Shown here in pieces: positions 1 to 64,000 of a stretch of DNA of 64,000 bases (position 1 is its first letter; every line of letters begins with the position of its first letter). The position numbers and the translations under genes are program-made. The notes beneath the pieces were generated by a model. It was given only the letters and a program-made list of their open reading frames with translations, was not told the origin of the DNA and searched no databases. Origin of the DNA: Arthrobacter sp. StoSoilB5 (GTDB taxonomy: Bacteria > Actinomycetota > Actinomycetes > Actinomycetales > Micrococcaceae); contig NZ_AP024646.1 in the NCBI RefSeq assembly GCF_019977235.1, forward strand, positions 1,612,001-1,676,000, in the 5' to 3' direction.

Positions 1-275
1 TGCCGCTGAGCCGCAACGAGGACCTGTCCCCGAAGGCAAAGGCGCTGGGCACCCAGCTGCGCAAGAACTGGAACATCGACTTCGACGACGCCGGAGCCAT
101 CGGCCGCCGTTACCGCCGCCAGGACGAGATCGGTACCCCGTTCTGCATCACGGTGGACTTCGATACCCTCGAAGACCAGGCCGTGACCATCCGTGAGCGC
201 GACACGATGAGCCAGGAACGCGTGTCCTTGGACAAGGTTGAGGCTTACCTGGCAGCACGACTGATCGGCGCCTAA
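1..275 (+). CDS. glyS: Glycyl-tRNA synthetase, C-terminal end (partial, cut by window start)
   Basis: The first 275 bases read open in one frame and end at TAA 273-275, encoding about 90 residues. The segment ([13 protein letters not shown], then a run ending [12 protein letters not shown]) matches the anticodon-binding domain at the end of dimeric class II glycyl-tRNA synthetases, which charge tRNA-Gly in the cytoplasm. The catalytic part lies outside the window, so its integrity cannot be judged. The next gene starts two bases after the stop, so the two are probably co-transcribed. Confidence 0.85.
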
Positions 276-277
276 TC

Positions 278-1240
278 GTGGCTTTGGAATACCGCGAGTG
301 GAAGGAAGGCGACGACCTCGCCCTCCTGGAAATCTGGGGCGGCCCGGAAACGCTCCCAGCCGAGCAGTTCCGTGCCGCGCTGGCGCCTTCCAGCAACCAG
401 CCGTGGCGCCGTTGCATTGTGGCCGAGGACGTCGTTGACGGCGTTCGCATCCCAGTTGCTGCCGGAGTGGTCCACGAGGCTTCGCTGCACCCGGAACGCC
501 TCTGGGCCTACATCGAGGTTGCCAAAGACCATCGCCGCAACGGCGTAGGCGCCACCCTGCTGACGATGCTGCGCCGCGAAGCCGGGAACTCGCCGTCGGG
601 CGTTTCCAAGCTCCGCAGCAAAGTGGAGCCGGGCACGCCGGGTGCCGCCTTCGCCGAAGCCGCAGGGTTGGGACCCATTCAGCGTTCCCAGCTGGTTGTG
701 GTGGATCCGGAGCCGCTGAAGCTTCCGCGGTTCGGCGACGGTTCTGAAGAAGCAGCCTCCGAACGCGTGGAGGACCTCGCCACCGGATCCGTGGAACTGA
801 GCGAAGTGGTGGGCAGCTACTACTCAGCCGTCCATCATTGGGACAGCCCAGGTGAGCTCAGCATTGCCACAGTGCAGCGGCTCTTCCTGCACGATCTCGC
901 CGGGGCCCACGGAGCCATTGTGCTGCGTGCGCCGAAAGCAAGCGCCTTTGGTGCCGGAGTGCCCGCCAGCCGAAAAGGCAAGATCCAGGCCTTCGCCATC
1001 AGCTACGCCCAAGGCAACTCCGAAGAGCCTTCGGACGTCTTCCTCGGTCACGATCCGAACCTGTCCGACGACGACGCAGAGGCTGCCGTGAGGGACCTCC
1101 TGGCGCTCATTGCCTACCAGCACCCCGTGCTGTTGGAAGTGGACGAATCGATGACGGCCCTGCGCAGCGTACTGGCACCCTTGCTGGATTCGGGCAAAGC
1201 CCATGTACGTGGCGCTGACACCCTGATCGTGAGCGACTGA
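278..1240 (+). CDS. GNAT-family N-acetyltransferase
   Basis: A 320-residue protein starting at GTG two bases after the glycyl-tRNA synthetase stop. Residues about 76-100 contain a GNAT motif A (AYIEVAKDHRRNGVGATLL) with the R-x-x-G-x-G acetyl-CoA pyrophosphate loop. The remaining 200 residues may form a second, degenerate GNAT-like half, since the protein is about twice the size of a single domain. The acceptor substrate cannot be told from sequence. A strong terminator follows, so this ends the unit begun by glyS. Confidence 0.75.
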   Translation: MALEYREWKEGDDLALLEIWGGPETLPAEQFRAALAPSSNQPWRRCIVAEDVVDGVRIPVAAGVVHEASLHPERLWAYIEVAKDHRRNGVGATLLTMLRREAGNSPSGVSKLRSKVEPGTPGAAFAEAAGLGPIQRSQLVVVDPEPLKLPRFGDGSEEAASERVEDLATGSVELSEVVGSYYSAVHHWDSPGELSIATVQRLFLHDLAGAHGAIVLRAPKASAFGAGVPASRKGKIQAFAISYAQGNSEEPSDVFLGHDPNLSDDDAEAAVRDLLALIAYQHPVLLEVDESMTALRSVLAPLLDSGKAHVRGADTLIVSD

Positions 1241-1259
1241 CCACCGTTCTTGCATCCCC

Positions 1260-1306
1260 GGATCCCGCCCTGACCATCACCGATGGGCAGGGCGGGATCC
1301 TGTTTA
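1260..1306 (+). terminator. Rho-independent terminator after the GNAT gene
   Basis: Perfect 13-bp inverted repeat: GGATCCCGCCCTG at 1260-1272 and its complement at 1288-1300, with a 15-nt loop, followed by TGTTT. It lies 20 bases after the stop. Confidence 0.75.
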
Positions 1307-1455
1307 AGGACCTGCCCGGATCCATGTTGGCAGATGCCCTTGACGCGGCCACGGTGCAGGAGTAGGAAGGCGACGTAAGCCACGCGCCGAACATACTCGG
1401 AGGGAAGCGGCGTCTGTGGAACAGCTCCGGTCTCGTCTGAATCGGTGGTAACAAC

Positions 1456-2829
1456 ATGAATGGAACGGCCCTGGATGGGCTGCGGGATCAGCTGCGTGGG
1501 CAGCTCATCACTCCCGAAGACCCTGACTATGATTCGGCACGGGCAGTCTTCAACGCCATGGTGGACAAACGTCCGGCGGGCATCGTGCGGGTGGCCCAAG
1601 TGGCCGATGTGATCGCGGGGGTTAACTTCGCCCGGGAGAACTCCATGCCCCTGGCCATCAGGGGCGGCGGACACAGTGCCCCTGGATTTGGAACGTGGGA
1701 CGATGCCTTGGTCCTGGACTTCGTCAACCGTACAGGGGTCCGGGTTGATCCGGAGACCGCAACTGCGCGGGCCGAAAGCGGAACCACGTGGGCTGACTTC
1801 AACCATGCAACGCACGCCTTCGGGCTGGCGACCACGGGTGGGATCGTCGGGTCCACGGGAGTTGCCGGACTGACCCTGGGCGGGGGAATAGGCTACCTGG
1901 CCCGAAAGTACGGTCTCTCCTGCGACAACCTCATTTCAGCCGATGTCGTCACCGCGGATGGAAAGTTCCTTGTAGCCAGCGAGGACCAGAACGAGGACCT
2001 GTTCTGGGCGCTCCGGGGTGGCGGGGGCAACTTCGGCGTGGTGACCTCGTTCGAATTCAAACTCCATCCCGTTGACATGGTTCATGCGGGAGTCATCTTG
2101 TACAGCGCAGAGCATACGGACACCGTTGCCCGGTTCTACCGCGATTACATCGCGAACGCGCCGGAAGAGTTCGGCGCTTTCCTGGGCTTCCACCAAGGGC
2201 CGCCAGTTCCGTTCCTTCCCGAAGAGTGGCATGGCAAGCCTGTCTGTGTGGTTGTGGGGATGTGGACGGGGGACATGGGAGAAGGCGAAGCACGGTGGCA
2301 GCCCTTCTTGGACGCCGCGCCCGTGGCGGGCTCGCTTGTAGCACCCATGCCGTACCCAGCCCTGAACGTTGCCTTCGACGCACTCAACCAGAAAGGCATG
2401 CAGGGATATTGGAAAGCGAACTTCCTCCCCGAACTCAGTGACGGCGCCATCCAAGCGCACGCCAAACACGGCGCGACGGTCACCAGCGTCAATACGGCTG
2501 TGCACATTTACCCGATCGACGGGGCCGTCTCACGCGTTGATGTCCGCGACACAGCGTTTGCGCACAGGAACATGAAGTTCGCGCCGGTCATCGCCACCCA
2601 GTGGATGGAACCCGCGGACAACGAAGCCAACATCGCCTGGACGCGGGAGTATGCGGCGGCTCTTGCACCGCACTCGGCGCTTGGTGGATACATCAACTTC
2701 ATGGACACCGAAGACCAGAACCGGGTCACTGAGAACTACGGCCCCAACTGGGATCGTTTGGTGGAGGTCAAGCGCAAGTACGATCCCGGCAACCTATTCC
2801 ACGTGAACCAGAACATCAAGCCGGCCTGA
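1456..2829 (+). CDS. FAD-dependent oxidoreductase, berberine-bridge/6-hydroxynicotine oxidase type
   Basis: A 457-residue flavoprotein. An FAD_binding_4 (PCMH/VAO) domain spans roughly residues 35-210, with RGGGHSAPGFG in which His73 sits where family members carry the 8-alpha-N-histidyl FAD bond. At the position of the second, cysteinyl attachment of berberine-bridge enzymes the protein reads GGIVGSTG without cysteine, so single covalent attachment is predicted. The C-terminal BBE segment (NYGPNWDRLVEVKRKYDP) closes the fold. Such enzymes oxidise alcohols, sugars or amines using oxygen; the substrate here is unknown. It stands alone between a terminator and the next gene. Confidence 0.85.
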   Translation: MNGTALDGLRDQLRGQLITPEDPDYDSARAVFNAMVDKRPAGIVRVAQVADVIAGVNFARENSMPLAIRGGGHSAPGFGTWDDALVLDFVNRTGVRVDPETATARAESGTTWADFNHATHAFGLATTGGIVGSTGVAGLTLGGGIGYLARKYGLSCDNLISADVVTADGKFLVASEDQNEDLFWALRGGGGNFGVVTSFEFKLHPVDMVHAGVILYSAEHTDTVARFYRDYIANAPEEFGAFLGFHQGPPVPFLPEEWHGKPVCVVVGMWTGDMGEGEARWQPFLDAAPVAGSLVAPMPYPALNVAFDALNQKGMQGYWKANFLPELSDGAIQAHAKHGATVTSVNTAVHIYPIDGAVSRVDVRDTAFAHRNMKFAPVIATQWMEPADNEANIAWTREYAAALAPHSALGGYINFMDTEDQNRVTENYGPNWDRLVEVKRKYDPGNLFHVNQNIKPA

Positions 2830-2883
2830 GACGGGGTTTCGGTGGGACCCCGCTAGGGTTGAAACCATGAGGTTTTGCTGCTG

Positions 2884-4359
2884 ATGGGTCACGGACACTC
2901 CCACGGTCACACTGAAGGTTCCGAGCCAACGCCACAGGCAATTGCGTCCCGGAAGCGCGCCAACTGGCTGTTGGCTGCGGTACTGGTACCGCTTGGCGTG
3001 CTCACGGTCATCGCCATGATGGTCATGTGGCCCTCGGGCAGCCGGGAGGGAATCTCGTTCGCGAGTCCCTACCAGGCTGCCCCGGGAGTCACGTTCGACA
3101 CCGGAAAGATCCAGAGTGTGGTGCAGGAAAGCTGCACACAAACTGGGCAGTCCACGCAAGGGCAGACGGGAACCAGCCAAACGGACCCAGGCCAAACAGT
3201 TCAAGGCCAGTCCGGCGGATCCGACTGCACCTTTGCCTTTACCCAGCCGGACAAGGGCGGGAGCCCCGTCAAGGTGGTGATCAACCCGGACGTCGCCAAG
3301 TCCCATGGCGTGGATGTGGGGGACTCCATCCGATACCTGAACCTCTCCGGTGTCCAAGGCGCAGCGCAAGGCAACGGCTCGCCGTCGTACGTTTTCGTGG
3401 ATTTCGTGCGGAGCCTGCCGATCGCCCTGCTGGCCATCCTCTATGCGGTGGTAGTGATCGCCGTGGCGCGCTGGCGCGGCTTCCGGGCGCTCCTTGGCTT
3501 GGTGGGTGCCTATGCAGTGCTGGTCAGCTTCATCCTGCCGGGACTTGTGGAGGGGAAGCCGCCACTCATGCTGGCTTTGGTTGGTTCCACTGTGATCATG
3601 ATCGGGGTCCTGTACTTCGCCCATGGATTCTCGGCAAGGACCTCCACGGCCCTGTTGGGGACCATCTTCGGCCTGGGCATTACGGCGCTGTTGGCGGCAT
3701 GGGCAACCGACGCTGCCAACCTTGCGGGCGTAGGCGACCACGACGCCGCGACGCTGATAAATATGTCGGACAAGATTTCCATCTCCGGCATCATCCTGTG
3801 CGGCCTCATCATCTCAGGCCTCGGTGTTCTCAACGACGTCACCATTACACAATCCTCGGCCGTTTGGGAGCTCTACGAACTGGCCCCGAATACCAGCGCC
3901 CGCAAGCTGTTTTCCTCGGCGATGCGGATTGGCCGCGACCACATCGCTTCCACCGTTTACACCATCGCCTTCGCGTACGCTGGCGCGGCCCTTCCGATCC
4001 TCATCATCGTGATGCTTTACGACCGCCCACTCGCCGAGGCCCTGACCAGCGCGGAGTTGTCCGAAGAAGTCATCCGGACACTGGTGGGCTCCATCGGCCT
4101 GGTGTTGGCCATTCCCGTTACTACGCTGATTGCCGTGCTCGTGGTCAAGGCGACAGGCGTGAAGAGTGCCACACTGGCGGCACGCTCCGTCGACCCGGAC
4201 GACGTCGAGGACACTGGTGCGCTCGCCGCTGCGGCCGCCGTCGTCGGTTCTGACCGCGAGGAAACGCTCGACGGCGGAGCCCGGCCTGCGCGGCCGGGGA
4301 GCCGCCGTGCCAAGAGGGAAGCGGAGCGGCGCGGCGACAGGGCAGACCCGGCGCCGTAG
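2884..4359 (+). CDS. YibE/F-family integral membrane protein with His-rich N-terminus
   Basis: The start is placed at ATG 2884; an upstream in-frame TTG at 2875 is less likely. The 491-residue protein opens with a histidine-rich cytoplasmic tail (MGHGHSHGHTEG), has one membrane segment near residues 25-48, then an extracytoplasmic domain of about 125 residues containing a Gln/Thr/Gly/Ser-rich stretch. About seven more membrane segments follow, including the conserved GVLNDVTITQSSAVWEL element. YibE/F proteins are widespread in Gram-positives and of uncertain function. The C-terminal tail is rich in Arg and Ala. No operon partner is evident; dusB starts 75 bases downstream. Confidence 0.75.
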   Translation: MGHGHSHGHTEGSEPTPQAIASRKRANWLLAAVLVPLGVLTVIAMMVMWPSGSREGISFASPYQAAPGVTFDTGKIQSVVQESCTQTGQSTQGQTGTSQTDPGQTVQGQSGGSDCTFAFTQPDKGGSPVKVVINPDVAKSHGVDVGDSIRYLNLSGVQGAAQGNGSPSYVFVDFVRSLPIALLAILYAVVVIAVARWRGFRALLGLVGAYAVLVSFILPGLVEGKPPLMLALVGSTVIMIGVLYFAHGFSARTSTALLGTIFGLGITALLAAWATDAANLAGVGDHDAATLINMSDKISISGIILCGLIISGLGVLNDVTITQSSAVWELYELAPNTSARKLFSSAMRIGRDHIASTVYTIAFAYAGAALPILIIVMLYDRPLAEALTSAELSEEVIRTLVGSIGLVLAIPVTTLIAVLVVKATGVKSATLAARSVDPDDVEDTGALAAAAAVVGSDREETLDGGARPARPGSRRAKREAERRGDRADPAP

Positions 4360-4434
4360 CGCGCCGAAGCAGGGTTAACTGCGCCGCAGGGGGCTCCCAA
4401 CGGTCGATTTGCCCCGATTTGCGACAATGGATGG

Positions 4435-5616
4435 GTGACTGTAGTAGCAACGCCCCCTGCCCCAAAGCTTGAGCTTCCGCCTTTGCAGCTCGGTGGGATC
4501 ACCGTGGACACTCCCGTGATCCTTGCCCCCATGGCGGGCATTACCAACTCCGCCTTCCGCAGGCTCTGCCGTGAATATGGTGGTGGCCTGTACGTGGCCG
4601 AGATGGTGACCTCGCGTGCGCTGGTGGAACGGACTCCGGAATCGTTGCGCATCATCTCCCATGATGAGGACGAGAAAGTCCGTTCCGTGCAGCTCTACGG
4701 TGTTGACCCCGTAACCGTCGGCGCAGCAGTCCGCATGCTCGTCGAGGAAGACCGCGCTGACCACATCGACCTCAACTTCGGCTGCCCGGTGCCCAAGGTC
4801 ACCCGCCGCGGCGGCGGTTCCGCGCTGCCGTGGAAGATCGATCTTTTTACGGCCATCGTGCAGACCGCGGTGAAGGAAGCCTCCAAGGGCGGCATCCCGC
4901 TCACCATCAAGATGCGCAAGGGCATTGACGAGGATCACCTGACGTACCTCGACGCCGGCCGCATCGCCCGCGATTCCGGCGTGGCCGCCGTCGCCCTCCA
5001 CGGTCGGACGGCTGCGCAGTTCTACTCCGGCCAGGCAGACTGGTCCGCCATCGCCCGCCTTCGTGAGGCCTTGCCCGACATTCCGGTGCTGGGCAATGGC
5101 GATATCTGGTCGGCGGAGGACGCGGTCCGCATGGTTCGGGAAACCGGTGTGGACGGCGTCGTTGTGGGCCGTGGCTGCCAGGGCCGTCCGTGGTTGTTCG
5201 GTGATCTCCAAGCAGCGTTCGAAGGCAGCGACCAGCGCCACCGTCCGGGCCTGCGGGAAGTTGCCGAGGGCGTCTACCGGCATGCGGAACTCATGGTGGA
5301 AACCTTCGGTAACGACGAATACAAGGCACTCCGGGAAATTCGCAAGCACATGGCCTGGTACTTCAAGGGTTATGTGGTGGGTGGGGAGCTTCGCGCCAAA
5401 CTTGCCACCGTGCCCACGCTCGAGGTCCTTCGTGAACTCCTTGGAGAGCTGGACACGGACTTGCCCTATCCGGGCATCGATTCCGAGGGGCCGCGAGGCC
5501 GTGCCGGTTCTCCTAAGAAGCCCGCCCTGCCCAAGGACTGGCTCATGAGCCGTCAGCTGAACGCGGAACAGAGTGCCGAAATCTCCGCAGCAGAGCTGGA
5601 CGTGTCAGGAGGCTAG
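4435..5616 (+). CDS. dusB: tRNA-dihydrouridine synthase (DusB type)
   Basis: A 393-residue FMN enzyme that reduces uridines in the D-loop of tRNA with NADPH. The N-terminal TIM barrel carries APMAGITNSAFRRLCREYGG near residue 31 and the catalytic cysteine in NFGCPVPKVTRRGGGSAL (Cys117). The barrel ends with GNGDIWSAEDA and GVVVGRGCQGRPWLF, typical of the DusB branch, followed by the helical RNA-recognition domain. The start is GTG 4435. An ATG four bases earlier is in another frame. The dgt gene follows 64 bases downstream in the same direction. Confidence 0.92.
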   Translation: MTVVATPPAPKLELPPLQLGGITVDTPVILAPMAGITNSAFRRLCREYGGGLYVAEMVTSRALVERTPESLRIISHDEDEKVRSVQLYGVDPVTVGAAVRMLVEEDRADHIDLNFGCPVPKVTRRGGGSALPWKIDLFTAIVQTAVKEASKGGIPLTIKMRKGIDEDHLTYLDAGRIARDSGVAAVALHGRTAAQFYSGQADWSAIARLREALPDIPVLGNGDIWSAEDAVRMVRETGVDGVVVGRGCQGRPWLFGDLQAAFEGSDQRHRPGLREVAEGVYRHAELMVETFGNDEYKALREIRKHMAWYFKGYVVGGELRAKLATVPTLEVLRELLGELDTDLPYPGIDSEGPRGRAGSPKKPALPKDWLMSRQLNAEQSAEISAAELDVSGG

Positions 5617-5680
5617 CTTCACACGTGTAAGACTGGCTCAAGAGGCACCACACAACGGCGCTTGAAGGAGGCAGATACCC

Positions 5681-6997
5681 ATGGGAACCGAAGCGATGCT
5701 GGGCCGCACTGGAACGCCGCACGACTACGTGCTGGCCATTCCGGGCTACACCGAAGCGGATTCTGCGCGGTGGGTGGAAGAGCCGCGAAAGACCAACTAC
5801 CGCTCCGACTTTGAACGCGACCGGGCACGGGTGCTCCATTCCTCGGCCTTGCGGCGGCTGGGTGCCAAAACGCAGGTTGTTGCTCCGGACACGGACGATT
5901 TCGTTCGCACCCGGCTGACGCACAGCCTCGAGGTTGCCCAGGTGGGCCGTGAGCTTGGCCGTTCGCTGGGCTGCGACCCGGACGTCGTGGATACCGCGTG
6001 CCTGAGCCACGATCTCGGCCATCCACCGTTCGGCCACAACGGTGAGTCAGCCCTGAACGAAGTGGCACATACTATTGGCGGCTTCGAGGGCAACGCGCAA
6101 ACACTGAGGTTGTTGACGCGCCTTGAACCGAAAGTCCTTGCCGAGGACGGCAGGCCCGCCGGGCTCAACCTGACCCGCGCCAGCCTGGATGCCGCGTCCA
6201 AGTACCCGTGGTCCGCCGTCGACGCCCCCGTCATCCATGGCCACCGCACCAGCAAGTTTGGTGCATATGAGGACGATCTTCCCGTGTTCGAGTGGCTACG
6301 GGAGGGCGCTCCGGGCAACCGCTCCTGCATTGAGGCCCAGGTGATGGACCTTGCGGACGATATTTCCTACTCGGTCCATGACGTTGAGGACGCGATCGTT
6401 GCTGGCCATTTCCAATTGAAGTGGATGGAAAATCCGGACCACCGCGCCCGCGTGGTGGGCTACACCAAGCAGTGGTACCTCCCGCACAACGATCCTGCTG
6501 ACATCGATGCTGCCCTTGCCCGGCTTGAGGCCACCAAGGTGTGGGTCCGCGAGGCCGACGGCAGCCGAAAGTCCATGGCTGCGCTGAAGGACATGACCAG
6601 CCAGCTCATCGGCCGGTTCTGCCAAAGCGCCATGGAAACCACCAGGGACCATTTTGGCCCTGCCAACCTGACCCGCTACGGCGCGGAACTGATGGTCCCG
6701 GAGGACACTGTGACGGAGATCGCCGTCCTCAAGGGCCTGGCTACTACGTTCGTCATTTCCACGGACCACCGCCAGCCCGTGTACGAACGCCAGCGCGAAG
6801 TGCTGCATGCCCTGGTGGGCGTCCTGAACGCCACAGGTGACCGCCACCTTGAGCCGATGTTCGCTGCTGACTGGCGTGACGCGGCCGACGACGGTGCGCG
6901 TCTGCGGGTAGTGATTGACCAGGTGGCGTCGCTGACGGATGGGTCTGCGTTAGCCATGTACGAGCGCCTGGTGGGGAGCCTGCCGTCGCTCTGGTAG
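5681..6997 (+). CDS. dgt: Deoxyguanosinetriphosphate triphosphohydrolase-like protein
   Basis: A 438-residue HD-superfamily enzyme that would split dNTPs to deoxynucleoside and triphosphate. The metal site shows as His81 (LTHSLEVAQ), His110-Asp111 (LSHDLGHPPFGHNGE) and a later Asp in DLADDISYSVHDVEDA. The C-terminal HD-associated domain is present, and the length fits the shorter dGTPase-like subfamily of actinobacteria. A strong ribosome site (AAGGAGG) precedes ATG 5681. The neighbour dnaG follows at 38 bases, an arrangement common in actinobacteria that links nucleotide control with replication. Confidence 0.9.
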   Translation: MGTEAMLGRTGTPHDYVLAIPGYTEADSARWVEEPRKTNYRSDFERDRARVLHSSALRRLGAKTQVVAPDTDDFVRTRLTHSLEVAQVGRELGRSLGCDPDVVDTACLSHDLGHPPFGHNGESALNEVAHTIGGFEGNAQTLRLLTRLEPKVLAEDGRPAGLNLTRASLDAASKYPWSAVDAPVIHGHRTSKFGAYEDDLPVFEWLREGAPGNRSCIEAQVMDLADDISYSVHDVEDAIVAGHFQLKWMENPDHRARVVGYTKQWYLPHNDPADIDAALARLEATKVWVREADGSRKSMAALKDMTSQLIGRFCQSAMETTRDHFGPANLTRYGAELMVPEDTVTEIAVLKGLATTFVISTDHRQPVYERQREVLHALVGVLNATGDRHLEPMFAADWRDAADDGARLRVVIDQVASLTDGSALAMYERLVGSLPSLW

Positions 6998-7035
6998 CGG
7001 CTATCATGGCCTCCCTGAGCGACTAGGATGGTCAC

Positions 7036-8922
7036 GTGGCTGGCTTGATCAAACGTGAAGATATCGACGAAGTACGCCAGCGCACGGATATCAAGGAAGT
7101 CGTTGACGGTTACGTCACGCTCAAGAGCGCCGGCCTGGGAAGTTTCAAGGGCCTGTGCCCCTTCCACGACGAACGCTCACCATCCTTCACAGTCCGCCCG
7201 CAGGTGGGCAGGTACCACTGCTTTGGCTGCGGCGAGGACGGGGATGCCATCTCCTTCGTCCAGAAAATGGACCACAGCTCCTTCCATGAGGCAGTCGAAA
7301 AGCTCGCTGCCAGGATCGGCTATGAACTCCGTTATGAGGACGGCGGCACGGGCCCAAGCCGCGAAGAAGTGGGCAAGCGGCAGCGCCTGCTGGACGCCCA
7401 CAAAATCGCGGACGAATTCTTCCGCGCCCAACTGCTGACTCCCGGTGCCGCCGAGGGCCGGAACTTCCTCGACGGCAGGGGCTTTGACCGCGCGGCCGCC
7501 GAGCACTTCGGTGTGGGCTATGCACCGCAGGGCTGGGACGCACTCCTCAAGCACCTGCGCGGCCGTGGGTTTACCGACGCTGAACTGAGGCTTACAGGCA
7601 TGTTTTCCGAAGGAAACCGGGGTATCTACGACCGTTTCCGTGGCCGGCTGATCTGGCCCATCCGGGACATCGCGGGCGACACCATCGGCTTCGGCGCCCG
7701 CAAGCTCTACGAGGACGACCAGGGCCCAAAGTACCTGAACACCCCCGAAACCACGCTCTACAAGAAGTCCCAGGTCCTCTACGGGATCGACATCGCCAAG
7801 CGGAACATCGCCAAGGTCCGGCAGTTGGTGGTGGTTGAGGGGTACACGGACGTCATGGCCTGCCACTTGGCCGGAGTCACGACGGCGGTGGCCACCTGCG
7901 GGACGGCGTTCGGCACCGAACACATCAAGATCGCCCGGCGCCTGCTTTCGGACGACGGCACCGGGGGAGAAGTGGTCTTCACCTTCGACGGAGACGCTGC
8001 CGGCCAGAAGGCCGCCCTCCGCGCCTTCGAGGAGGACCAGCGATTTGTCGCGCAAACGTACGTCGCAGTAGAGCCCACTGGCGCTGATCCGTGTGATCTT
8101 CGGCAACTCAAGGGCGACGCCGCAGTACGTGAACTCATCGATAGCAGGAAGCCCCTGTTCGAGTTCGCCATCCGGGCATCGCTCCGGAGGCACAACCTGG
8201 ACACCGTGGAAGGTCGCGTCGCGGCGTTGCGGGAAGCCGCGCCCGTTGTGGCGCAAATCCGCGACTCCGGCATCCGGCCCGCCTATACGCGCGAACTCGC
8301 TGGCTGGTTGGGCATGCCTATTGAGGAAGTCAGCCGCTACGTTGGGGCGGCAGCCAAGCGCGCGGCTTCCGGCGGTAGTGCGCCCGGCGCTACGGAACAA
8401 CCCACGACGACGCCGGCAGCCCCGCCGTCGAACGGCCAGGTGTTCAATCGTCCCGACCCGCGGGACCCCGTGGCAGGGATGGAGCGCCAAGCGCTGGAAG
8501 TCGTCCTGCAGGAGCCCTCAGTCCTGGGTGACGGTGCCTGGGAGCGTTTCGAGGCTTCCCATTTTGCTACGCCGGCATATGCGGCGGTGCATGCAGCCGT
8601 ACGTGCCACAGGGCTGGCACACGCGGCTGATCCGGTGGCATGGGTGGAGCACATCCGGCAGGAAGTTCCGGAGCCCTTGCGGCCCTTGGTTTCCGAGCTG
8701 GCCGTCACTCCCTTGCCGGCCAGTACTCCGGAGGCCATGCAACGGTATTGCCGGGACATTTTGGCGAGGCTTTTCGAACTGCAGATCACGCGCATCAAAG
8801 CTGACAAGATGGGCCAGCTGCAGCGCCTTGACGCAACTGCATTTCCGGAGGAATTCCAGCGCCTGAACCGCGAACTGATGGTGCTGGAAATGCAGCGCCG
8901 CGCTCTCCGTTCGGACTCCTGA
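7036..8922 (+). CDS. dnaG: DNA primase
   Basis: A 628-residue primase that makes RNA primers at the replication fork. The N-terminal CHC2 zinc finger is complete (Cys41, His44, Cys62, Cys65). The DnaG catalytic core follows, with the Toprim motif LVVVEGYTDVMACHLAGV and the acidic FTFDGDAAGQKA metal site. After a Pro/Ala/Thr-rich linker near residues 450-480 comes the C-terminal helicase-binding domain. The start is GTG 7036, preceded by AGGA. The gene lies directly after dgt and before the tRNA-Asn pair. Confidence 0.95.
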   Translation: MAGLIKREDIDEVRQRTDIKEVVDGYVTLKSAGLGSFKGLCPFHDERSPSFTVRPQVGRYHCFGCGEDGDAISFVQKMDHSSFHEAVEKLAARIGYELRYEDGGTGPSREEVGKRQRLLDAHKIADEFFRAQLLTPGAAEGRNFLDGRGFDRAAAEHFGVGYAPQGWDALLKHLRGRGFTDAELRLTGMFSEGNRGIYDRFRGRLIWPIRDIAGDTIGFGARKLYEDDQGPKYLNTPETTLYKKSQVLYGIDIAKRNIAKVRQLVVVEGYTDVMACHLAGVTTAVATCGTAFGTEHIKIARRLLSDDGTGGEVVFTFDGDAAGQKAALRAFEEDQRFVAQTYVAVEPTGADPCDLRQLKGDAAVRELIDSRKPLFEFAIRASLRRHNLDTVEGRVAALREAAPVVAQIRDSGIRPAYTRELAGWLGMPIEEVSRYVGAAAKRAASGGSAPGATEQPTTTPAAPPSNGQVFNRPDPRDPVAGMERQALEVVLQEPSVLGDGAWERFEASHFATPAYAAVHAAVRATGLAHAADPVAWVEHIRQEVPEPLRPLVSELAVTPLPASTPEAMQRYCRDILARLFELQITRIKADKMGQLQRLDATAFPEEFQRLNRELMVLEMQRRALRSDS

Positions 8923-9008
8923 CGTTCCCTGCTGATGGCCCCCGGACGCAGGCCCGGCGCTCGATTTCGTTTTCCGGCGGGGCCCTGTTAAGCTAGTAAC
9001 CGCTTCAT

Positions 9009-9081
9009 TCCTCCGTAGCTCAATTGGCAGAGCATTCGACTGTTAATCGAAGGGTTACTGGTTCAAGTCCAGTCGGAGGAG
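9009..9081 (+). tRNA. tRNA-Asn (anticodon GTT), copy 1
   Basis: A 73-nt cloverleaf with acceptor arms TCCTCCG (9009-9015) and CGGAGGA (9074-9080), discriminator G, D-loop TAGCTCAATTGGCAGAG, anticodon loop CTGTTAA and T-loop GGTTCAAGTCC. CCA is not encoded. It is identical to the copy at 9197-9269. Confidence 0.95.
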
Positions 9082-9086
9082 CGCAC

Positions 9087-9126
9087 AATACCCCCGTTCC
9101 GGTGTCTCGGAACGGGGGTATTTTTA
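9087..9126 (+). terminator. Terminator between the two tRNA-Asn genes
   Basis: ATACCCCCGTTCC (9088-9100) pairs perfectly with GGAACGGGGGTAT (9109-9121) over an 8-nt loop and is followed by TTTTAT. It is a near-ideal intrinsic terminator. Confidence 0.9.
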
Positions 9127-9196
9127 TACCCCCAGGGGGTATCTCCGCCCGATTCGCATTCGCCTAAAACCTTTGCTAAAGTCATAACCGCTTCAT

Positions 9197-9269
9197 TCCT
9201 CCGTAGCTCAATTGGCAGAGCATTCGACTGTTAATCGAAGGGTTACTGGTTCAAGTCCAGTCGGAGGAG
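9197..9269 (+). tRNA. tRNA-Asn (anticodon GTT), copy 2
   Basis: Sequence identical to the first copy, 188 bases downstream. The identity extends 12 bases upstream (TAACCGCTTCAT) and 5 bases downstream (GCGCA), so a segment of about 90 bp is duplicated. This copy has its own upstream spacer and its own terminator and is probably transcribed separately. Confidence 0.95.
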
Positions 9270-9274
9270 CGCAA

Positions 9275-9317
9275 GGGCCCCGCATCGGTTTCACACTGGT
9301 GCGGGGTCCATTTTTTT
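9275..9317 (+). terminator. Terminator after the second tRNA-Asn
   Basis: GGGCCCCGCA (9275-9284) pairs with TGCGGGGTCC (9300-9309) with one G-U pair, followed by seven T residues. It abuts the convergent minus-strand gene ending at 9316. Confidence 0.85.
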
Positions 9318-9723
9318 ACACGAAATCCATCTCCACCTGAAGGAAGCGGGCTGCTTCCGCCACTGCGGCCAGGAAGGCTTCCTGTTCAGTGGGAGGCGTG
9401 CGGGGTTCCCTCGGATGCCACTCGTGGGGAGCGGAGTAGACGCGGCTGAATCCACCACCCGGCGGTGCATAGAAAATTCCAAACCGCTGGACGGGCCACT
9501 CAGGTGAGGTCTCCGGGGCAACCAGCAAGGCGGCGTCCACCTCGGGGTTGTACCACTGGGCGATGGGCCGGCGGCGATCATCGGTGAAGAGGCCGGCAGC
9601 ATAGAGGGCCGCAGATTGGGGACTGGTCACGGAGCACAGCCGGTCCCACCACAACGGCAGGATGCGTTCATCCCGTCGCTGCCAAGGTGCCGGAAGCGGC
9701 TGCAGCTCTTGCCAATGTGGCAC
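9316..9723 (-). CDS. Hypothetical protein (135 aa)
   Basis: A 135-residue protein rich in Pro and Trp (for example ILPLWWDRLCS, ARFLQVEMDFV), without signal peptide, membrane segment or motif known to me. It lies between the tRNA terminator and the esterase gene, with a 42-base gap upstream, in the same direction as the esterase and the MprF-like gene. It could be the last gene of that unit. The codon third positions look coding. No function is proposed. Confidence 0.55.
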   Translation of the reverse strand: MPHWQELQPLPAPWQRRDERILPLWWDRLCSVTSPQSAALYAAGLFTDDRRRPIAQWYNPEVDAALLVAPETSPEWPVQRFGIFYAPPGGGFSRVYSAPHEWHPREPRTPPTEQEAFLAAVAEAARFLQVEMDFV

Positions 9724-9765
9724 ATCTCAACTTTATCGCCGGGGACGGGCCGGGAACAGGGCTGC

Positions 9766-11049
9766 CTATGGGGACAAGCCAAGTCTCGGATACAGCACCT
9801 CGAAGCCCTTGGCCAGGCCAGCGTTCAACGCGATGCCCACGTGTCCGCCATTTGGCACCTCGTAGTACGTCACCGTCATGCCGGAAGCACGCGCCGCTGC
9901 CGAGACAGCCTTTGCAGCTGCCACATATGTCACGTCATCCGAGCCCACGGTGAAAACGGCAGTGGTATCAGGAAAGTGTTTGCCCTTCATGATGTTGATG
10001 GGCTTCTGGGCGTCATACGCTGCCTGGTTGCCGCCAAAGATCTCGGCCAGGTTGCCCGCGGGGTCCTCCGCGCCGGGGAACTCCTCGCCGGAGATATCCA
10101 CCACGTTGCCCCACAAGGTGGGGTATTTGAGGGCGAAGGAGATGGCGCACTGCCCACCGTTCGAGTATCCGGCAATGCTCCAATGGTCGCGGTCCGGGAG
10201 GATGTTCAGGTTCGCTTTGGCCCAGTTCACCACGTCAACGTTGATGTACTTTTCCACGTTTCCGTACTTGGCTGTGTCCAGGCACAGGGTGTCGTCTTGC
10301 TCAGGTCCGATCTGGTCGGCCACGATCGCGATGGGTGCCAGGCCGTTGTTCTTCACGGCAAATTCGTCCAATGCGGACGAAACGTACTGGGGGTCCGGAA
10401 GCCCCGGCTGGCCCATCATGAGGACAAACAACGGCAAACGTGGAGGGTTCTCCGTAAGGGCCGCAGGCGGCAGGTAGATCCCGGCAGGGCGGGCATTGAA
10501 ACCCGAGGCGGAGGCTGGAATGACCTGCGTTCCCACCTCGCCCTTGGTTGGCATGTTTGCGGGCGGTTTCCAGTTCTGCCAGAGCGGCCCGGCCGGGAGG
10601 GGAGCGTCCGGGTCCGGCTTGCTCAGCTGGATGGCTTCCTCGGTGGAAATTCCCAGCGCTGAACCAAGCGTCTTGTTGAGGCCAAACTCCATGTTGACGC
10701 CAAGCGCAGTGACCAGGAGGAATACCGGGATGGATAGTGCCGCCGCCACCTTCCGCCATCGCGGACTGTGGCGAAAACTGACCACCGCCAATCCAAGGGC
10801 AGCAAAGCCGGTGATCACCCAGAACCACACGCGAGGTGTCAGGCCCACGTGGAAGACGTCCAGGACATCCTCTACGATCCAGACCGTAAACCAGCCCAGC
10901 ACCGCTGTCACCACAATGCCAACCACCGCGGTGATGATCCAGCGCGATGACGGCCTGAGGAACAGCAACAGGAACAGCCCGACGCCGATGACGACGGCTA
11001 TCGTCATGACCACCGGGCCGCTGATCTCGATTTCCAGGAGGCCTTTCAT
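9766..11049 (-). CDS. Membrane-anchored alpha/beta-hydrolase esterase
   Basis: Start placed at ATG 11049. The frame is open further upstream, but that part overlaps the neighbouring gene. The 427-residue protein has about four N-terminal membrane segments (residues 8-120), then an extracytoplasmic esterase domain of the EstD/mycolyltransferase type. The nucleophile elbow is GYSNGG (Ser about 295), with an acidic segment and a late histidine (NGGHVGIALNAG) to complete the triad. It begins 22 bases after the stop of the MprF-like gene, so the two are likely co-transcribed. Hydrolases paired with aminoacyl-phosphatidylglycerol synthases are known in other Gram-positives, where they reverse lipid aminoacylation. 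That role here is inference. Confidence 0.75.
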   Translation of the reverse strand: MKGLLEIEISGPVVMTIAVVIGVGLFLLLFLRPSSRWIITAVVGIVVTAVLGWFTVWIVEDVLDVFHVGLTPRVWFWVITGFAALGLAVVSFRHSPRWRKVAAALSIPVFLLVTALGVNMEFGLNKTLGSALGISTEEAIQLSKPDPDAPLPAGPLWQNWKPPANMPTKGEVGTQVIPASASGFNARPAGIYLPPAALTENPPRLPLFVLMMGQPGLPDPQYVSSALDEFAVKNNGLAPIAIVADQIGPEQDDTLCLDTAKYGNVEKYINVDVVNWAKANLNILPDRDHWSIAGYSNGGQCAISFALKYPTLWGNVVDISGEEFPGAEDPAGNLAEIFGGNQAAYDAQKPINIMKGKHFPDTTAVFTVGSDDVTYVAAAKAVSAAARASGMTVTYYEVPNGGHVGIALNAGLAKGFEVLYPRLGLSP

Positions 11050-11071
11050 GGCTGCCGCGTTTGTCCGGCGG

Positions 11072-13573
11072 TCACGCGGCGGGCTCCCGGGCCACCATTT
11101 GCCGCAGCAAACCGGCGCTCTGTGAGGGGGAGAGCCCCGGCAAGTACGCGGAGCCAACGGCAAGACCAATGGACGGCAACGCCAACGGGTCCCGGTAATA
11201 CATGTACAGGGTGCGGTGCTCGGGCTGGAATCTCGACTTGAAAGCTGCCAGCGACTTGAAGCCGTACATGGGCTCCAGCGCATTGCCCAGCACGGCCAGG
11301 ACCCGGTCCAAAGCGCTGTGGTCGTCACCATCGCCCGTCCCGGCTCCGGCGTTGGCCAGCGGGGACCCTGACAGCGAGATCCGGGGAACGTCGTCCTTGA
11401 AGTGATTCACGGCAGAGGCGATCAGGAATTCCATGACTCCTTTGAACCCGGTGGTTCGGCGGCGCATGAAATCCAACGTCCAACCCGATACCACGCCATC
11501 TGTGAAAACCGGTAGCCAGCTTGTTACGCCATGGACCAGGCCGTCGTCATCCACTGCCACGCAACACATGACTTCGGGATCCTTCAGTTCATCGAGTCCG
11601 CCCAACGTGAACCCCATCTCGGGGAGGGCCTTGTCCGCCACCCACTCCTCCGAGATCTCTGCCAGTTGTGCCCGGATCCCGGGCGGCATCTGCGCATAGT
11701 GGTACCAGTAGTCCTTGATGGACAGCTTCTCAGCCCTGTTCAAGGCGGTCCTGACGTTCTGCCATTCCTTGCCCTTGAACGTCATGGCCTGGATATTCAG
11801 CAGGGTTTCTTCCGCTACCTCCAGTTTGCGGAAGCCGCGGGGTAGGAGGGCCTCGTCAAGCTCCGCTGTGGCCGAATAGAAGCACGGTGTGAGGCCCAGG
11901 GCCGCGCAATGGGCCAGGAAGCCTGTTGCGGCCTCTGTGTGGTGCTCGCGGGCCCCGAACGGACCCGCCACAGTCAGGGCCACTCCGTTGTGCACCTGAT
12001 AGGCAAGGCCTGCCCTTCTGTCCGGGGTGAACCAGTATTGGTTGTTGTCCCATAAGGCCATCCAGGACAGGCTGCCGCCGCCATTGTGAAGCAATTCGCG
12101 GGTGTGTCCCAGATCCGCGGCAGGGTCATTTGCCAACATCCGGAACCGCTGGAAATTGTTCAGCACCATCAACAGGATGCAGAGCCAGATGACGTCCCCA
12201 CCCAGTCCGTAGAGAACAGTGCTCAGCAGTCCCTGCGGCAGTTCAACGACGAACGGAACAGGGAAGGGGACAAGGATGTGGGTCAGTTGGCCTGCCAGGT
12301 CCCACAGCGATGAGCGGGCCGGGTTGCCCTCCACGAACCAGAAGACCACGTACAGGGCCACCGCTACAGCAGCCATGATGAGGGTTGTCCTGCCCAGTAC
12401 CCGGTATCCGGCGTCGCTGGATTCCACGCGGAATTTGTGGCGGTTAACCAGCAGCAGGACCGCGATGATCAGGGGCGCCAGGACAGCTGGAACGGCATAG
12501 AGCAACAGGTAACCGATGTCGTCATTTCCAAGGGTCACTTCCGGATCCGTCACGTACTGCACGATTGCCAGGATCGTCACGAACGCCAGGTACAGCTGGA
12601 TGACGAGGGTCAGCCGATAGGCGAGGCGACGCCCGCGGCGCAGCCCTTCAGCACAGACCAGCAGCAAGAGCACAGGGATCAGTGTCAGGATGGTTGCGCC
12701 AAAACTCTGCACGCCCACCACGCTCTGCAGGGTGACGCAGCTCTTGTCGTTATCGCAGGCTTCCTGTACTTCATCCACGCTGGGGCTTGCTTGGAGCATT
12801 ACTTCGGACACCACAGACAGCGGCCCGACCTCCAAAGTGCCCGTTAACTGCGTGAGCAAGGGGCCAAGGGCGAACACACCCACCACTGTGCCCACCAGGA
12901 ACCGGGTCTCACGAAGACTCGAAGAATGAAGGGAGCCTGCACGGCGCCGCAGTACCAGAGCCTGGACGGCCCAGCCAGCCACAATGCCGATGACAGCGCC
13001 AGCAAGGGCCTGGAGTGTTTGGGCGACCCCTACAAACAACGCGAACATGAGCGTGGCGGCCAGCAACCAGGTCCGAAGGCGGCGACGCCACAATGCCTCA
13101 AGTGCCGCCGTCGAACATCCCAACGCAGCGGCGGCACCACCGTAAGCGCCCACAACATATTCGCCACCCAGGAAACTCAGCCATTGGTCGCTGTTGTCCG
13201 TCCCAAAGGCAACCAGCCCCATCAGCACCACGGCGCTCAGGGCAGAACCGAAGACAAATGCTGCAAGTGCCAGCCAAGGACCAATGGTCCGCTCGGCGAT
13301 ACCCACGCCCAGCAGGACCATCACAGTGCAGGCCAGGTAGTCGAGCAAGGATGTTGCAAAGAAGGATGACGTGAACATTGACCATGCCGGGCCCGGATCC
13401 AGTGCCAAACCCAGGCCGACCTGTTCCAGAAGTGTCTCGTTCGGGCCGGCGAGAAGGCTCCCGGAAACTGCGCCCACAACCCAAATGAACAGCACTAGTC
13501 CCAAAGTCAGGGGTAGCCGCCGTGCGGTCGCCAGGCCGCGAACAGTGCCCCTATATCCCACAGCCGCACTCAT
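11072..13573 (-). CDS. MprF-like aminoacyl-phosphatidylglycerol synthase with rhomboid-like N-terminus
   Basis: An 833-residue membrane protein. The first 200 residues form about six membrane segments resembling a rhomboid fold, but the expected G-x-S-G nucleophile motif reads GAYGG, so it should be catalytically dead. About five further segments follow to residue 480. The C-terminal 330 residues are a DUF2156 (MprF synthase) domain with two GNAT-like halves, for example LSWMALWDNNQYWF, RGFRKLEVAEETLLN and PRISLSGSPLA. Such enzymes move lysine or alanine from aminoacyl-tRNA to phosphatidylglycerol, lowering surface charge and raising resistance to cationic peptides. The amino acid used cannot be read from sequence. 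The esterase gene follows. Confidence 0.8.
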   Translation of the reverse strand: MSAAVGYRGTVRGLATARRLPLTLGLVLFIWVVGAVSGSLLAGPNETLLEQVGLGLALDPGPAWSMFTSSFFATSLLDYLACTVMVLLGVGIAERTIGPWLALAAFVFGSALSAVVLMGLVAFGTDNSDQWLSFLGGEYVVGAYGGAAAALGCSTAALEALWRRRLRTWLLAATLMFALFVGVAQTLQALAGAVIGIVAGWAVQALVLRRRAGSLHSSSLRETRFLVGTVVGVFALGPLLTQLTGTLEVGPLSVVSEVMLQASPSVDEVQEACDNDKSCVTLQSVVGVQSFGATILTLIPVLLLLVCAEGLRRGRRLAYRLTLVIQLYLAFVTILAIVQYVTDPEVTLGNDDIGYLLLYAVPAVLAPLIIAVLLLVNRHKFRVESSDAGYRVLGRTTLIMAAVAVALYVVFWFVEGNPARSSLWDLAGQLTHILVPFPVPFVVELPQGLLSTVLYGLGGDVIWLCILLMVLNNFQRFRMLANDPAADLGHTRELLHNGGGSLSWMALWDNNQYWFTPDRRAGLAYQVHNGVALTVAGPFGAREHHTEAATGFLAHCAALGLTPCFYSATAELDEALLPRGFRKLEVAEETLLNIQAMTFKGKEWQNVRTALNRAEKLSIKDYWYHYAQMPPGIRAQLAEISEEWVADKALPEMGFTLGGLDELKDPEVMCCVAVDDDGLVHGVTSWLPVFTDGVVSGWTLDFMRRRTTGFKGVMEFLIASAVNHFKDDVPRISLSGSPLANAGAGTGDGDDHSALDRVLAVLGNALEPMYGFKSLAAFKSRFQPEHRTLYMYYRDPLALPSIGLAVGSAYLPGLSPSQSAGLLRQMVAREPAA

Positions 13574-13670
13574 GTGATGTCCCCTTCACCGGCGAAGCGG
13601 GGGTAACCCCCGGCTGGCCACCATTCTGCCCTGCCACGCGCCCGAAGGGGAGGGTCTTTGGTGGTCTGCG

Positions 13671-13856
13671 TTACTCCCGGTTCCAGGGGCCGGGGTTCAC
13701 CCGGTACAGCAAAGCGGCTCCGATGACGGCGCCAAGAACCGCCCCGAACAGTGCACTCCCGGCGAGGCGGCCCAACAGTGCCCCGACGACGGCGCCAAGC
13801 ACGGCCCCGAGGAAAAGGCCCCTACCGTTGCGGTGCGGTTTCTTGGTCATGGTCAC
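13671..13856 (-). CDS. Small glycine-zipper membrane protein (61 aa)
   Basis: A 61-residue protein with a basic start (MTMTKKPHRNGRG) and two hydrophobic stretches made of repeated GAVLGAVVGALLG-type glycine-zipper units. It ends NPGPWNRE. Such short proteins insert into or associate with membranes. A second in-frame ATG at 13850 is possible. It lies alone between the MprF-like gene and the drug exporter. The glycine periodicity and in-frame conservation of the repeat suggest a real gene, but its function is unknown. Confidence 0.6.
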   Translation of the reverse strand: MTMTKKPHRNGRGLFLGAVLGAVVGALLGRLAGSALFGAVLGAVIGAALLYRVNPGPWNRE

Positions 13857-13905
13857 AGCCTACGGTCGGGTTCAAGTGAAATGCCGAACTAATGGATTGA
13901 GGGGC

Positions 13906-15129
13906 CTAATGGATTGAGGGGACTGTCCACGGGCGGACCACCAGCCACAATGCCGCAATCGCTCCAGTGATACAGACAGCCTGGACGGCACCCATGGGGA
14001 CCGCCGAGCTGACACCCAGCCAGCCAACCACCGGCGGGACAATGCCTGCCATCATGAATTGCGCTGCGCCCAGAAGCGAGGCCGCCGTACCCGCTTGGGC
14101 TCCGTGGTTCGCCAGGGAGAGGACCTGGACGCAGGGGAACATGAAGCCTGTGGCGCAGATGTAGAACCACAGTGGAACCAGGATGCCCCACAGACCCACG
14201 TGGAAGAGATCGAGCACGATGATCAGGGCAGCCATGAGCAGCATAAACACCGTGGCTCCTGCGACGATCCACTGCGGAGCCACGCGCCGGATCAACCTCG
14301 AGCTGATCTGGACCCCCGCCACGATGCCCAGCGAATTGATGCCGAAAAGGATGCCGTACTCCTGGGGCGAGAATTCATAAATGTTCTGGAACAGGAAGGT
14401 GGAGGCGGAGAGGTAGGCGAACAGGCCGCCGAAGTTAAGGCTGCCCACCATCAACATGCCCACAAAGATCCGGTCCGTCAGTACCGTCTTGTAGCGCTGC
14501 CTTACCGTGACCGTGTTTTTCCCACGCCGTTCCGCTGGGAGGGTTTCGCGAATGAAGAAAATCGCGGCCAGGATCACCAGCGTGCCGTAGCTGGCCAGGA
14601 AGTAGAAGATGCCGGGCCATGGGAACACCAGCAACAACTGGGAACCGATGATGGGGGCAAGGATTGGGGCCAGCCCGTTGACCAGGGACATCCGGGAGAA
14701 CATGCGGACCATCGAATAGCCGTGGAAGAGGTCACGGACCATTGCCATCGCGACAACGCCGCCGCCCGCGGCGCCGATACCCATGAGCACGCGGAAGAGG
14801 GAGAGCAGCCCGATGTCCGTAGCCAACGCTGCGCCCACCGATGACCCGATATGGAGGGCCGTGGCGAGGATCAACGGCAGGCGGCGGCCAAACTTGTCGC
14901 TGAAGGGACCAACCACCAACTGGCCAAGGCCAAACCCAACGGTAGTACCGGTCAAAGTCAGCTGGATCGCCGTGGCTGAGACACCAAAACTCTCCTCCAG
15001 CGCAGGGAACGCAGGCAGGTAGAGATCCACGGTGAAGGGCCCCAAAGCGGTCAGGGCACCCAGAAGGACAATGTAAACAAGCTTTTCGCGTCGGCTCAGG
15101 GAATCGCCCGGAGCTATGGGATTGGTCAC
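13906..15129 (-). CDS. Bcr/CflA-family multidrug efflux MFS transporter
   Basis: A 407-residue transporter with twelve predicted membrane segments. The Bcr/CflA signature is visible: ALTALGPFTVDLYLPAFP in segment 1, an acidic-free loop GPFSDKFGRRLPL (MFS motif A) after segment 2, and VAMAMVRDLFHG in segment 4. Family members export drugs such as bicyclomycin, sulfonamides or chloramphenicol by proton antiport. It is a stand-alone gene with a 182-base divergent spacer to the next gene. Confidence 0.88.
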   Translation of the reverse strand: MTNPIAPGDSLSRREKLVYIVLLGALTALGPFTVDLYLPAFPALEESFGVSATAIQLTLTGTTVGFGLGQLVVGPFSDKFGRRLPLILATALHIGSSVGAALATDIGLLSLFRVLMGIGAAGGGVVAMAMVRDLFHGYSMVRMFSRMSLVNGLAPILAPIIGSQLLLVFPWPGIFYFLASYGTLVILAAIFFIRETLPAERRGKNTVTVRQRYKTVLTDRIFVGMLMVGSLNFGGLFAYLSASTFLFQNIYEFSPQEYGILFGINSLGIVAGVQISSRLIRRVAPQWIVAGATVFMLLMAALIIVLDLFHVGLWGILVPLWFYICATGFMFPCVQVLSLANHGAQAGTAASLLGAAQFMMAGIVPPVVGWLGVSSAVPMGAVQAVCITGAIAALWLVVRPWTVPSIH

Positions 15130-15311
15130 GATTATCTATCCTATGGCCGTCACATCATATTTATGCAGCTACGTCAGGCGCGCCGCGGTGCCATCGGCGA
15201 AAGTTGAGCCGGAACCTGAATGATAGTTTTGAGGACAGGTGCCCGCGGCGATCTTTCTCCGGCCGCGTTCGCCCGACACGATGCCCAGAGGAAGCAGTTA
15301 GGCGGAACCCA

Positions 15312-16160
15312 ATGAGTGGACGTCACACCGGCCGGACCAGCACGAGACCAGCCATCCGTACTTTGCCGAAGACCCTCAAGCTCGTTGCCCGTTTGGCTCC
15401 CAGGCAACTCAACGACGAAATCGCCTTGGCAAAGGTCGAACTCAAGCGCAAGGCCACCCAGGTTGGCGTGGCCGGCGCGTTCTTCGGCGTGGCCCTTGTT
15501 TTTATGTCCCTCCTTGTGATCGCGCTGGTCGTGGCCGCGATTCTAGGTTTGGCAACCATCATGCCTGGTTGGCTCGCGGCGCTGATTGTTGCCGCGGTCT
15601 TCCTCGTGATCATTGCACTCGGGGCCTTGATCGGCGTTGCCAAGTTCAAGAAGGCCATGCCCTTGGTCCCCGAGGACACCATCCGTGGCCTCAAACATGA
15701 TCTGGGAATTATGAAGGAAGGCTCGGCCTTCGACGAGTCCATTCTCGATCCCAATTCGCCCGCTGCCAAGGCGGCGAAGGCAGCTAAGGAAGCAGCCGCT
15801 GAAAAGGCGAAAGCAGAAAAGGCTGCCAAGGAAGCAGCCAAGGAAGCGGACGCCGTCAAGGCACCCACCGAGGCAGAACTCCGCCGGCGCCTGGACAAGC
15901 GGCGCGAACACCTCACCGGCGTCCGAGACGAGCTTGGCGAACAGTTGGACGTCAAGAAACAGAGCCAGGCTTTGCTGGACACCGCCACTGTGAAGTTCCA
16001 GGAAGGAAGGGACTTTGCTTCAGCGAAGTTCGCTGGCCTGGGCGACGCCGTCCCCGAGGACTTCACTGGACGCCTCGCTTCCCGGTGGAAGGACCTCGTG
16101 GCCTTTGCCGCCGCTGCCGCGGTCTTCGTGGTTGCCCTGCGAAAGCTGCTGAAGAAGTAG
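15312..16160 (+). CDS. Phage-holin-superfamily (DUF1469-like) membrane protein with coiled coil
   Basis: Start at ATG 15312 after GAGGAAG; the frame is open back to 15204 but that part looks non-coding. The 282-residue protein has an Arg/Thr-rich N-terminus, a helix (LNDEIALAKVELKRKATQVG) and two membrane segments around residues 55-115, as in the actinobacterial putative holin superfamily (an envelope protein, not a phage lysis gene). A long Ala/Lys/Glu coiled coil of repeated AAKEAAKE units follows at about 150-200, and a last membrane segment ends VALRKLLKK. The next gene begins 48 bases downstream. Confidence 0.7.
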   Translation: MSGRHTGRTSTRPAIRTLPKTLKLVARLAPRQLNDEIALAKVELKRKATQVGVAGAFFGVALVFMSLLVIALVVAAILGLATIMPGWLAALIVAAVFLVIIALGALIGVAKFKKAMPLVPEDTIRGLKHDLGIMKEGSAFDESILDPNSPAAKAAKAAKEAAAEKAKAEKAAKEAAKEADAVKAPTEAELRRRLDKRREHLTGVRDELGEQLDVKKQSQALLDTATVKFQEGRDFASAKFAGLGDAVPEDFTGRLASRWKDLVAFAAAAAVFVVALRKLLKK

Positions 16161-16208
16161 CAGCCTGCCGCGGTACCGCACACACTGGAGTAGAGGAAGG
16201 GGGACACC

Positions 16209-16832
16209 ATGAGGTTTATCGGCGCAGGATCGCACCCGGGCCGTCCCCAAGTGGACCACGACCTCATCTTTACTGTTCCCAACGTGCTCACCGTTCTCCG
16301 CTTCATGGGCGTCCCACTTTTTGTGTGGCTGGTCCTGTGGCAGAAGGAGTACGGCTTTGCTGTGCTCGTGCTGGTCATCATGGGCAGCACGGACTGGGTG
16401 GATGGGTATATCGCCCGCCGCTTCGACCAAACCTCCAAGCTGGGCAGGATACTGGACCCTCTGGCGGACCGGGCGGCGCTCATAGCCGTGGCAGTCACTT
16501 TGGCGATTGCCGGCGTCGTGCAGTGGTGGTACCTGGCGGCGCTGGTGGTGCCGGACGCCATTCTGGCTATTGCCTCGCTGATCTACTTCCGAAGCCATCC
16601 GGACCTTCCTGTCAGCATCATCGGCAAGATCCGCACAGGGCTCCTGCTGGTGGGCACGCCGTTGCTGGTTCTTTCCAAATTACCGATACCCTACACGGAC
16701 GCCTACTTCGCCGCGGCTTGGGTGTTCCTCGGCCTTGGACTGCTGGGCCACTGGATTGCGGCCTACAACTATTACTGGGCCATCTTGCGTAAGGGCAAGG
16801 AACTGCGGGCCAACGACGGCGGACACGGCTGA
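16209..16832 (+). CDS. CDP-alcohol phosphatidyltransferase family protein
   Basis: A 207-residue membrane enzyme with the complete family signature around residues 60-85: DWVDGYIARRFD, then GRILDPLADR (DG-x2-AR-x8-G-x3-D-x3-D). It would join a CDP-diacylglycerol to an alcohol such as glycerol-3-phosphate, making phosphatidylglycerophosphate or a cardiolipin-type product. Five or six membrane segments are predicted. The stop overlaps the start of the next gene (TGATG), so they are translationally coupled. Whether this is the main PgsA is not decidable here. Confidence 0.85.
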   Translation: MRFIGAGSHPGRPQVDHDLIFTVPNVLTVLRFMGVPLFVWLVLWQKEYGFAVLVLVIMGSTDWVDGYIARRFDQTSKLGRILDPLADRAALIAVAVTLAIAGVVQWWYLAALVVPDAILAIASLIYFRSHPDLPVSIIGKIRTGLLLVGTPLLVLSKLPIPYTDAYFAAAWVFLGLGLLGHWIAAYNYYWAILRKGKELRANDGGHG

Positions 16833-17737
16833 TGGTCTGGCTGGCGGTTTTCCTTGCCGTACTTGGTGCCTTTTTCCTTGCCATTGGCGCCCAACGCCAG
16901 GGGAGCGCGGTCAAGGCCGATACCGGAGGCCTGGCCTTGAGTTCCAACGGGTTCCTGCGGCTTCTGCGCAATCCACGATGGATGCTTGGGCTTTTGCTGT
17001 TATGCCTTGGCATGGTGATGAACGCTATCGCCCTCGTATCAGCACCCTTGACTGTGGTGCAACCAATTGGTGCGATCGCGCTGGTCATCACCACGGTGGT
17101 CAATGCCAAGGACCAAGGCCTGAGCATCAACCGTGCCACCGTGGTGGCCATCAGCGCGTGTGTCACCGGGTCCGCCTTGTTCGTGCTCCTGGCTGTTAAT
17201 GTCACGCAGGAAAACCACCACGTTAACGCCGAAGACGAACTGACAATCGTGCTGCTCCTGGCTCTGGCCGTGGGTCTTTTCGGCACCCTTGCGGTGCTGT
17301 TCAAACACCGCATGAGCGCCTTCGTGTACATCGTGGGCGCGGGTGTGCTGTTTGGCTTCGTGGCCGTCCTGACCCGGATCATCGGCAAGCACCTGCTGGA
17401 TCCCAACGGCCTGTTCCTGTTCAATGTGCAGTGGTACACGCTCATTGCAATCGTGGCGGCCGGCGGCCTGGGATCGTGGTTTGTCCAGAGCGCCTATTCA
17501 GGTGGCCCACCCGATTTGGTCATCGCCGGACTCACCGTCGTGGACCCCATGGTAGGCATCGCCATCGGCATCGTCATCCTTGGTGAGCTTCGTCCCGATG
17601 TCCACGCTGTGATGGCAATCGGCATGGCCGCCGCAGCTTCCCTTGCTATCGTGGGGGTTATTGCCTTGAGCCGCCACCATCCGGAAGTCACCAAGCGTAA
17701 GAAGGACGCGAAGGCGGCTGCAAGCCGGAAGGCCTAG
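16832..17737 (+). CDS. DMT-superfamily (EamA-like) permease
   Basis: A 301-residue protein with nine or ten membrane segments, opening VWLAVFLAVLGAFFLAIGAQRQG. The middle contains SAPLTVVQPIGAIALVITTVVNA and the end has DPMVGIAIGIVILGE, the duplicated EamA pattern that also occurs in NIPA-type magnesium transporters. The cytoplasmic C-terminus is Lys-rich. The start codon overlaps the stop of the phosphatidyltransferase. The substrate is unknown; export of a metabolite or Mg2+ transport are both possible. Confidence 0.75.
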   Translation: MVWLAVFLAVLGAFFLAIGAQRQGSAVKADTGGLALSSNGFLRLLRNPRWMLGLLLLCLGMVMNAIALVSAPLTVVQPIGAIALVITTVVNAKDQGLSINRATVVAISACVTGSALFVLLAVNVTQENHHVNAEDELTIVLLLALAVGLFGTLAVLFKHRMSAFVYIVGAGVLFGFVAVLTRIIGKHLLDPNGLFLFNVQWYTLIAIVAAGGLGSWFVQSAYSGGPPDLVIAGLTVVDPMVGIAIGIVILGELRPDVHAVMAIGMAAAASLAIVGVIALSRHHPEVTKRKKDAKAAASRKA

Positions 17738-17859
17738 GGCAGGGCTTTACCATCGCTTTAACTTGCGCCACCGCTTCGCAGCGGTCCGGCAACCCGGCGA
17801 CACCACAGCATTGACCCGTGCAACGCTGTTCCGCACCGTGACCATCAGGAGTTCTCCAC

Positions 17860-19056
17860 GTGACCATTCCCGACACCAACAAACCCCTTACTATCCTGAT
17901 CGCGGCGGATACCTACCCGCCGCATTTGAACGGTGCTGCGCAGTTCGGCTATCGCCTGGCCAAGGGAATGACCGCGCGCGGACACAACGTGCACGTGTTG
18001 GCCTGCCGTCCGGACACAGGCAAGAGCTACACGGAGTTCCGTGACGAGGCCACGGTGCACCGCCTCCGCTCGCATGGAGTGTTCACCCACGAATACTTCC
18101 GCATCTGCTTCCCTTGGGAAATCAAGAAGGAAATCACCCTCCTGTTCGACAGGGTCCAACCGGACGTGGTGCACATTCAAAGCCATTACATGATTGGCGA
18201 GCACGTACTTTATGAAGCTGTAAAGCGTGGCATCAGGGTTGTTGCCACCAACCACTTCATGCCTGAAAACCTGAACCCGTTCCTGCCTTTCCCGCAGTGG
18301 TTCAAGGACATCGTGGGCCGTATCTCCTGGAAGGATATGGGCAAGGTGATGGGCCAGGCGGACGTCGTCACAACACCTACCCCTCTGGCGGCCAAGGCCA
18401 TGCACCAGCACGCGTTCCTCCGGAAGGTCCTGCCCCTGTCCAACGGCATTGACGCTGCCGCCTATGAGCTGAAGCCGGGCGAGACGATTGAACCCCACGC
18501 CAACCCCACTGTTCTTTTCGCGGGACGGCTTGCGGAAGAGAAGCACGTCAATATACTGATCGACGCTGTGGCCAAGACCCCGCGTGAACTCAACATCCAC
18601 TTGGAGATCGTTGGCGGCGGCGAAGTCCGCCCGGCCTTGGAGGCACAGGTGGCCAAGCTTGGCTTGGGGGATCGGGTGAAGTTCCTTGGACTGGCAAGCG
18701 ATGAAGAGCTGCGCGAGGCCTACATCAAGGCCGATATTTTCTGCATGCCCGGCACGGCTGAACTTCAATCGTTGGTGACGCTCGAAGCCATGTCGGCCTC
18801 CACGCCGGTGCTGTTGGCAAATGCCATGGCGCTCCCGCACTTGGTCCGCGACGGCGAAAACGGATACCTGTTCACGCCGAACGACAGCACAGAGCTCGCA
18901 GCGAAGATTACCAAGCTGGTGGAGCTTCCCGAGGACCAACTTAAGGCCATGGGCAAGGTGAGCCGCGAAATGGTGGAGCCCCACAGCATCAACGGGACAC
19001 TCCAGACGTTCGAGGACCTCTACCGGGGTGCTTCGTACGAGGACAAGGTGGTGTGA
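17860..19056 (+). CDS. Glycosyltransferase family 4 protein
   Basis: A 398-residue GT-B enzyme starting at GTG 17860 behind AGGAG. The N-terminal acceptor domain has TYPPHLNGAAQFGYRLAKGM and PDVVHIQSHYMIGEHVLY, as in PimB/MgtA-type mannosyltransferases. The C-terminal Rossmann domain has LFAGRLAEEKHVNILIDAV and the nucleotide-sugar E-x7-E motif in GTAELQSLVTLEAMSAS. It probably adds a hexose to a lipid or glycan at the inner membrane face. Donor and acceptor are unknown. A tRNA gene follows. Confidence 0.87.
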   Translation: MTIPDTNKPLTILIAADTYPPHLNGAAQFGYRLAKGMTARGHNVHVLACRPDTGKSYTEFRDEATVHRLRSHGVFTHEYFRICFPWEIKKEITLLFDRVQPDVVHIQSHYMIGEHVLYEAVKRGIRVVATNHFMPENLNPFLPFPQWFKDIVGRISWKDMGKVMGQADVVTTPTPLAAKAMHQHAFLRKVLPLSNGIDAAAYELKPGETIEPHANPTVLFAGRLAEEKHVNILIDAVAKTPRELNIHLEIVGGGEVRPALEAQVAKLGLGDRVKFLGLASDEELREAYIKADIFCMPGTAELQSLVTLEAMSASTPVLLANAMALPHLVRDGENGYLFTPNDSTELAAKITKLVELPEDQLKAMGKVSREMVEPHSINGTLQTFEDLYRGASYEDKVV

Positions 19057-19140
19057 CAAAAGCACTCTCACGCAGCTATTAGTATTGCTAGAGTGCATGT
19101 GCCCCTACTGCTGCTTCTTCAGCGGCCGGACGGGCATCAC

Positions 19141-19214
19141 GGGGCTATAGCTCAGCTGGTTAGAGCGCGGGACTCATAATCCTAAGGTCCTCGGTTCAAG
19201 TCCGAGTAGCCCTA
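19141..19214 (+). tRNA. tRNA with CAT anticodon (elongator tRNA-Met most likely)
   Basis: A 74-nt cloverleaf: acceptor GGGGCTA (19141-19147) with TAGCCCT (19207-19213, one terminal G-U pair), discriminator A, D-loop AGCTCAGCTGGTTAGAGC, anticodon loop CTCATAA, T-loop GGTTCAAGTCC. CCA is not encoded. The anticodon CAT with no C1 mismatch excludes the initiator type. A lysidine-modified tRNA-Ile2 is the alternative. A -10-like TAGAGT lies about 50 bases upstream. Confidence 0.88.
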
Positions 19215-19224
19215 CATTTACACG

Positions 19225-19270
19225 GGAGCCGTGGTTGACGTTTCAGACGTTAGCCGCGGCTCCTTTGCGT
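19225..19270 (+). terminator. Terminator after the CAT tRNA
   Basis: GGAGCCGTGG (19225-19234) pairs with CCGCGGCTCC (19254-19263) with one G-U pair, followed by TTTGCGTTT. Confidence 0.75.
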
Positions 19271-19320
19271 TTCCGGTCCCACCCTCGCCTTCATTGCGGT
19301 ACACCACCGGCGTGCGGTAT

Positions 19321-19358
19321 GTTACTCATCAGTAACTTTCTACTCGCCGGTAACTTCC
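19321..19358 (+). promoter_or_regulatory. Tandem operator-like repeats upstream of the acyl-CoA dehydrogenase
   Basis: Two head-to-tail 18-bp units, TACTCATCAGTAACTTTC (19323-19340) and TACTCGCCGGTAACTTCC (19341-19358), match at 14 positions. The first lies within the perfect inverted repeat GTTACT-CATC-AGTAAC (19321-19336). Arms of this kind are typical of TetR-family operators. The sequence sits 49 bases before the start codon. Confidence 0.55.
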
Positions 19359-19406
19359 GGGGTCATGACGTGGTGGCAGGTGGCCGCCATCCTTGAAGGA
19401 GCGCAT

Positions 19407-20597
19407 ATGTCCAACGCTGCATTCGATGCCAACAACCTCCCTTATGCCGATGGTGACTTTTACGCCTTTGAGCAATTGCTGACGGGCAAGGAGCAGGATC
19501 GCCTGGCCGAGGTTCGCCAGTTCCTGGCCCGCGAGGTCAAGCCCATCGCCGTGGACTGCTGGAACCGCGCCGAATTCCCAATGGACCTCATTCCCAAGCT
19601 CGCGGAACTCGATCTGGTCAGTCCGGTGCGCCGGCAGGGTTACTCCAATCTGTTTGCGGGCATCCTCCATGCTGAAGTGACCCGTGCCGATGCATCGATC
19701 GCCACGTTCATGGGAGTGCATGACGGCCTGTTCACGGGCTCTATCGAGGCCTTGGCCTCCCAGGAGCAGAAGGATGCCTGGCTTCCGGATATTTACTCCC
19801 TGAAGAAGATCGGCGCCTTCGGCCTGACCGAGCCCCTGGGTGGTTCAGATGTGGCCGGTGGAACCCGGACCACCGCACAGCGTGACGGGGACAGCTGGAT
19901 CCTCAATGGCGCAAAGCGCTGGATCGGCAACGCCACGTTCTCCCAATGGGTGGTCATCTACGCGCGGGATGTGGCCGACAACCAGGTCAAGGCATTCCTC
20001 GTGGACACCTCGCTCCCCGGATACTCGGCAAGCAAGATCGAGAACAAAATCTCCCTGCGTACTGTCCAGAACGCTGACATCACCCTGGACAATGTTGTGG
20101 TGCCGGACTTCTTCAAGCTGGCCAATGCCAACAGCTTCCGCGATACCAACAAGGTGCTCAAGGTCACCCGCCTTGCCGTCGCCTGGCAAGCCGTAGGGCT
20201 TCAGCTGGCCGCCTTTGATGTGGCCCGGGCCTATGCAGTGGAGCGCCGGCAGTTTGGCAGGCCCTTGGCGGCCTTCCAGCTGGTCCAGAACCAGTTGGTT
20301 CAGATCCTGGGCAATGTAGTGGCTTCAATGGGCATGATGGTCCGTTTGGCGCAGCTTGAGGATGCGGGTGCCGCAAAGGACGAGCAGTCGGCATTGGCGA
20401 AGGCATTCACTACCGCACGCATGCGTGAAAGTGTTGCCCTTGGCCGCGGCATCCTGGGCGGCAACGGCATTGTCACGGATTATGAAATGGCCAAGATCTT
20501 CTCCGACGCCGAGGCCATCTACTCCTATGAAGGCACCCACGAGATCAACACCCTGGTGACCGGGCGCGCCATCACCGGCGTGTCCGCGATCGTCTAG
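19407..20597 (+). CDS. Acyl-CoA dehydrogenase, glutaryl-CoA-dehydrogenase-like
   Basis: Start at ATG 19407, preceded by AAGGAGCGCAT; upstream in-frame codons lack a ribosome site. The 396-residue flavoenzyme has the FAD-binding FGLTEPLGGSDVAGGTRTTA and WILNGAKRWIGNA, the signature RRQFGRPLAAFQLVQ, and the catalytic glutamate in IYSYEGTHEINTLVTGRAITG. The EGTHEIN site and GRAITG ending resemble glutaryl-CoA dehydrogenase, which oxidises and decarboxylates an intermediate of lysine and tryptophan breakdown. The arginine expected for that substrate was not verified. It stands alone, converging on the M23 peptidase gene. Confidence 0.85.
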   Translation: MSNAAFDANNLPYADGDFYAFEQLLTGKEQDRLAEVRQFLAREVKPIAVDCWNRAEFPMDLIPKLAELDLVSPVRRQGYSNLFAGILHAEVTRADASIATFMGVHDGLFTGSIEALASQEQKDAWLPDIYSLKKIGAFGLTEPLGGSDVAGGTRTTAQRDGDSWILNGAKRWIGNATFSQWVVIYARDVADNQVKAFLVDTSLPGYSASKIENKISLRTVQNADITLDNVVVPDFFKLANANSFRDTNKVLKVTRLAVAWQAVGLQLAAFDVARAYAVERRQFGRPLAAFQLVQNQLVQILGNVVASMGMMVRLAQLEDAGAAKDEQSALAKAFTTARMRESVALGRGILGGNGIVTDYEMAKIFSDAEAIYSYEGTHEINTLVTGRAITGVSAIV

Positions 20598-20618
20598 CTG
20601 GTCCTTTGGCGGTGGGGA

Positions 20619-21113
20619 CTAGTCCGAAGGCAGCAGGATGGATGGTCTCAGGTCTTCCACGAATCCCAAGGGGTTGACGTAGTCCTCGCCGCGGCGGACG
20701 CCCCAATGAAGGCAGGGTGTTCCGCCGCAGTGCCCCGGCGCCAGGGAGCCAATGGGCTGGCCCTTATGTACGGAATCCCCGGGCTTCAGCTCACTCGTCA
20801 CGGGTTCAAAGCTGCTCCGGAGGCCGTCGCCATGATCGATCGTGAGAACCGGACGGTCAACAACGACGCCGGCAAAGGTCACCACGCCGTCGGCAGGCGA
20901 GGCGACCAAAGCGCCGTCGAACGCTGGCCCCAGGTCTACGCCGCGGTGCCCGCTGAGCCACGGCTTGTCCGGCGGATCGAACGTCCGAAGGACGCCGGGC
21001 TTGGGGGAGAGGGGCCAGCTCCACCGCGCCCCTGTAGGAGCGGCTGCGCCGGGGATTCCAGCCACAGTCGCGGCGAGGACGAGCAGGGAAATGGAAAGCT
21101 TCAAAATGGCCAT
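20619..21113 (-). CDS. Secreted M23-family metallopeptidase
   Basis: The start at ATG 21113 gives a clean signal peptide (MAILKLSISLLVLAATVAG, cut near AAA); ATG 21149 would add 12 residues. The 164-residue product is essentially a lone LytM domain: HRGVDLGP (zinc ligands His and Asp), ADGVVTFAG, IDHGDGLRSSFEPV and the late zinc histidine in PCLHWGVRRGEDYV. The usual H-x-H reads C-L-H, as in many actinobacterial members. It would trim peptidoglycan cross-bridges outside the cell. It is divergent from rpsB. Confidence 0.85.
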   Translation of the reverse strand: MAILKLSISLLVLAATVAGIPGAAAPTGARWSWPLSPKPGVLRTFDPPDKPWLSGHRGVDLGPAFDGALVASPADGVVTFAGVVVDRPVLTIDHGDGLRSSFEPVTSELKPGDSVHKGQPIGSLAPGHCGGTPCLHWGVRRGEDYVNPLGFVEDLRPSILLPSD

Positions 21114-21522
21114 GTGCCAAGGCTTTCCGTTGCATCTCTGCAGGGCCATCCCCGGGCTGTCCTATGTGGATAACGTCCCCGTTCGGCCGGTCAAACGACT
21201 GGTGCTGCTGTAGTACACTTGGTGGAGCAGTTTGCTGTGCCCTCAAGCTAATTCAGGAGCATGTCTCATTCAGATATGTGAGGGTCCCGAGCTGACTACG
21301 CGTATCCAGCCCTTCACCAGCGAAGCCTCTTGGCTTTAGGCTGCGGAGGATTGTGCCTCTTGCGGTCCGGTTGAGCCTTTTGGCCCCACTCCGGATGAGA
21401 AGTGCAATGGATGCCAGGAGCCGCGCCCGTCCGGGCAAAGGCTAAACAACCGTCAACTATTGGCAGGGTAAGAGCAGCCCCATGGGCTCTCTCATGAATG
21501 ACCTGCCGGAAGGAGCGTCGGC
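21114..21522 (+). promoter_or_regulatory. Leader and promoter region of rpsB
   Basis: 409 bases without a gene between the M23 peptidase and rpsB. Just before the rpsB ribosome site a hairpin is visible: AGAGCAGCCC (21471-21480) pairs with GGGCTCTCT (21484-21492) with one bulged C. Short G/C-rich inverted repeats occur earlier (CGCCCGTCCGGGC near 21424). A long structured leader would suit S2 autoregulation, but I do not recognise a named motif. Confidence 0.4.
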
Positions 21523-22371
21523 ATGCCCGTCGTAACTATGCGCCAGCTGCTTGACAGCGGCGTCCACTTTGGACACCAGACCCGTCGTTGGAACCCGAAG
21601 ATGAAGCGCTTCATCTTCACGGAGCGCAACGGCATCTACATCATCGACCTCCAGCAGTCGCTGTCCTACATCGACCGCGCCTACGAGTTCGTCAAGGCTA
21701 CTGTCGCCCACGGCGGCACCGTCCTGTTCGTCGGCACCAAGAAGCAGGCTCAGGAAGCAATTGCCGAGCAGGCTACCCGCGTTGGCCAGCCGTACGTCAA
21801 CCAGCGTTGGTTGGGCGGTATGCTCACCAACTTCCAGACCGTCGCCAAGCGTATCCAGCGCATGAAGGAACTCGAAGAGATCAACTTCGAGGACGTCGCC
21901 GGCTCCGGTTACACCAAGAAGGAGCTCCTGCTCCTCAAGCGCGAACTCACCAAGCTTGAGTCCAACCTCGGTGGTATCCGCAACCTGACCAAGGCCCCGT
22001 CTGTTCTGTGGGTTGTTGACACCAAGAAGGAACACCTTGCTGTCGACGAAGCCAAGAAGCTGAACATCCCGGTTGTTGCCATCCTGGACACCAACTGCGA
22101 CCCCGACGAAGTCGACTTCCCGATCCCGGGCAACGACGACGCCATCCGCTCCGTCAACCTGCTCACCCGCGTTGTTGCTGACGCCGTAGCTGAGGGCCTC
22201 ATCGCCCGCAACCAGCGCGCCACCGGCACCACCGAGGCTCCGGAAGAGCCGCTGGCCGAGTGGGAGCGCGAACTCCTTGAGGGCAGCAAGGCTGAAGAAG
22301 CTCCGGCCGCCGAGGCTGCTGAAGCTCCCGCTACTGAAGCTGCATCCGGCGAAGCCGAAGCAGCCAAGTAA
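21523..22371 (+). CDS. rpsB: 30S ribosomal protein S2
   Basis: A 282-residue S2 protein, starting [31 protein letters not shown], with the second signature [24 protein letters not shown]. The core ends near residue 235, followed by an Ala/Glu-rich acidic tail of about 45 residues that is typical of actinobacteria. It sits on the small-subunit head-body junction and is needed for S1 binding. It is first of the rpsB-tsf-pyrH-frr-cdsA block; AAGGAG precedes the start. Confidence 0.97.
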
Positions 22372-22411
22372 ATCTGGACCTTCCCTGAGGCCGGAAACGG
22401 CAGCGGGGGTA

Positions 22412-22456
22412 ACTGACAGGATGGCGGCTCACGCGGTGGGCTGCCGTCCTGTCAGT
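22412..22456 (+). terminator. Strong rpsB-tsf intergenic hairpin (attenuator-like)
   Basis: A 17-bp stem: ACTGACAGGATGGCGGC (22412-22428) pairs with GCTGCCGTCCTGTCAGT (22440-22456), with two G-U pairs and an 11-nt loop. No T-tract follows, so it is more likely a processing site or partial attenuator than a full terminator. Confidence 0.5.
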
Positions 22457-22492
22457 CCGTAAACACACAACTTTCTAGACAGAGGGGTTCAC

Positions 22493-23329
22493 ATGGCGAA
22501 CTACACTGCTGCTGACATCAAGGCCCTGCGCGAGCGCACCGGCGCCGGCATGATGGACGTCAAGAAGGCTCTTGACGAGGCCAACGGTGACGCCGAGAAG
22601 GCCATCGAGATCATCCGCATCAAGGGCCTCAAGGGCGCTACCAAGCGCGAAGGCCGCTCCACCGCAGAGGGCCTGGTTGCTGCCAAGGTCACCGGCGGCG
22701 TGGGCGTAATGATCGAGGTCAACTGCGAGACCGACTTCGTCGCCAAGGCTGACAAGTTCATCCAGTTGGCTGACAAGGTCCTCAACGTTGCTGTCGAGTC
22801 CGGCGCTGCCGATCTCGAAACCCTGCTCGCCACCGAGGTCGACGGCAAGCCGCTGTCCGAGATCGTCATCGAAGAGGGCGCTGTCCTCGGCGAAAAGGTT
22901 GTTGTCCGCCGTATTTCCCGCGTCGAGGGCACCACGGTTGACGCCTACCTGCACAAGACCTCCAAGGACCTTCCGGCACAGGTTGGCGTTCTGTTCGCTG
23001 TTGACGGTGAAGGCGAAGCCGCTGCCACCGCCGCACACGACATCGCCGTCCACGTTGCAGCCATGGCTCCGAACTACCTGACCCGCGAAGACGTCCCGGC
23101 CGAACTCGTCGAGTCCGAGCGCCGCATCGCTGAAGAGACTGCCAAGGCTGAAGGCAAGCCCGAAGCCGCTCTCTCCAAGATTGTTGAAGGCCGCGTGACG
23201 GGCTTCTACAAGGGCGAAGTTCTGGTTGACCAGGCATTCGCCAAGGATTCCAAGAAGACTGTTGCACAGGTCCTCGAGGAAGCCGGAGTCAAGGCAACCG
23301 CAGTAACCCGTTTCCGCGTCGGAAACTAG
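22493..23329 (+). CDS. tsf: Translation elongation factor Ts
   Basis: A 278-residue guanine nucleotide exchange factor for EF-Tu. The UBA-like N-terminus (YTAADIKALRERTGAGMMDVKKALDEA) and the signature ETDFVAK (CETDFVAKADKF) are present, followed by the dimerisation domain and the end VTRFRVGN. Length and motifs are normal. It lies 121 bases after rpsB across the large hairpin and is followed by a clear terminator. Confidence 0.97.
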   Translation: MANYTAADIKALRERTGAGMMDVKKALDEANGDAEKAIEIIRIKGLKGATKREGRSTAEGLVAAKVTGGVGVMIEVNCETDFVAKADKFIQLADKVLNVAVESGAADLETLLATEVDGKPLSEIVIEEGAVLGEKVVVRRISRVEGTTVDAYLHKTSKDLPAQVGVLFAVDGEGEAAATAAHDIAVHVAAMAPNYLTREDVPAELVESERRIAEETAKAEGKPEAALSKIVEGRVTGFYKGEVLVDQAFAKDSKKTVAQVLEEAGVKATAVTRFRVGN

Positions 23330-23338
23330 TAAGTCATG

Positions 23339-23373
23339 AAAAGGGGTGGTCACTTCGGTGGCCGCCCCTTTTT
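23339..23373 (+). terminator. Terminator after tsf
   Basis: AAAAGGGGTGGTCAC (23339-23353) pairs with GTGGCCGCCCCTTTT (23358-23372) around a TTCG tetraloop, with two G-U pairs, running into T residues. Confidence 0.85.
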
Positions 23374-23402
23374 CATGCACCCGTCCGGATAGTATCTGCG
23401 CG

Positions 23403-23438
23403 GACCCACAGCACGATAATGACCCACAGCACGATAAT
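23403..23438 (+). repeat. Perfect 18-bp tandem duplication upstream of pyrH
   Basis: GACCCACAGCACGATAAT occurs twice in direct succession (23403-23420, 23421-23438), 31 bases before the pyrH start. Each unit carries GATAAT, a -10-like hexamer, so the duplication may double the promoter element. Confidence 0.8.
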
Positions 23439-23468
23439 CTAGCCAGAGTCCACCAACGGGAAGGCACC

Positions 23469-24206
23469 ATGGAAACCGTCAATACTGCAATCCAGCCCGA
23501 GAAGACCCGCCGCCGTGTACTTCTGAAACTTTCCGGCGAGGTCATCGGCGGAGGCAAGCTCGGCGTCGATCCTGAGACCGTCCGCGCTATCGCCAAGCAG
23601 ATCGCTGCTGCCGTCCCAGACGTTGAAGTAGCCATTGTGGTTGGCGGTGGAAACTTCTTCCGCGGAGCCGAACTATCCCAGAGCGGCATGGACCGGTCCC
23701 GTGCGGACTACATGGGCATGCTTGGTACGGTCATGAACTGCCTCGCGCTGCAGGACTTCCTGGAGCAAGCGGGAGTCGAAACCCGCGTCCAGAGTGCCAT
23801 CACCATGGGTCAGGTGGCTGAGGCGTATATTCCGCGCCGGGCCATTCGCCACATGGAAAAGGGCCGCGTGGTCATCTTCGGTGCTGGTGCCGGACTGCCT
23901 TACTTCTCCACGGACACAGTGGCTGCCCAGCGTGCGCTCGAAGTACACGCCGACGTCGTGCTGATGGCCAAGAGCGGAGTGGACGGCGTCTACACCGCAG
24001 ATCCCAAAAAGGATCCCTCCGCCGAAAAGCTAGATGTCCTCAGCTATGACGACGCGCTGCGCCGGGACATCCGTGTCATGGACCAGACAGCCATGACCAT
24101 GTGCAAGGACAACAATCTCTCCATGGTGGTCTTTGGCATGGAAGGCGAGGGCAACGTTACCCGCGCCATCCTGGGTGAAACGCTGGGAACCCTGGTTACT
24201 CCCTAG
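23469..24206 (+). CDS. pyrH: UMP kinase
   Basis: Start at ATG 23469 behind GGGAAGG; the open frame reaches back to 23346 through the tandem repeat and terminator, which is non-coding. The 245-residue amino-acid-kinase-fold protein has [15 protein letters not shown], the [10 protein letters not shown] loop, [16 protein letters not shown] and the [19 protein letters not shown] segment. It phosphorylates UMP to UDP in pyrimidine synthesis and in family members is regulated by GTP and UTP. Confidence 0.96.
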
Positions 24207-24232
24207 CAGCGGCTAGGATATTTCTAGGACCT

Positions 24233-24256
24233 TCCGCCCCCTGGGGCGGATCTTTA
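24233..24256 (+). terminator. Hairpin between pyrH and frr
   Basis: TCCGCCCC (24233-24240) and GGGGCGGA (24243-24250) form a perfect stem followed by TCTTTA. It is short, and may act as an attenuator. Confidence 0.5.
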
Positions 24257-24323
24257 CTGTGCATTCCTGTAACGTGCATTGCCGCCCGCAGTTGGGCAGC
24301 GACTATTTTCTGAGGAGAAACCC

Positions 24324-24881
24324 GTGATCGAAGAGACCTTGCTCGAAGCCGGCGAGAAGATGGACAAGGCGGTTGAGGTAGCCAAGGAAGATTTCGCCTC
24401 GATCCGTACGGGCCGGGCCAACCCCGGGCTCTACAACAAGGTGATCGTGGAGTACTACGGCACCCCCACTCCGCTGCAGCAGCTTGCATCCTTTGCAGTG
24501 CCGGACGCACGGACCATCCTCATCACGCCGTACGACAAGACGGCCCTGCGCGACATCGAGAAAGCCTTGAGCGACTCTGAGGTTGGCGCCAACCCCTCCA
24601 ACGACGGCAACATCATCCGCGTCACTATCCCGGAGCTCACCAAGGAGCGCCGTAAGGAATACGTCAAGATCGTCAAGGGCAAGGGTGAGGACGCCAAGGT
24701 CTCCATCCGAAGCATCCGCCGCAAGGCCAAGGACGCAATCGACAAGTTCGTCAAGGACGGTGACGCCGGCGAGGACGAAGGTTCACGCGGTGAGAAGGAA
24801 CTCGACGCCATCACCAAGCAGCACGTCGACAGCATTGACGAACTGCTCAAGCGCAAGGAAGCCGAGCTGCTCGAGGTCTAA
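24324..24881 (+). CDS. frr: Ribosome recycling factor
   Basis: Start at GTG 24324 after GAGGAGAAACCC; this gives 185 residues, the standard length. Motifs: DFASIRTGRANPGLYNKVIVEYYGTPTPLQQLA, NPSNDGNIIRVTIPELTKERRKEYVK and the C-terminal helix LLKRKEAELLEV. With EF-G it splits post-termination ribosomes. The stop overlaps the cdsA start (TAATG). Confidence 0.97.
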   Translation: MIEETLLEAGEKMDKAVEVAKEDFASIRTGRANPGLYNKVIVEYYGTPTPLQQLASFAVPDARTILITPYDKTALRDIEKALSDSEVGANPSNDGNIIRVTIPELTKERRKEYVKIVKGKGEDAKVSIRSIRRKAKDAIDKFVKDGDAGEDEGSRGEKELDAITKQHVDSIDELLKRKEAELLEV

Positions 24882-25816
24882 TGAACCAGGCAGAGCCGGC
24901 ACCCGCCGGGCGGGTCCCGACACGCGACACGAGCAAACGCGTCAGGCGTCTGCGGGGGAACCCGACGCCGAAGGCTGGCCGGAATCTTCCGGCTGCCATC
25001 GGCGTCGGGCTTGCCATGCTTTTCGCGGTTCTTGGGGGGCTGCTGTTCCTTCCGCTCGGGTTCGTCCTTCTCACCACATCTTTTGCGGTGTTGGGAGCTT
25101 GGGAAGTCTTCAGGGCCCTGGAAGCCCAGGGAACCAGAATGCCGATCATCCCTGTGATGATCGGAACCCTGGTGATGCCGGTTTCCGCCTACTTTGGCGG
25201 TTTGGAAGGTTTGCTGTTCACCATGACGGCAAGCTGCGTCGCTGTGCTCCTGTGGCGGTCCATTGAGAGTGCCGCAGGTGCCCCCCGCAGCGTCTTCGCG
25301 GGGGTGTTCACTCTCGCCTGGATACCGTTCCTGATCAGCTTCGCCGCACTTCCGCTCCATGCAAGCGGCGGCGCGACTCCGGTGGGCCTATGGCCGGACG
25401 GCATTCCAGGGGGAGCCTGGGAGATTGCCACCATGCTGCTCCTGGTCGTATCGAATGACACGTTCGGCTACATCGTGGGCGCATCTTTCGGGAAGCACCC
25501 CATGGCGCCGAAAATCAGTCCCAAGAAGTCCTGGGAAGGATTTGCGGGTTCTGTCGGGGGCGCCATGATCATTGGCGTTCTCGCATGTGTCCTCTTTTTG
25601 GACAAACCGTGGTGGGTGGGCCTGGTGCTGGCTACCGGCATGGTTGCTGCGTCGACGGCGGGAGACCTCGCCGAGTCCATGGTCAAGCGCGAACTTGGCG
25701 TCAAGGATATGAGCAGCATTCTTCCTGGCCACGGCGGCGTCATGGACCGCTTGGACTCGATTGTCTTCGCGGCTCCTGTAGCCTATGTTCTGTTCGCGCT
25801 GCTGAGCGGCGTCTGA
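24881..25816 (+). CDS. cdsA: Phosphatidate cytidylyltransferase
   Basis: A 311-residue membrane protein making CDP-diacylglycerol from phosphatidate and CTP. After a basic cytoplasmic N-terminus there are about seven membrane segments. The family signature is intact near the end (VKRELGVKDMSSILPGHGG, then DRLDS), and ISPKKSWEGFAGS is present. The start overlaps the frr stop, so it is translationally coupled. Its product feeds the CDP-alcohol enzyme and, indirectly, the MprF-like enzyme elsewhere in this window. Confidence 0.95.
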   Translation: MNQAEPAPAGRVPTRDTSKRVRRLRGNPTPKAGRNLPAAIGVGLAMLFAVLGGLLFLPLGFVLLTTSFAVLGAWEVFRALEAQGTRMPIIPVMIGTLVMPVSAYFGGLEGLLFTMTASCVAVLLWRSIESAAGAPRSVFAGVFTLAWIPFLISFAALPLHASGGATPVGLWPDGIPGGAWEIATMLLLVVSNDTFGYIVGASFGKHPMAPKISPKKSWEGFAGSVGGAMIIGVLACVLFLDKPWWVGLVLATGMVAASTAGDLAESMVKRELGVKDMSSILPGHGGVMDRLDSIVFAAPVAYVLFALLSGV

Positions 25817-25838
25817 CAACCCCGATGAAGGAAAATTA

Positions 25839-26423
25839 GTGGCTTTGGATATTCGTCGCCAGATTCCCGCAACGTTCGAACGCGTGGAGCGCAGCAAGTA
25901 CGGCTACAACGCCAAGCAAGTGGATGCGTTCCTCAGCCGTGCCAGGACCTCTTTCGAGAACCCGGTGGGCGCCCCTGACCAAGTGACCAGCACGGACGTT
26001 CGCGACGTAGCTTTTGACCCCGTCAAGGGTGGGTACGACGCCAACAGCGTTGACGCCGCCTTGGACCGCCTCGAAGACGCATTCGCACGCCGGGAACGGG
26101 ACGAGCTCATCAGCCAGCAGGGCGAGGAAGCCTGGCTGCGGCAGATCGGTAAGTTGTCCGGCATCCTTCGCGGCCGGCTGCACCGGCCCGACGGCGAACG
26201 TTTCCGCCGCCCGGCCAAGAAGAAGGCTCGCAGCTACAACGTCCAGGATGTGGATGCACTCTGCGCCGAACTCATTGGCTACCTTGAGCACGATCAGCCC
26301 CTCAGCGTGGACACCGTCCGCCGCGCCGTCTTCCGCGCGGCCAAGGGTGACCAGGGCTACGAAGAAGCCCAGGTGGATGCATTCCTTGACCGGGTGGTTG
26401 AACTGATGGCGGCCATCGACTAA
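25839..26423 (+). CDS. Protein of four DivIVA-like repeat units
   Basis: Start at GTG 25839 after GAAGGAAA. The 194 residues divide into four units, each with a glycine/tyrosine turn followed by V-D-A and a helix: YGYNAKQVDAFLSRA, GGYDANSVDAALDRLEDAF, RSYNVQDVDALCAELIGYL and QGYEEAQVDAFLDRVVELM. This is the short DivI1A-type element found at the membrane-binding end of DivIVA/Wag31, but there is no long coiled coil. It follows cdsA by 22 bases. A polar or septal membrane adaptor is plausible but unproven. Confidence 0.7.
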   Translation: MALDIRRQIPATFERVERSKYGYNAKQVDAFLSRARTSFENPVGAPDQVTSTDVRDVAFDPVKGGYDANSVDAALDRLEDAFARRERDELISQQGEEAWLRQIGKLSGILRGRLHRPDGERFRRPAKKKARSYNVQDVDALCAELIGYLEHDQPLSVDTVRRAVFRAAKGDQGYEEAQVDAFLDRVVELMAAID

Positions 26424-26435
26424 GAAGGCCCGAAA

Positions 26436-27143
26436 CTAACGCGGGGTTGGAGAGATGGTGGGATTGTTCTTCCACACATCGAGGTAGCGGCGCCTGCCGC
26501 GGGCCATTGCAGTAACGAAAAAAGCCAATGCTGCCACGACGGCTACGCTGACGGCTGCACCGGCCGGTAGCCCGGCGACCAACAGTGCCGAGCCAACCAA
26601 CAAAGCGATCAGGGCAGCGTTCACGGTTGCCATGAACACCATGCTGCTGCCAGCCACTTGGCTGAAGTCCTTCCTACCGCCGAAGAAGTAATACGTCCGT
26701 TTGGCGCCTTCCTCGTCGTCGTTGGACGCAGCCATGAGGTATCGCGCCAGGCCCGGGTCAAGATCGACGTAAGCGGCACGCAACCGGTTCATGGCAATGA
26801 CATACATCAGGTCCTCCATCCCCACGCTCATGACGCGTATGTGGGTTAAGAGCCCTACCAGGAGGTCGATGGTGAGGATAGTCAGCGCGAATGCCCTGAA
26901 GGACTCGGAGAACTGCGTAGCCTGACCCACGAGGGCCACACTCAGCAGGCTGGCCGACGTGAAGGTCAGGAACATGCTGATGCGCGTGAGGACCTCGCCT
27001 TGCGTAGTGCTCCTTGAGGCAAGCAGGCTCCAGTGTTCGGTGGCCAGCAATTGCGCCCGTATGCTCGGGGAAGCCGAAGCTTGGGCAGCTGCCGGCTGGC
27101 TCACCGGAAGTTCGGCGTTGGCTGCACCCGGTTCTTCGGACAT
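26436..27143 (-). CDS. Membrane protein of unknown function (DUF2721-like layout)
   Basis: Start placed at ATG 27143. An in-frame ATG at 27215 would add a repeat-encoded extension (QRLLSVQRLLSV) that looks spurious. The 235-residue protein has an Ala/Pro/Ser-rich N-terminus, two membrane segments (about 75-125), a cytoplasmic loop with DLMYVIAMNRLRAAYVDLDP, two more segments (about 170-215) and a basic tail. I do not recognise a catalytic motif. It converges with the DivIVA-repeat gene across 12 bases. Confidence 0.65.
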   Translation of the reverse strand: MSEEPGAANAELPVSQPAAAQASASPSIRAQLLATEHWSLLASRSTTQGEVLTRISMFLTFTSASLLSVALVGQATQFSESFRAFALTILTIDLLVGLLTHIRVMSVGMEDLMYVIAMNRLRAAYVDLDPGLARYLMAASNDDEEGAKRTYYFFGGRKDFSQVAGSSMVFMATVNAALIALLVGSALLVAGLPAGAAVSVAVVAALAFFVTAMARGRRRYLDVWKNNPTISPTPR

Positions 27144-27171
27144 GGCGCCATTGTCCACCCTGCCGCAATAC

Positions 27172-27219
27172 ACGGACAACAGGCGCTGCACGGACAACAG
27201 GCGCTGCGCGGACAACAGC
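27172..27219 (+). repeat. 18-bp tandem repeat, about 2.6 copies
   Basis: ACGGACAACAGGCGCTGC occurs at 27172-27189 and 27190-27207, with a partial third copy beginning GCGGACAACAG at 27208. It fills the gap between the symporter stop and the membrane-protein start. Confidence 0.8.
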
Positions 27220-27228
27220 TGCCTGCGC

Positions 27229-28695
27229 TTAGCGTTCGGTGGCTACGGGCCGTTCCGGAACGTGCAGGCGGGACATTACGCGGTTCACGGAAGCGGGCAC
27301 GCGGTTTTTGGTCCAGAGTGAGACTGCCACTGTCGTTGCGAAAGCCGCCGGGACCGTCCATGCAGCCGGTTGGGCAAGCCAGGCAGGTGCATTGCCCTGG
27401 CCCATGACCGTGCTAACCACCATGGCCCCGCCGCACAGCAGTGCACCGGTCACCATCCCTGCAACCGCCCCTGCATCGGTCAGGCCACGCCACCAGATTC
27501 CCAACAGCAGCACGGGGCAAATGGTGGAAGCCGTAAACGCAAAGACGAGTCCAACACTCCCAGCCAAGGCCAGGGTGTCGGTCATGAAAGCAAAGCCCAA
27601 AGGCACGACGGCGGCCAGCAGCGCTGCGAGGCGGAATCCCCGGACACTTCCACCGAAAAGGTCCTGGCTGATGACGCCGGAAAGTGACACCACCAGCCCC
27701 GACGTGGTGGAAAGGAACGCGGCGAAAGCGCCGGCGACCACGAGTGCTGAGAGGAGTTCACCGGCTGTCCCGCCAACCAGCCTGCCGGGCAACAGCAGGA
27801 CCAAGGCATCGGCTTGGCCCGACTGCGCGAGTTCCGGGGCAAACATCCTGCCCACAGCGCCCGAAAGCGTTGGGAAGAGGTAGAAGACCGAGAGGAGCCC
27901 TAGGACGATCAGTGTGGTGCGTCGTGCGGATTGTCCATCGGGATTCGTGTAGAAGCGCACCAGGACATGCGGCAAGCCCAGCGTCCCGAAGAGCAACGCC
28001 ACCATGAGTGAAATGTTCTGGTAGGCGCTGGCGGCTGGCTGGCCGGTGGGATTGACCGGAAGCTGGGCCTGGTACTGGGTGTCGCTTCCGGCCAGTACCA
28101 GGAGTACGAATATCACAGGCACGGCCAACGCAGTCAGTTTGAGCCAATACTGGAAAGCCTGGACGAACGTAATGGATCGCATCCCTCCTGCCACCACCGT
28201 GAGGCACACCACCAGCACAACCGCCGTCGAACCTACCCACGACGGCAGGCCAGTGGTGATGCGGATGGTGAGCGCAGCGCCATGAAGCTGGGGCACGATG
28301 TACAACCAGCCGACCGCCACCACCACCAGGCTCGTGACGCGTCGAACGATTCTGGAATCCAGGCGCGCTTCGGTGAAATCGGGGATGGTGTACGCGCCGG
28401 AGCGCCGAAGGGGAGCGGCCACGAACAGCAACAGCATCAGGTAGCCTGCGGTGTAACCAACGGGGAACCATAGGGCGTCGGTCCCGGATAGCAGGATCAG
28501 TCCTGCGACTCCCAGGAAGCTCGCGGCCGAGAGGTACTCGCCGCCGATCGCGGAGGCATTCCACCACGGCGGTACTGTGCGTGAGGCGACGTAGAAGTCT
28601 CCGGTGGTGCGCGAGATGCGAAGGCCATAGAAGCCGATGACGGCCGTGGTGATCGAAACTGCCAGGAAAGCAACCAGGCCAACAGCAGGGTTCAC
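27229..28695 (-). CDS. Sodium/solute symporter (SSS family)
   Basis: A 488-residue transporter with about 13 membrane segments. It has the SSS core (DFYVASRTVPPWWNASAIGGEYLSAASFLGVAG, AGGMRSITFVQAFQYWLKL, GTLGLPHVLVRFYTNPDGQSARR) shared with acetate/pyruvate permeases. Its start overlaps the stop of the DUF485 gene by four bases. With that partner and the two-component genes it forms one minus-strand operon. It is shorter than the plus-strand paralogue at 31581. Substrate is probably a short monocarboxylate. Confidence 0.85.
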   Translation of the reverse strand: MNPAVGLVAFLAVSITTAVIGFYGLRISRTTGDFYVASRTVPPWWNASAIGGEYLSAASFLGVAGLILLSGTDALWFPVGYTAGYLMLLLFVAAPLRRSGAYTIPDFTEARLDSRIVRRVTSLVVVAVGWLYIVPQLHGAALTIRITTGLPSWVGSTAVVLVVCLTVVAGGMRSITFVQAFQYWLKLTALAVPVIFVLLVLAGSDTQYQAQLPVNPTGQPAASAYQNISLMVALLFGTLGLPHVLVRFYTNPDGQSARRTTLIVLGLLSVFYLFPTLSGAVGRMFAPELAQSGQADALVLLLPGRLVGGTAGELLSALVVAGAFAAFLSTTSGLVVSLSGVISQDLFGGSVRGFRLAALLAAVVPLGFAFMTDTLALAGSVGLVFAFTASTICPVLLLGIWWRGLTDAGAVAGMVTGALLCGGAMVVSTVMGQGNAPAWLAQPAAWTVPAAFATTVAVSLWTKNRVPASVNRVMSRLHVPERPVATER

Positions 28696-29054
28696 TTGTC
28701 CTCCACAAGATCCTGATAGCGGGCTTCATTGCGGGCGGCCGCGCGGTTGTAGAGCCACGCGCTGAGGCCTATCACGGGGTAGATTCCCAATCCCAGAAGC
28801 AGCCAGTCGAGCGGAATGCCAAGGATCCTGGTCTCAGCTACCCCGGGTCCGAAGACCAGCAAGAGGGCGAAGGCAGCGAGAATCAGCAGGAAGCCGCAGG
28901 CCACCACCAGTGCGAGGCGCAACTGGGAGCGAATCAGGGAACGAACAAAGACGCGTCCTACGTCCGAATCCTCGCCGACTTCACCACCGTAAGGGAGCCG
29001 GGTGGGAGCAGGTTTCGCTGATTGGCGTGGTGCCGTGACCCGAACGCGCGTCAT
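28692..29054 (-). CDS. DUF485-type small membrane protein, symporter partner
   Basis: A 120-residue protein with a basic cytoplasmic N-terminus, two membrane segments (LALVVACGFLLILAAFALLLVFG and LDWLLLGLGIYPVIGLSAWLY) and a charged end. The position between response regulator and symporter, with four-base overlaps on both sides, identifies it as the small subunit that accompanies ActP/MctC-type symporters. Its sequence is divergent from canonical DUF485, so the family name is partly inferred from context. Confidence 0.7.
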   Translation of the reverse strand: MTRVRVTAPRQSAKPAPTRLPYGGEVGEDSDVGRVFVRSLIRSQLRLALVVACGFLLILAAFALLLVFGPGVAETRILGIPLDWLLLGLGIYPVIGLSAWLYNRAAARNEARYQDLVEDK

Positions 29055-29770
29055 CCTTGTGGCCGGATGCGGGTGGATTGCAGCTTGTCCCGTACCGATG
29101 GCAAGTGGCGCCGGCTAATGGGAAGTTCGGCGCCAGCCACTCTGACGCTCGGGGCCGTCGCCGAGAGCTTTAGATGGCCCACATGGTTGAGCGCAATCAG
29201 GTAGCTGCGGTGGATCCGGATGAACCCGGCTTCCGCCCACTTCTGTTCCAGATCGCTGAGGGGGACGCGGATCAGGTAACTGGCTTCGGCCGTGTGCAGC
29301 CTGGCGTAGTCGCCCTGCGCCTGCACATAGCTCACATCATCGCGACGGATCATGCGGGTTGTGCTGCCAAGGTCCACCGTGATCATTTCGGGAGCAGGTG
29401 TCCCATCCTTGATCAGCTCACTGATCCGGTCCACGGAACGTGCCAGCCGCTCGGCCCGGAGCGGCTTGAGGAGATAGTCAATGGCGGCGAGGTCGAAGGC
29501 CTCCAACGCGCAGTCTTCGTCAGCGGTGACAAACACGACGGCGGGCGGGCTGGTGCTGTGCGAGATGGCGCGGGCGATGTCCAGGCCAGAAAGGGCGGGC
29601 ATGTGGATGTCGAGGAACACGGCGTCAACGGACTCCCGTTCCAACATCTGCAAAGCCTCGGTGCCGGACGACGCCCGGTAGATCGCGCCGATGCGCGCAT
29701 CCTGCCCGAGCAGGAAGGCAAGCTCCTCCACAGCAGGCAGTTCGTCGTCAGCGACGAGCACGTTGATCAT
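29051..29770 (-). CDS. LytTR-family response regulator
   Basis: A 239-residue regulator. The receiver domain occupies residues 1-120, with acidic pocket ADDE, phospho-acceptor Asp54 (VFLDIHMPALSG) and the conserved Lys in YLLKPLRAERL. A LytTR DNA-binding domain follows (ISYVQAQGDYARLH-like segment, then FIRIHRSYLIALNHV). It pairs with the upstream LytS-type kinase. LytTR proteins bind two 9-bp direct repeats, and such a pair lies in the divergent promoter at 31063-31092. Confidence 0.92.
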   Translation of the reverse strand: MINVLVADDELPAVEELAFLLGQDARIGAIYRASSGTEALQMLERESVDAVFLDIHMPALSGLDIARAISHSTSPPAVVFVTADEDCALEAFDLAAIDYLLKPLRAERLARSVDRISELIKDGTPAPEMITVDLGSTTRMIRRDDVSYVQAQGDYARLHTAEASYLIRVPLSDLEQKWAEAGFIRIHRSYLIALNHVGHLKLSATAPSVRVAGAELPISRRHLPSVRDKLQSTRIRPQG

Positions 29771-29792
29771 GATTAAAGATTAGCCCTGTGTG

Positions 29793-30995
29793 TCAGGCGT
29801 CATGTCCGGGCTGGGATTTGGGCACCCGCATGGTGATCAAGGTTCCTTCTCCCGGGGCAGTTTCGATAACCAGGCCGTGCTCGTCCCCGTAGACCTGCCG
29901 CAAGCGGGCATCGACGTTGCGCAATCCCACGTGCTCGCCGTCTGTGTGTCCGGCAAGCACGGACCGCAGGTGCTCCGGGTCCATCCCCACGCCGTCGTCC
30001 TCGATTGTGACCTCTGCGAACGCGCCCGAATCGTTGGCGCAAATGGTGATGTGTCCCGGACCTTCCTTCGCCTCAAGGCCGTGCCGGACCGCGTTTTCCA
30101 CCAGCGGTTGAAGGCTGAGGAACGGAATGACAGTGCTCAGCACTTCGGGCGCGATCCGAAGACTCACCTGCACGCGTTCGCCAAACCTGGCCCGTTCGAG
30201 AAGGAGGTAGCGATCGATGCAGCGCAGTTCCTCGGCCACAGTGGTGAAGTCGCCATGCCGCCGGAACGAGTACCTGGTGAAGTCTGCGAACTCCACTACG
30301 AGTTCCCTGGCACGCGCGGGGTCCGTATTGATGAAGGAAGCGATGGCGTTCAAGGAGTTGTAAATGAAGTGCGGGCTGATCTGAGCACGGAGAGCCCGGA
30401 CTTCGGCCTCCATCAAGAGGGTCCGCGAGGCTTCCAATTCGGCGAGGTCAAGCTGGGCGGCAATCCAGTCAGCCACTTCGCTGGTGGCCCTTACCAGCCC
30501 GGCTCCGGCAGCAGGCGCAAGGGCCGCCACTGATCCGACCACCCTGGAGCCGGCACGGATGGGGGCGATGACGGCACTGAAGTCATGGCTGCCATGCTCG
30601 GACTTTGCCCGGTTTGGGTGCCCGGCGTGGGGTACCACTGCCGTTCGCCCCGTGGCCAAGACTTCGGCGGCCAGGCGCATCAGGGAAGGCCTCAACTCCT
30701 CGGCAACCCCGTCCCACGCAAGGACCGAATCGGTGTCTGTGATAGCCAGCGCATCGCAGCCGAGAAGCATCCGAAGTTGCTTGCTCGCCTTGGCAGCACC
30801 AGCCGCCTGCAGTCCGCCACGCAGATGCTGCCCCGCACGTGATGCTGCATGCAGTGTGTTGTAGGTGGCCCGCTCAGCATCCGTGCCAAGGTCCCGGAAG
30901 GAGCGGATCACCTTCAGTCCAACACCAACGACGACGGCGATGGCCATCACGATCACGGCGATCGCGGCTGCGGTGAAAAGCGGGGAGTCCGGCAT
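29793..30995 (-). CDS. LytS-type sensor histidine kinase
   Basis: Start placed at ATG 30995 (MPDSPLFTAAAIAVIV); the frame is open to 31079, but that part translates a DNA repeat. The 400-residue protein has one N-terminal membrane segment, a GAF-like sensor region (about 65-185), the His_kinase domain with phospho-acceptor His209 (AQISPHFIYNSLNAI), and an HATPase domain with N box LQPLVENAVRHGLE and G1 box EDDGVGMDPE. It lies 22 bases upstream of its response regulator gene. The signal is not known; an intracellular ligand for GAF is possible. Confidence 0.9.
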   Translation of the reverse strand: MPDSPLFTAAAIAVIVMAIAVVVGVGLKVIRSFRDLGTDAERATYNTLHAASRAGQHLRGGLQAAGAAKASKQLRMLLGCDALAITDTDSVLAWDGVAEELRPSLMRLAAEVLATGRTAVVPHAGHPNRAKSEHGSHDFSAVIAPIRAGSRVVGSVAALAPAAGAGLVRATSEVADWIAAQLDLAELEASRTLLMEAEVRALRAQISPHFIYNSLNAIASFINTDPARARELVVEFADFTRYSFRRHGDFTTVAEELRCIDRYLLLERARFGERVQVSLRIAPEVLSTVIPFLSLQPLVENAVRHGLEAKEGPGHITICANDSGAFAEVTIEDDGVGMDPEHLRSVLAGHTDGEHVGLRNVDARLRQVYGDEHGLVIETAPGEGTLITMRVPKSQPGHDA

Positions 30996-31008
30996 AGAGC
31001 CAGCGTAA

Positions 31009-31061
31009 CCGGATGCCCGCTCACATCCTTCCCGGCTTTTCCCGAATGCTCGCTCACATCC
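31009..31061 (-). repeat. 20-bp direct repeat in the kinase upstream region
   Basis: CCGGATGCCCGCTCACATCC (31009-31028) and CCGAATGCTCGCTCACATCC (31042-31061) differ at two positions and are 33 bp apart, three helical turns. They lie just upstream of the kinase start. Confidence 0.7.
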
Positions 31062-31062
31062 C

Positions 31063-31092
31063 ACCGTTCGGCGCAGCATCCTGACCGTTGGG
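31063..31092 (+). promoter_or_regulatory. LytTR-type binding site (two 9-bp direct repeats)
   Basis: ACCGTTCGG (31063-31071) and ACCGTTGGG (31084-31092) both fit the published LytTR consensus [TA][AC][CA]GTTN[AG][TG]. They are separated by 12 bp, the usual spacing. The site lies in the 211-base gap between the kinase and the plus-strand DUF485-symporter operon. Confidence 0.65.
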
Positions 31093-31140
31093 CGACGCTG
31101 GCCAGTGCTTCTCTGGTACGCGCAGCGTGGCTCGTTCGAT

Positions 31141-31156
31141 AGTGATTGCAGTCACA
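31141..31156 (+). promoter_or_regulatory. CRP/GlxR-like palindrome
   Basis: AGTGATTGCAGTCACA matches TGTGA-N6-TCACA at nine of ten fixed positions, 50 bases before the DUF485 start codon. Global cAMP-type regulators control acetate uptake genes in related corynebacteria. Confidence 0.55.
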
Positions 31157-31206
31157 TTGGCAGCGCGTGTCGAGCTGATGTGGACACATCACAATCAGGA
31201 GGAACC

Positions 31207-31584
31207 ATGGGTAATGAAGCCCAACCCCAGGACGCAACTGCGTCCGTGGACTTCCAGGAAGTCCAGCAAACGGAACGGTTCAAGACGCTGCGCAAGCGGC
31301 ACCGCAGTTTTGTCTTCCCGATGGCAGTGGCGTTCCTGCTCTGGTATTTCGCCTACGTTCTCTTGGCCGACTACGCCGTCGGCTTCATGTCCATCAAAGT
31401 TTGGGGCAACATCAACGTCGGCCTGATCCTCGGGTTGCTCCAATTTGTCACCACCTTCGGCATCACGGCCTGGTACGTGAGCTACTCCAACAGGAAGCTG
31501 GACCCCATCGCGGCCGGCATCCGCAATGAGATCGAGGGTCATCGGTTTGACAAGGACGGCAACGTAATCGAGGCAGGCAAATGA
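31207..31584 (+). CDS. DUF485 family membrane protein
   Basis: Start at ATG 31207 behind AGGAGG; the upstream open frame is ignored. The 125-residue protein has the DUF485 core FKTLRKRHRSFVFPMAVAFLLWYFAYVLLADYAVGFM and a second membrane segment near residues 75-98. It overlaps the symporter start by four bases. It is the constant partner of ActP-type symporters, probably helping assembly or regulation. Confidence 0.92.
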   Translation: MGNEAQPQDATASVDFQEVQQTERFKTLRKRHRSFVFPMAVAFLLWYFAYVLLADYAVGFMSIKVWGNINVGLILGLLQFVTTFGITAWYVSYSNRKLDPIAAGIRNEIEGHRFDKDGNVIEAGK

Positions 31585-33212
31585 ACATCAACCACATCGG
31601 CACCGTTGTCCCCGCAGTCAACGTCGGAGCACTGAAAGATACAACGCTCCTAAATATGGGCATTTTCGCCCTCTTTGTAGCTGTCACCATGGTGATCGTC
31701 TTCCGCGCCAGCAGGAACAACAAGACCGCGGCAGACTACTATGCCGCCGGCCGCTCGTTCACTGGTTCACAGAACGGTACAGCGATTGCGGGTGACTACC
31801 TTTCCGCGGCGTCGTTCCTCGGCATCACCGGCGCCATTGCCATCAACGGATATGACGGCTTCCTCTACTCGATCGGCTTCCTGGTCGCGTGGTTGGTGGC
31901 ATTGCTCCTGGTGGCCGAACTCCTGCGCAACACCGGCAAGTTCACTATGGCCGATGTCCTGTCTTTCCGGCTTCGCCAGCGCCCGGTCCGCATCGCGGCC
32001 GCCCTCTCCACCCTCGCAGTGTGCTTCTTTTACCTCCTCGCGCAGATGGCGGGAGCGGGCAGCTTGATTTCGCTCCTGTTGGGAATCAGCGACTGGGGCG
32101 GACAAGCTTTGGTGATTATCGTCGTCGGCGCCTTGATGATCATGTACGTACTCATTGGAGGCATGAAGGGCACCACATGGGTGCAGATCATCAAAGCCAT
32201 CCTGCTGATCGCAGGAGCTGCAGTCATGACTGCCTGGGTACTGGCGATCTACGGTTTCAACCTGTCCAACCTGCTCGGCTCCGCCGCCGAAGCCGCCAAC
32301 AACCCAGCTGTTCTCAACCCGGGCCTCCAGTACGGCAAGACGGAAACGTCCAAGCTTGATTTCATGTCCCTCGGCCTGGCGTTGGTCCTCGGCACCGCTG
32401 CCCTCCCGCATGTCCTGATGCGTTTCTATACAGTCCCCACGGCCAAGGAAGCACGCAAGTCCGTGGTCTGGTCGATCTGGCTGATCGGTTTGTTCTACCT
32501 CTTCACCCTGGTACTGGGCTACGGTGCGGCAGCTTTGGTCGGAGCGGAAACCATTAAGTCGGCCCCCGGCGGCGTCAACTCTGCCGCACCCCTGCTGGCC
32601 TTCCACCTTGGCGGGCCGCTATTGCTCGGCTTCATTTCGGCGGTCGCATTCGCCACCATCCTTGCCGTGGTGGCTGGACTGACCATCACCGCTGCAGCAT
32701 CCTTTGCCCATGACATCTACGCCAACGTCATCGCAAAGGGCAAAGCCGATGCCACCACAGAGGTCAAGGTAGCCCGGCGAACCGTGGTGGTGATCGGCAT
32801 CCTGGCCATCCTGGGCGGCATCTTCGCCAACGGACAGAACGTCGCCTTCCTCGTGGCACTTGCCTTCGCGGTCGCAGCATCGGCCAACCTGCCAACCATC
32901 GTGTACTCCTTGTTCTGGCGGAAATTCACCACGCAGGGCGCGGTGTGGAGCATGTACGGTGGCCTGGCCTCGGCCATCCTGCTCATCACCTTCTCACCCG
33001 TGGTTTCAGGCGCAAAGACGTCCATGATCCAGGGAGCCAACTTCGCGTTCTTCCCGCTGAGCAACCCGGGCATCGTGTCCATCCCGCTTGCCTTCTTCCT
33101 GGGCTGGCTGGGAACCGTCCTGGACAAGCGCCGTGAGGATCCCGCCAAGCAAGCTGAGATGGAAGTGCGCTCGCTGACAGGCATCGGCGCAGAGAAAGCG
33201 GTGGACCACTAA
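31581..33212 (+). CDS. actP: Cation/acetate (monocarboxylate) symporter
   Basis: A 543-residue SSS transporter with 13 or so membrane segments. It has the ActP/MctC pattern: NKTAADYYAAGRSFTGSQNGTAIAGDYLSAASFLGITGAIA, QRPVRIAAALSTLAVCFFYLLAQM, LIGGMKGTTWVQIIKA and TAALPHVLMRFYTVPTAKEARKS. Orthologues such as corynebacterial MctC take up acetate, propionate and pyruvate with Na+ or H+. It is translationally coupled to the DUF485 gene and probably under LytTR and CRP/GlxR-type control from the upstream sites. Confidence 0.92.
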   Translation: MNINHIGTVVPAVNVGALKDTTLLNMGIFALFVAVTMVIVFRASRNNKTAADYYAAGRSFTGSQNGTAIAGDYLSAASFLGITGAIAINGYDGFLYSIGFLVAWLVALLLVAELLRNTGKFTMADVLSFRLRQRPVRIAAALSTLAVCFFYLLAQMAGAGSLISLLLGISDWGGQALVIIVVGALMIMYVLIGGMKGTTWVQIIKAILLIAGAAVMTAWVLAIYGFNLSNLLGSAAEAANNPAVLNPGLQYGKTETSKLDFMSLGLALVLGTAALPHVLMRFYTVPTAKEARKSVVWSIWLIGLFYLFTLVLGYGAAALVGAETIKSAPGGVNSAAPLLAFHLGGPLLLGFISAVAFATILAVVAGLTITAAASFAHDIYANVIAKGKADATTEVKVARRTVVVIGILAILGGIFANGQNVAFLVALAFAVAASANLPTIVYSLFWRKFTTQGAVWSMYGGLASAILLITFSPVVSGAKTSMIQGANFAFFPLSNPGIVSIPLAFFLGWLGTVLDKRREDPAKQAEMEVRSLTGIGAEKAVDH

Positions 33213-33230
33213 GCTTCAACCAAAAACGGG

Positions 33231-33260
33231 GGCTCCTTCTGCCAAGTGGCAGGGGGAGCC
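33231..33260 (+). terminator. Hairpin between the symporter and the convergent PHP gene
   Basis: GGCTCC (33231-33236) pairs with GGAGCC (33255-33260), enclosing GCCA-AG-TGGC. It has no strong T-tract. It lies between two convergent stops and may act in both directions. Confidence 0.5.
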
Positions 33261-33279
33261 ACCGCCATGCCGCATCGAA

Positions 33280-34314
33280 TTACTTCTTGAGGCTGAGCCA
33301 CTCCTTCAACTGTTCCAATGGCCAGGTGGTGACGATCCGTTCCTTCGGCACCCCAAGTGCTTCGGCGCGCTCGGCGCCGTATTGGAGGAAATCCAGTTGG
33401 CCGGGGGCATGGGCATCGCTGTCGATGCTGAACAGGCAGCCGGCGTCAAGCGCCATCTTGATCAGCGTGTCCGGAGGGTCCTGCCGCTCCGGCCGCGAAT
33501 TGATTTCTACGGCGACGCCCCACTCGGCGCATTCGGTGAAGACCTTGGCGGCGTCGAATTCGGACTCGGGCCGGGTGCCGCGCGATCCTTGGACCAAGCG
33601 GCCAGTGCAGTGGCCCAGCACGTTGGTGTGCGGATCACTGATACCGCCCAACATCCGCTTGGTCATGGTCTGCTTATCCGAGCGCAGCTTCGAATGGACG
33701 CTGGCCACCACGACGTCCAACCGGTCCAGCATCTCCGGGGACTGGTCCAGGGTCCCGTCCTCCAGGATGTCCACTTCGATTCCTTTGAGTAACCGGCAGC
33801 CGTCCTGGTTGGCATTAATCCCTTCCACGACGCCGAGTTGTTTCTCAAGCCGTTCTACGCTGAGGCCGTTGGCGATGGTCAGGTTGGGGGAGTGGTCCGT
33901 GAGGGCAAGGTATTCCCGGCCGAGGGTCTTGGCAGCGGCCACCATGGTTTCAATGGGCGAGCCGCCGTCGGACCAGTTGCTATGGCTGTGGAGGTCGCCG
34001 CGCAACGCTGCCTTGAGCGTGTGGCCGCCGGATGCCAAGGATTCGGTGCCGCGCTCGCGAAGGTCGGCCAGATAATCGGGCACCCTGTCTTCCATTGCCT
34101 GGGTAATGACTTCCGCGCTTCGGTCCCCAACACCTTTCAGGCTTGTGACTCTTCCATTTCGGATGAGCCTGGCCAGCTCTTCGGACGGAAGCTTCCGAAC
34201 GGCGTCGGCTGCTTTCCTGAAGGCCTGGACCTTGAAAGACGGGGCTTGGCCGCGTTCCAACCAAAAGGAGATTTCTTCGAGCGCCTCAACGGGATCCATG
34301 GCTCCATGATCCAC
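33280..34314 (-). CDS. PHP-domain phosphoesterase (PolX C-terminal type)
   Basis: A 344-residue protein; ATG 34299 is an alternative start. Residues about 10-90 form helix-hairpin-helix segments (FKVQAFRKAADAVRKLPSEELA, VTSLKGVGDRSAEVI). The PHP domain follows with metal-binding DLHSHSNWSDGGSP, ALTDHSPN, KGIEVDILEDG, VVASVHSK, LGHCTGR and SIDSDAHAPGQL. It looks like the C-terminal half of DNA polymerase X without the polymerase, suggesting a 3'-5' exonuclease or phosphatase role in repair. It is monocistronic. Confidence 0.88.
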   Translation of the reverse strand: MDHGAMDPVEALEEISFWLERGQAPSFKVQAFRKAADAVRKLPSEELARLIRNGRVTSLKGVGDRSAEVITQAMEDRVPDYLADLRERGTESLASGGHTLKAALRGDLHSHSNWSDGGSPIETMVAAAKTLGREYLALTDHSPNLTIANGLSVERLEKQLGVVEGINANQDGCRLLKGIEVDILEDGTLDQSPEMLDRLDVVVASVHSKLRSDKQTMTKRMLGGISDPHTNVLGHCTGRLVQGSRGTRPESEFDAAKVFTECAEWGVAVEINSRPERQDPPDTLIKMALDAGCLFSIDSDAHAPGQLDFLQYGAERAEALGVPKERIVTTWPLEQLKEWLSLKK

Positions 34315-34375
34315 GAACCGGGCGCACCATCAACAGTGGGCAATGCCGATGATGCGCCGGTCCGGGCCATTGCCC

Positions 34376-34966
34376 CTAGTGGTGGCCGCTTGGAACCAGT
34401 CCCGGGTGTTTTCCTTCAGAGGGGGCCTGGCCGTGTTCCCCGTGGGGTACGGCGTGCTGGCCTGCCATCGATGCGGCCAATCCCGGCGTGGCCACTGAAG
34501 CAACAACGACGGCGGCCCCGAACGCGGCTGCCAGAAGCCGCCCGGTCCTTGGCAGGCCGTGGGCGCCGCCGTCGTTGGTCTTTGCCTGCCGACCCAGCCA
34601 GCCGCCCCCGGCAAGTGCCATGAGGGACAGGCCCAAGGCGGCAAGATGGCTCACATCAAGCGAGCCCTCAGTGGACGCCAAACGCCATGTGAGGACGCCG
34701 ATATGTGCCGCGGCTGCCGTCGCCAGTCCGGGAAACGCAAGCCGGGTGAAGACAAGGGAGTTCCGGTGGAGCCCCCACAACGACCAAGCCAGTAAGGCTA
34801 GTCCAGCTGCGAGGGCCACCACTCCGGCAACCACCAATCCAGATGCAGCAGCTCCTGAAAGGTAGCCGGCCGCAAGGGACAGATCCACCAACCCGCCAGC
34901 CATGGCGGCGAAGTAGACGAACAACAGCACGGCTGAGTTCAGCGTGGGGTGGTGTTTGGCTTCCAT
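34376..34966 (-). CDS. Membrane protein of unknown function with His-rich tail
   Basis: Start at ATG 34966 after AAGGAGA. The 196-residue protein has five predicted membrane segments (residues about 12-170) and a short C-terminal tail rich in His, Gly and Pro (GQHAVPHGEHGQAP, ending PSGHH), possibly metal-binding and extracytoplasmic. It lies 31 bases after the DUF4383 gene in the same direction. I do not recognise the family. Confidence 0.65.
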   Translation of the reverse strand: MEAKHHPTLNSAVLLFVYFAAMAGGLVDLSLAAGYLSGAAASGLVVAGVVALAAGLALLAWSLWGLHRNSLVFTRLAFPGLATAAAAHIGVLTWRLASTEGSLDVSHLAALGLSLMALAGGGWLGRQAKTNDGGAHGLPRTGRLLAAAFGAAVVVASVATPGLAASMAGQHAVPHGEHGQAPSEGKHPGLVPSGHH

Positions 34967-34997
34967 GCGGCTCTCCTTGGACTCGCTGGTTCCGCGA

Positions 34998-35405
34998 TCA
35001 GGCGCGGGCGGAGGCGACCACTGCCTTGTCCTGGGACAGGGCAACTCCCAGCAGCACAACAGCGCTGGCAAGGTGCAGCACGTTGTCCGCGCCGTTCAAG
35101 GCGATGATGTTCAGCGAAGTGCCCACGAGGAACAGCCCGAGGATACCCACCAGCAGGTAGACGCCGCCGACCGCGGTGTTCACGGATTTGGACAGCGTGA
35201 CGCTGTTCATGCCCGCATAAAGCAGGGCCGCCCCGATGGCTAGGTGAATGACGTTGTGCAAGGGGTTCACCGCGAAGATGATCAGGTTGGCACCTTCAGT
35301 GGCGAAGAACCCGGTTCCCGAGGTAACGAAGAATCCGAGCACGCCTACCAAGAGGTATACGGCTCCGAAGATGGTGGCGATCAAGCGATTGGGCGAAGTA
35401 CGCAT
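34998..35405 (-). CDS. DUF4383 family membrane protein
   Basis: A 135-residue protein with four membrane segments in two similar halves: IATIFGAVYLLVGVLGFFVT...NPLHNVIHLAIGAALLY and NTAVGGVYLLVGILGLFLVG...GADNVLHLASAVVLL. The paired N-x2-H motifs are typical of DUF4383, of unknown function and common in actinobacteria. Its promoter region contains a small perfect hairpin (GGCCGGG-ACTTT-CCCGGCC near 35427). Confidence 0.85.
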   Translation of the reverse strand: MRTSPNRLIATIFGAVYLLVGVLGFFVTSGTGFFATEGANLIIFAVNPLHNVIHLAIGAALLYAGMNSVTLSKSVNTAVGGVYLLVGILGLFLVGTSLNIIALNGADNVLHLASAVVLLGVALSQDKAVVASARA

Positions 35406-35536
35406 TGGTCCGAACCTTCCGGTGATGGCCGGGACTTTCCCGGCCGTCCTGTGGAACCCCGGGCGGGGCTCTCAAGCAGTGATTCGGACCATGCGCTGGT
35501 GTGGATGGGTGGAACCTGAAGATTTTTTTGGAGCCG

Positions 35537-36217
35537 TTACGGACGCAGGCGGATGCTGCTCATTTTGAGGTCGTTTGTGCCCTCGAAAACGTACTTGAGA
35601 TCGATGCTCTTGCCACTGCATTGCAAGGTTCCCGCGATGTCCGCTTTGTTATTGCCGTTATCCGAGTTGACGCTGACGGAGTTGTAATTGGGCTTGCAGG
35701 AATCATCAAGTTCCAGGCTGGCAATACCGTCGATAAAGGACTGCTTATCCAGTTCGTCCTTCAAGGCTGGGTGCAGGTAGTTGTCGTAGGCCTGTTCTGT
35801 TTGCCCTGAGACCACCAGGCTGGTGAACTCGTCAGCCAAGGACCTCGCCTTTGATGTCGCGCTGCCCACCACGTTCACCAGCACCAGGATGCCAACCACA
35901 GCCAGGACGATCACTCCTGCCACGATGCCAAGGACGATCCAGAGCACCTTCTTGCTCTTGGCCGGCGGCGGGAACTGTTGGCCGTAAGGGCTTTGGGCAT
36001 ACGGGTTTTGCGTAGGTGGGTACTGGCCAGACGGGTACTGGCCGGGCGGGTATTGGCCTTGAGAACCAGGGGACGACGGCGGCTGTTGCCACTGAGGGGG
36101 CGTCGAATTCTGTGGGGGGTACCCGGGTCCGGGTGGGACGGGTGGCGGGTTTTGGCCGTATTCATTTTCGGTGTGTTGGCTGCCGTCTCGACCATTGGGT
36201 TGTTGCGGGTTGCTCAC
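35537..36217 (-). CDS. Single-pass membrane protein with Pro/Gln/Tyr-rich N-terminus
   Basis: Start placed at GTG 36217, preceded by AAGGGG; the frame is open to 36361. The 226-residue protein has a low-complexity cytoplasmic arm of about 85 residues with repeated QYPPGQYPSGQYPP units, one membrane segment (VLWIVLGIVAGVIVLAVVGILVL) and an extracytoplasmic domain of about 100 residues. That domain resembles DUF4878/lumazine-type folds (SLADEFTSLVVSGQTEQAYDNYL) and has two cysteines that could bond. Function unknown. Confidence 0.75.
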   Translation of the reverse strand: MSNPQQPNGRDGSQHTENEYGQNPPPVPPGPGYPPQNSTPPQWQQPPSSPGSQGQYPPGQYPSGQYPPTQNPYAQSPYGQQFPPPAKSKKVLWIVLGIVAGVIVLAVVGILVLVNVVGSATSKARSLADEFTSLVVSGQTEQAYDNYLHPALKDELDKQSFIDGIASLELDDSCKPNYNSVSVNSDNGNNKADIAGTLQCSGKSIDLKYVFEGTNDLKMSSIRLRP

Positions 36218-36383
36218 TGTAGTGCCCCTTTCGGCAGCCTGCGGCAGCGCCACCACGTAGCCGGGAACCGCTGGCCGGCCCCCGATGCGTCCACCTGCAT
36301 CAAATCGCATCCGCGGTTCCACAGGCAAGAGGGTTCCAAAGGCAAGAGCACCAAGGGTCATAACCGAAGGAGAAAAAGATGGC

Positions 36384-36854
36384 TCAGGCTTCGGAGCGCC
36401 GCCCCAGCAGGGGTTGTACCCGGTAGGGAATCATTTCCCGCATGGCCAAGGCGGTATCGGTGCGGTCAACGCCGTCGCAGGCAAGGATCTTGCCATTGAT
36501 CCGGTAGAGGTCTTCTGCGTCCAGCGCAACCACGCGCAACAGCAAGTCTGCTGATCCGGTCAGACCGAAACCTTCCAGGATCTCAGGTATGTCTGCCAGG
36601 TCCTTCGCCAGCGAGGCGAGTTTCTGTTGCTGGACGTGCACGGTGATGAACGCCGTGAGCGGGTAGCCGAGGGCTACCGGGTTGATGCGCCGCTCAAAGG
36701 AGAGGAAAGCGTGCTTCTTCTCAAGTTGGGCCATGCGAGCCTGCACCGTATTGCGGGATAGGCCCAGTTTCTGGGCGAGGGCCACAACTGTCCCCCTGGG
36801 ATCCTTTGCCATCGCTGAAAGAAGCCGGGTGTCGGTGCCATCCAAAGGTTGCAT
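36384..36854 (-). CDS. Lrp/AsnC-family transcriptional regulator
   Basis: A 156-residue regulator if started at ATG 36854; ATG 36884 would add ten residues. The N-terminal helix-turn-helix (DGTDTRLLSAMAKDPRGTVVALAQKLGLSRNTVQARM) is followed by the RAM ligand domain (AFITVHVQQQKL, GSADLLLRVVALDAEDLYRI). It is divergent from the branched-chain 2-oxoacid dehydrogenase operon. In other bacteria Lrp-type BkdR proteins activate that operon in response to branched-chain amino acids, which is the likely role here. Confidence 0.88.
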   Translation of the reverse strand: MQPLDGTDTRLLSAMAKDPRGTVVALAQKLGLSRNTVQARMAQLEKKHAFLSFERRINPVALGYPLTAFITVHVQQQKLASLAKDLADIPEILEGFGLTGSADLLLRVVALDAEDLYRINGKILACDGVDRTDTALAMREMIPYRVQPLLGRRSEA

Positions 36855-36855
36855 A

Positions 36856-36910
36856 ATGCGCAAGATTAGCACGGCCTGGCGCATCTCAATATGGCAGAAT
36901 GCTCAAGATT
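36856..36910 (+). promoter_or_regulatory. Pair of direct repeats in the lrp-bkd divergent region
   Basis: ATGCGCAAGATT (36856-36867) and ATGCTCAAGATT (36899-36910) differ at one base and are 43 bp apart, about four helical turns. The first overlaps the dyad TTGCATAATGCGCAA (36849-36863) at the regulator's start codon. This suits an Lrp-type protein wrapping DNA. Confidence 0.5.
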
Positions 36911-37048
36911 TTGGAGGGTAGTTGTACCCGATGCGTCTTGTGAGTAGGGTCACAATTAACCCGGGCGAAGGAGCCAGGGGGTCGGTCTGCGGCTGGATCA
37001 CAAGTCCAGCAGGGCCGGCAAAACCGAGCCGGAAGGTTGCGATCACCT

Positions 37049-38218
37049 GTGTTGACGGATAAGGCGGGCAAGGGAGTGCAAAATGACGCTCCGCGCCCCG
37101 GACAAAGTGCACAAAATCCTTTGCGGACGGGGGGCAACCTCCTCCAGTTGGTGTCGCCGGAAGGCGAGCGGATCAGCCACCCGGAATTTGATCTCTGGAT
37201 CAAGGACATCGGCGATGAGCAGTTGGGCTCCTTGTTTGAGGACATGACTGTCATCCGCCGCATCGACACAGAAGCCACGGCCCTCCAGCGGCAGGGTGAA
37301 CTGGCCTTGTGGCCGCCGCTGCTGGGACAGGAAGCAGCCCAGATTGGCTCAAGCCGCTCCTTGCGCGACGACGACTTTGTCTTCCCCAGCTACCGTGAGA
37401 GCGGCGTGGCCTACATCCGCGGCGCCCATGTCTCGGAGATCGCCCAAGTGTGGCGTGGAAACGCCCTCTACGCTTGGGATCCTCAGCGAATCAACATGGC
37501 GACACCCCAAATCATTATCGGTTCCCAGAGCCTCCATGCCACGGGGTACGCCATGGGCGTCCAACTGGACGGTGCCAGCACGGCAGTGCTTGCCTACTTC
37601 GGAGACGGCGCCACAAGCGAGGGCGACGTGAGCGAGGCCATGGTGTTCGCCGCCAGCTTCCAGGCACCCGTAGTGTTTTTCTGCCAGAACAATCATTGGG
37701 CCATTTCTGAACCCGTGCGGGTGCAGTCCCACGTTCAATTGGCGGACAGGCCAACGGGGTTCGGTATCCCCAGCCTGCGTGTTGACGGCAATGATGTCCT
37801 CGCAGTCATGGCCGCTACGCGTTGGGCTTTGGACCGGGCCCGCAGCGGCGGCGGGCCAACGTTTATCGAAGCGGTCACCTATCGCATGGGCCCTCACACT
37901 ACTGCCGATGATCCCACCCGTTACCGGGACCCGAATGAGCTGGAGGACTGGGCTGCCAAGGATCCTATTCTCCGGCTACGGAGGCTCCTGGACGTCAAGG
38001 GCCTGCTCACGGAAGACCTGGAAGGCAGGGTCAAAGCCAAGGCTGACGCTGTTGCGGCCGAACTCCGGAACAGTTGCGTCAACATGCCCGATCCGCAGCC
38101 GTTGGACGTCTTCAACCACGTGTACAGCACACCGAATTCCTGGATTGAACGCCAGAAGGATCACTATTCGCGTTACCTGAACAGCTTCAACCAGCCTGTC
38201 GAGGAAGGTGCACTCTGA
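37049..38218 (+). CDS. bkdA: Branched-chain 2-oxoacid dehydrogenase E1 alpha
   Basis: The start is uncertain: GTG 37049 is used (GGAAGG 12 bases upstream), and GTG 37076 is possible. An ATG at 37083 is out of frame. About 389 residues. It has the thiamine diphosphate site (YFGDGATSEGDVSEAMVFAASFQAPVVFFCQNNHWAIS) and the phosphorylation-loop region (VTYRMGPHTTADDPTRYR) of E1 alpha chains. It acts with E1 beta and E2 to convert branched-chain 2-oxoacids to acyl-CoA. The stop overlaps the E1 beta start. Confidence 0.9.
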   Translation: MLTDKAGKGVQNDAPRPGQSAQNPLRTGGNLLQLVSPEGERISHPEFDLWIKDIGDEQLGSLFEDMTVIRRIDTEATALQRQGELALWPPLLGQEAAQIGSSRSLRDDDFVFPSYRESGVAYIRGAHVSEIAQVWRGNALYAWDPQRINMATPQIIIGSQSLHATGYAMGVQLDGASTAVLAYFGDGATSEGDVSEAMVFAASFQAPVVFFCQNNHWAISEPVRVQSHVQLADRPTGFGIPSLRVDGNDVLAVMAATRWALDRARSGGGPTFIEAVTYRMGPHTTADDPTRYRDPNELEDWAAKDPILRLRRLLDVKGLLTEDLEGRVKAKADAVAAELRNSCVNMPDPQPLDVFNHVYSTPNSWIERQKDHYSRYLNSFNQPVEEGAL

Positions 38219-39228
38219 TGTCCAAGCTCACGTTTGCCCGGGCCATCAACGCAGGCCTCCGCAAGTCACTGGAAAACGATCCCAAAGTCGTCCTCATCGG
38301 CGAGGACATTGGTTCGCTCGGTGGCGTCTTCCGTGTCACCGACGGACTCCAAAAAGACTTTGGGAAGCACCGGGTGATCGATTCGCCCCTGGCCGAGTCC
38401 GGCATCATCGGAACAGCAGTGGGCTTGGCATATCGGGGCTACCGCCCAGTGTGCGAGATCCAGTTCGACGGCTTCATCTATCCGGCTTTCGACCAGATCG
38501 TCAGCCAGGTGGCCAAGATGCACTACCGTACGCAGGGGCGGGTCAAGATGCCCATCACCATCCGCGTTCCGTTCGGAGGTGGCATTGGCTCTCCGGAGCA
38601 CCATTCGGAATCGCCGGAGGCCTACTTCACCCACACGTCGGGCCTTCGGGTAGTTGCGGTGTCCAACCCGCAGGACGCCTACACGATGATCCAGCAGGCC
38701 ATAGCTTCGGATGATCCTGTGCTCTACTTCGAACCCAAGCGCCGTTACCACGACAAGGGTGACGTCGACGAGTCGATCGATCTCTCCAACGCCATGCCCT
38801 TGGACAAAGCAGCTGTGGTCAACGCCGGATCGGACGTCACGCTTGTGGCGTACGGTCCTCTCGTCAAGACCGCAAAGGATGCGGCACAGGCTGCGGCCGA
38901 TGAAGGAATCTCGGTGGAAGTGATTGACCTCCGTTCACTGGCTCCCGTTGATTACCCGGTGGTGGAAGCATCTGTGCGAAAGACGGGCCGCCTGGTCATC
39001 ACGCACGAGGCCGGTCAATCCGGTGGCCTCGGGGCGGAGATTGCCGCCAGCATCACTGAGCGCTGCTTCAACTACCTGGAGTCCGCCCCCGTCCGGATTA
39101 CCGGTTTCGATGTTCCATATCCCTACTCGAAGCTTGAAATGCATCATTTGCCCAACCTGGACAGGATTCTGGATGGCGTAGACCGCACCTTGGGCCGCCC
39201 CAACTCCCTGAGTGGACTGGAAGGATGA
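38218..39228 (+). CDS. bkdB: Branched-chain 2-oxoacid dehydrogenase E1 beta
   Basis: A 336-residue transketolase-type subunit. It starts MSKLTFARAINAGLRKSLE and shows VLIGEDIGSLGGVFRVTDGL, ESGIIGTAVGLAYRGYRPVCEIQF and the C-terminal half with GQSGGLGAEIAASI. The EDIG glutamate contributes to thiamine diphosphate activation. It overlaps E1 alpha upstream and E2 downstream by one and four bases, so the three are a tightly coupled operon. Confidence 0.95.
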   Translation: MSKLTFARAINAGLRKSLENDPKVVLIGEDIGSLGGVFRVTDGLQKDFGKHRVIDSPLAESGIIGTAVGLAYRGYRPVCEIQFDGFIYPAFDQIVSQVAKMHYRTQGRVKMPITIRVPFGGGIGSPEHHSESPEAYFTHTSGLRVVAVSNPQDAYTMIQQAIASDDPVLYFEPKRRYHDKGDVDESIDLSNAMPLDKAAVVNAGSDVTLVAYGPLVKTAKDAAQAAADEGISVEVIDLRSLAPVDYPVVEASVRKTGRLVITHEAGQSGGLGAEIAASITERCFNYLESAPVRITGFDVPYPYSKLEMHHLPNLDRILDGVDRTLGRPNSLSGLEG

Positions 39229-40634
39229 CCGCCACCATGATCAAGGAATTCAGGCTGCCGGACCTTGGCGAAGGCCTTACCGAGTCGGAAATCCTGAGCT
39301 GGAAGGTCGCGGTAGGGGACACCGTCACCCTCAATCAGGTTATTGCCGAGGTTGAGACCGCCAAGGCAGTCGTTGAGCTGCCGTCGCCTTTCGCAGGCGT
39401 GGTGGCGGCCCTGCACGAGCAGCCGGGGTCCGTGGTGGAGGTCGGTAAACCGATCGTCTCCTTCGAAGTGGACGACGCCGGGGCCTCCAATGGAGGCAAC
39501 GCCAACGGCGGCGGTAACTCGACCGCCGTCGAGGCTAAGGCTGCGGCGCCCCAACCTGAAACGCCCCAACCTGAAACGCCCCAACCTGAAACGGCTGAGG
39601 CTGGGGCTGACGTGACGCCCGCCAAGAGGGAGCCGAACCTGGTAGGTTATGGCGCCGTCGTCGAGGACACTGGGCGCCCGGTCCGCCGCGCCCGCGGCCT
39701 GGTACAAGCTGCGGCAACAACAGTGCAGGCAAAGCCCAAACCCGACGATGTCCCTGCCGAGCGTCCGCGTTCCACACCCCCGGTCCGGAAACTGGCCCGC
39801 GATCTTGGAATCGACCTGCAGTTGGTTTCCGGCACTGGTCCGGGAGGACTCATCACGCGGGAAGACGTCCAAAACTTCGCTGGTGAAGCGGAAGCCGCAA
39901 GCGCAGTACCAGCACAGCCAGCCGCAACAGGCGATCGTGAAACGCGTACACCCATTAAGGGTGTCAGGAAGTTCACTGCGTCAGCCGTGGTGCAGAGTGC
40001 CTTCACCGCCCCGCACGTGACGGAATTCCTGACGATAGATGTCACGGCGACCATGGAATTGCTCGCGCGACTGAAGGCCAGCAAGGCGTTCGAAGGCTAC
40101 AAGCTCACCCCGCTTACGATTGCGGCCAAAGCGGTCCTGGTCGCTTTGCGGAACAATCCAACGCTGAACTCGCGCTGGGATGAGGCGCGCCAGGAGATCA
40201 TCCAGTTCAACTACGTCAACCTTGGGATCGCGGCTGCCACGCCGCGTGGCCTTACGGTACCAAACATCAAAGACGCCGAGCGCCTGAACCTGCGGGAACT
40301 TGCCACAGCGCTGTCGGAACTCACGGATACCGCACGTGCCGGCAAGACGTCCCCGTCCGACCTCTCGGGCGGCACCATCTCCATCACCAACATCGGCGTG
40401 TTTGGGATCGACGCCGGGACGCCTATCCTCAATCCAGGCGAAGCTGCCATTGTCGCCTTGGGCGCTGTGCGGAAGGCGCCGTGGGTAGTGGATGATGAGA
40501 TCGCGGTACGGCAGGTCATGTCCCTGAGCTTGTCCTTCGACCACCGCTTGGTGGACGGCGAGCAGGGTTCGCGCTTCCTGGCGGACCTTGGCGCTATCCT
40601 GGCCGACCCCGCCATGGTGGTGACCATGGTTTAG
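39225..40634 (+). CDS. bkdC: Branched-chain 2-oxoacid dehydrogenase E2 (dihydrolipoamide acyltransferase)
   Basis: A 469-residue subunit with one lipoyl domain (lipoylated Lys47 in EVETAKAVVEL), a flexible linker holding three PQPET repeats, an E3-binding domain (VRKLARDLGIDLQLVSGTGPGGLI) near residue 185, and the acyltransferase core ending with the catalytic His in SLSFDHRLVDGEQG. No E3 (lipoamide dehydrogenase) is encoded nearby, so it is shared with other complexes. A bidirectional terminator follows. Confidence 0.95.
   Translation: MTATMIKEFRLPDLGEGLTESEILSWKVAVGDTVTLNQVIAEVETAKAVVELPSPFAGVVAALHEQPGSVVEVGKPIVSFEVDDAGASNGGNANGGGNSTAVEAKAAAPQPETPQPETPQPETAEAGADVTPAKREPNLVGYGAVVEDTGRPVRRARGLVQAAATTVQAKPKPDDVPAERPRSTPPVRKLARDLGIDLQLVSGTGPGGLITREDVQNFAGEAEAASAVPAQPAATGDRETRTPIKGVRKFTASAVVQSAFTAPHVTEFLTIDVTATMELLARLKASKAFEGYKLTPLTIAAKAVLVALRNNPTLNSRWDEARQEIIQFNYVNLGIAAATPRGLTVPNIKDAERLNLRELATALSELTDTARAGKTSPSDLSGGTISITNIGVFGIDAGTPILNPGEAAIVALGAVRKAPWVVDDEIAVRQVMSLSLSFDHRLVDGEQGSRFLADLGAILADPAMVVTMV
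39549..39593 (+). repeat. Three perfect 15-bp tandem repeats in the E2 linker
   Basis: CCCCAACCTGAAACG occurs three times without spacers (39549-39563, 39564-39578, 39579-39593), encoding Pro-Gln-Pro-Glu-Thr units in the interdomain linker. Confidence 0.9.
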
Positions 40635-40661
40635 CTCCGCCCACATGTGAAGCTGCGCCGG

Positions 40662-40708
40662 CCCACCCCTTTACGAGTGCTTGCAGGAAACTGCGGCTAA
40701 GGGGTGGG
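40662..40708 (+). terminator. Bidirectional terminator between bkdC and the epimerase gene
   Basis: CCCACCCCTT (40662-40671) pairs perfectly with AAGGGGTGGG (40699-40708); the loop contains a small GCA-TGC stem. It separates two convergent genes. Confidence 0.6.
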
Positions 40709-40733
40709 TCGTCGCGCGTTCAAGCCCACGCGT

Positions 40734-41606
40734 TCAGTCCTCCGTGGGCGTGGTCCGGTTGGAGTGGTAATCGCGCCAGCTGTGTTCCGGCTCGAAACCA
40801 AGGAGGCGGCGGGCTTTGTCGACGGACAGCATGGTTTCGTGCTGGCCCAGGTCTTTGACGACCTCGACGCCGGGAAAGACTTCGGCGGCCAGTTCGGCGC
40901 TGCTTCTGCTCATCACGGTGTCGGAAGCGGCGATAATGAAGGCCTCAAAACCGGATGTGCCATTCTCCAGGGCGCGGACAACGGCTTGGGCGCCGTCGCG
41001 GGCATCAATATAGCCCCACAGATTCCACTTACGCAGGGTAGCGTCCGAGTCGAAGGACGGGAAGGCGTCGTAGTCCTCCGGGTCCATCACGTTGGAGAAC
41101 CTGAGCGCGGTGATGCTCAAAGCAGGGTCCCAGCGCGTGAGCTGGATGGCCATCTGCTCCTCGAGGTGCTTCACCAGGGAGTAGGTGCTCTCGGGTCGCG
41201 CCGCGTACTCCTCGTCCACGGGGATGTAGGGAGGGTCGATGTCGAAGGGGAGCCCCAGGACCGTCTCGCTGGAGGCATAAACCACCTTCTTGATGCCCGC
41301 TCTTCGTGCTGCTTGGAAGATGTTGTAGGTGGACAGCATGTTGTTTTCAAAAATGGCGGCGTCGGGGGCCAGCCCCGGTGCGGGGATGGCGGCCAAGTGG
41401 ACGATTGCGTCCAAGCCGTTGTGTTGGTCATCCAAACCGAGGACAACGTCCAGGACCTGCCCGTAATTGCGGAGGTCCACGTTCACGTAGCCGCGGCCCC
41501 TTTTTCCCGCACGGTCAATGTTGAGCACCTGGTGCCCGTCCTGCGCCAGTCGACGGACCACGCTCCTGCCCAGTTTTCCGCTTCCGCCAGTGACGGCAAT
41601 CCTCAT
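40734..41606 (-). CDS. NAD-dependent epimerase/dehydratase (extended SDR)
   Basis: Start at ATG 41606. The 290-residue protein has the NAD(P)-binding VTGGSGKLGRSVVRRLAQDG, the adenine-ribose contact VDLRNYG, VHLAAIPAP and the catalytic STYSLVKHLEE (Y-x3-K). It resembles UDP-hexose epimerases and uronate dehydrogenases. The substrate is unknown. It is monocistronic on the minus strand, with about 275 bases before the HNH gene in which I see nothing notable. Confidence 0.83.
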   Translation of the reverse strand: MRIAVTGGSGKLGRSVVRRLAQDGHQVLNIDRAGKRGRGYVNVDLRNYGQVLDVVLGLDDQHNGLDAIVHLAAIPAPGLAPDAAIFENNMLSTYNIFQAARRAGIKKVVYASSETVLGLPFDIDPPYIPVDEEYAARPESTYSLVKHLEEQMAIQLTRWDPALSITALRFSNVMDPEDYDAFPSFDSDATLRKWNLWGYIDARDGAQAVVRALENGTSGFEAFIIAASDTVMSRSSAELAAEVFPGVEVVKDLGQHETMLSVDKARRLLGFEPEHSWRDYHSNRTTPTED

Positions 41607-41880
41607 GGTGCGCTCCTCAATAGTGGCTGGTACCAACCCTGTTGCTTTATGGATTCAGCATGGGTTCGAGCTTCAGCCTAGGCTTCACTGCCGCCCCGCA
41701 CAGCCCCTGAAACTGGCCCTGTGAGTCCTAGGAATACTGGAACGGCCCAAGAACATAAGGGTTGCCTGTGAAGGTGGCAGGTCGCAGGCAGGGGAAATCA
41801 GGCAACTGGCATCGCATCCGGCACCCTTCCGCATACCGGGGCACCGCCTTGGCCGGAGCCGGCATCGTTGTCGGGCAGGC

Positions 41881-43725
41881 TTATGTTCTCTGGGGTGTGT
41901 GGTGGTGGTTGCGTCGGGGTGTTTGTTTGGGGTCGATGTGGGGTGGGGGGATGAACCAGGGAACCCCTGTTGTGATGTCGATGCGCCAGTTTTCTTTGTG
42001 GATGAGGTGGTGGTGGTGGCTGCAGAGCAGGGTGCCGTTGTCGGTGGAGGTGGTGCCGCCGTGGGCCCAGTAGGTGATGTGGTGGGCCTCGCACCAGGGG
42101 GCGGGCATGGTGCAGTCGGGGAAGGCGCAGCCTTGGTCCCGGGCGGTGATGGCTTTGCGGATGTGTGGTGGGAAGATCCGGGTGGTGCGGCCGATGTCCA
42201 GGACCCGGGATTCGCTGCCGAGCAGGACCGGGATGATGTCGGCGTCGCAGGCGATCTTGCGGATGGTGTTCGGGTGCATCGGACCCAGGAACGTTGCTGT
42301 GCCTGTGCTGAGTCGTTGGTGGTTGTTGAGTCGTTGGTGGTCGTTTAGTCGTTCGAAGAGGTCGCGTTCGTCGATGGTGACGGTGAGTTGGGGTCGGAGT
42401 CCGCCGTTGGAGGGCAGTTTCCCGGTGGTCATCGCGAGGGCACAGGCTCCGACGAGGCCGTTGAGGAGTTTCTGGGCCCGGGTGCGACGGTCCAGATCCG
42501 GTCCGCCTGAGCTGTGTTCTGGTCCGGGGTGGAGTGCCGTTCCGGTGCCATCGTCTCGGCTGGTGCTGCCGTCAGGTGCCGTGCCGGGCTCGCCGTAGTG
42601 GCCGGAGAGTCGTGGGTTGGTGGCGGTGTTCATGGCGGTGGCCAGGGTTTCGTATTGTTCTGCGGTGGCGAAGATTTCGATGTGGTGGAGCCCGTGGCGG
42701 CGTCGGCGGCGGAGGAACGCGCCTTGGAGTTGGCGGAGGACTTCTTCGGATGGTTCGGGACCGTCTTGGTCGATCGAATCGACCCAGCGTTTGGCCATTT
42801 TGGTGACGAAGTCCGGATCGGATTCAATGGCCGTGGCGCTGAGGGCGTGTTCCATCCGGGTGATGGTGTCGTCATCGGTGAGCTGCCGGACTTTTTCCAG
42901 TGCGGTGCTGATGATCGTCGCGGAGCGGGAAGGCACCAGGGCTGAGGAGAGGGCTTCGGCCAGCACTTCGCGCCGTGCCGGGATCTCCTGCCCGGCCATT
43001 CCGGCCTGCAGAAGGACGTCGGGTGCGAGGGCGAGCCTGCGCCGGGCTTCCCCGATGCTGATCCGCAACCTGGCCCGAAGGAACTCAGTGGCATTCCGGT
43101 ACCCGTCATCCAGGACGCTGTCCGTTCCCGCGACCGTCGCACCCGTGGCCGGTTCAGTCCAACCGGTCCGCCACTCCGGCGGGCCAGCTGGCGCCCCCGG
43201 CGACGCATGCTGTGCTTCCTTCCGGGTCCTTTCCACTGCCTGCGCCGCGACAACCTGCAAGTACTCCAACGACCGGGAGATCTCCTCGATCCTGCCGGCA
43301 AAGTCAGCGGCCTCAATAAACCCAAACAGCCGCGCCGCATCGGCCGCTGCGGACAACCGCAACGGGTCCAGAAGAGCCGCGCCGTCCTCAAAAAGAGCTG
43401 CCAGGTCCCGTCCGGTGTCCGTGGCTCTGGCGCCTGTTGACCCGCTACCCGTGGCTATGGCGCCCGCGGGCCCTGAAGCCGGGGCGAAACTGGCCTTGCC
43501 GTTGAGCAGCGCAGCGTCGTTGCCCAGCCCGGCTCTGTTGCCCAGCCCGCCTTGGAAATGGCCGATCGCGGTGATGGACGCCGTCGAATCCTTGAACCCG
43601 GCCTTGACCAGGTCCGGCATCCTCAAAAAGCGCTGTGACCGGGCCGCGGTCAGGGCAGCGACAACAGGGGACGGTTCCGTCCGAAGTGCTGTCAGCTGCT
43701 CCATATCTTCCATGATCAAAATCAT
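41881..43725 (-). CDS. DUF222/HNH endonuclease-domain protein
   Basis: A 614-residue protein; ATG 43713 or 43704 are alternative starts. The long N-terminal DUF222 (13E12-repeat) region covers about residues 110-450. The C-terminal HNH domain reads CAFPDCTMPAPWCEAHHITYWAHGG, then LLCSHHHHLIHKENWRI, with all zinc and catalytic histidines present. Several copies per genome are typical in Arthrobacter and mycobacteria, and the function is unknown. A six-residue repeat (DHQRLN/NHQRLS) sits just before the HNH part. It lies directly upstream of, and divergent from, an IS110 element. Confidence 0.85.
   Translation of the reverse strand: MILIMEDMEQLTALRTEPSPVVAALTAARSQRFLRMPDLVKAGFKDSTASITAIGHFQGGLGNRAGLGNDAALLNGKASFAPASGPAGAIATGSGSTGARATDTGRDLAALFEDGAALLDPLRLSAAADAARLFGFIEAADFAGRIEEISRSLEYLQVVAAQAVERTRKEAQHASPGAPAGPPEWRTGWTEPATGATVAGTDSVLDDGYRNATEFLRARLRISIGEARRRLALAPDVLLQAGMAGQEIPARREVLAEALSSALVPSRSATIISTALEKVRQLTDDDTITRMEHALSATAIESDPDFVTKMAKRWVDSIDQDGPEPSEEVLRQLQGAFLRRRRRHGLHHIEIFATAEQYETLATAMNTATNPRLSGHYGEPGTAPDGSTSRDDGTGTALHPGPEHSSGGPDLDRRTRAQKLLNGLVGACALAMTTGKLPSNGGLRPQLTVTIDERDLFERLNDHQRLNNHQRLSTGTATFLGPMHPNTIRKIACDADIIPVLLGSESRVLDIGRTTRIFPPHIRKAITARDQGCAFPDCTMPAPWCEAHHITYWAHGGTTSTDNGTLLCSHHHHLIHKENWRIDITTGVPWFIPPPHIDPKQTPRRNHHHTPQRT
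42307..42355 (-). repeat. 18-bp imperfect tandem repeat inside the HNH gene
   Basis: GAGTCGTTGGTGGT occurs at 42310-42323 and 42328-42341, with a shorter third copy (TAGTCGTTCG) from 42346. The period is 18 bp and encodes the HQRL repeat. Confidence 0.75.
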
Positions 43726-43800
43726 TTCATCGGGGTCCGACAGTAATGATGGAATTGGCTTGTGTTGCGGTGTGACTCTGCCTCCGACTGACGCCCTTGT

Positions 43801-43975
43801 GGTTTGTCTTCAAAATGATCTGTCCGCCGTGACGCAGGCTGTAATAAGCGCGGCGGCCAGGTGGACATGACCTCATAGGAGCCTGCTCAAAGAATCCCAT
43901 TACTGTCTTGTCTGACCACCCGGCCGGCGTGCCCTTCATGTTCCATTGCACGCAACAGAAGGTCAGGGCAGTTTC
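43801..43975 (+). ncRNA. Candidate IS110 bridge RNA region
   Basis: This is the non-coding left end of the IS110 element. Two stems are visible: CCGCCGTG (43824-43831) with CGCGGCGG (43849-43856) over a 17-nt loop, and CTGACC (43912-43917) with GGTCAG (43961-43966) enclosing a G/C-rich segment. IS110 elements make a bridge RNA from this position that guides target and donor choice. The exact RNA ends are not visible. Confidence 0.45.
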
Positions 43976-43978
43976 ATC

Positions 43979-45187
43979 ATGGCAAAACAACATCCGAAAG
44001 TCATCGCTGGGATCGACACGCATGCCGATACCCACCACGTCGCCGTCATCAGTGAAACAGGGCGGCATCTAGGGGACAAGGAGTTCCTTGCCGTCGGTTC
44101 CGGCTACCGGCAGATCGTGGAGTTCATCACCGGATTTGGCCCGGTCTCGTCCATCGGCGTGGAGGGCACAGGCAGTTACGGAGCGGAGCTCGCACGCGTC
44201 CTGAGTCGGGAGCACTTCTGGGTCCTGGAAGTGATGCGTCCAAACCGGCAAGAACGCCGGCTACGGGGCAAGTCTGATCCGTTGGATGCCTATCAGGCTG
44301 CGGAAGCTGCACTTGCCGGCAGCAGGGTTGCGACGCCAAAAGCCAGGGACGGGGCTGTGGAATCACTACGTGTTCTGCGCGCTGAACGAAACTCTGCCAT
44401 GCGGGCAAGGGTCGCGGTCATGGCTCAGATCAAGAGCATCCTGGTCTCTGCTCCTGAGCCCATCCGGGCGAAGTACCGCGGCTTAAGCCGCGTTGCAATG
44501 ATGAGCGCACTGGAGAAAAGCCGACCGATCGGTGACCCTGCCGAGCCTCCAAACGCCACCGCCATCGTTCTCAAGCGCTTGGCTGTCCGCTACCGGCACC
44601 TGAACACGGAAGTGGCCCTGATCGATACTGAACTCGACGCAATCCTCACCATTCACGCCCCTACGCTCAGGGACATTCAGGGTGTTGGCACTGACGTTGC
44701 AAGTCAGTTGCTGGTAACCGTAGGCGACAACTCCGAAAGGGTCACCTCGGAGGCAAGGTTCGCAGCCCTGGTCGGCGTTGCCCCCATCCCGGCCGCCTCA
44801 GGGAAAACCACCCGGCATCGACTTAGCCGTGGCGGAGACCGGCAAGCCAATAAAGCCATCCATCGCGTAGTGCTCGTACGGATGATGAGTGATAGCCGGA
44901 CCAAAACCTACGTGGCCAGGCGCCGACAAGAAGGCAAAACCACCAAGGAAATCATGCGCTGCCTCAAACGCTACGTTGCACGTGAAATCTATGACCAGAT
45001 CATGCACCCCCACCCAGCACCCTTCGCCGGGCAGCTCCGGGCCCTGCGGAAAGCCAAGAACATCACCCTCCAGGCCGCCGCTGATGACCTCCGCGTCTGG
45101 CCTACCGCACTATCCCGTCTCGAACGCGGACTCACCCGCGACGACAACTTCCACAAACGCTACGAAAGCTGGCTCAACGACCATTGA
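43979..45187 (+). CDS. IS110-family transposase with C-terminal HTH-like extension
   Basis: Start at ATG 43979. The 402-residue enzyme has the N-terminal RuvC-like DEDD domain (IDTHADTHHVAV with Asp13; GVEGTGSYG; KSDPLDAYQA) and the C-terminal Transposase_20 domain (IQGVGTDVASQLLVTVG, PIPAASGKTTRHRLSRGG with nucleophile candidate Ser274). After about residue 350 it continues with LRALRKAKNITLQAAADDL and LSRLERG, which looks like an XRE helix-turn-helix. No frameshift or stop interrupts it, so it may be active. Confidence 0.92.
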   Translation: MAKQHPKVIAGIDTHADTHHVAVISETGRHLGDKEFLAVGSGYRQIVEFITGFGPVSSIGVEGTGSYGAELARVLSREHFWVLEVMRPNRQERRLRGKSDPLDAYQAAEAALAGSRVATPKARDGAVESLRVLRAERNSAMRARVAVMAQIKSILVSAPEPIRAKYRGLSRVAMMSALEKSRPIGDPAEPPNATAIVLKRLAVRYRHLNTEVALIDTELDAILTIHAPTLRDIQGVGTDVASQLLVTVGDNSERVTSEARFAALVGVAPIPAASGKTTRHRLSRGGDRQANKAIHRVVLVRMMSDSRTKTYVARRRQEGKTTKEIMRCLKRYVAREIYDQIMHPHPAPFAGQLRALRKAKNITLQAAADDLRVWPTALSRLERGLTRDDNFHKRYESWLNDH

Positions 45188-45257
45188 CAGCAATAGGAGC
45201 ATCAGTTTAAGAGGCACCTGGAAGGCGGCCCCTCAATCTCCCGAAAAGAGTAAACAA

Positions 45258-45890
45258 TCAGGCTGCTGTCAGGGCAGCCAAGGCCATCTGTTCCAGAATG
45301 GGCCTGGCAGACTTCACCGCGATCTTCCGTCCGTGATGGCGAACGGAGTGGGGCGTGGAGTTGATGAGGCCGAAGGCAGCATGTGCCCGGACACGGAGGC
45401 CGGCGACATCCGCGCCGGAGTGGATGCGTCCGAGGACGTCCACCCACGTTTCCACGTAGGCGCGCTGCAGGGACCTGACTTCCGCTTGGTCGGTACTGCT
45501 GAGGCTCCCGAAGTCCCGGTCCTGGACGCGGATGACGTCCGGGTTGCTCAGGGCAAAGTCCACTTGGAACCGGATCAAGCCTTTCAGGGCGTCCGTGGGA
45601 TTGTCCGCTTCCGAGACCACCCGGAGGCCGCCGTCGAGCAGATCGCGGCTGACGCTGAGGAGGAGCTCGCCGAGAACAGCTTGCTTGCCGGGGAAGTGCC
45701 GGTACACAGCGGGTCCGCTAACCCCTGCCGCCGCCCCAAGGTCCTCAAGCGACACCCGGTTGAAGCCATTCTCTGCAAAGAGTCCCGCTGCGGCTGAAAG
45801 CAATGCCACCCTGCGGAGCTCCTTGGCTTGGCCGCGTTGGGTTGCTGCGGCTGGGCTGCGGACAGTGCCTGTTTCCGGGCCTCCGGTCAC
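45258..45890 (-). CDS. TetR-family regulator of the leucine-catabolism operon
   Basis: Start at GTG 45890 behind AAGGAGGAG. The 210-residue protein has a TetR helix-turn-helix (LFAENGFNRVSLEDLGAAAGVSGPAVYRHFPGKQAVL) and a helical ligand domain. It is divergent from the acyl-CoA carboxylase operon, the same arrangement as the mycobacterial TetR repressor of branched-chain keto-acid genes (BkaR). It probably senses an acyl-CoA of the pathway. Its downstream end abuts the IS110 element, but the reading frame looks complete. Confidence 0.88.
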   Translation of the reverse strand: MTGGPETGTVRSPAAATQRGQAKELRRVALLSAAAGLFAENGFNRVSLEDLGAAAGVSGPAVYRHFPGKQAVLGELLLSVSRDLLDGGLRVVSEADNPTDALKGLIRFQVDFALSNPDVIRVQDRDFGSLSSTDQAEVRSLQRAYVETWVDVLGRIHSGADVAGLRVRAHAAFGLINSTPHSVRHHGRKIAVKSARPILEQMALAALTAA

Positions 45891-45915
45891 GTTCTCCTCC
45901 TTGATGCAGTCCCAC

Positions 45916-45931
45916 TGTGCTGGACATCACA
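45916..45931 (+). promoter_or_regulatory. CRP/GlxR-like palindrome upstream of the leucine operon
   Basis: TGTGCTGGACATCACA matches TGTGA-N6-TCACA at nine of ten fixed positions. It lies 12 bases before the TetR-type operator and between the two divergent genes. Confidence 0.5.
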
Positions 45932-45943
45932 GTTAATAAAGAC

Positions 45944-45961
45944 TAACCTAAATTTCAGTTA
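45944..45961 (+). promoter_or_regulatory. TetR-type operator
   Basis: TAACCTAAATTTCAGTTA is an 18-bp dyad with 14 of 18 symmetric positions centred on AAATTT. A second ACTAACC half lies at 45968-45974, 26 bp from the first. It sits about 50 bases before the carboxylase start. Confidence 0.55.
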
Positions 45962-45994
45962 CGTGGCACTAACCGAAATGGCCTGGGGCCGGGA

Positions 45995-47620
45995 ATGGAA
46001 CAGCGGTCAATGGAGACAATTGCCAGCTTGGCAGGAACCGATAGCGGCACCTTTGAAGCCAACCAGGAAGCACAGTTGGCGCTCGTAGGGGAATTGAAGG
46101 AACGCCTTGCCGCAGCAGCTCTCGGGGGACCCGTGAAATCCAGGGAGCGGCACGTCGCCCGTGGAAAGTTGTTGCCCCGGGAGCGAATCGACTACCTCCT
46201 GGATGAGGGCAGTCCCTTCCTGGAGATTGCGCCTTTGGCCGCCAACGGAATGTACGACGACGATTCGCCGGGCGCCGGGGTCATCGCGGGGATCGGCCTG
46301 GTCCATGGACGCCACGTGCTGGTGATTTCCAATGACGCCACGGTCAAGGGCGGCACGTATTACCCCATGACCGTCAAGAAGCACCTCAGGGCCCAGGAAA
46401 TCGCCCTGGAAAACAAGCTTCCGTGTATCTACCTGGTGGATTCCGGGGGAGCATTCCTGCCCAAGCAGGACGAGGTCTTCCCGGACAAGGAACACTTCGG
46501 CCGGATCTTCTATAACCAAGCCAGAATGTCCGCGGCCAAAATCCCGCAGATCGCTTCGGTGATGGGTTCGTGCACGGCCGGCGGGGCATATGTGCCGGCC
46601 ATGAGCGACGAGACTGTGATCGTCCGCAACCAGGGCACCATTTTCCTCGGTGGGCCGCCCCTGGTGAAGGCAGCCATTGGCGAGATTGTGACCGCTGAGG
46701 AGTTGGGCGGCGGTGAGGTGCATTCAAGAATTTCCGGAGTCACTGACCATCTGGCCGAAAACGACCAGCATGCGTTGGAGATCGTCCGGGACATCGTTGG
46801 CACGTTACCCAAGCCGGCCCAGCCGGCATGGGATGTGCTCGACGTCGTCCTGCCGCCCGTCGTCGATCCTTCAGAGATCTACGGCGTGGTTCCCACGGAC
46901 GTCAACGCACAGTACGATGTCCGCGAAGTGATCGCACGGCTCGTGGACGGCTCCGAGTTCCATGAGTTCAAGAAGAACTACGGCACCACCCTGGTGACCG
47001 GGTTCGCGCACCTGCATGGACACCCCGTTGGTATCGTGGCCAACAACGGCGTCCTGTTCAGTGAGTCCTCACTCAAGGGCGCCCACTTCATCGAACTCTG
47101 CGATCAGCGCGGGATCCCGCTGATCTTCCTGCAGAACCTCTCCGGGTTCATGGTGGGCAAGGACTACGAGCAAGGCGGCATCGCCAAGAACGGCGCAAAG
47201 ATGGTCACCGCAGTCGCAACAGCCAGGGTGCCCAAGCTGACCGTCGTTATCGGTGGTTCCTTCGGCGCCGGAAACTACTCCATGTGCGGGCGGGCCTACT
47301 CGCCGCGTTTCCTGTGGATGTGGCCGGCGGCGCGGATCTCGGTGATGGGCGGAAACCAGGCCTCCAGCGTGCTGGCAACAGTCAAGAGGGATCAGTACCA
47401 GGCCGCCGGCCAGGAATGGTCCGCGGAAGACGAAGAGGCCTTCAAAGTCCCCATCAAGCAGCAGTATGAGGACCAAGGCAGCCCGTACTACTCCACTGCG
47501 CGGCTCTGGGATGACGGCATCATCGATCCCGCAGACACTCGCCGCGTTCTGGGAATGGCCCTGGATGTCGTGTCCCGCCAACAACTACCGGAGACCTCCT
47601 TCGGCCTCTTCAGGATGTGA
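45995..47620 (+). CDS. accD1: Acyl-CoA carboxylase carboxyltransferase (beta) subunit, methylcrotonyl-CoA type
   Basis: A 541-residue subunit; ATG 46010 is an alternative start. The crotonase-type carboxyltransferase halves are complete: [78 protein letters not shown] and [22 protein letters not shown]. The FLP-Q-E-VFPD and [10 protein letters not shown] features are those of methylcrotonyl-CoA carboxylase beta rather than propionyl-CoA carboxylase. First gene of the operon, it overlaps the alpha subunit. Confidence 0.9.
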
Positions 47621-47622
47621 GC

Positions 47623-49830
47623 ATGACCCTGCCAACAGCACCTAACGCCAACCCGGCGTCCCGACCGTTCAACGCCGTTCTCGTCGCCAATCGAGGCGAG
47701 ATCGCTTGCCGCGTGATCCGAACCCTGAAGGACATGGGCATCCGCTCCGTCGCCGTCTACTCGGACGCAGACAAGCACGCCAAGCACGTCGCGCTCGCCG
47801 ATACTGCAGTAGCTATCGGCGGGACGGCGCCGTCGGAGAGCTACTTGAAAATCGATGCCATCATCGATGCCTGCCGCCGCAGCGGTGCGCAGGCAGTCCA
47901 CCCCGGTTACGGCTTCCTCTCCGAGAATGTGGAGTTCGCGAAAGCCCTGGACGCCGCAGGTATCACGTTCATCGGTCCTGCTGTTGACGCGATCGAGGTT
48001 ATGGGCGACAAGATCCGCTCCAAGAATCACGTCATGGCTTACGACGTCCCCTGCGTGCCCGGCATTGCGCTACCCGGACTCACGGACCAGGAACTGATCG
48101 ATGCTGCGCCCGGAATCGGGTTTCCTTTGCTCATCAAGCCCTCAGCGGGTGGTGGCGGCAAGGGGATGCACATCGTGGAGCGGCCCGAAGATATGGCCGC
48201 CGCCCTGCAGACTGCACGTCGCGTAGCAGCCTCGGCCTTTGGGGATGACACCCTGTTCCTGGAACGGCTCATCAAGACTCCCCGCCACATCGAAGTCCAA
48301 GTCCTCGCGGACAACCACGGAAACGTCATCCACCTTGGCGAGCGCGAATGCTCCCTCCAACGGCGTCACCAGAAAGTCATCGAAGAAGCCCCCTCGGCAC
48401 TCTTCGGATCGCTGGTGGACGGCGCCGATGAACGGGCGCGGATCGGCGAGGCTGCCTGCAACGCCGCGCGCTCGGTCAAATACAGCGGTGCCGGAACCGT
48501 GGAATTCCTGGTGTCCGATGAAAACCCGGGCGAGTTCTTCTTCATGGAAATGAACACCAGGCTCCAGGTGGAGCATCCCGTCACAGAGATGGTCACCGGG
48601 GTGGACCTCGTTCAATGGCAGGTGAGGATCGCCGCCGGTGAGGTGCTCACCGTGGCGCAGTCCGACGTCGTACTTAAGGGCCACGCCGTGGAGGCGAGGG
48701 TCTACGCCGAGGTGCCCGAACGGAACTTCATGCCCTCCATGGGACGCGTGATGGGGCTTGCCGAGAATGGCACGGCGGATCCCAAGGTGCTCGGAGAACA
48801 GCGCGCCCACGCCAATGTCCGGATCGACTCGGCCATGCGCGACAACCTTCTGATCACGGGCGACTACGATCCCATGCTGGCCAAGGTCGTTGCCTGGGGC
48901 GAAGACCGAACCACCGCCCTGGACACCCTGGACGCTGCGTTGGGCCGGTACACCCTGCTTGGCGTCGACACGAATGTGGAGTATTTGCGGCTGCTGATCA
49001 ATGATCCCGACGTCCGTGCCGGTCACTTGGACACGGGGTTGATCGAACGAAAGCTGCCGTCCATGGAGTTCAGGCACGCGGGCGCCAACGAATTGATTGC
49101 TGCCGCATTGACGCTGTGGCTCGAAAAGAAGGCGACGTTGGGTGCTTCTACCCTCGCCGGTAGCGCCTGGAGCTCGCCGGACTCGTGGCGCATCGGCGGG
49201 CGCGCCGCTTGGACAGCCAGCCTCGGACTGCCTGGGGGCGGCACCGCCACAGTTGCGTTGACTGAGGACTCGGGCATTTTCACGGCAGTCATCGACCACG
49301 GCCCCGAAGCGGGACGCGCCGCCAAAGTCACAGTGGTGGAGCGCACTGGGGACGGCATCGTCCTGGAGATCGACGGCGGTTCGGTCACCTATGCGGTAGG
49401 CGCAGTGCCCGAGGGGGTCAGTGCGGCCCGCGAGATCTACGTTGGCAACGATGGCTGGGCCTGCCGCCTGCAAGTCCTGGACCGTGCCGAACGTCTCCGG
49501 CGGATGCTTGCCGGGATCCAGCGTGAAGAAGGCGCTGCAGACCCGGAAGTGCGCTCGCCGATGCCGGGGACTGTGGTGTCCGTGGCAGTGGCCAACGGAG
49601 ACGTGGTCAAAGAGGGGCAGGCACTCCTGGCCGTCGAGGCCATGAAAATGGAGCACCAATTGGTGGCATCGGTTTCCGGAACCGTCCACCTCACCAGCAA
49701 ACCCGGCGACCTGGTCAAAGCGGACCAGGTGCTCGCCACTATTCACGTAGCCGATCCTCTTGAAGGGTCCGCAGAAACCGCCGCAGACACAAACAAGCCC
49801 GCCAACACAAACAAGGAAGTCCAGCCATGA
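47623..49830 (+). CDS. accA1: Acyl-CoA carboxylase biotin-carrying alpha subunit
   Basis: ATG 47623 is chosen; an overlapping GTG at 47617 is equally placed. The 735-residue protein has the biotin carboxylase domain (VLVANRGEIACRVIRTLKDMG, HPGYGFLSENVEFA, KPSAGGGGKGMHIV, FFMEMNTRLQVEHPVTE), a middle BT-like region, and a C-terminal biotinyl domain with biotinylated Lys675 in VEAMKMEH. It carboxylates biotin with ATP and bicarbonate for the beta subunit, probably acting on 3-methylcrotonyl-CoA. It overlaps the next gene by four bases. Confidence 0.93.
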   Translation: MTLPTAPNANPASRPFNAVLVANRGEIACRVIRTLKDMGIRSVAVYSDADKHAKHVALADTAVAIGGTAPSESYLKIDAIIDACRRSGAQAVHPGYGFLSENVEFAKALDAAGITFIGPAVDAIEVMGDKIRSKNHVMAYDVPCVPGIALPGLTDQELIDAAPGIGFPLLIKPSAGGGGKGMHIVERPEDMAAALQTARRVAASAFGDDTLFLERLIKTPRHIEVQVLADNHGNVIHLGERECSLQRRHQKVIEEAPSALFGSLVDGADERARIGEAACNAARSVKYSGAGTVEFLVSDENPGEFFFMEMNTRLQVEHPVTEMVTGVDLVQWQVRIAAGEVLTVAQSDVVLKGHAVEARVYAEVPERNFMPSMGRVMGLAENGTADPKVLGEQRAHANVRIDSAMRDNLLITGDYDPMLAKVVAWGEDRTTALDTLDAALGRYTLLGVDTNVEYLRLLINDPDVRAGHLDTGLIERKLPSMEFRHAGANELIAAALTLWLEKKATLGASTLAGSAWSSPDSWRIGGRAAWTASLGLPGGGTATVALTEDSGIFTAVIDHGPEAGRAAKVTVVERTGDGIVLEIDGGSVTYAVGAVPEGVSAAREIYVGNDGWACRLQVLDRAERLRRMLAGIQREEGAADPEVRSPMPGTVVSVAVANGDVVKEGQALLAVEAMKMEHQLVASVSGTVHLTSKPGDLVKADQVLATIHVADPLEGSAETAADTNKPANTNKEVQP

Positions 49831-50990
49831 GCACTTTTGACCTCAACGAGGAGTACCAGGACCTCAGCGATTCCGTCCGCGAATTCGCGGACGAAGTGGT
49901 GGCTCCTGTGTCCGCCAAGCACGACGAAGAACACAGCTTCCCCTATGAAGTGATCAAGCAAATGGGGGAGATGGGGCTGTTCGGTCTGCCGTTTCCGGAG
50001 GAGTTTGGTGGAATGGGCGGGGATTATTTCGCCTTGGCGCTGGCTTTGGAACAGCTGGGCCGGGTGGACCAGTCCGTAGCTATCACGCTGGAGGCCGGCG
50101 TGTCCCTCGGCGCCATGCCCGTGTACCGTTTCGGCACGCAGGAACAGAAGGAGCGCTGGCTCCCGGAATTGGCATCCGGACGATCCTTGGCAGGATTCGG
50201 TTTGACTGAGCGGGAAGCCGGTTCCGATGCCGGCGGCACCAAGACCCACGCCCACGTGGAGAACGGCGAATGGGTCATCAACGGCAACAAGGAGTTCATT
50301 ACGAACTCCGGCACGGACATCACCACGTTGGTCACGGTCACCGCCGTCACCGGCAAGACGGAAAACGCGGACGGCAGCACCAAGAAAGAAATCTCAACTA
50401 TCCTGGTGCCCACCGAAACGCCGGGCTTCAGGGCCGAGAAGGCCTACAACAAGGTGGGCTGGAACGCCTCGGATACACATCCACTGACTTTGGACAACGT
50501 CCACGTTCCTGAGGCGAACCTCCTGGGCCAGCGGGGCCGGGGATATGCCAACTTCCTGTCCATCCTGGATGAGGGCCGCATCGCCATCGCGGCCTTGGGT
50601 ACCGGCGCGGCGCAGGGCTGCGTGGACCTTTCGGTGAAATACGCCAAGGAACGCAGCGCCTTTGGGCAGAACATTGGCAAGTACCAGGCCATCCAATTCA
50701 AGATCGCCAGGATGCAGGCCAGGGCCCACACGGCTCGTTTGGCTTACTACGACGCGGCGGCAAGGATGCTGGCCGGCAAGCCGTTCAAGACTGAAGCCGC
50801 CATCGCTAAGATGGTCGCAGGCGAGGCAGCCATGGACAACGCGCGGGACGCCACCCAGGTGTTCGGTGGCTATGGCTTCATCAACGAGTTCACGGTGGCG
50901 CGCCATTACCGCGATTCCAAGATCCTTGAAGTCGGGGAGGGCACCACCGAGGTCCAGTTGATGCTCATCGCCCGCGAGCTGGGTCTGTAA
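49827..50990 (+). CDS. Acyl-CoA dehydrogenase (isovaleryl-CoA step)
   Basis: A 387-residue flavoenzyme: [41 protein letters not shown], the [10 protein letters not shown] segment, [15 protein letters not shown] and the end [34 protein letters not shown]. The position between MCC-type carboxylase and CoA transferase suggests oxidation of isovaleryl-CoA to 3-methylcrotonyl-CoA. The usual C-terminal glutamate reads GEGTTEVQ. Orthologues include mycobacterial FadE19, linked to branched-chain acyl-CoA. Confidence 0.9.
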
Positions 50991-51010
50991 CCGTACGGGA
51001 AGGATCAAGG

Positions 51011-51799
51011 ATGATTGACAAGGTTGTTGCCAGCGCCGCGGAAGCGGTGAAGGACATCCCGGACGGCGCCTCGCTCGCCGTTGGCGGTTTTGGCTTATGC
51101 GGTATCCCCGTCTCACTCATCGACGCACTCCACAGCCAAGGCACCACGGACCTCGAAACCGTCAGCAACAACTGCGGGGTGGACGACTGGGGCCTGGGCA
51201 TCCTCCTCAGGGACGGACGTATCCGCCGTACCATCAGCTCGTACGTGGGAGAGAACAAGGAATTCGCCCGGCAGTATCTTGCGGGGGAGTTGGAAGTTGT
51301 CCTGACCCCGCAAGGCACCCTGGCCGAGAAACTGCGGGCCGGCGGTGCAGGCATTCCCGCCTTTTACACCAAGGCAGGCGTGGGAACCCAAGTGTCCGAG
51401 GGCGGCTTGCCGCAAAAGTACGACGCCGAAGGGAACGTTGCGATTGCCTCCGCGCCTAAGGAGGTGCGCACCTTCAATGACGCCGACTACGTGCTGGAAG
51501 AGTCGCTGACTCCGGACTTCGGCTTGGTCCATGCGTGGAAGGGCGACCGCCACGGAAACCTCGTTTTCCATGCAGCAGCCATGAACTTCAACCCGCTCTG
51601 TGCCATGGCCGCCAAGACGACCATCGCCGAAGTCGAAGAGCTTGTGGAAACCGGCGAGCTCGACCCCGAGCACATCCACACTCCGGGCATTTTCGTCCAG
51701 CGGGTGGTGGTGGCCCCCTCCACGGAGAAACGGATTGAGAAACGGACGGTGGCTCTGACCACCAGCCAAGCAACCGGGCAGGCAGGAGCATCACAATGA
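51011..51799 (+). CDS. scoA: 3-oxoacid CoA-transferase subunit A
   Basis: A 262-residue subunit starting [40 protein letters not shown]. It has the family signatures [10 protein letters not shown] (glycine-rich, CoA site) and a [43 protein letters not shown] block. With subunit B it moves CoA from succinyl-CoA to acetoacetate, the end product of leucine breakdown. It overlaps subunit B by four bases. Confidence 0.93.
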
Positions 51800-52548
51800 A
51801 CGACAACACGTATCAGGACATCCCGCCCCGCCCCGAAGCCGTGCGGCACGAGTATCGCCGTGCCGACGTCGAACATCACGAGGCCAAAGGCTGGAGCCGC
51901 AACGAACTTGCCGCACGGGTAGCCCATGAACTCATCAACGGTCAGTACGTGAACCTGGGGATCGGGATGCCCACGCTGATCCCCAACTACATTCCCGCGG
52001 GGGTGGAAGTGATCCTCCACTCCGAGAACGGCATTCTGGGTGTAGGCCCGTACCCTGCCGAGGACCAGGTTGACCCGGACCTCATCAACGCAGGCAAGGA
52101 AACTGTCACTACCAAACCAGGGGCTGCATTCTTCGATTCGGCCTCGTCCTTTGGCATGATCCGTGGCGGCCACGTGGATGTGGCGGTCCTGGGGGCCATG
52201 GAAGTGGCGGCCAACGGCGATCTTGCCAACTGGATGATCCCCGGGAAGATGGTCAAGGGCATGGGCGGCGCCATGGACCTTGTGTTCGGTGCCAAGAAGG
52301 TCATCGTCATGATGGAGCACGTGGACCGCAACGGCAGGCCCAAGATCGTCAAGGACTGCACCCTGCCCCTGACGGGCAAGGGCTGCGTGGACCGGATCAT
52401 CACCGACCTTGCCGTGATCGACGTCGTCAAGGACGAAGGGGAGCCGCGGCTGGTCCTTCGCGAGCTGGCCCCCAACGTCACCTTGGACGATGTGGTGGCA
52501 GCCACCGGTGCTGAACTTTTCGAAGAGGACCAGGAACTCACCGTATGA
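51796..52548 (+). CDS. scoB: 3-oxoacid CoA-transferase subunit B
   Basis: A 250-residue subunit. The catalytic glutamate lies in [11 protein letters not shown] (Glu77), which forms the enzyme-CoA thioester. It is preceded by [15 protein letters not shown] and followed by [23 protein letters not shown]. The first 30 residues are an unusual charged extension before the conserved start. It is coupled to subunit A upstream and MaoC downstream by four-base overlaps. Confidence 0.93.
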
Positions 52549-53030
52549 CGCGGGTTGTTGAGCAGCGCGGACTGTACTTCGATGAGCTTGAAGAGGGCGT
52601 GATCTACGCGCACAGGCCCGGACGAACCGTGACGGAGACGGACAATGTCCTGTTCACCACCTTGACCATGAACTCCCAGGCGCTGCATCTGGACGCAGCC
52701 TGGAGCTCGGCGCAGCCGTTCGGGCAGCGGCTGATGAACTCTATGTTCACACTGTCCACGATGGTGGGGCAGTCGGTGACCCAGCTGACGCAGGGCACCA
52801 TTATCGCCCAGCTGGGGCTGACGGATGTCACCTTTCCGCACCCGCTCTATCACGGGGATACCCTGTACACGGAAACGGTGATCACCGGTAAACGGTTGTC
52901 GTCCTCGCGTCCCGGCCAGGGCGTGGTGACCATGCAACATACCGGCAGGAACCAGGACGGAGTGGTGGTGGCACTTGCCACCCGTACCTGCCTGATGTGG
53001 ACCGAGGAAGCGCACACCGCGCAGTCCTAG
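52545..53030 (+). CDS. MaoC-family hydratase
   Basis: A 161-residue hot-dog-fold protein: [43 protein letters not shown] contains the (R)-hydratase motif with catalytic Asp and His positions (MNSQALHLD). In mycobacteria the matching gene (Rv2499c) lies between acyl-CoA dehydrogenase and CitE-like lyase and is linked to hydration of methylglutaconyl-CoA or itaconyl-CoA in the R series. Here it occupies the same place, so it probably replaces the classical enoyl-CoA hydratase. Confidence 0.85.
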
Positions 53031-53073
53031 GCCGTTTCCCGCATTGTCAGTATTCCAGCAGCAAGGAACCGTT

Positions 53074-53949
53074 ATGCCTTCTCCCGACTCGCCCCTCCAC
53101 GGAGCGGTTGCGCCGTTCACTATGGGGCCGGCACTCCTGTTTTGCCCAGCTGACCGGCCGGAACGTTTCGGCAAGGCAGCGGAGCGCTCGGACGCCGTGA
53201 TCCTTGACCTCGAGGATGCCGTTGCTCCGGGGGACAAACAGCGTGCCCGGGGCGCGATCCTCGGGCAGCTCGGATCCGATGGGGACGCCGCTGAGCTTGA
53301 CCCCAGCCGGACGATTATCCGCGTTAATCCTGTGGGCTCGGCCGAATTCGAGAAGGATCTCCACAGCCTGGCGCACTCTCCCTACCGCACTGTCATGCTC
53401 GCCAAAGCGGAGAGTGCCGAGCAGCTCAGGGCGCTTGAGGGCTACCGCGTGATTGCGCTCTGCGAAACAGCCGCCGGCGTCGTCAATGCTTCAGCCATCG
53501 CAGCCGAACCCAACGTCGTTGCCTTGATGTGGGGCGCGGAGGACCTGTTGGCCTCCTTGGGCGGTCTCTCCAGCAGGAACGACGACGGCGGCTACCGCGC
53601 TGTGGCCCTGCACTCACGGTCCGCTGTGCTGCTTGCCGCCAAGGCCGCGGGCAAGGAAGCCATCGACTCCGTCTATGTGAACATCCCCGATCTCCAGGGC
53701 CTGGCGGCGGAGTCCTTGGACGCCGTGGCCAGCGGTTTCGGTGCCAAGGCCTGCATCCACCCGAGCCAGGTGGCAACAGTACGCGAGGCCTACGCGCCAT
53801 CGCCTGAAGCCGTGACTGAGGCCGCGGAGCTTCTCGACGCAGCGTCTGCAGCCGGGACAGGTGTCTTCCAGTTCAAGGGCAAGATGATCGACGGCCCCAT
53901 CCTCAAGCATGCCGAGGCAACTCTGCGCCGGGCCCGGCACGCGAGATGA
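53074..53949 (+). CDS. CitE-like beta-hydroxyacyl-CoA lyase (HpcH/HpaI fold)
   Basis: Start at ATG 53074 after AAGGAA. The 291-residue TIM-barrel enzyme has ALLFCPADRPERFGKAAERSDAVILDLEDAV, the phosphate/CoA-binding RVNPVGSAEFEKDL, catalytic Glu in ALCETAAGVVN and GFGAKACIHPSQVATV. It lacks partner citrate-lyase genes. The M. tuberculosis counterpart Rv2498c was reported to cleave (R)-HMG-CoA and (S)-citramalyl-CoA. It would give acetyl-CoA and acetoacetate here. Last gene of the operon. Confidence 0.88.
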   Translation: MPSPDSPLHGAVAPFTMGPALLFCPADRPERFGKAAERSDAVILDLEDAVAPGDKQRARGAILGQLGSDGDAAELDPSRTIIRVNPVGSAEFEKDLHSLAHSPYRTVMLAKAESAEQLRALEGYRVIALCETAAGVVNASAIAAEPNVVALMWGAEDLLASLGGLSSRNDDGGYRAVALHSRSAVLLAAKAAGKEAIDSVYVNIPDLQGLAAESLDAVASGFGAKACIHPSQVATVREAYAPSPEAVTEAAELLDAASAAGTGVFQFKGKMIDGPILKHAEATLRRARHAR

Positions 53950-53972
53950 CAGTTAATACCAATGTTTTTCGG
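53950..53972 (+). terminator. Left half of an IS-split terminator, including target duplication
   Basis: The arm CAGTTAATACCAATGTT (53950-53966) is perfectly complementary to AACATTGGTATTAACTG at 55372-55388. The two are now separated by the IS481 element. Without the insertion they form a 17-bp stem with a short TTTCGGG loop directly after the lyase stop. ACCAATGTTTTTCGG (53958-53972) is the left copy of the target-site duplication. Confidence 0.85.
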
Positions 53973-55355
53973 TGTCATGTCTCAGGACATTGAGGACACT
54001 TCGAGTCTCAGGACTTCGTGGACACTGTATGTCTCATGACGTCGTGGACACTTGGTTCGCCATGAAGCCGCGGGGTTTGTTGTTGCCTATGTATTTGGTT
54101 CCTCTTGGCGGGCGCGGATGGGAAATGATTTCGGTTCCGTGCCCGTCGAAGAACATGATGCGTTGTGCGTCGTAGAGGATGTGGATTGTTTCTCCGGCGC
54201 GGTCTCTGCCTACTTGGAAGTGCGTGCCCACGACCGTGACGACGCCCAGGCGGCTGACGGTTCTTCGTACGGTTCGCCGGATCTGGGTTTTGATCTCAGA
54301 GATCACGGGGACCGAGGGGGCGGGCACTTTCTCGGTGGCTTCCCAAGCCTGTTGGGGAGTCATTCGGGCCGGCAGTGCCTGATGTTCACGCTCGGTGTTG
54401 TAGTAGTGGTCGAAGGTGTCGACCTGGGCTTGAAGATCCTTGATCGTTGAAGCCGGTTTTTGCTTGTGCAGAAACCGGTGCAGTGTGCGGTGGAATCGTT
54501 CGTTCTTGCCCTGGGTGGTGGGCTTGTAGGGCTTGCCCGTGATCGGTTCGACTCCGAGAGATCTCAGGTAGTCCACCAATGCCCCGCTTCGTCCCCTGCG
54601 TGTGGGGTTCAGGGCCATGCCGTTGTCGGAGAGAAACTTCCGGGGAACCCCGTGTTTACTGATGGCATGTTTGACCACCCGCAGGGCCGCTTCGCTCGTT
54701 TCTCCGGCCGCAACCAGTGACGCCAAGGCCAAGCGTGAATGATCATCAATGAGCTGGAAAATCACAACCTTCCGCCCCGTTTTCCAGCTGCCATTCCGTG
54801 GCGTCGATCTGCCAGCAACAGTTCGGTGCGGGATATACGAACCGGCGGTAAGCGTTTCGAGGCTTCTTCCGCGGCTCCGGAACCACCATGCCGGCCTTGG
54901 TAAAGAGCCGGGCAAGCGTTGCCCGGGACGGCGGTTCCACACCGTCCCGGCGCATCCTTGCCTGAACGCTCAAAGGCCCATGGTCATGGCCTTGGGCCTC
55001 CAACGCTTCCCTCACATGCAAAGCCAACGCGGTGACCCCTGCGGGAGTAGCGTTAGGGCTGGTACGTGGCTTGGTCGAACGCATAGCCATCGCTTGTGCC
55101 GGCCCACCCGACACCGCAGCGGCCCTGACCTTATAGAACCAAGACCGTGAGACGTTGTGCTCGCGGCAGAAGGCTGCCACGGCACCTCGAGGACTCTCCT
55201 CAGGCCACGAGGCGACAAGATACCGGACCTTCATATCGGGTTTGAGTTCGCTCATGGAACGAGCAAAACCCGCACAAGTGCCCACGATGTCCCGAGACAC
55301 ACTGTCCACGATGTCCTGAGACAGAAGTGTCCATTAAGTCATGAGACTCCACAAC
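53973..55355 (-). mobile_element. IS481-family insertion sequence, 1383 bp, with 15-bp target duplication
   Basis: The ends are TGT...ACA with an imperfect inverted repeat (21 of the outer 29 positions match). ACCAATGTTTTTCGG flanks both sides exactly (53958-53972 and 55356-55370). Each end carries three spaced copies of a GTCTCA-x-GAC-x-TCGTGGACA-like motif: at 53979, 54005 and 54031 on the left, and mirrored with 24-25-bp spacing on the right. The sole gene is a frameshifted transposase. Confidence 0.93.
54034..55255 (-). pseudogene. IS481-family transposase, frameshifted
   Basis: It reads from ATG 55255 (MSELKPDMKVRYLVASW) through a helix-turn-helix (AAFCREHNVSRSWFYKVR) to the first catalytic Asp in CWQIDATEWQLENG, then leaves frame and stops at 54746. 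The second frame continues with RKVVIFQLIDDHSRLALA, the second Asp in FLSDNGMALN and the catalytic Glu in GKNERFHRTLHRF, ending at 54034. The break maps to a run of four C (plus strand 54775-54778); deleting one base restores a single DDE protein of about 406 residues. Either a recent one-base insertion or a +1 programmed frameshift. Confidence 0.88.
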
Positions 55356-55388
55356 CAATGTTTTTCGGGAACATTGGTATTAACTGCC
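55356..55388 (+). terminator. Right half of the IS-split terminator, including target duplication
   Basis: ACCAATGTTTTTCGG (55356-55370) is the right target-duplication copy. It is followed by AACATTGGTATTAACTG (55372-55388). The TSD copy with this arm still forms a shorter perfect hairpin (ACCAATGTT with AACATTGGT), so some terminator function may remain for the convergent minus-strand gene. Confidence 0.8.
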
Positions 55389-55410
55389 AATTCGACGGGC
55401 GGCTGGAGCC

Positions 55411-56547
55411 CTAGGCGCGGACCGGTGCGGCGCGTACCGGCGTCGAGAGTTCCGTTAGCTCCACCATCCCTGGGCGCTTGACGGTGCTCTTGATGACTAC
55501 AGCGCTCCCGTTCTTGGCGGATTCCAGCACAGACTCCATGACCTCAAGGGCGTGGAAAGCCAGTTGGCCTCCCGCGCGGGGCTCTTGTCCGGCCGGAGTG
55601 GCCGACAAGTCAGCGATGCCGAAGCCGCGGCCGGCATCAACGTAACCGGCGGATACAGGCAGCGTTTTCCACTCCTCGGCTCCCAGCTCGAACAACTGCA
55701 CGTCGCCGTCGAAGTGGTTGGGATCCGGAACAACAAGCGACCCCTTCTCCCCATGGACTTCGATGTTGGGGCTCTTGGTCTTGACGGCGTCGAAGCTCAT
55801 GAACAGCGTGGACAAGGCGCCGGATGCGTGCACCAACACACCTGTGACGTGGGAATCGATCTCCACCGTCACTTTTTGCCCCTTGCGGGGACCGGAACCG
55901 ATGGTTCGTTCGCTGCGCGTATGGCTGGCTGCGCCCACCACCGACACTACGGGGCCGAGCAACGTGACCAGAGCGGACACGTAGTAAGGGCCCATGTCCA
56001 GCAGCGGACCCCCGCCGGGCTGGTAGTAGAAGTCGGGGTTCGGATGCCAGCGCTCGTGCCCGGGCGTAGCCATGGTTGCGGTCGCCGAAACAGGAGCGCC
56101 AATCAGGCCGTCGTCGATCGCTTTCCGGGCGGTTTGGATACCGGTGCCGAGGACAGTATCCGGGGCACAGCCGACCATCACTCCGGCCGCGTTGGCTGCC
56201 TCGAGTACTTGCCGGGCCTCGGCCGTGGTTGCCGCCAACGGCTTCTCGCCATAAACGGCCTTGCCCGCCGCGATTGCCTTGAGCGCGATGTCCGCATGCG
56301 CGGCCGGGATGGTCAGGTTGAGAACAAGTTCGACGTCGTCCGCCGCCAGCAACCCATCCACGGACAACGCACGGACGCCGTCGTAGGATTCAGCAACTGC
56401 TTCGGCACGGGCGGGATCAAGGTCCGCGACGGCTACCAGGTTGATGGCGTCCAGTCGGCGGAAGCTCGCAAGGTACTGGGCGATGATGGCGCCGCAGCCA
56501 ATGATTCCTACATTCAGCGGTTTGGCTGGTTCTACCGGGATGCCCAC
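55411..56547 (-). CDS. Gfo/Idh/MocA-family oxidoreductase (last gene of the sugar operon)
   Basis: Start at GTG 56547 behind AAAGGGG; the open frame upstream overlaps the ThuA gene. The 378-residue protein has a Rossmann domain (NVGIIGCGAIIAQYLASFRRL, AVADLDPARAEAVAE) and the signature EKP (VYGEKPLAATTAEAR) before the dimeric alpha/beta domain. Such enzymes oxidise hydroxyls of sugars or inositols, often at C3, with NAD(P). It overlaps the end of the ThuA gene by 16 bases, indicating coupling. Confidence 0.87.
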   Translation of the reverse strand: MGIPVEPAKPLNVGIIGCGAIIAQYLASFRRLDAINLVAVADLDPARAEAVAESYDGVRALSVDGLLAADDVELVLNLTIPAAHADIALKAIAAGKAVYGEKPLAATTAEARQVLEAANAAGVMVGCAPDTVLGTGIQTARKAIDDGLIGAPVSATATMATPGHERWHPNPDFYYQPGGGPLLDMGPYYVSALVTLLGPVVSVVGAASHTRSERTIGSGPRKGQKVTVEIDSHVTGVLVHASGALSTLFMSFDAVKTKSPNIEVHGEKGSLVVPDPNHFDGDVQLFELGAEEWKTLPVSAGYVDAGRGFGIADLSATPAGQEPRAGGQLAFHALEVMESVLESAKNGSAVVIKSTVKRPGMVELTELSTPVRAAPVRA

Positions 56548-57233
56548 AGCATGCCCCTTTCGATGATGGTGCGGACGTTGGAGTCCTGGAGGATTTCCAC
56601 GCGGTGGCCGGGAGTGGAGACGAAGATTCTTCCCTTGCCCCACTGCCTGGTCCATATAGCAGGCGAGGTGACCTCACGGTTCCACGGGTCCCATTCGCGT
56701 ACCTTCTGGGTGGTGGTGGCCAGGACGTCGATGTAGTCATCGGCCAGGACCCAATACTGCTCGGTGACGAGGTCGAAATCGCCGATTCCCTGGGTAATGG
56801 GATGCTCTGCTGCAGCCGGAAGCATGTTCACGGTGTAAGGCACATAGTTGTCTGACTGTTCACCGGTCCGTTCGTCCTGGTGCTTGCCGGGGTGGCAGGC
56901 GAACTGGCCCCCGATCAAGTGAAGGTAGTCCGAGGTGTTGCGGTAGGAATCGGCGATGCCGCCATGCCAACCGGCAAGTCCGGTGCCATTTTCGACGGCG
57001 GTGCGGAGCCCCTCGAATTCGTCCTTCTCGATGGTGGACATCGTCATGCACTGCACGATCAGGTCCACTCCGGCCATGTACTCCGCGTCAGCGTAGATTT
57101 TGGGGGATTCCTCCACCCGGACCTCGTAGCCGTTGTCCTTGAGATAGGGGATGAAGAGTTCCGTGGCTTCCACCGGCTGGTGTCCGTCCCAACCACCTCG
57201 AACCACCAGTGCGGTCTTGTTCTTGCTTGTCAT
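56532..57233 (-). CDS. ThuA-domain protein
   Basis: A 233-residue protein of the ThuA class of the glutamine-amidotransferase-like fold: ALVVRGGWDGHQPVEATELFIPYLKDNGYEV, DLIVQCMTMSTIEKDEFEGLRTAVENGTGLAGWHGGIAD, VLADDYIDVL and PAIWTRQWGKGRIFVSTPGH. ThuA acts with the oxidoreductase ThuB in rhizobial trehalose/maltitol use and in newer work on 3-keto-sugar metabolism. The partner here is likely one of the adjacent Gfo/Idh proteins. Confidence 0.88.
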   Translation of the reverse strand: MTSKNKTALVVRGGWDGHQPVEATELFIPYLKDNGYEVRVEESPKIYADAEYMAGVDLIVQCMTMSTIEKDEFEGLRTAVENGTGLAGWHGGIADSYRNTSDYLHLIGGQFACHPGKHQDERTGEQSDNYVPYTVNMLPAAAEHPITQGIGDFDLVTEQYWVLADDYIDVLATTTQKVREWDPWNREVTSPAIWTRQWGKGRIFVSTPGHRVEILQDSNVRTIIERGMLWASR

Positions 57234-57290
57234 GTCTTCCTTCGTAATACGTAAGCGTCCGGGTGAGTCTGTTGGTGTTCGAAAGTCGGT

Positions 57291-58295
57291 TCAGCGGGAG
57301 GCGAAAGCCGCGTCAAAGGCGGAAGCGGGCGGGCGGATGGTGGCAAGATCCCTGACCATGGCCAGCGCTTGTGGAGCGCCGATCAGCCGGTCCATTCCGG
57401 CGTCCTCCCATTCGATGCTGGTGGGTCCCTCATACCCGATCGAATTGAGCATCCGGAAAATGGGTTCCCAGTTCACGTCGCCATGGCCTGCAGTGACGAA
57501 GTCCCAGCCGCGGCGGGGATCCGCCCACGGCAGGTGGGATCCAAGGCGGCCGTTGCGTCCGTCGAGGTGACGTACGGATTCCTTCACATGCACGTGGAAG
57601 ATCTTGTCCGCGAAGTCCTGGAGGAACATCACAGGGTCAAGGTCCTGCCAGATGAAGTGGGAGGGGTCAAAGTTCAATCCAAAGCTCTCCCTGTGCCCGA
57701 TTGCTTCCAGTGTGCGTTTGGCAGTCCAGTAGTCGTAGGCGATCTCGGAAGGATGGACTTCCAATGCAAAACGGACACCCACCTCGTCAAAGACATCCAG
57801 AATGGGATTCCAACGGTCTGCGAAGTCCTGGTAGCCGCGCTCGATCATGGCTTCGGAAGCCGGCGGGAACATAGCGACGCATTTCCAGATGGACGAGCCC
57901 GTGAAACCCGTAACGGTCTTGACCCCCAGCCTTGCCGCGGCACGGGCTGTGGTCTTCATGGCGTCGGCGGCCCGCTGACGGACGCCCTCGGGATCGCCGT
58001 CGCCCCACACATCGGGCGCCAGGATGTCCCGGTGGCGCTCATCGATGGGGTCATCGCACACTGCTTGCCCGGTGAGGTGGTTGGCGATCGCGTGGACCGA
58101 GAGGTGGTGCTTCTCCAGGATGTCCAGCCTGCCTTGAAGATATGAGTCGTCTTCGACGATGAGCTGCGGGTCCAGGTGATCGCCCCAGCAGGCAATCTCC
58201 AGGCCGTCGAAGCCCCACTCGCCAGCAAGGCGCGCTACTTCCTCAAACGGCAGGTCGGCCCACTGGCCGGTAAAAAGGGTGATGGGTCGGGTCAT
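57291..58295 (-). CDS. Sugar phosphate isomerase/epimerase-like TIM-barrel enzyme
   Basis: A 334-residue AP-endonuclease-2/xylose-isomerase-like barrel. It starts [43 protein letters not shown]. Metal ligands are seen as Glu in [13 protein letters not shown], Asp/His in [14 protein letters not shown], His in IFHVHVKES and Glu in [11 protein letters not shown]. Relatives epimerise ketoses, dehydrate inosose or, in 3-keto-glycoside pathways, cleave the oxidised sugar. It lies 11 bases after the upstream oxidoreductase and 57 bases before ThuA. Confidence 0.88.
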
Positions 58296-58306
58296 GATGG
58301 GTCCTC

Positions 58307-59503
58307 TCAGACGTTCTGCCAGCGGCTCGCGTTGCCCGCGCTAGCCTCAACGGCGGCCAGCACCCTCTGAACCTGCAAGGCATCAGCGAACGACGGCGAG
58401 GGCTGCTCCCCAGCGCCGATGGCATTCACCAGGTCCACAACCTGGTGGGTGAATCCATGTTCGTAACCAAGGCCGTGCCCTGTGGGCCACCAATTGCCTG
58501 TGTACGGATGGGACGGTTCGGTGACAATGATCTTGCGGAATCCTGCGTCTGGTTCCAGGGCTGAATCGTAGACGTGAAGCGAGTTCATGTCCTCGAAGTC
58601 AAAAGCGAGTGAGCCCTTGGTCCCGTTCAGCTCCAGCCGCATGGCATTCTTGCGGCCCAAGGCAAAACGAGTGGCTTCGAAAATGCCGATTGGTCCGGCG
58701 GCAGCACCGCCGTCGTGCCTTGCGCCAAATCGCGCGGTGAACAGCGCGGCGTCGTCCACGGTGACCGGACCCTTGGGAGCGTCCGAACCGCCGCGGCCGC
58801 CGAGGCCCACGTAATCTCCACCCACAGGCCGTTCTTTCACGAACGTTTCCATCAATGCCGAGACTCCGGTGATGGTGGAGCCCGTGATCCACTGCGCGGC
58901 GTCGATACTGTGGGCGCCGATATCGCCCAGTGAACCGGAACCGGACTTGGACTTATCCAGGCGCCACGTGAGCGGCGCATCCGCGTCACTGAGCCAGTCC
59001 TGCAGGTATTGCGCCCTGACGTGACGGATGTCGCCCAGGCGCCCTTCCTCCACCATCCGCTTTGCCAGGGCCAAAGCGGGAGTGCGGCGGTAGCTGAAGC
59101 CGCACATGGACAGCACGCCGCGCCCGGCTGCCGCCCGGGCAACCGCTGTCATTTTCTCCGCCTCTTCCACTGAGTTGGCCAGTGGCTTTTCGCAGAGGAC
59201 GTGCTTGCCCGCTTCGAGGGCGGCGATGGCGATCTCGGCGTGCGTGTTTCCGGGCGTGCAGATATCGATGAGGTCAATGTCATCGCGCTCAATCAGGCGG
59301 CGCCAGTCCGTTTCCACGGAATCCCAACCGTACTTACGGGCCGCAGCACGGACGCCTTCTTCGTTGCGGCCGGCCACGGCAGCCAGTTCCGGGGCGAGCG
59401 GAAGATCGAAGAACCGCGGAGCGGTCCGCCACGCGTGGGAGTGGGCGGCACCCATGAAGGCGTAGCCCACCATGCCTACACGCAAGGGTTTTGGTTCAGT
59501 CAC
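58307..59503 (-). CDS. Gfo/Idh/MocA-family oxidoreductase
   Basis: A 398-residue NAD(P) enzyme: [25 protein letters not shown] at the N-terminus, [40 protein letters not shown] (EKP motif), then the C-terminal domain with [13 protein letters not shown], where the His/Asp catalytic region ([13 protein letters not shown]) is intact. The sequence is clearly distinct from the second oxidoreductase at 55411, so they are not recent duplicates. It probably catalyses one of two oxidation/reduction steps on the transported sugar. Confidence 0.9.
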
Positions 59504-59536
59504 AACAAGTCCTTTCTTGTCCTGGGTTGGCAGCTG

Positions 59537-60442
59537 CTACTTGCTGAAGCCTGCGGTAAGGCCACTAACCAGCTGACGGCGTCCAAGGACGTAAATCACC
59601 AGGATTGGCAGGGTGCTCAGGACGACGGAGGCAAGCACGGCAGGAATATTGACGCTGAACTCGCCTTGGAAAGTCCACAGTCCCAAGGGGAGAACACGGA
59701 GTCCGGGGCTTTGGGTAAGTACCAGCGGCAGCAGGAATCCGTTCCAGACATGCAGGCCGTTGTAAATTGCCACGGTCACTATCGCCGGGCGGGTCAAAGG
59801 CAGCGCCAACCGCCACATCGTTTGCCAGTCACTGCAGCCATCCAGCCGCATCGACTCGAACAATTCGTTCGGCACATCGCGGATGAAATTGGACAGGATC
59901 AGCACCGTCAATGGAATGGCAAACGCCACGGATGGAAGCATGATGGCAAGCAGGCTGTCATACAGATTCAGCCGGATGATCATCAGGTAGATCGGAATGA
60001 TGGTTGCCTGGAGCGGAATCGCCAAGCCCATCAGGAACATACCGTTGACAAACTTCAGGTACCGGCCGCGTCCACGAACGATCGCGAAGGCGGCCATGAA
60101 GGAGATCAGCACCGTGGGGATCACGGAGCCGAGCGTGACGATGACACTGTTCATGAAGTACGTGCTGAAATTGGCCTCGAGAACCAGTTGGTAGTTCTCC
60201 AAGGTGGGAGTCGCCGGAAGAGCCAACGGGTTCTGCCCGAAGTACCCCTCAGACGTCTTCAGGCTGGTGATGACGATGTAGTAGATCGGCACAATGATGA
60301 TGGCCAGCCACATCCAACCGCCAAGGCCTCCGGGTATGTTCAGCCGCCGGACCCGTGAACCGAGGCTTTGCTTGGCTTTGGTGGAGTGGGCCGGGGGAGT
60401 GGCTGGAGCGGTTTTCGAATCGCTTTGAAGGACAGTACTCAC
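59537..60442 (-). CDS. Carbohydrate ABC transporter permease (MalG type)
   Basis: Start at GTG 60442 after GGAAGG, one base past the stop of the partner permease. The 301-residue protein has six membrane segments and the EAA-loop motif ELFESMRLDGCSDWQTMWRLALPLTRPAI that contacts the ATPase. It is the second permease of the pair. No ATP-binding subunit is encoded in the cluster. Confidence 0.92.
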   Translation of the reverse strand: MSTVLQSDSKTAPATPPAHSTKAKQSLGSRVRRLNIPGGLGGWMWLAIIIVPIYYIVITSLKTSEGYFGQNPLALPATPTLENYQLVLEANFSTYFMNSVIVTLGSVIPTVLISFMAAFAIVRGRGRYLKFVNGMFLMGLAIPLQATIIPIYLMIIRLNLYDSLLAIMLPSVAFAIPLTVLILSNFIRDVPNELFESMRLDGCSDWQTMWRLALPLTRPAIVTVAIYNGLHVWNGFLLPLVLTQSPGLRVLPLGLWTFQGEFSVNIPAVLASVVLSTLPILVIYVLGRRQLVSGLTAGFSK

Positions 60443-60443
60443 C

Positions 60444-61373
60444 TTACAAACCTTCCAATTGGCTGCCCTGCTTGTCCTTGCCTCCAAGGCGCTGGAGGAA
60501 CAAGGCAAGGACAAGGCCTACGACGACGAGGATGACGGCAATGACACTTGCAGGGCCCATCAGGTTGGCCCGGAAGCCGCGCAAGTACATGTCGAGCGCC
60601 AGGATGCGGGTGGAGTTGCCCGGTCCGCCGCCGGTGAGGACGAAGATGAGGTCGAAGTACGTCAGCGATCCGACAACCATCAGGGTGGACGAGGTGATGA
60701 TGGTGTATTTCAACTGCGGAAGCGTGATGTGGAAGAACTGCTTAAGGATTCCCGCACCATCGATCTGTGCTGCCTCGTACAGGGATTTGGGGATCTGCCG
60801 GACACCACCTTGGTAGATGAGTGTGTGGAACGGCACGAACTGCCAAGCGATCACAAAGATGACCAGGCCCAATGCCAACTGAGGGACGCCCAGCCAGTCC
60901 TGGGCCAGGAAGGGCAAGCCCAGTCCCATGGCCAGTCCAAAGTTAGGGTCCAGCAGTGCTTTATAAGCGATGGCAACTGCAGCCGAGGAGAGAAGAAGCG
61001 GCAAGAAGTACAACACGGCCAATGCAGCCCTGTAGCGCTGCGTGCCAGCAGTGAAGACTCCCAGGAGAAGGCTGATGGGGGTCTGAACCAGCCAGGAGAC
61101 AATCATGATCAGGAAGGTCAGGCCCAGGGCGTTGTACAGTCCGGGGTCGGTGAGTACCGAGGACCAGTTCTCCAGTCCAGCTGCCCCGATGGCGCCGATG
61201 CCGTCCCAGTTGGCGAAGCTCAGGACCAGTACACCTACCAGCGGCGCAAGCGCGAAAACCACGAAAAAGATCACAGCAGGCAGCGTCAGCCACGCAAGTG
61301 CAGATTTTTGCTGCCCGGCTTGCTCGATTTTCCGCGATCCCGTAGCAGCCCTATGAGCGGTTGTTGAGCTCAT
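60444..61373 (-). CDS. Carbohydrate ABC transporter permease (MalF type)
   Basis: A 309-residue permease with six membrane segments after a cytoplasmic N-terminus (MSSTTAHRAATGSRKIEQAGQQ). The EAA loop is seen in PKSLYEAAQIDGAGILKQFFHITLPQLKYTI. It overlaps the binding-protein gene by four bases and precedes the MalG-type gene by one, as in standard CUT1 sugar-importer operons. Confidence 0.92.
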   Translation of the reverse strand: MSSTTAHRAATGSRKIEQAGQQKSALAWLTLPAVIFFVVFALAPLVGVLVLSFANWDGIGAIGAAGLENWSSVLTDPGLYNALGLTFLIMIVSWLVQTPISLLLGVFTAGTQRYRAALAVLYFLPLLLSSAAVAIAYKALLDPNFGLAMGLGLPFLAQDWLGVPQLALGLVIFVIAWQFVPFHTLIYQGGVRQIPKSLYEAAQIDGAGILKQFFHITLPQLKYTIITSSTLMVVGSLTYFDLIFVLTGGGPGNSTRILALDMYLRGFRANLMGPASVIAVILVVVGLVLALFLQRLGGKDKQGSQLEGL

Positions 61374-62695
61374 TTGCCCAGGGTGGCGTTCATGTTCTGG
61401 GCGAACTGCTGTGGCGTGATCGACTTGAGGAAGAGTTGGTCGATGTTGTTAAGCAGGGCCTCGGCGGCGGTGGGGCTCAGGGCTTGATCCCATGACTGCT
61501 GGAAGTTCGGGGCGTTCTTGGCAAGGTCGTAGACGAAGTTCAGGAAGTCCTTGTCCGGGGACGTTGCGAGCTTGTCTTCAATTCCATTGACGATCGGGAC
61601 CGAACCGGAGTTGATGTAGGCGTCGATGACCGTTTCGGTCATGATGCCGTCCTTGAAGAACTTCTTAGCCGTTTCCTTTTCCTTGTCCGTGGCCTTGGCC
61701 GAAATGGACATGTACTGGGCGGGGTTGCCTACGCCATTCTTCGGATCTCCCTTGCCTCCCGGGACCGTCGGGAAGGTGACGAAGCCCAGTTTTCCGTTCT
61801 GGACGAAGTTCTGGCCTTCCTTCTTCATGGGTCCGTACGTCCAGGAACCTTGAAGCAACATTGCTGCTTTCCCCGTGAACAACAGCGCCTGATCCGCTTT
61901 CGAATCTGCCGTGATGGAGGAGAAGCCCTTGATGAAGCCATCGGCCGACACCAGTTCCTGGATCTTGGTGCCCGTTTCAATCACAGCCGGATCCATCCAG
62001 GCATTGGGCTTGCCTTCGAAGATCGCCTTGAACACCTCGGCGCCTCCGATGCGGTCCAGGAGGTATTCGAGCCACATCATCGAGGTCCAGCGGGATTGAC
62101 CGCCCAAGGAGAACGGCGCTACGCCCATGTCGTTGAAGGTCTTTACCAGCGACATGACGTCGTCCCAGGTCTTGGGCGGCTGCACCCCTGCCTTCTCGAA
62201 GAGCTCTTTGTTGTAGAACAGGACAACGGGGGCCACGTACTGGTTGGGGAGGGCGTAGATCTTGCCGTTGACGGTGGCTGCACCGAAGGAAGCGGGGAAG
62301 AACTTGTTTTTCAGATCCGGGTTGGCCTCGAACCAGCTGGTCAGGTCCTCCACCTGGTTGGCCTCGGCGTAGGTCTTCAACGTACCGCCACCCCAGCCGT
62401 AGACAATGGTGGGTGCCTGGCCGGCGCCGATCGCGGTCTTGATCTTCGTCTTGTACGCATCGTTCTGGAAGTACGTCACAGCGATCTTGTTGTCCGGATT
62501 CGAGGAACCGAATGCATCGACGGCCTTCTGGATGGTGGTCTGGTTCGGCTCACCGGAGAGGAACCACATGCTGGCGCCTCCTCCGCTCGCGCTGCCCGGC
62601 CCGGACGTACCGCAGGCACTGGTTGCCATGACTGCGAATGGCGTAACAGCCGCGAGAGCCAGAAAAGAACGCCGTGATGATTGGAACTGCTTCAT
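61370..62695 (-). CDS. Sugar ABC transporter substrate-binding lipoprotein
   Basis: Start at ATG 62695 behind GGAGAAGC; the open frame upstream crosses the operator region. The 441-residue protein has a twin-arginine-like signal (SSRRSFLALAAVTPFAVMATSACG) with the lipobox cysteine at residue 28, then a type-1 extracellular binding fold (ITYFQNDAYKTKIKTAIGAGQAPTIVYGWGGGTL, YALPNQYVAPVVLFYNKELFEKAGVQPPKTWDD). It delivers an oligosaccharide or glycoside to the permeases. Translation is coupled to the MalF-type gene. Confidence 0.92.
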   Translation of the reverse strand: MKQFQSSRRSFLALAAVTPFAVMATSACGTSGPGSASGGGASMWFLSGEPNQTTIQKAVDAFGSSNPDNKIAVTYFQNDAYKTKIKTAIGAGQAPTIVYGWGGGTLKTYAEANQVEDLTSWFEANPDLKNKFFPASFGAATVNGKIYALPNQYVAPVVLFYNKELFEKAGVQPPKTWDDVMSLVKTFNDMGVAPFSLGGQSRWTSMMWLEYLLDRIGGAEVFKAIFEGKPNAWMDPAVIETGTKIQELVSADGFIKGFSSITADSKADQALLFTGKAAMLLQGSWTYGPMKKEGQNFVQNGKLGFVTFPTVPGGKGDPKNGVGNPAQYMSISAKATDKEKETAKKFFKDGIMTETVIDAYINSGSVPIVNGIEDKLATSPDKDFLNFVYDLAKNAPNFQQSWDQALSPTAAEALLNNIDQLFLKSITPQQFAQNMNATLGK

Positions 62696-62764
62696 TGCTT
62701 CTCCATGTGTAGTCGCCTCGTTGGGCACGTTGCGGTGCCCATCTCCCAAAGGGGTGGCCCTTCC

Positions 62765-62786
62765 CGAAAAATATCGAAATATTTCG
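62765..62786 (-). promoter_or_regulatory. LacI-type operator upstream of the ABC operon
   Basis: CGAAATATTTCG (62775-62786) is a perfect 12-bp palindrome. A degenerate overlapping copy CGAAAAATATCG lies at 62765-62776. The site is about 70-90 bases before the binding-protein start. Confidence 0.6.
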
Positions 62787-62794
62787 GAGATACT

Positions 62795-62814
62795 GTTTAG
62801 GTCACGGTCTAAAC
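62795..62814 (-). promoter_or_regulatory. Inverted repeat in the ABC-operon promoter
   Basis: GTTTAG-GTCACGGT-CTAAAC is a 6-bp dyad with an 8-bp spacer lying upstream of the LacI-type operator; it may mark a second regulator or promoter element. Confidence 0.4.
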
Positions 62815-62918
62815 TAAAGTGCAATTCATCACACGTCAAGACTTCTTCCAGCTTTAGCAGCGCCGGACTTACAGCCTTCTTGAGCTTTCAAGCGGCATCA
62901 CGCATACTCGCATTGGAA

Positions 62919-62931
62919 CGAAATATTTTCG
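62919..62931 (+). promoter_or_regulatory. LacI-type operator at the regulator gene
   Basis: CGAAATATTTTCG is the same palindrome as at 62775 with one extra T. It lies 16 bases before the LacI start codon, suited to autoregulation. Confidence 0.55.
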
Positions 62932-62946
62932 AAAGCAGGGGGATTC

Positions 62947-64000
62947 ATGGAACGCGAGCAACGTCCGCTCAAGCTCACTCTGGCTGCGGTGGCCAAAGAG
63001 GTGGGTGTTTCGGCACCTACGGTTTCCAAGGTGGTGAACGGCAGGGAGGACGTGGCGGAGGAAACGCGTGCACGGGTACTGGCTGCCCTGCAGCGGACCG
63101 GATACAAGTCGCCCCTCCAGCGCAAAAGTCCGCCACCCCAGCAGGCGGTTGAGGTGGTCTTCGACTCCCTGAATTCGGCATATTCCGTGGAAGTCCTCAA
63201 CGGTGTCATGGAGCATGCGGCGGTCTCGGACATGGAAGTCATCCTCTCTGTGACCAGCAGGCAAACAGCGTCACCGTTGGGCCCCGAAGAGCGGGCCCAA
63301 CGCATCATCGACGAAGGCCGCAGCGGAATGATCGTGGTGACTTCCGCCTTCGGGTCCGCGCAACTGGAAGCCTTCCAACGCCGCCGGATCCCCATCGTGG
63401 TGGTGGACCCCCTTAATCCGCCACCGGCAGACGTCTTCAGCGTCGGGGCCAGCAACTGGGCCGGGGGCAAGGCCGCTGCGACCCACCTGCTCGAGTTGGG
63501 ACACCGCAAGATTGCCTACATCGGCGGCCCTGCCACCGCCGAGTGCAGCCAAGCACGCTTGCACGGCTATATGGCCGCACTCATGGCGGAGGGCATCGCA
63601 GTGGACGAGGACTATGTGTCCTCGGGCGCCTTCCGGCCCGAGAATGGTGTGAAGGCCATGAAGGCGCTGCTGGCCCTTGAGGATCCGCCCACGGCAATAT
63701 TCGCTGGAAGCGACAGCATCGCGCTGGGAGTTCTCGCAGAGGCCCGACGGCAGAACATCCGCATTCCGGAGGACATGAGCCTCGTCGGTTTCGACGGCAC
63801 GCACCAGGCGGAGGAATCCGTTCCGCCGCTGACGTCCGTGTCGCAGCCACTGCAGGAGATGGGTCGCTCGGCCCTGCGGTTCATCCTGCGCCAGGTCCGT
63901 GGCGAGGACATCGACTCCCGCAGGGTGGAACTGGCAACGCATCTTGTGGTCCGTGAGTCCACGGCGCCACCACGGCCCCCGTCCACTGCCAAGCCCGCGT
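62947..64000 (+). CDS. LacI-family transcriptional regulator (cut by window end)
   Basis: Start at ATG 62947 behind AGGGGG; open to the window edge (351 codons), so the stop is not seen but the protein is nearly complete. It has a LacI helix-turn-helix and hinge (LAAVAKEVGVSAPTVSKVVNG) and the periplasmic-binding-type effector domain (VEVVFDSLNSAYSVEVLNGVM, HLLELGHRKIAYIGGPA, PTAIFAGSDSIALGVLAEARR, SLVGFDG). It is divergent from the ABC-oxidoreductase operon and probably represses it until the sugar binds. Confidence 0.93.
   Translation, partial: MEREQRPLKLTLAAVAKEVGVSAPTVSKVVNGREDVAEETRARVLAALQRTGYKSPLQRKSPPPQQAVEVVFDSLNSAYSVEVLNGVMEHAAVSDMEVILSVTSRQTASPLGPEERAQRIIDEGRSGMIVVTSAFGSAQLEAFQRRRIPIVVVDPLNPPPADVFSVGASNWAGGKAAATHLLELGHRKIAYIGGPATAECSQARLHGYMAALMAEGIAVDEDYVSSGAFRPENGVKAMKALLALEDPPTAIFAGSDSIALGVLAEARRQNIRIPEDMSLVGFDGTHQAEESVPPLTSVSQPLQEMGRSALRFILRQVRGEDIDSRRVELATHLVVRESTAPPRPPSTAKPA

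Follow-up and report, generated by a model that had tools for sequence, protein, structure and literature searches.

The window, a stretch of 64,000 nucleotides from contig NZ_AP024646.1 of Arthrobacter sp. StoSoilB5, contains two convergent genes: one for an HpcH/HpaI aldolase/citrate-lyase-type protein (positions 53122–53949, forward strand) and one for a Gfo/Idh/MocA oxidoreductase (55411–56547, reverse strand). Between them lies an IS481-like insertion sequence (IS) of 1381 bp with TGT...ACA ends (53973–55353, transposase on the reverse strand), flanked on both sides by ACCAATGTTTTTCGG, an exact 15-bp target duplication (forward strand; left copy 53958–53972, right copy 55354–55368). The first-pass annotation of this DNA had resolved the edges of the element and of the duplication to the base, and the positions given here agree with it. 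The IS carries the TGT...ACA ends and inverted repeats that characterize the IS481 family, and duplication lengths fit the 2–15 bp given for that family in the sections consulted of PMC10045372, one copy in the same genome having 16 bp. Three repeats of 26 bp beneath the left end (53979–54056, forward strand), inversely matched by subterminal repeats at the right end (55279–55323, forward strand), are putative transposase-binding sites. The transposase is encoded on the reverse strand in two frames, an N-terminal part (54746–55309) and a C-terminal part with the integrase core (54034–54942), which are out of frame with each other in the window copy; the break is caused by a one-base length difference that is absent from the five other copies of the genome. 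Since copy L003 has an intact single frame of 424 amino acids, the window copy is probably non-autonomous. The best model for the L003 protein was NF033577 (IS481), with an E-value of 2.6e-59 and 201.1 bits vs. a curated cut-off of 224, followed by an IS3 model (E 1.2e-30); it also matched rve and rve_3 (DDE integrase core, single ORF), and D169, D228, and E270, picked by eye from the motifs, are its putative catalytic residues.

Removal of the IS and of one duplication copy rebuilt the perfect 17-bp stem described in the first-pass annotation, CAGTTAATACCAATGTT-TTTCGGG-AACATTGGTATTAACTG. The whole rebuilt palindrome exceeds this stem: it measures 57 bp, with arms that are 88% complementary, the 5' (left) arm at 53942–53966 including the lyase stop codon, so that this gene ends inside the palindrome, and the 3' (right) arm at 55370–55394 (both forward strand). 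The duplicated stretch takes up the inner 9 nt of the left arm and 6 nt of the adjoining loop. Folded as RNA, the rebuilt palindrome reached −27.7 kcal/mol (z = −8.1; none of 200 shuffles equalled it), and as an ungapped inverted repeat it scored 17.5, with none of 960 random stretches from IS loci reaching 13. On the transposase 5' side, a 9-bp hairpin (55354–55378, forward strand) is re-formed by pairing between the right copy of the duplication and the inner part of the 3' arm. As the lyase and Gfo/Idh genes converge, transcripts reading through the junction, a possible consequence of the insertion raised in the first-pass annotation, would run antisense to the operon on the far side; those coming from the Gfo/Idh side would cross the transposase gene in the sense direction. 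A guide-type targeting, RNA or DNA, by a copy of the target carried inside the IS was considered and rejected: the longest words common to the IS and four palindromes of the same family were 7–10 nt, no longer than expected by chance (shuffled IS, mean 8.4, maximum 11).

The split hairpin belongs to a dispersed family of repeats, here called family A. A covariance model of it (R1) was built from 14 sites, five of them occupied by the IS, and detected in the same genome 12 strong unoccupied sites, one more at 4478022, and three weak ones; the R1 match at 1356804 is a site of a second family (family B, see below), and the weak match at 3438654 is better explained by the family-B model. The arms of family A covary, with both sides changed in 13 of 25 pairs (0 of 500 shuffles as high) and 90.6% of cells paired vs. 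28–44% in sliding controls; because the sites are paralogous, the pattern could also stem from gene conversion between arms instead of selection for pairing. Across the genus, R1 matches at E ≤ 1e-5 were present in 138 of 150 genomes, with at most 37 candidates scored per genome, so that per-genome counts are lower bounds; matches to the IS DNA, many of them only fragments, were present in 35 of the 150. A search of Rfam at a permissive threshold returned only mir-3479, below the gathering score and at one of six loci, and a known RNA family was therefore rejected, the hit being read as a long-hairpin artefact. An origin of the palindrome as a RAYT-driven REP was likewise rejected for this genome, which contains no match to Y1_Tnp (PF01797), a model that was positive in 5 of 14 control genomes.

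Family A lies at gene 3' ends, as terminators do. The gene context of 45 R1 sites, determined on gene calls from a simple codon-usage script, was convergent in 34, codirectional in nine, and divergent in none, with two overlapping a called gene; of the gaps in the window that span at least 57 bp, five were convergent, 20 codirectional, and seven divergent. These 45 sites comprise 29 genus loci, which are the best-scoring R1 matches and hence a biased sample, and 16 matches from the genome itself, two of which (L082 and L086) fit the family-B model better. No T-tract followed the stems: the next 10 nt contained 1.6 T on average (84 sides of 42 loci), vs. about 1.9 in the background, so family A can at most be called a putative intrinsic terminator. 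The first-pass annotation had read the insertion as a preference for terminator structure; what stood of that reading is the stem-loop target and the location of the motif at gene 3' ends, and a preference for terminator structure in general was not supported, the family-B palindromes of the same genome (see below) being free of the IS.

The orthologous junction was compared in relatives. The lyase gene was present in 205 of the 206 genomes searched, and the lyase/Gfo-Idh junction was kept in 17 of the best 29 relative loci. An uninterrupted family-A palindrome occupied nine of these 17 junctions, one of them weak (E 1.2e-5), which bore out the empty hairpin that had been deduced by excising the IS. 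Seven junctions contained a GC-rich imperfect palindrome instead of family A, and at the remaining one (L269) merely about 15 bp separate the two genes. The GC-rich palindrome reads about ATCCGGCCCTTGTTCG...CGAACAAGGGCCGGAT (L268, L278, L282, L284, L289, L290, and L291); six of the seven folded with −35 to −43 kcal/mol, and the seventh (L289) was recognized by eye. The junction thus tolerates the swap of one palindrome family for another. At junction L270, the family-A palindrome (2312–2382) is extended at its tip by an additional inner stem, itself paired, giving 71 bp.

The genome, a single contig of 5.3 Mb, contains six full-length copies of the IS that differ at two positions in total. All six lie in family-A palindromes, one of them with mismatched halves, which confirmed the expectation that other copies of the element would also sit in hairpins; the consensus of this family is about CGAGRTGRCAGTTAATGCCAATGTT-N7-inverse, and the flanks past the 57 bp look unrelated among copies. 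Five copies have intact duplications, of 15, 15, 15, 15, and 16 bp, from which the palindrome could be rebuilt. In these five sites, the left end of the IS is joined at most one base from the boundary between loop and 3' arm, the duplication comprises the loop and the inner 9–10 bp of the 5' arm, and the gene context is convergent in three and codirectional in two. The sixth copy (545263–546642) has two target halves that do not match, and its right half is identical to that of the neighbouring copy (542829–544208), suggesting that it may have arisen by recombination or conversion between copies. The two copies, within G000:C1:542829-546642, are in inverted orientation about 1 kb apart and have the right target half in common. 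Under a uniform model, the chance of six insertions in about 19 family-A sites is near 1e-22; this evidence for family-A targeting by the window IS comes from one strain and six copies, and three plasmid records, none covering 80%, added no insertion sites. The copies of this genome thus have what defines a REP-targeting IS, namely several copies at a fixed position in a repeated extragenic palindrome. For this genome, a family-specific target, a near-fixed strike geometry, and a target that pre-existed the insertion are observed directly.

Related elements in the genus were examined in the same way. Of 20 sites rebuilt within the Arthrobacter clade, own copies included, 18 were palindromic: 17 scored at least 10, 16 of them at least 13, and the palindrome of the element of G088 was recognized by eye. 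Only 1.25% of 960 random stretches reached a score of 10, the level at which L002 lies (10.0), and none reached 13. L021 and L087 were rebuilt and proved not palindromic. Matching duplications were absent in four of the 20 (L002, L019, L020, and L025), the halves of which may come from different events. In L002, L019, and L141, the best pairing has a long loop and the strike point is ambiguous; the remaining 15 palindromic sites all have the join at most two bases from the boundary between loop and 3' arm, and the intact duplications among them span the loop together with 8–10 bp of the 5' arm. Eighteen stretches were fetched, of which L196, L197, and L198 gave complete sites of the clade and L203 a site joined with L026. 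Several target families are involved besides family A. The elements of G022, G072, G129, G110, and G048 are inserted in family B, whereas G106 and G016 have theirs in family C (CGAGGNGTGAGATCTCGGC...); that of G088 is inserted in family D, in a perfect palindrome with 26-bp arms read across two contig ends with a common 15-bp duplication, and L141 is a weak family-D case. Genus elements with other end sequences were kept out of the clade (L028/L208, L029, L035, L199, and L209); their duplications are 14–15 bp long, and their insertion points lack a long palindrome.

Target class tracks the transposase tree, on which it required 11 changes, the minimum being 10 and the mean of shuffled labels 24.3, with 0 of 200 shuffles as low. 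The family-A transposase is about 63% identical to family-B ones such as those of L022 and L023. The labels were assigned by eye from the flanks and fixed before the tree was built. The tree comprises 38 of 43 extracted frames, 35 of them different and several rows being copies from one genome; L030, L123, L133, L140, and L165 were dropped for having no alignment or a short one.

The target sites of the related elements served to define family B (66 bp, CCCAACTGRGTMGCA...). Its model gave at least 100 matches in the genome of the window (both strands, E ≤ 1e-4, at most 150 candidates); about five of the 100 listed are expected to be family A, and after setting aside the few family-A sites roughly 45–50 family-B sites are found among the matches listed. 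A plain pattern put the number of sites lower, at about 24 (76 matches vs. 28 for the reversed pattern). None of the roughly 45–50 family-B sites holds a copy of the window IS, all six being in family A; by a hypergeometric test with 18–22 family-A and 50 family-B sites, this has a probability of 1.7e-4 to 4.8e-4, and with 24 family-B sites of 3.5e-3 to 8e-3. The absence of copies from family B together with six in family A indicated that hairpin structure by itself probably does not choose the site. Although distinct, the two families are related in sequence: either model also picks up a few sites belonging to the other family, which softens the contrast. The gene context of family B was mixed (eight convergent, seven codirectional, and four divergent among 19 scored of 21 loci, two being too short), so it is not simply a 3'-end element.

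Many elements of a sister IS481-like clade (L125–L165), hosted by Mycobacteriaceae, Kribbella, Nocardioides, Pseudonocardia, and one unclassified actinomycete locus, lie beside a different kind of site, a TCGAACnnnnGTTCGA dyad, which resembles the SOS/LexA box and which occurs on either side of the element. With at most two mismatches, such a dyad was found 27–34 bp from the centre of the duplication in 15 of 38 resolved elements, the centre-to-centre distance being 27–29.5 bp in 14 of the 15; only 1.4% of random stretches hold such a dyad anywhere. The set consisted of 39 of 80 loci (38 resolved), chosen for a repeat of at least 13 bp beside plausible ends, so that its 14–15-bp duplications are preselected and are no test of the duplication range of the family; the remaining loci of the 80 may have shorter ones. 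L096, with weak ends, was omitted, and L101 and L103 have identical flanks. As 14–15-bp duplications occur beside SOS-box-like sites too, the long duplication cannot be kept as a mark of hairpin choice, the role that the first-pass annotation had given it. Tandem TGTGGGCA-like repeats and GTGTGCACnnnGTGCACAC appeared by eye as further target classes, similarly spaced from the duplication, at loci mostly from Microbacteriaceae (L097, L100, L105, L107, L121, L123, and L136) and at two from Arthrobacter (L091 and L162).

Since the IS sits at the tip of one repeated motif and its relatives at the tips of others, insertion is targeted rather than random. We consider it likely (probability about 0.8) that the window IS belongs to an IS481-like group with long duplications (14–16 bp) and dedicated targets, its target in this genome being the apex of family-A palindromes at gene 3' ends. 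From the sequence comparison, we infer that the transposase, possibly aided by a host factor, would read the conserved sequence of the arms and strike at the tip, perhaps during extrusion of the palindrome, and that the target motif may have changed, among families A to D, as the transposase diverged. The geometry of insertion would re-form a short hairpin on the transposase 5' side, which may shield the transposase gene from outside transcription, and the intergenic site would spare the neighbouring genes, making it a safe and repeated landing site. A broader proposal, that target recognition was retuned repeatedly among four Arthrobacter palindrome families and the SOS-box-like dyads of Mycobacteriaceae and relatives, at a fixed distance from the latter and at the tip of the palindromes, with sequence setting the family and a cruciform or hairpin the strike point, is tentative, the odds being rather against it in this full form.

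The closest competitor of targeting by arm sequence and tip is sequence-specific reading of linear double-stranded DNA; the palindrome would then amount to two inverted binding sites, and its hairpin form would be irrelevant. The 15 of 38 sister elements placed 27–34 bp from a TCGAACnnnnGTTCGA dyad, guided by a binding site with no hairpin at the insertion point, speak for it, as do the well conserved outer arm positions of both A and B; apex insertion across distinct families, however, would equally fit a structural cue. It falls only somewhat short of even odds and is compatible with the preferred explanation, from which it differs solely in the need for extrusion. At the other extreme, the idea put forward in the first-pass annotation, that the IS enters any strong stem-loop or terminator, would account for the use of different palindrome families with similar geometry by relatives, and for fixed-position hairpins in the right flank (score of at least 7) at 8 of 26 distinct right ends vs. 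0.3–0.4% at random. It is nevertheless unlikely, given that the target family tracks the transposase tree and that the roughly 45–50 family-B palindromes among the matches listed are free of copies, even though their model has 31 pairs vs. 25 in A and one folded B site reached −61.4 kcal/mol.

Two further explanations dispense with target choice by the transposase. If insertion were wide and only harmless intergenic copies survived, or if a host protein bound at 3'-end palindromes directed it, the location of the sites of this genome at gene ends, where insertion does no harm, would follow; survivorship leaves unexplained the same position within one repeat family, and a single host factor would not direct diverged transposases of one genus to different families, so that we regard this as very improbable. 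That the palindromes belong to the IS, or were copied along with it by segmental duplication, might be supposed from the palindrome half found on both sides of every genome copy. The unrelated-looking flanks past 57 bp and the existence of free palindromes in genomes with and without the IS argue against it, the uninterrupted orthologous sites contradict it, and its probability is negligible.

Targeting of REPs by IS elements is already known and includes one IS481 member. REP-targeting elements have been reported in the IS3, IS110, IS4, IS256, and IS5 families (Tobes and Pareja, 2006; PMC1525189), the main text of which does not contain the word IS481; like the window IS, they are inserted at one set position within a repeated extragenic palindrome, ISPsy8 lying at the symmetry axis of the hairpin. 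In Pseudomonas fluorescens SBW25, copies of an IS481-family element lie at the same REP position, and a new copy was seen to insert into a REP (PMC11708052; mBio, 2024). According to the sections consulted, that element shares with the window IS its IS481 type and its fixed position in a repeated palindrome, and differs in its 4-bp duplications (15–16 bp in the copies of this genome), in its host, a gammaproteobacterium, and in REPs present in hundreds of copies, the palindrome here being 57 bp long, present about 20 times, and hosted by a genome in which Y1_Tnp had no match. The "stem-loop replacing" transposition of IS1272 also targets inverted repeats able to form stem-loops, but these are described as having no common sequence, and the stem-loop is deleted and no duplication made (PMC5678879), whereas the window IS targets one sequence family and duplicates the inner arm and loop. 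Duplications of about 15 bp are found, with an IS481-type transposase as here, in the archaeal ISMac4 and ISA0963-1 and in the eukaryotic IS481EU, for which TGT...ACA ends are stated in Histomonas; the portions consulted mention no palindrome or SOS-box target for them (PMC10045372). An IS481 transposon of Rhodococcus uses a CTAG target, another type (PMC6794481). In the literature consulted on IS elements targeting terminators, Arthrobacter palindromes, and IS481 with LexA, no report of such a target was found. As far as searched, then, what is new is an IS481-like Arthrobacter clade with long duplications that targets palindrome tips of several families, with target class tracking the transposase tree.

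Several target classes defined to the base and tracking the tree mean that pairs of close transposases could be compared, or chimaeras made, to locate the part of the protein that reads the target. To our knowledge, target choice by DDE transposases, and how it changes, is understood in detail for few elements; if the retuning proposal is true, these elements would form a natural series of retargeted DDE transposases. The finding also points to covarying gene-end palindrome families in Arthrobacter, of which no description was found in the literature consulted. In the genome of the window, all 12 strong unoccupied family-A palindromes, and likewise four of the six occupied ones, lie within 0.9 Mb of dnaA, the match to which begins at base 52 of the 5.3-Mb contig (G000).
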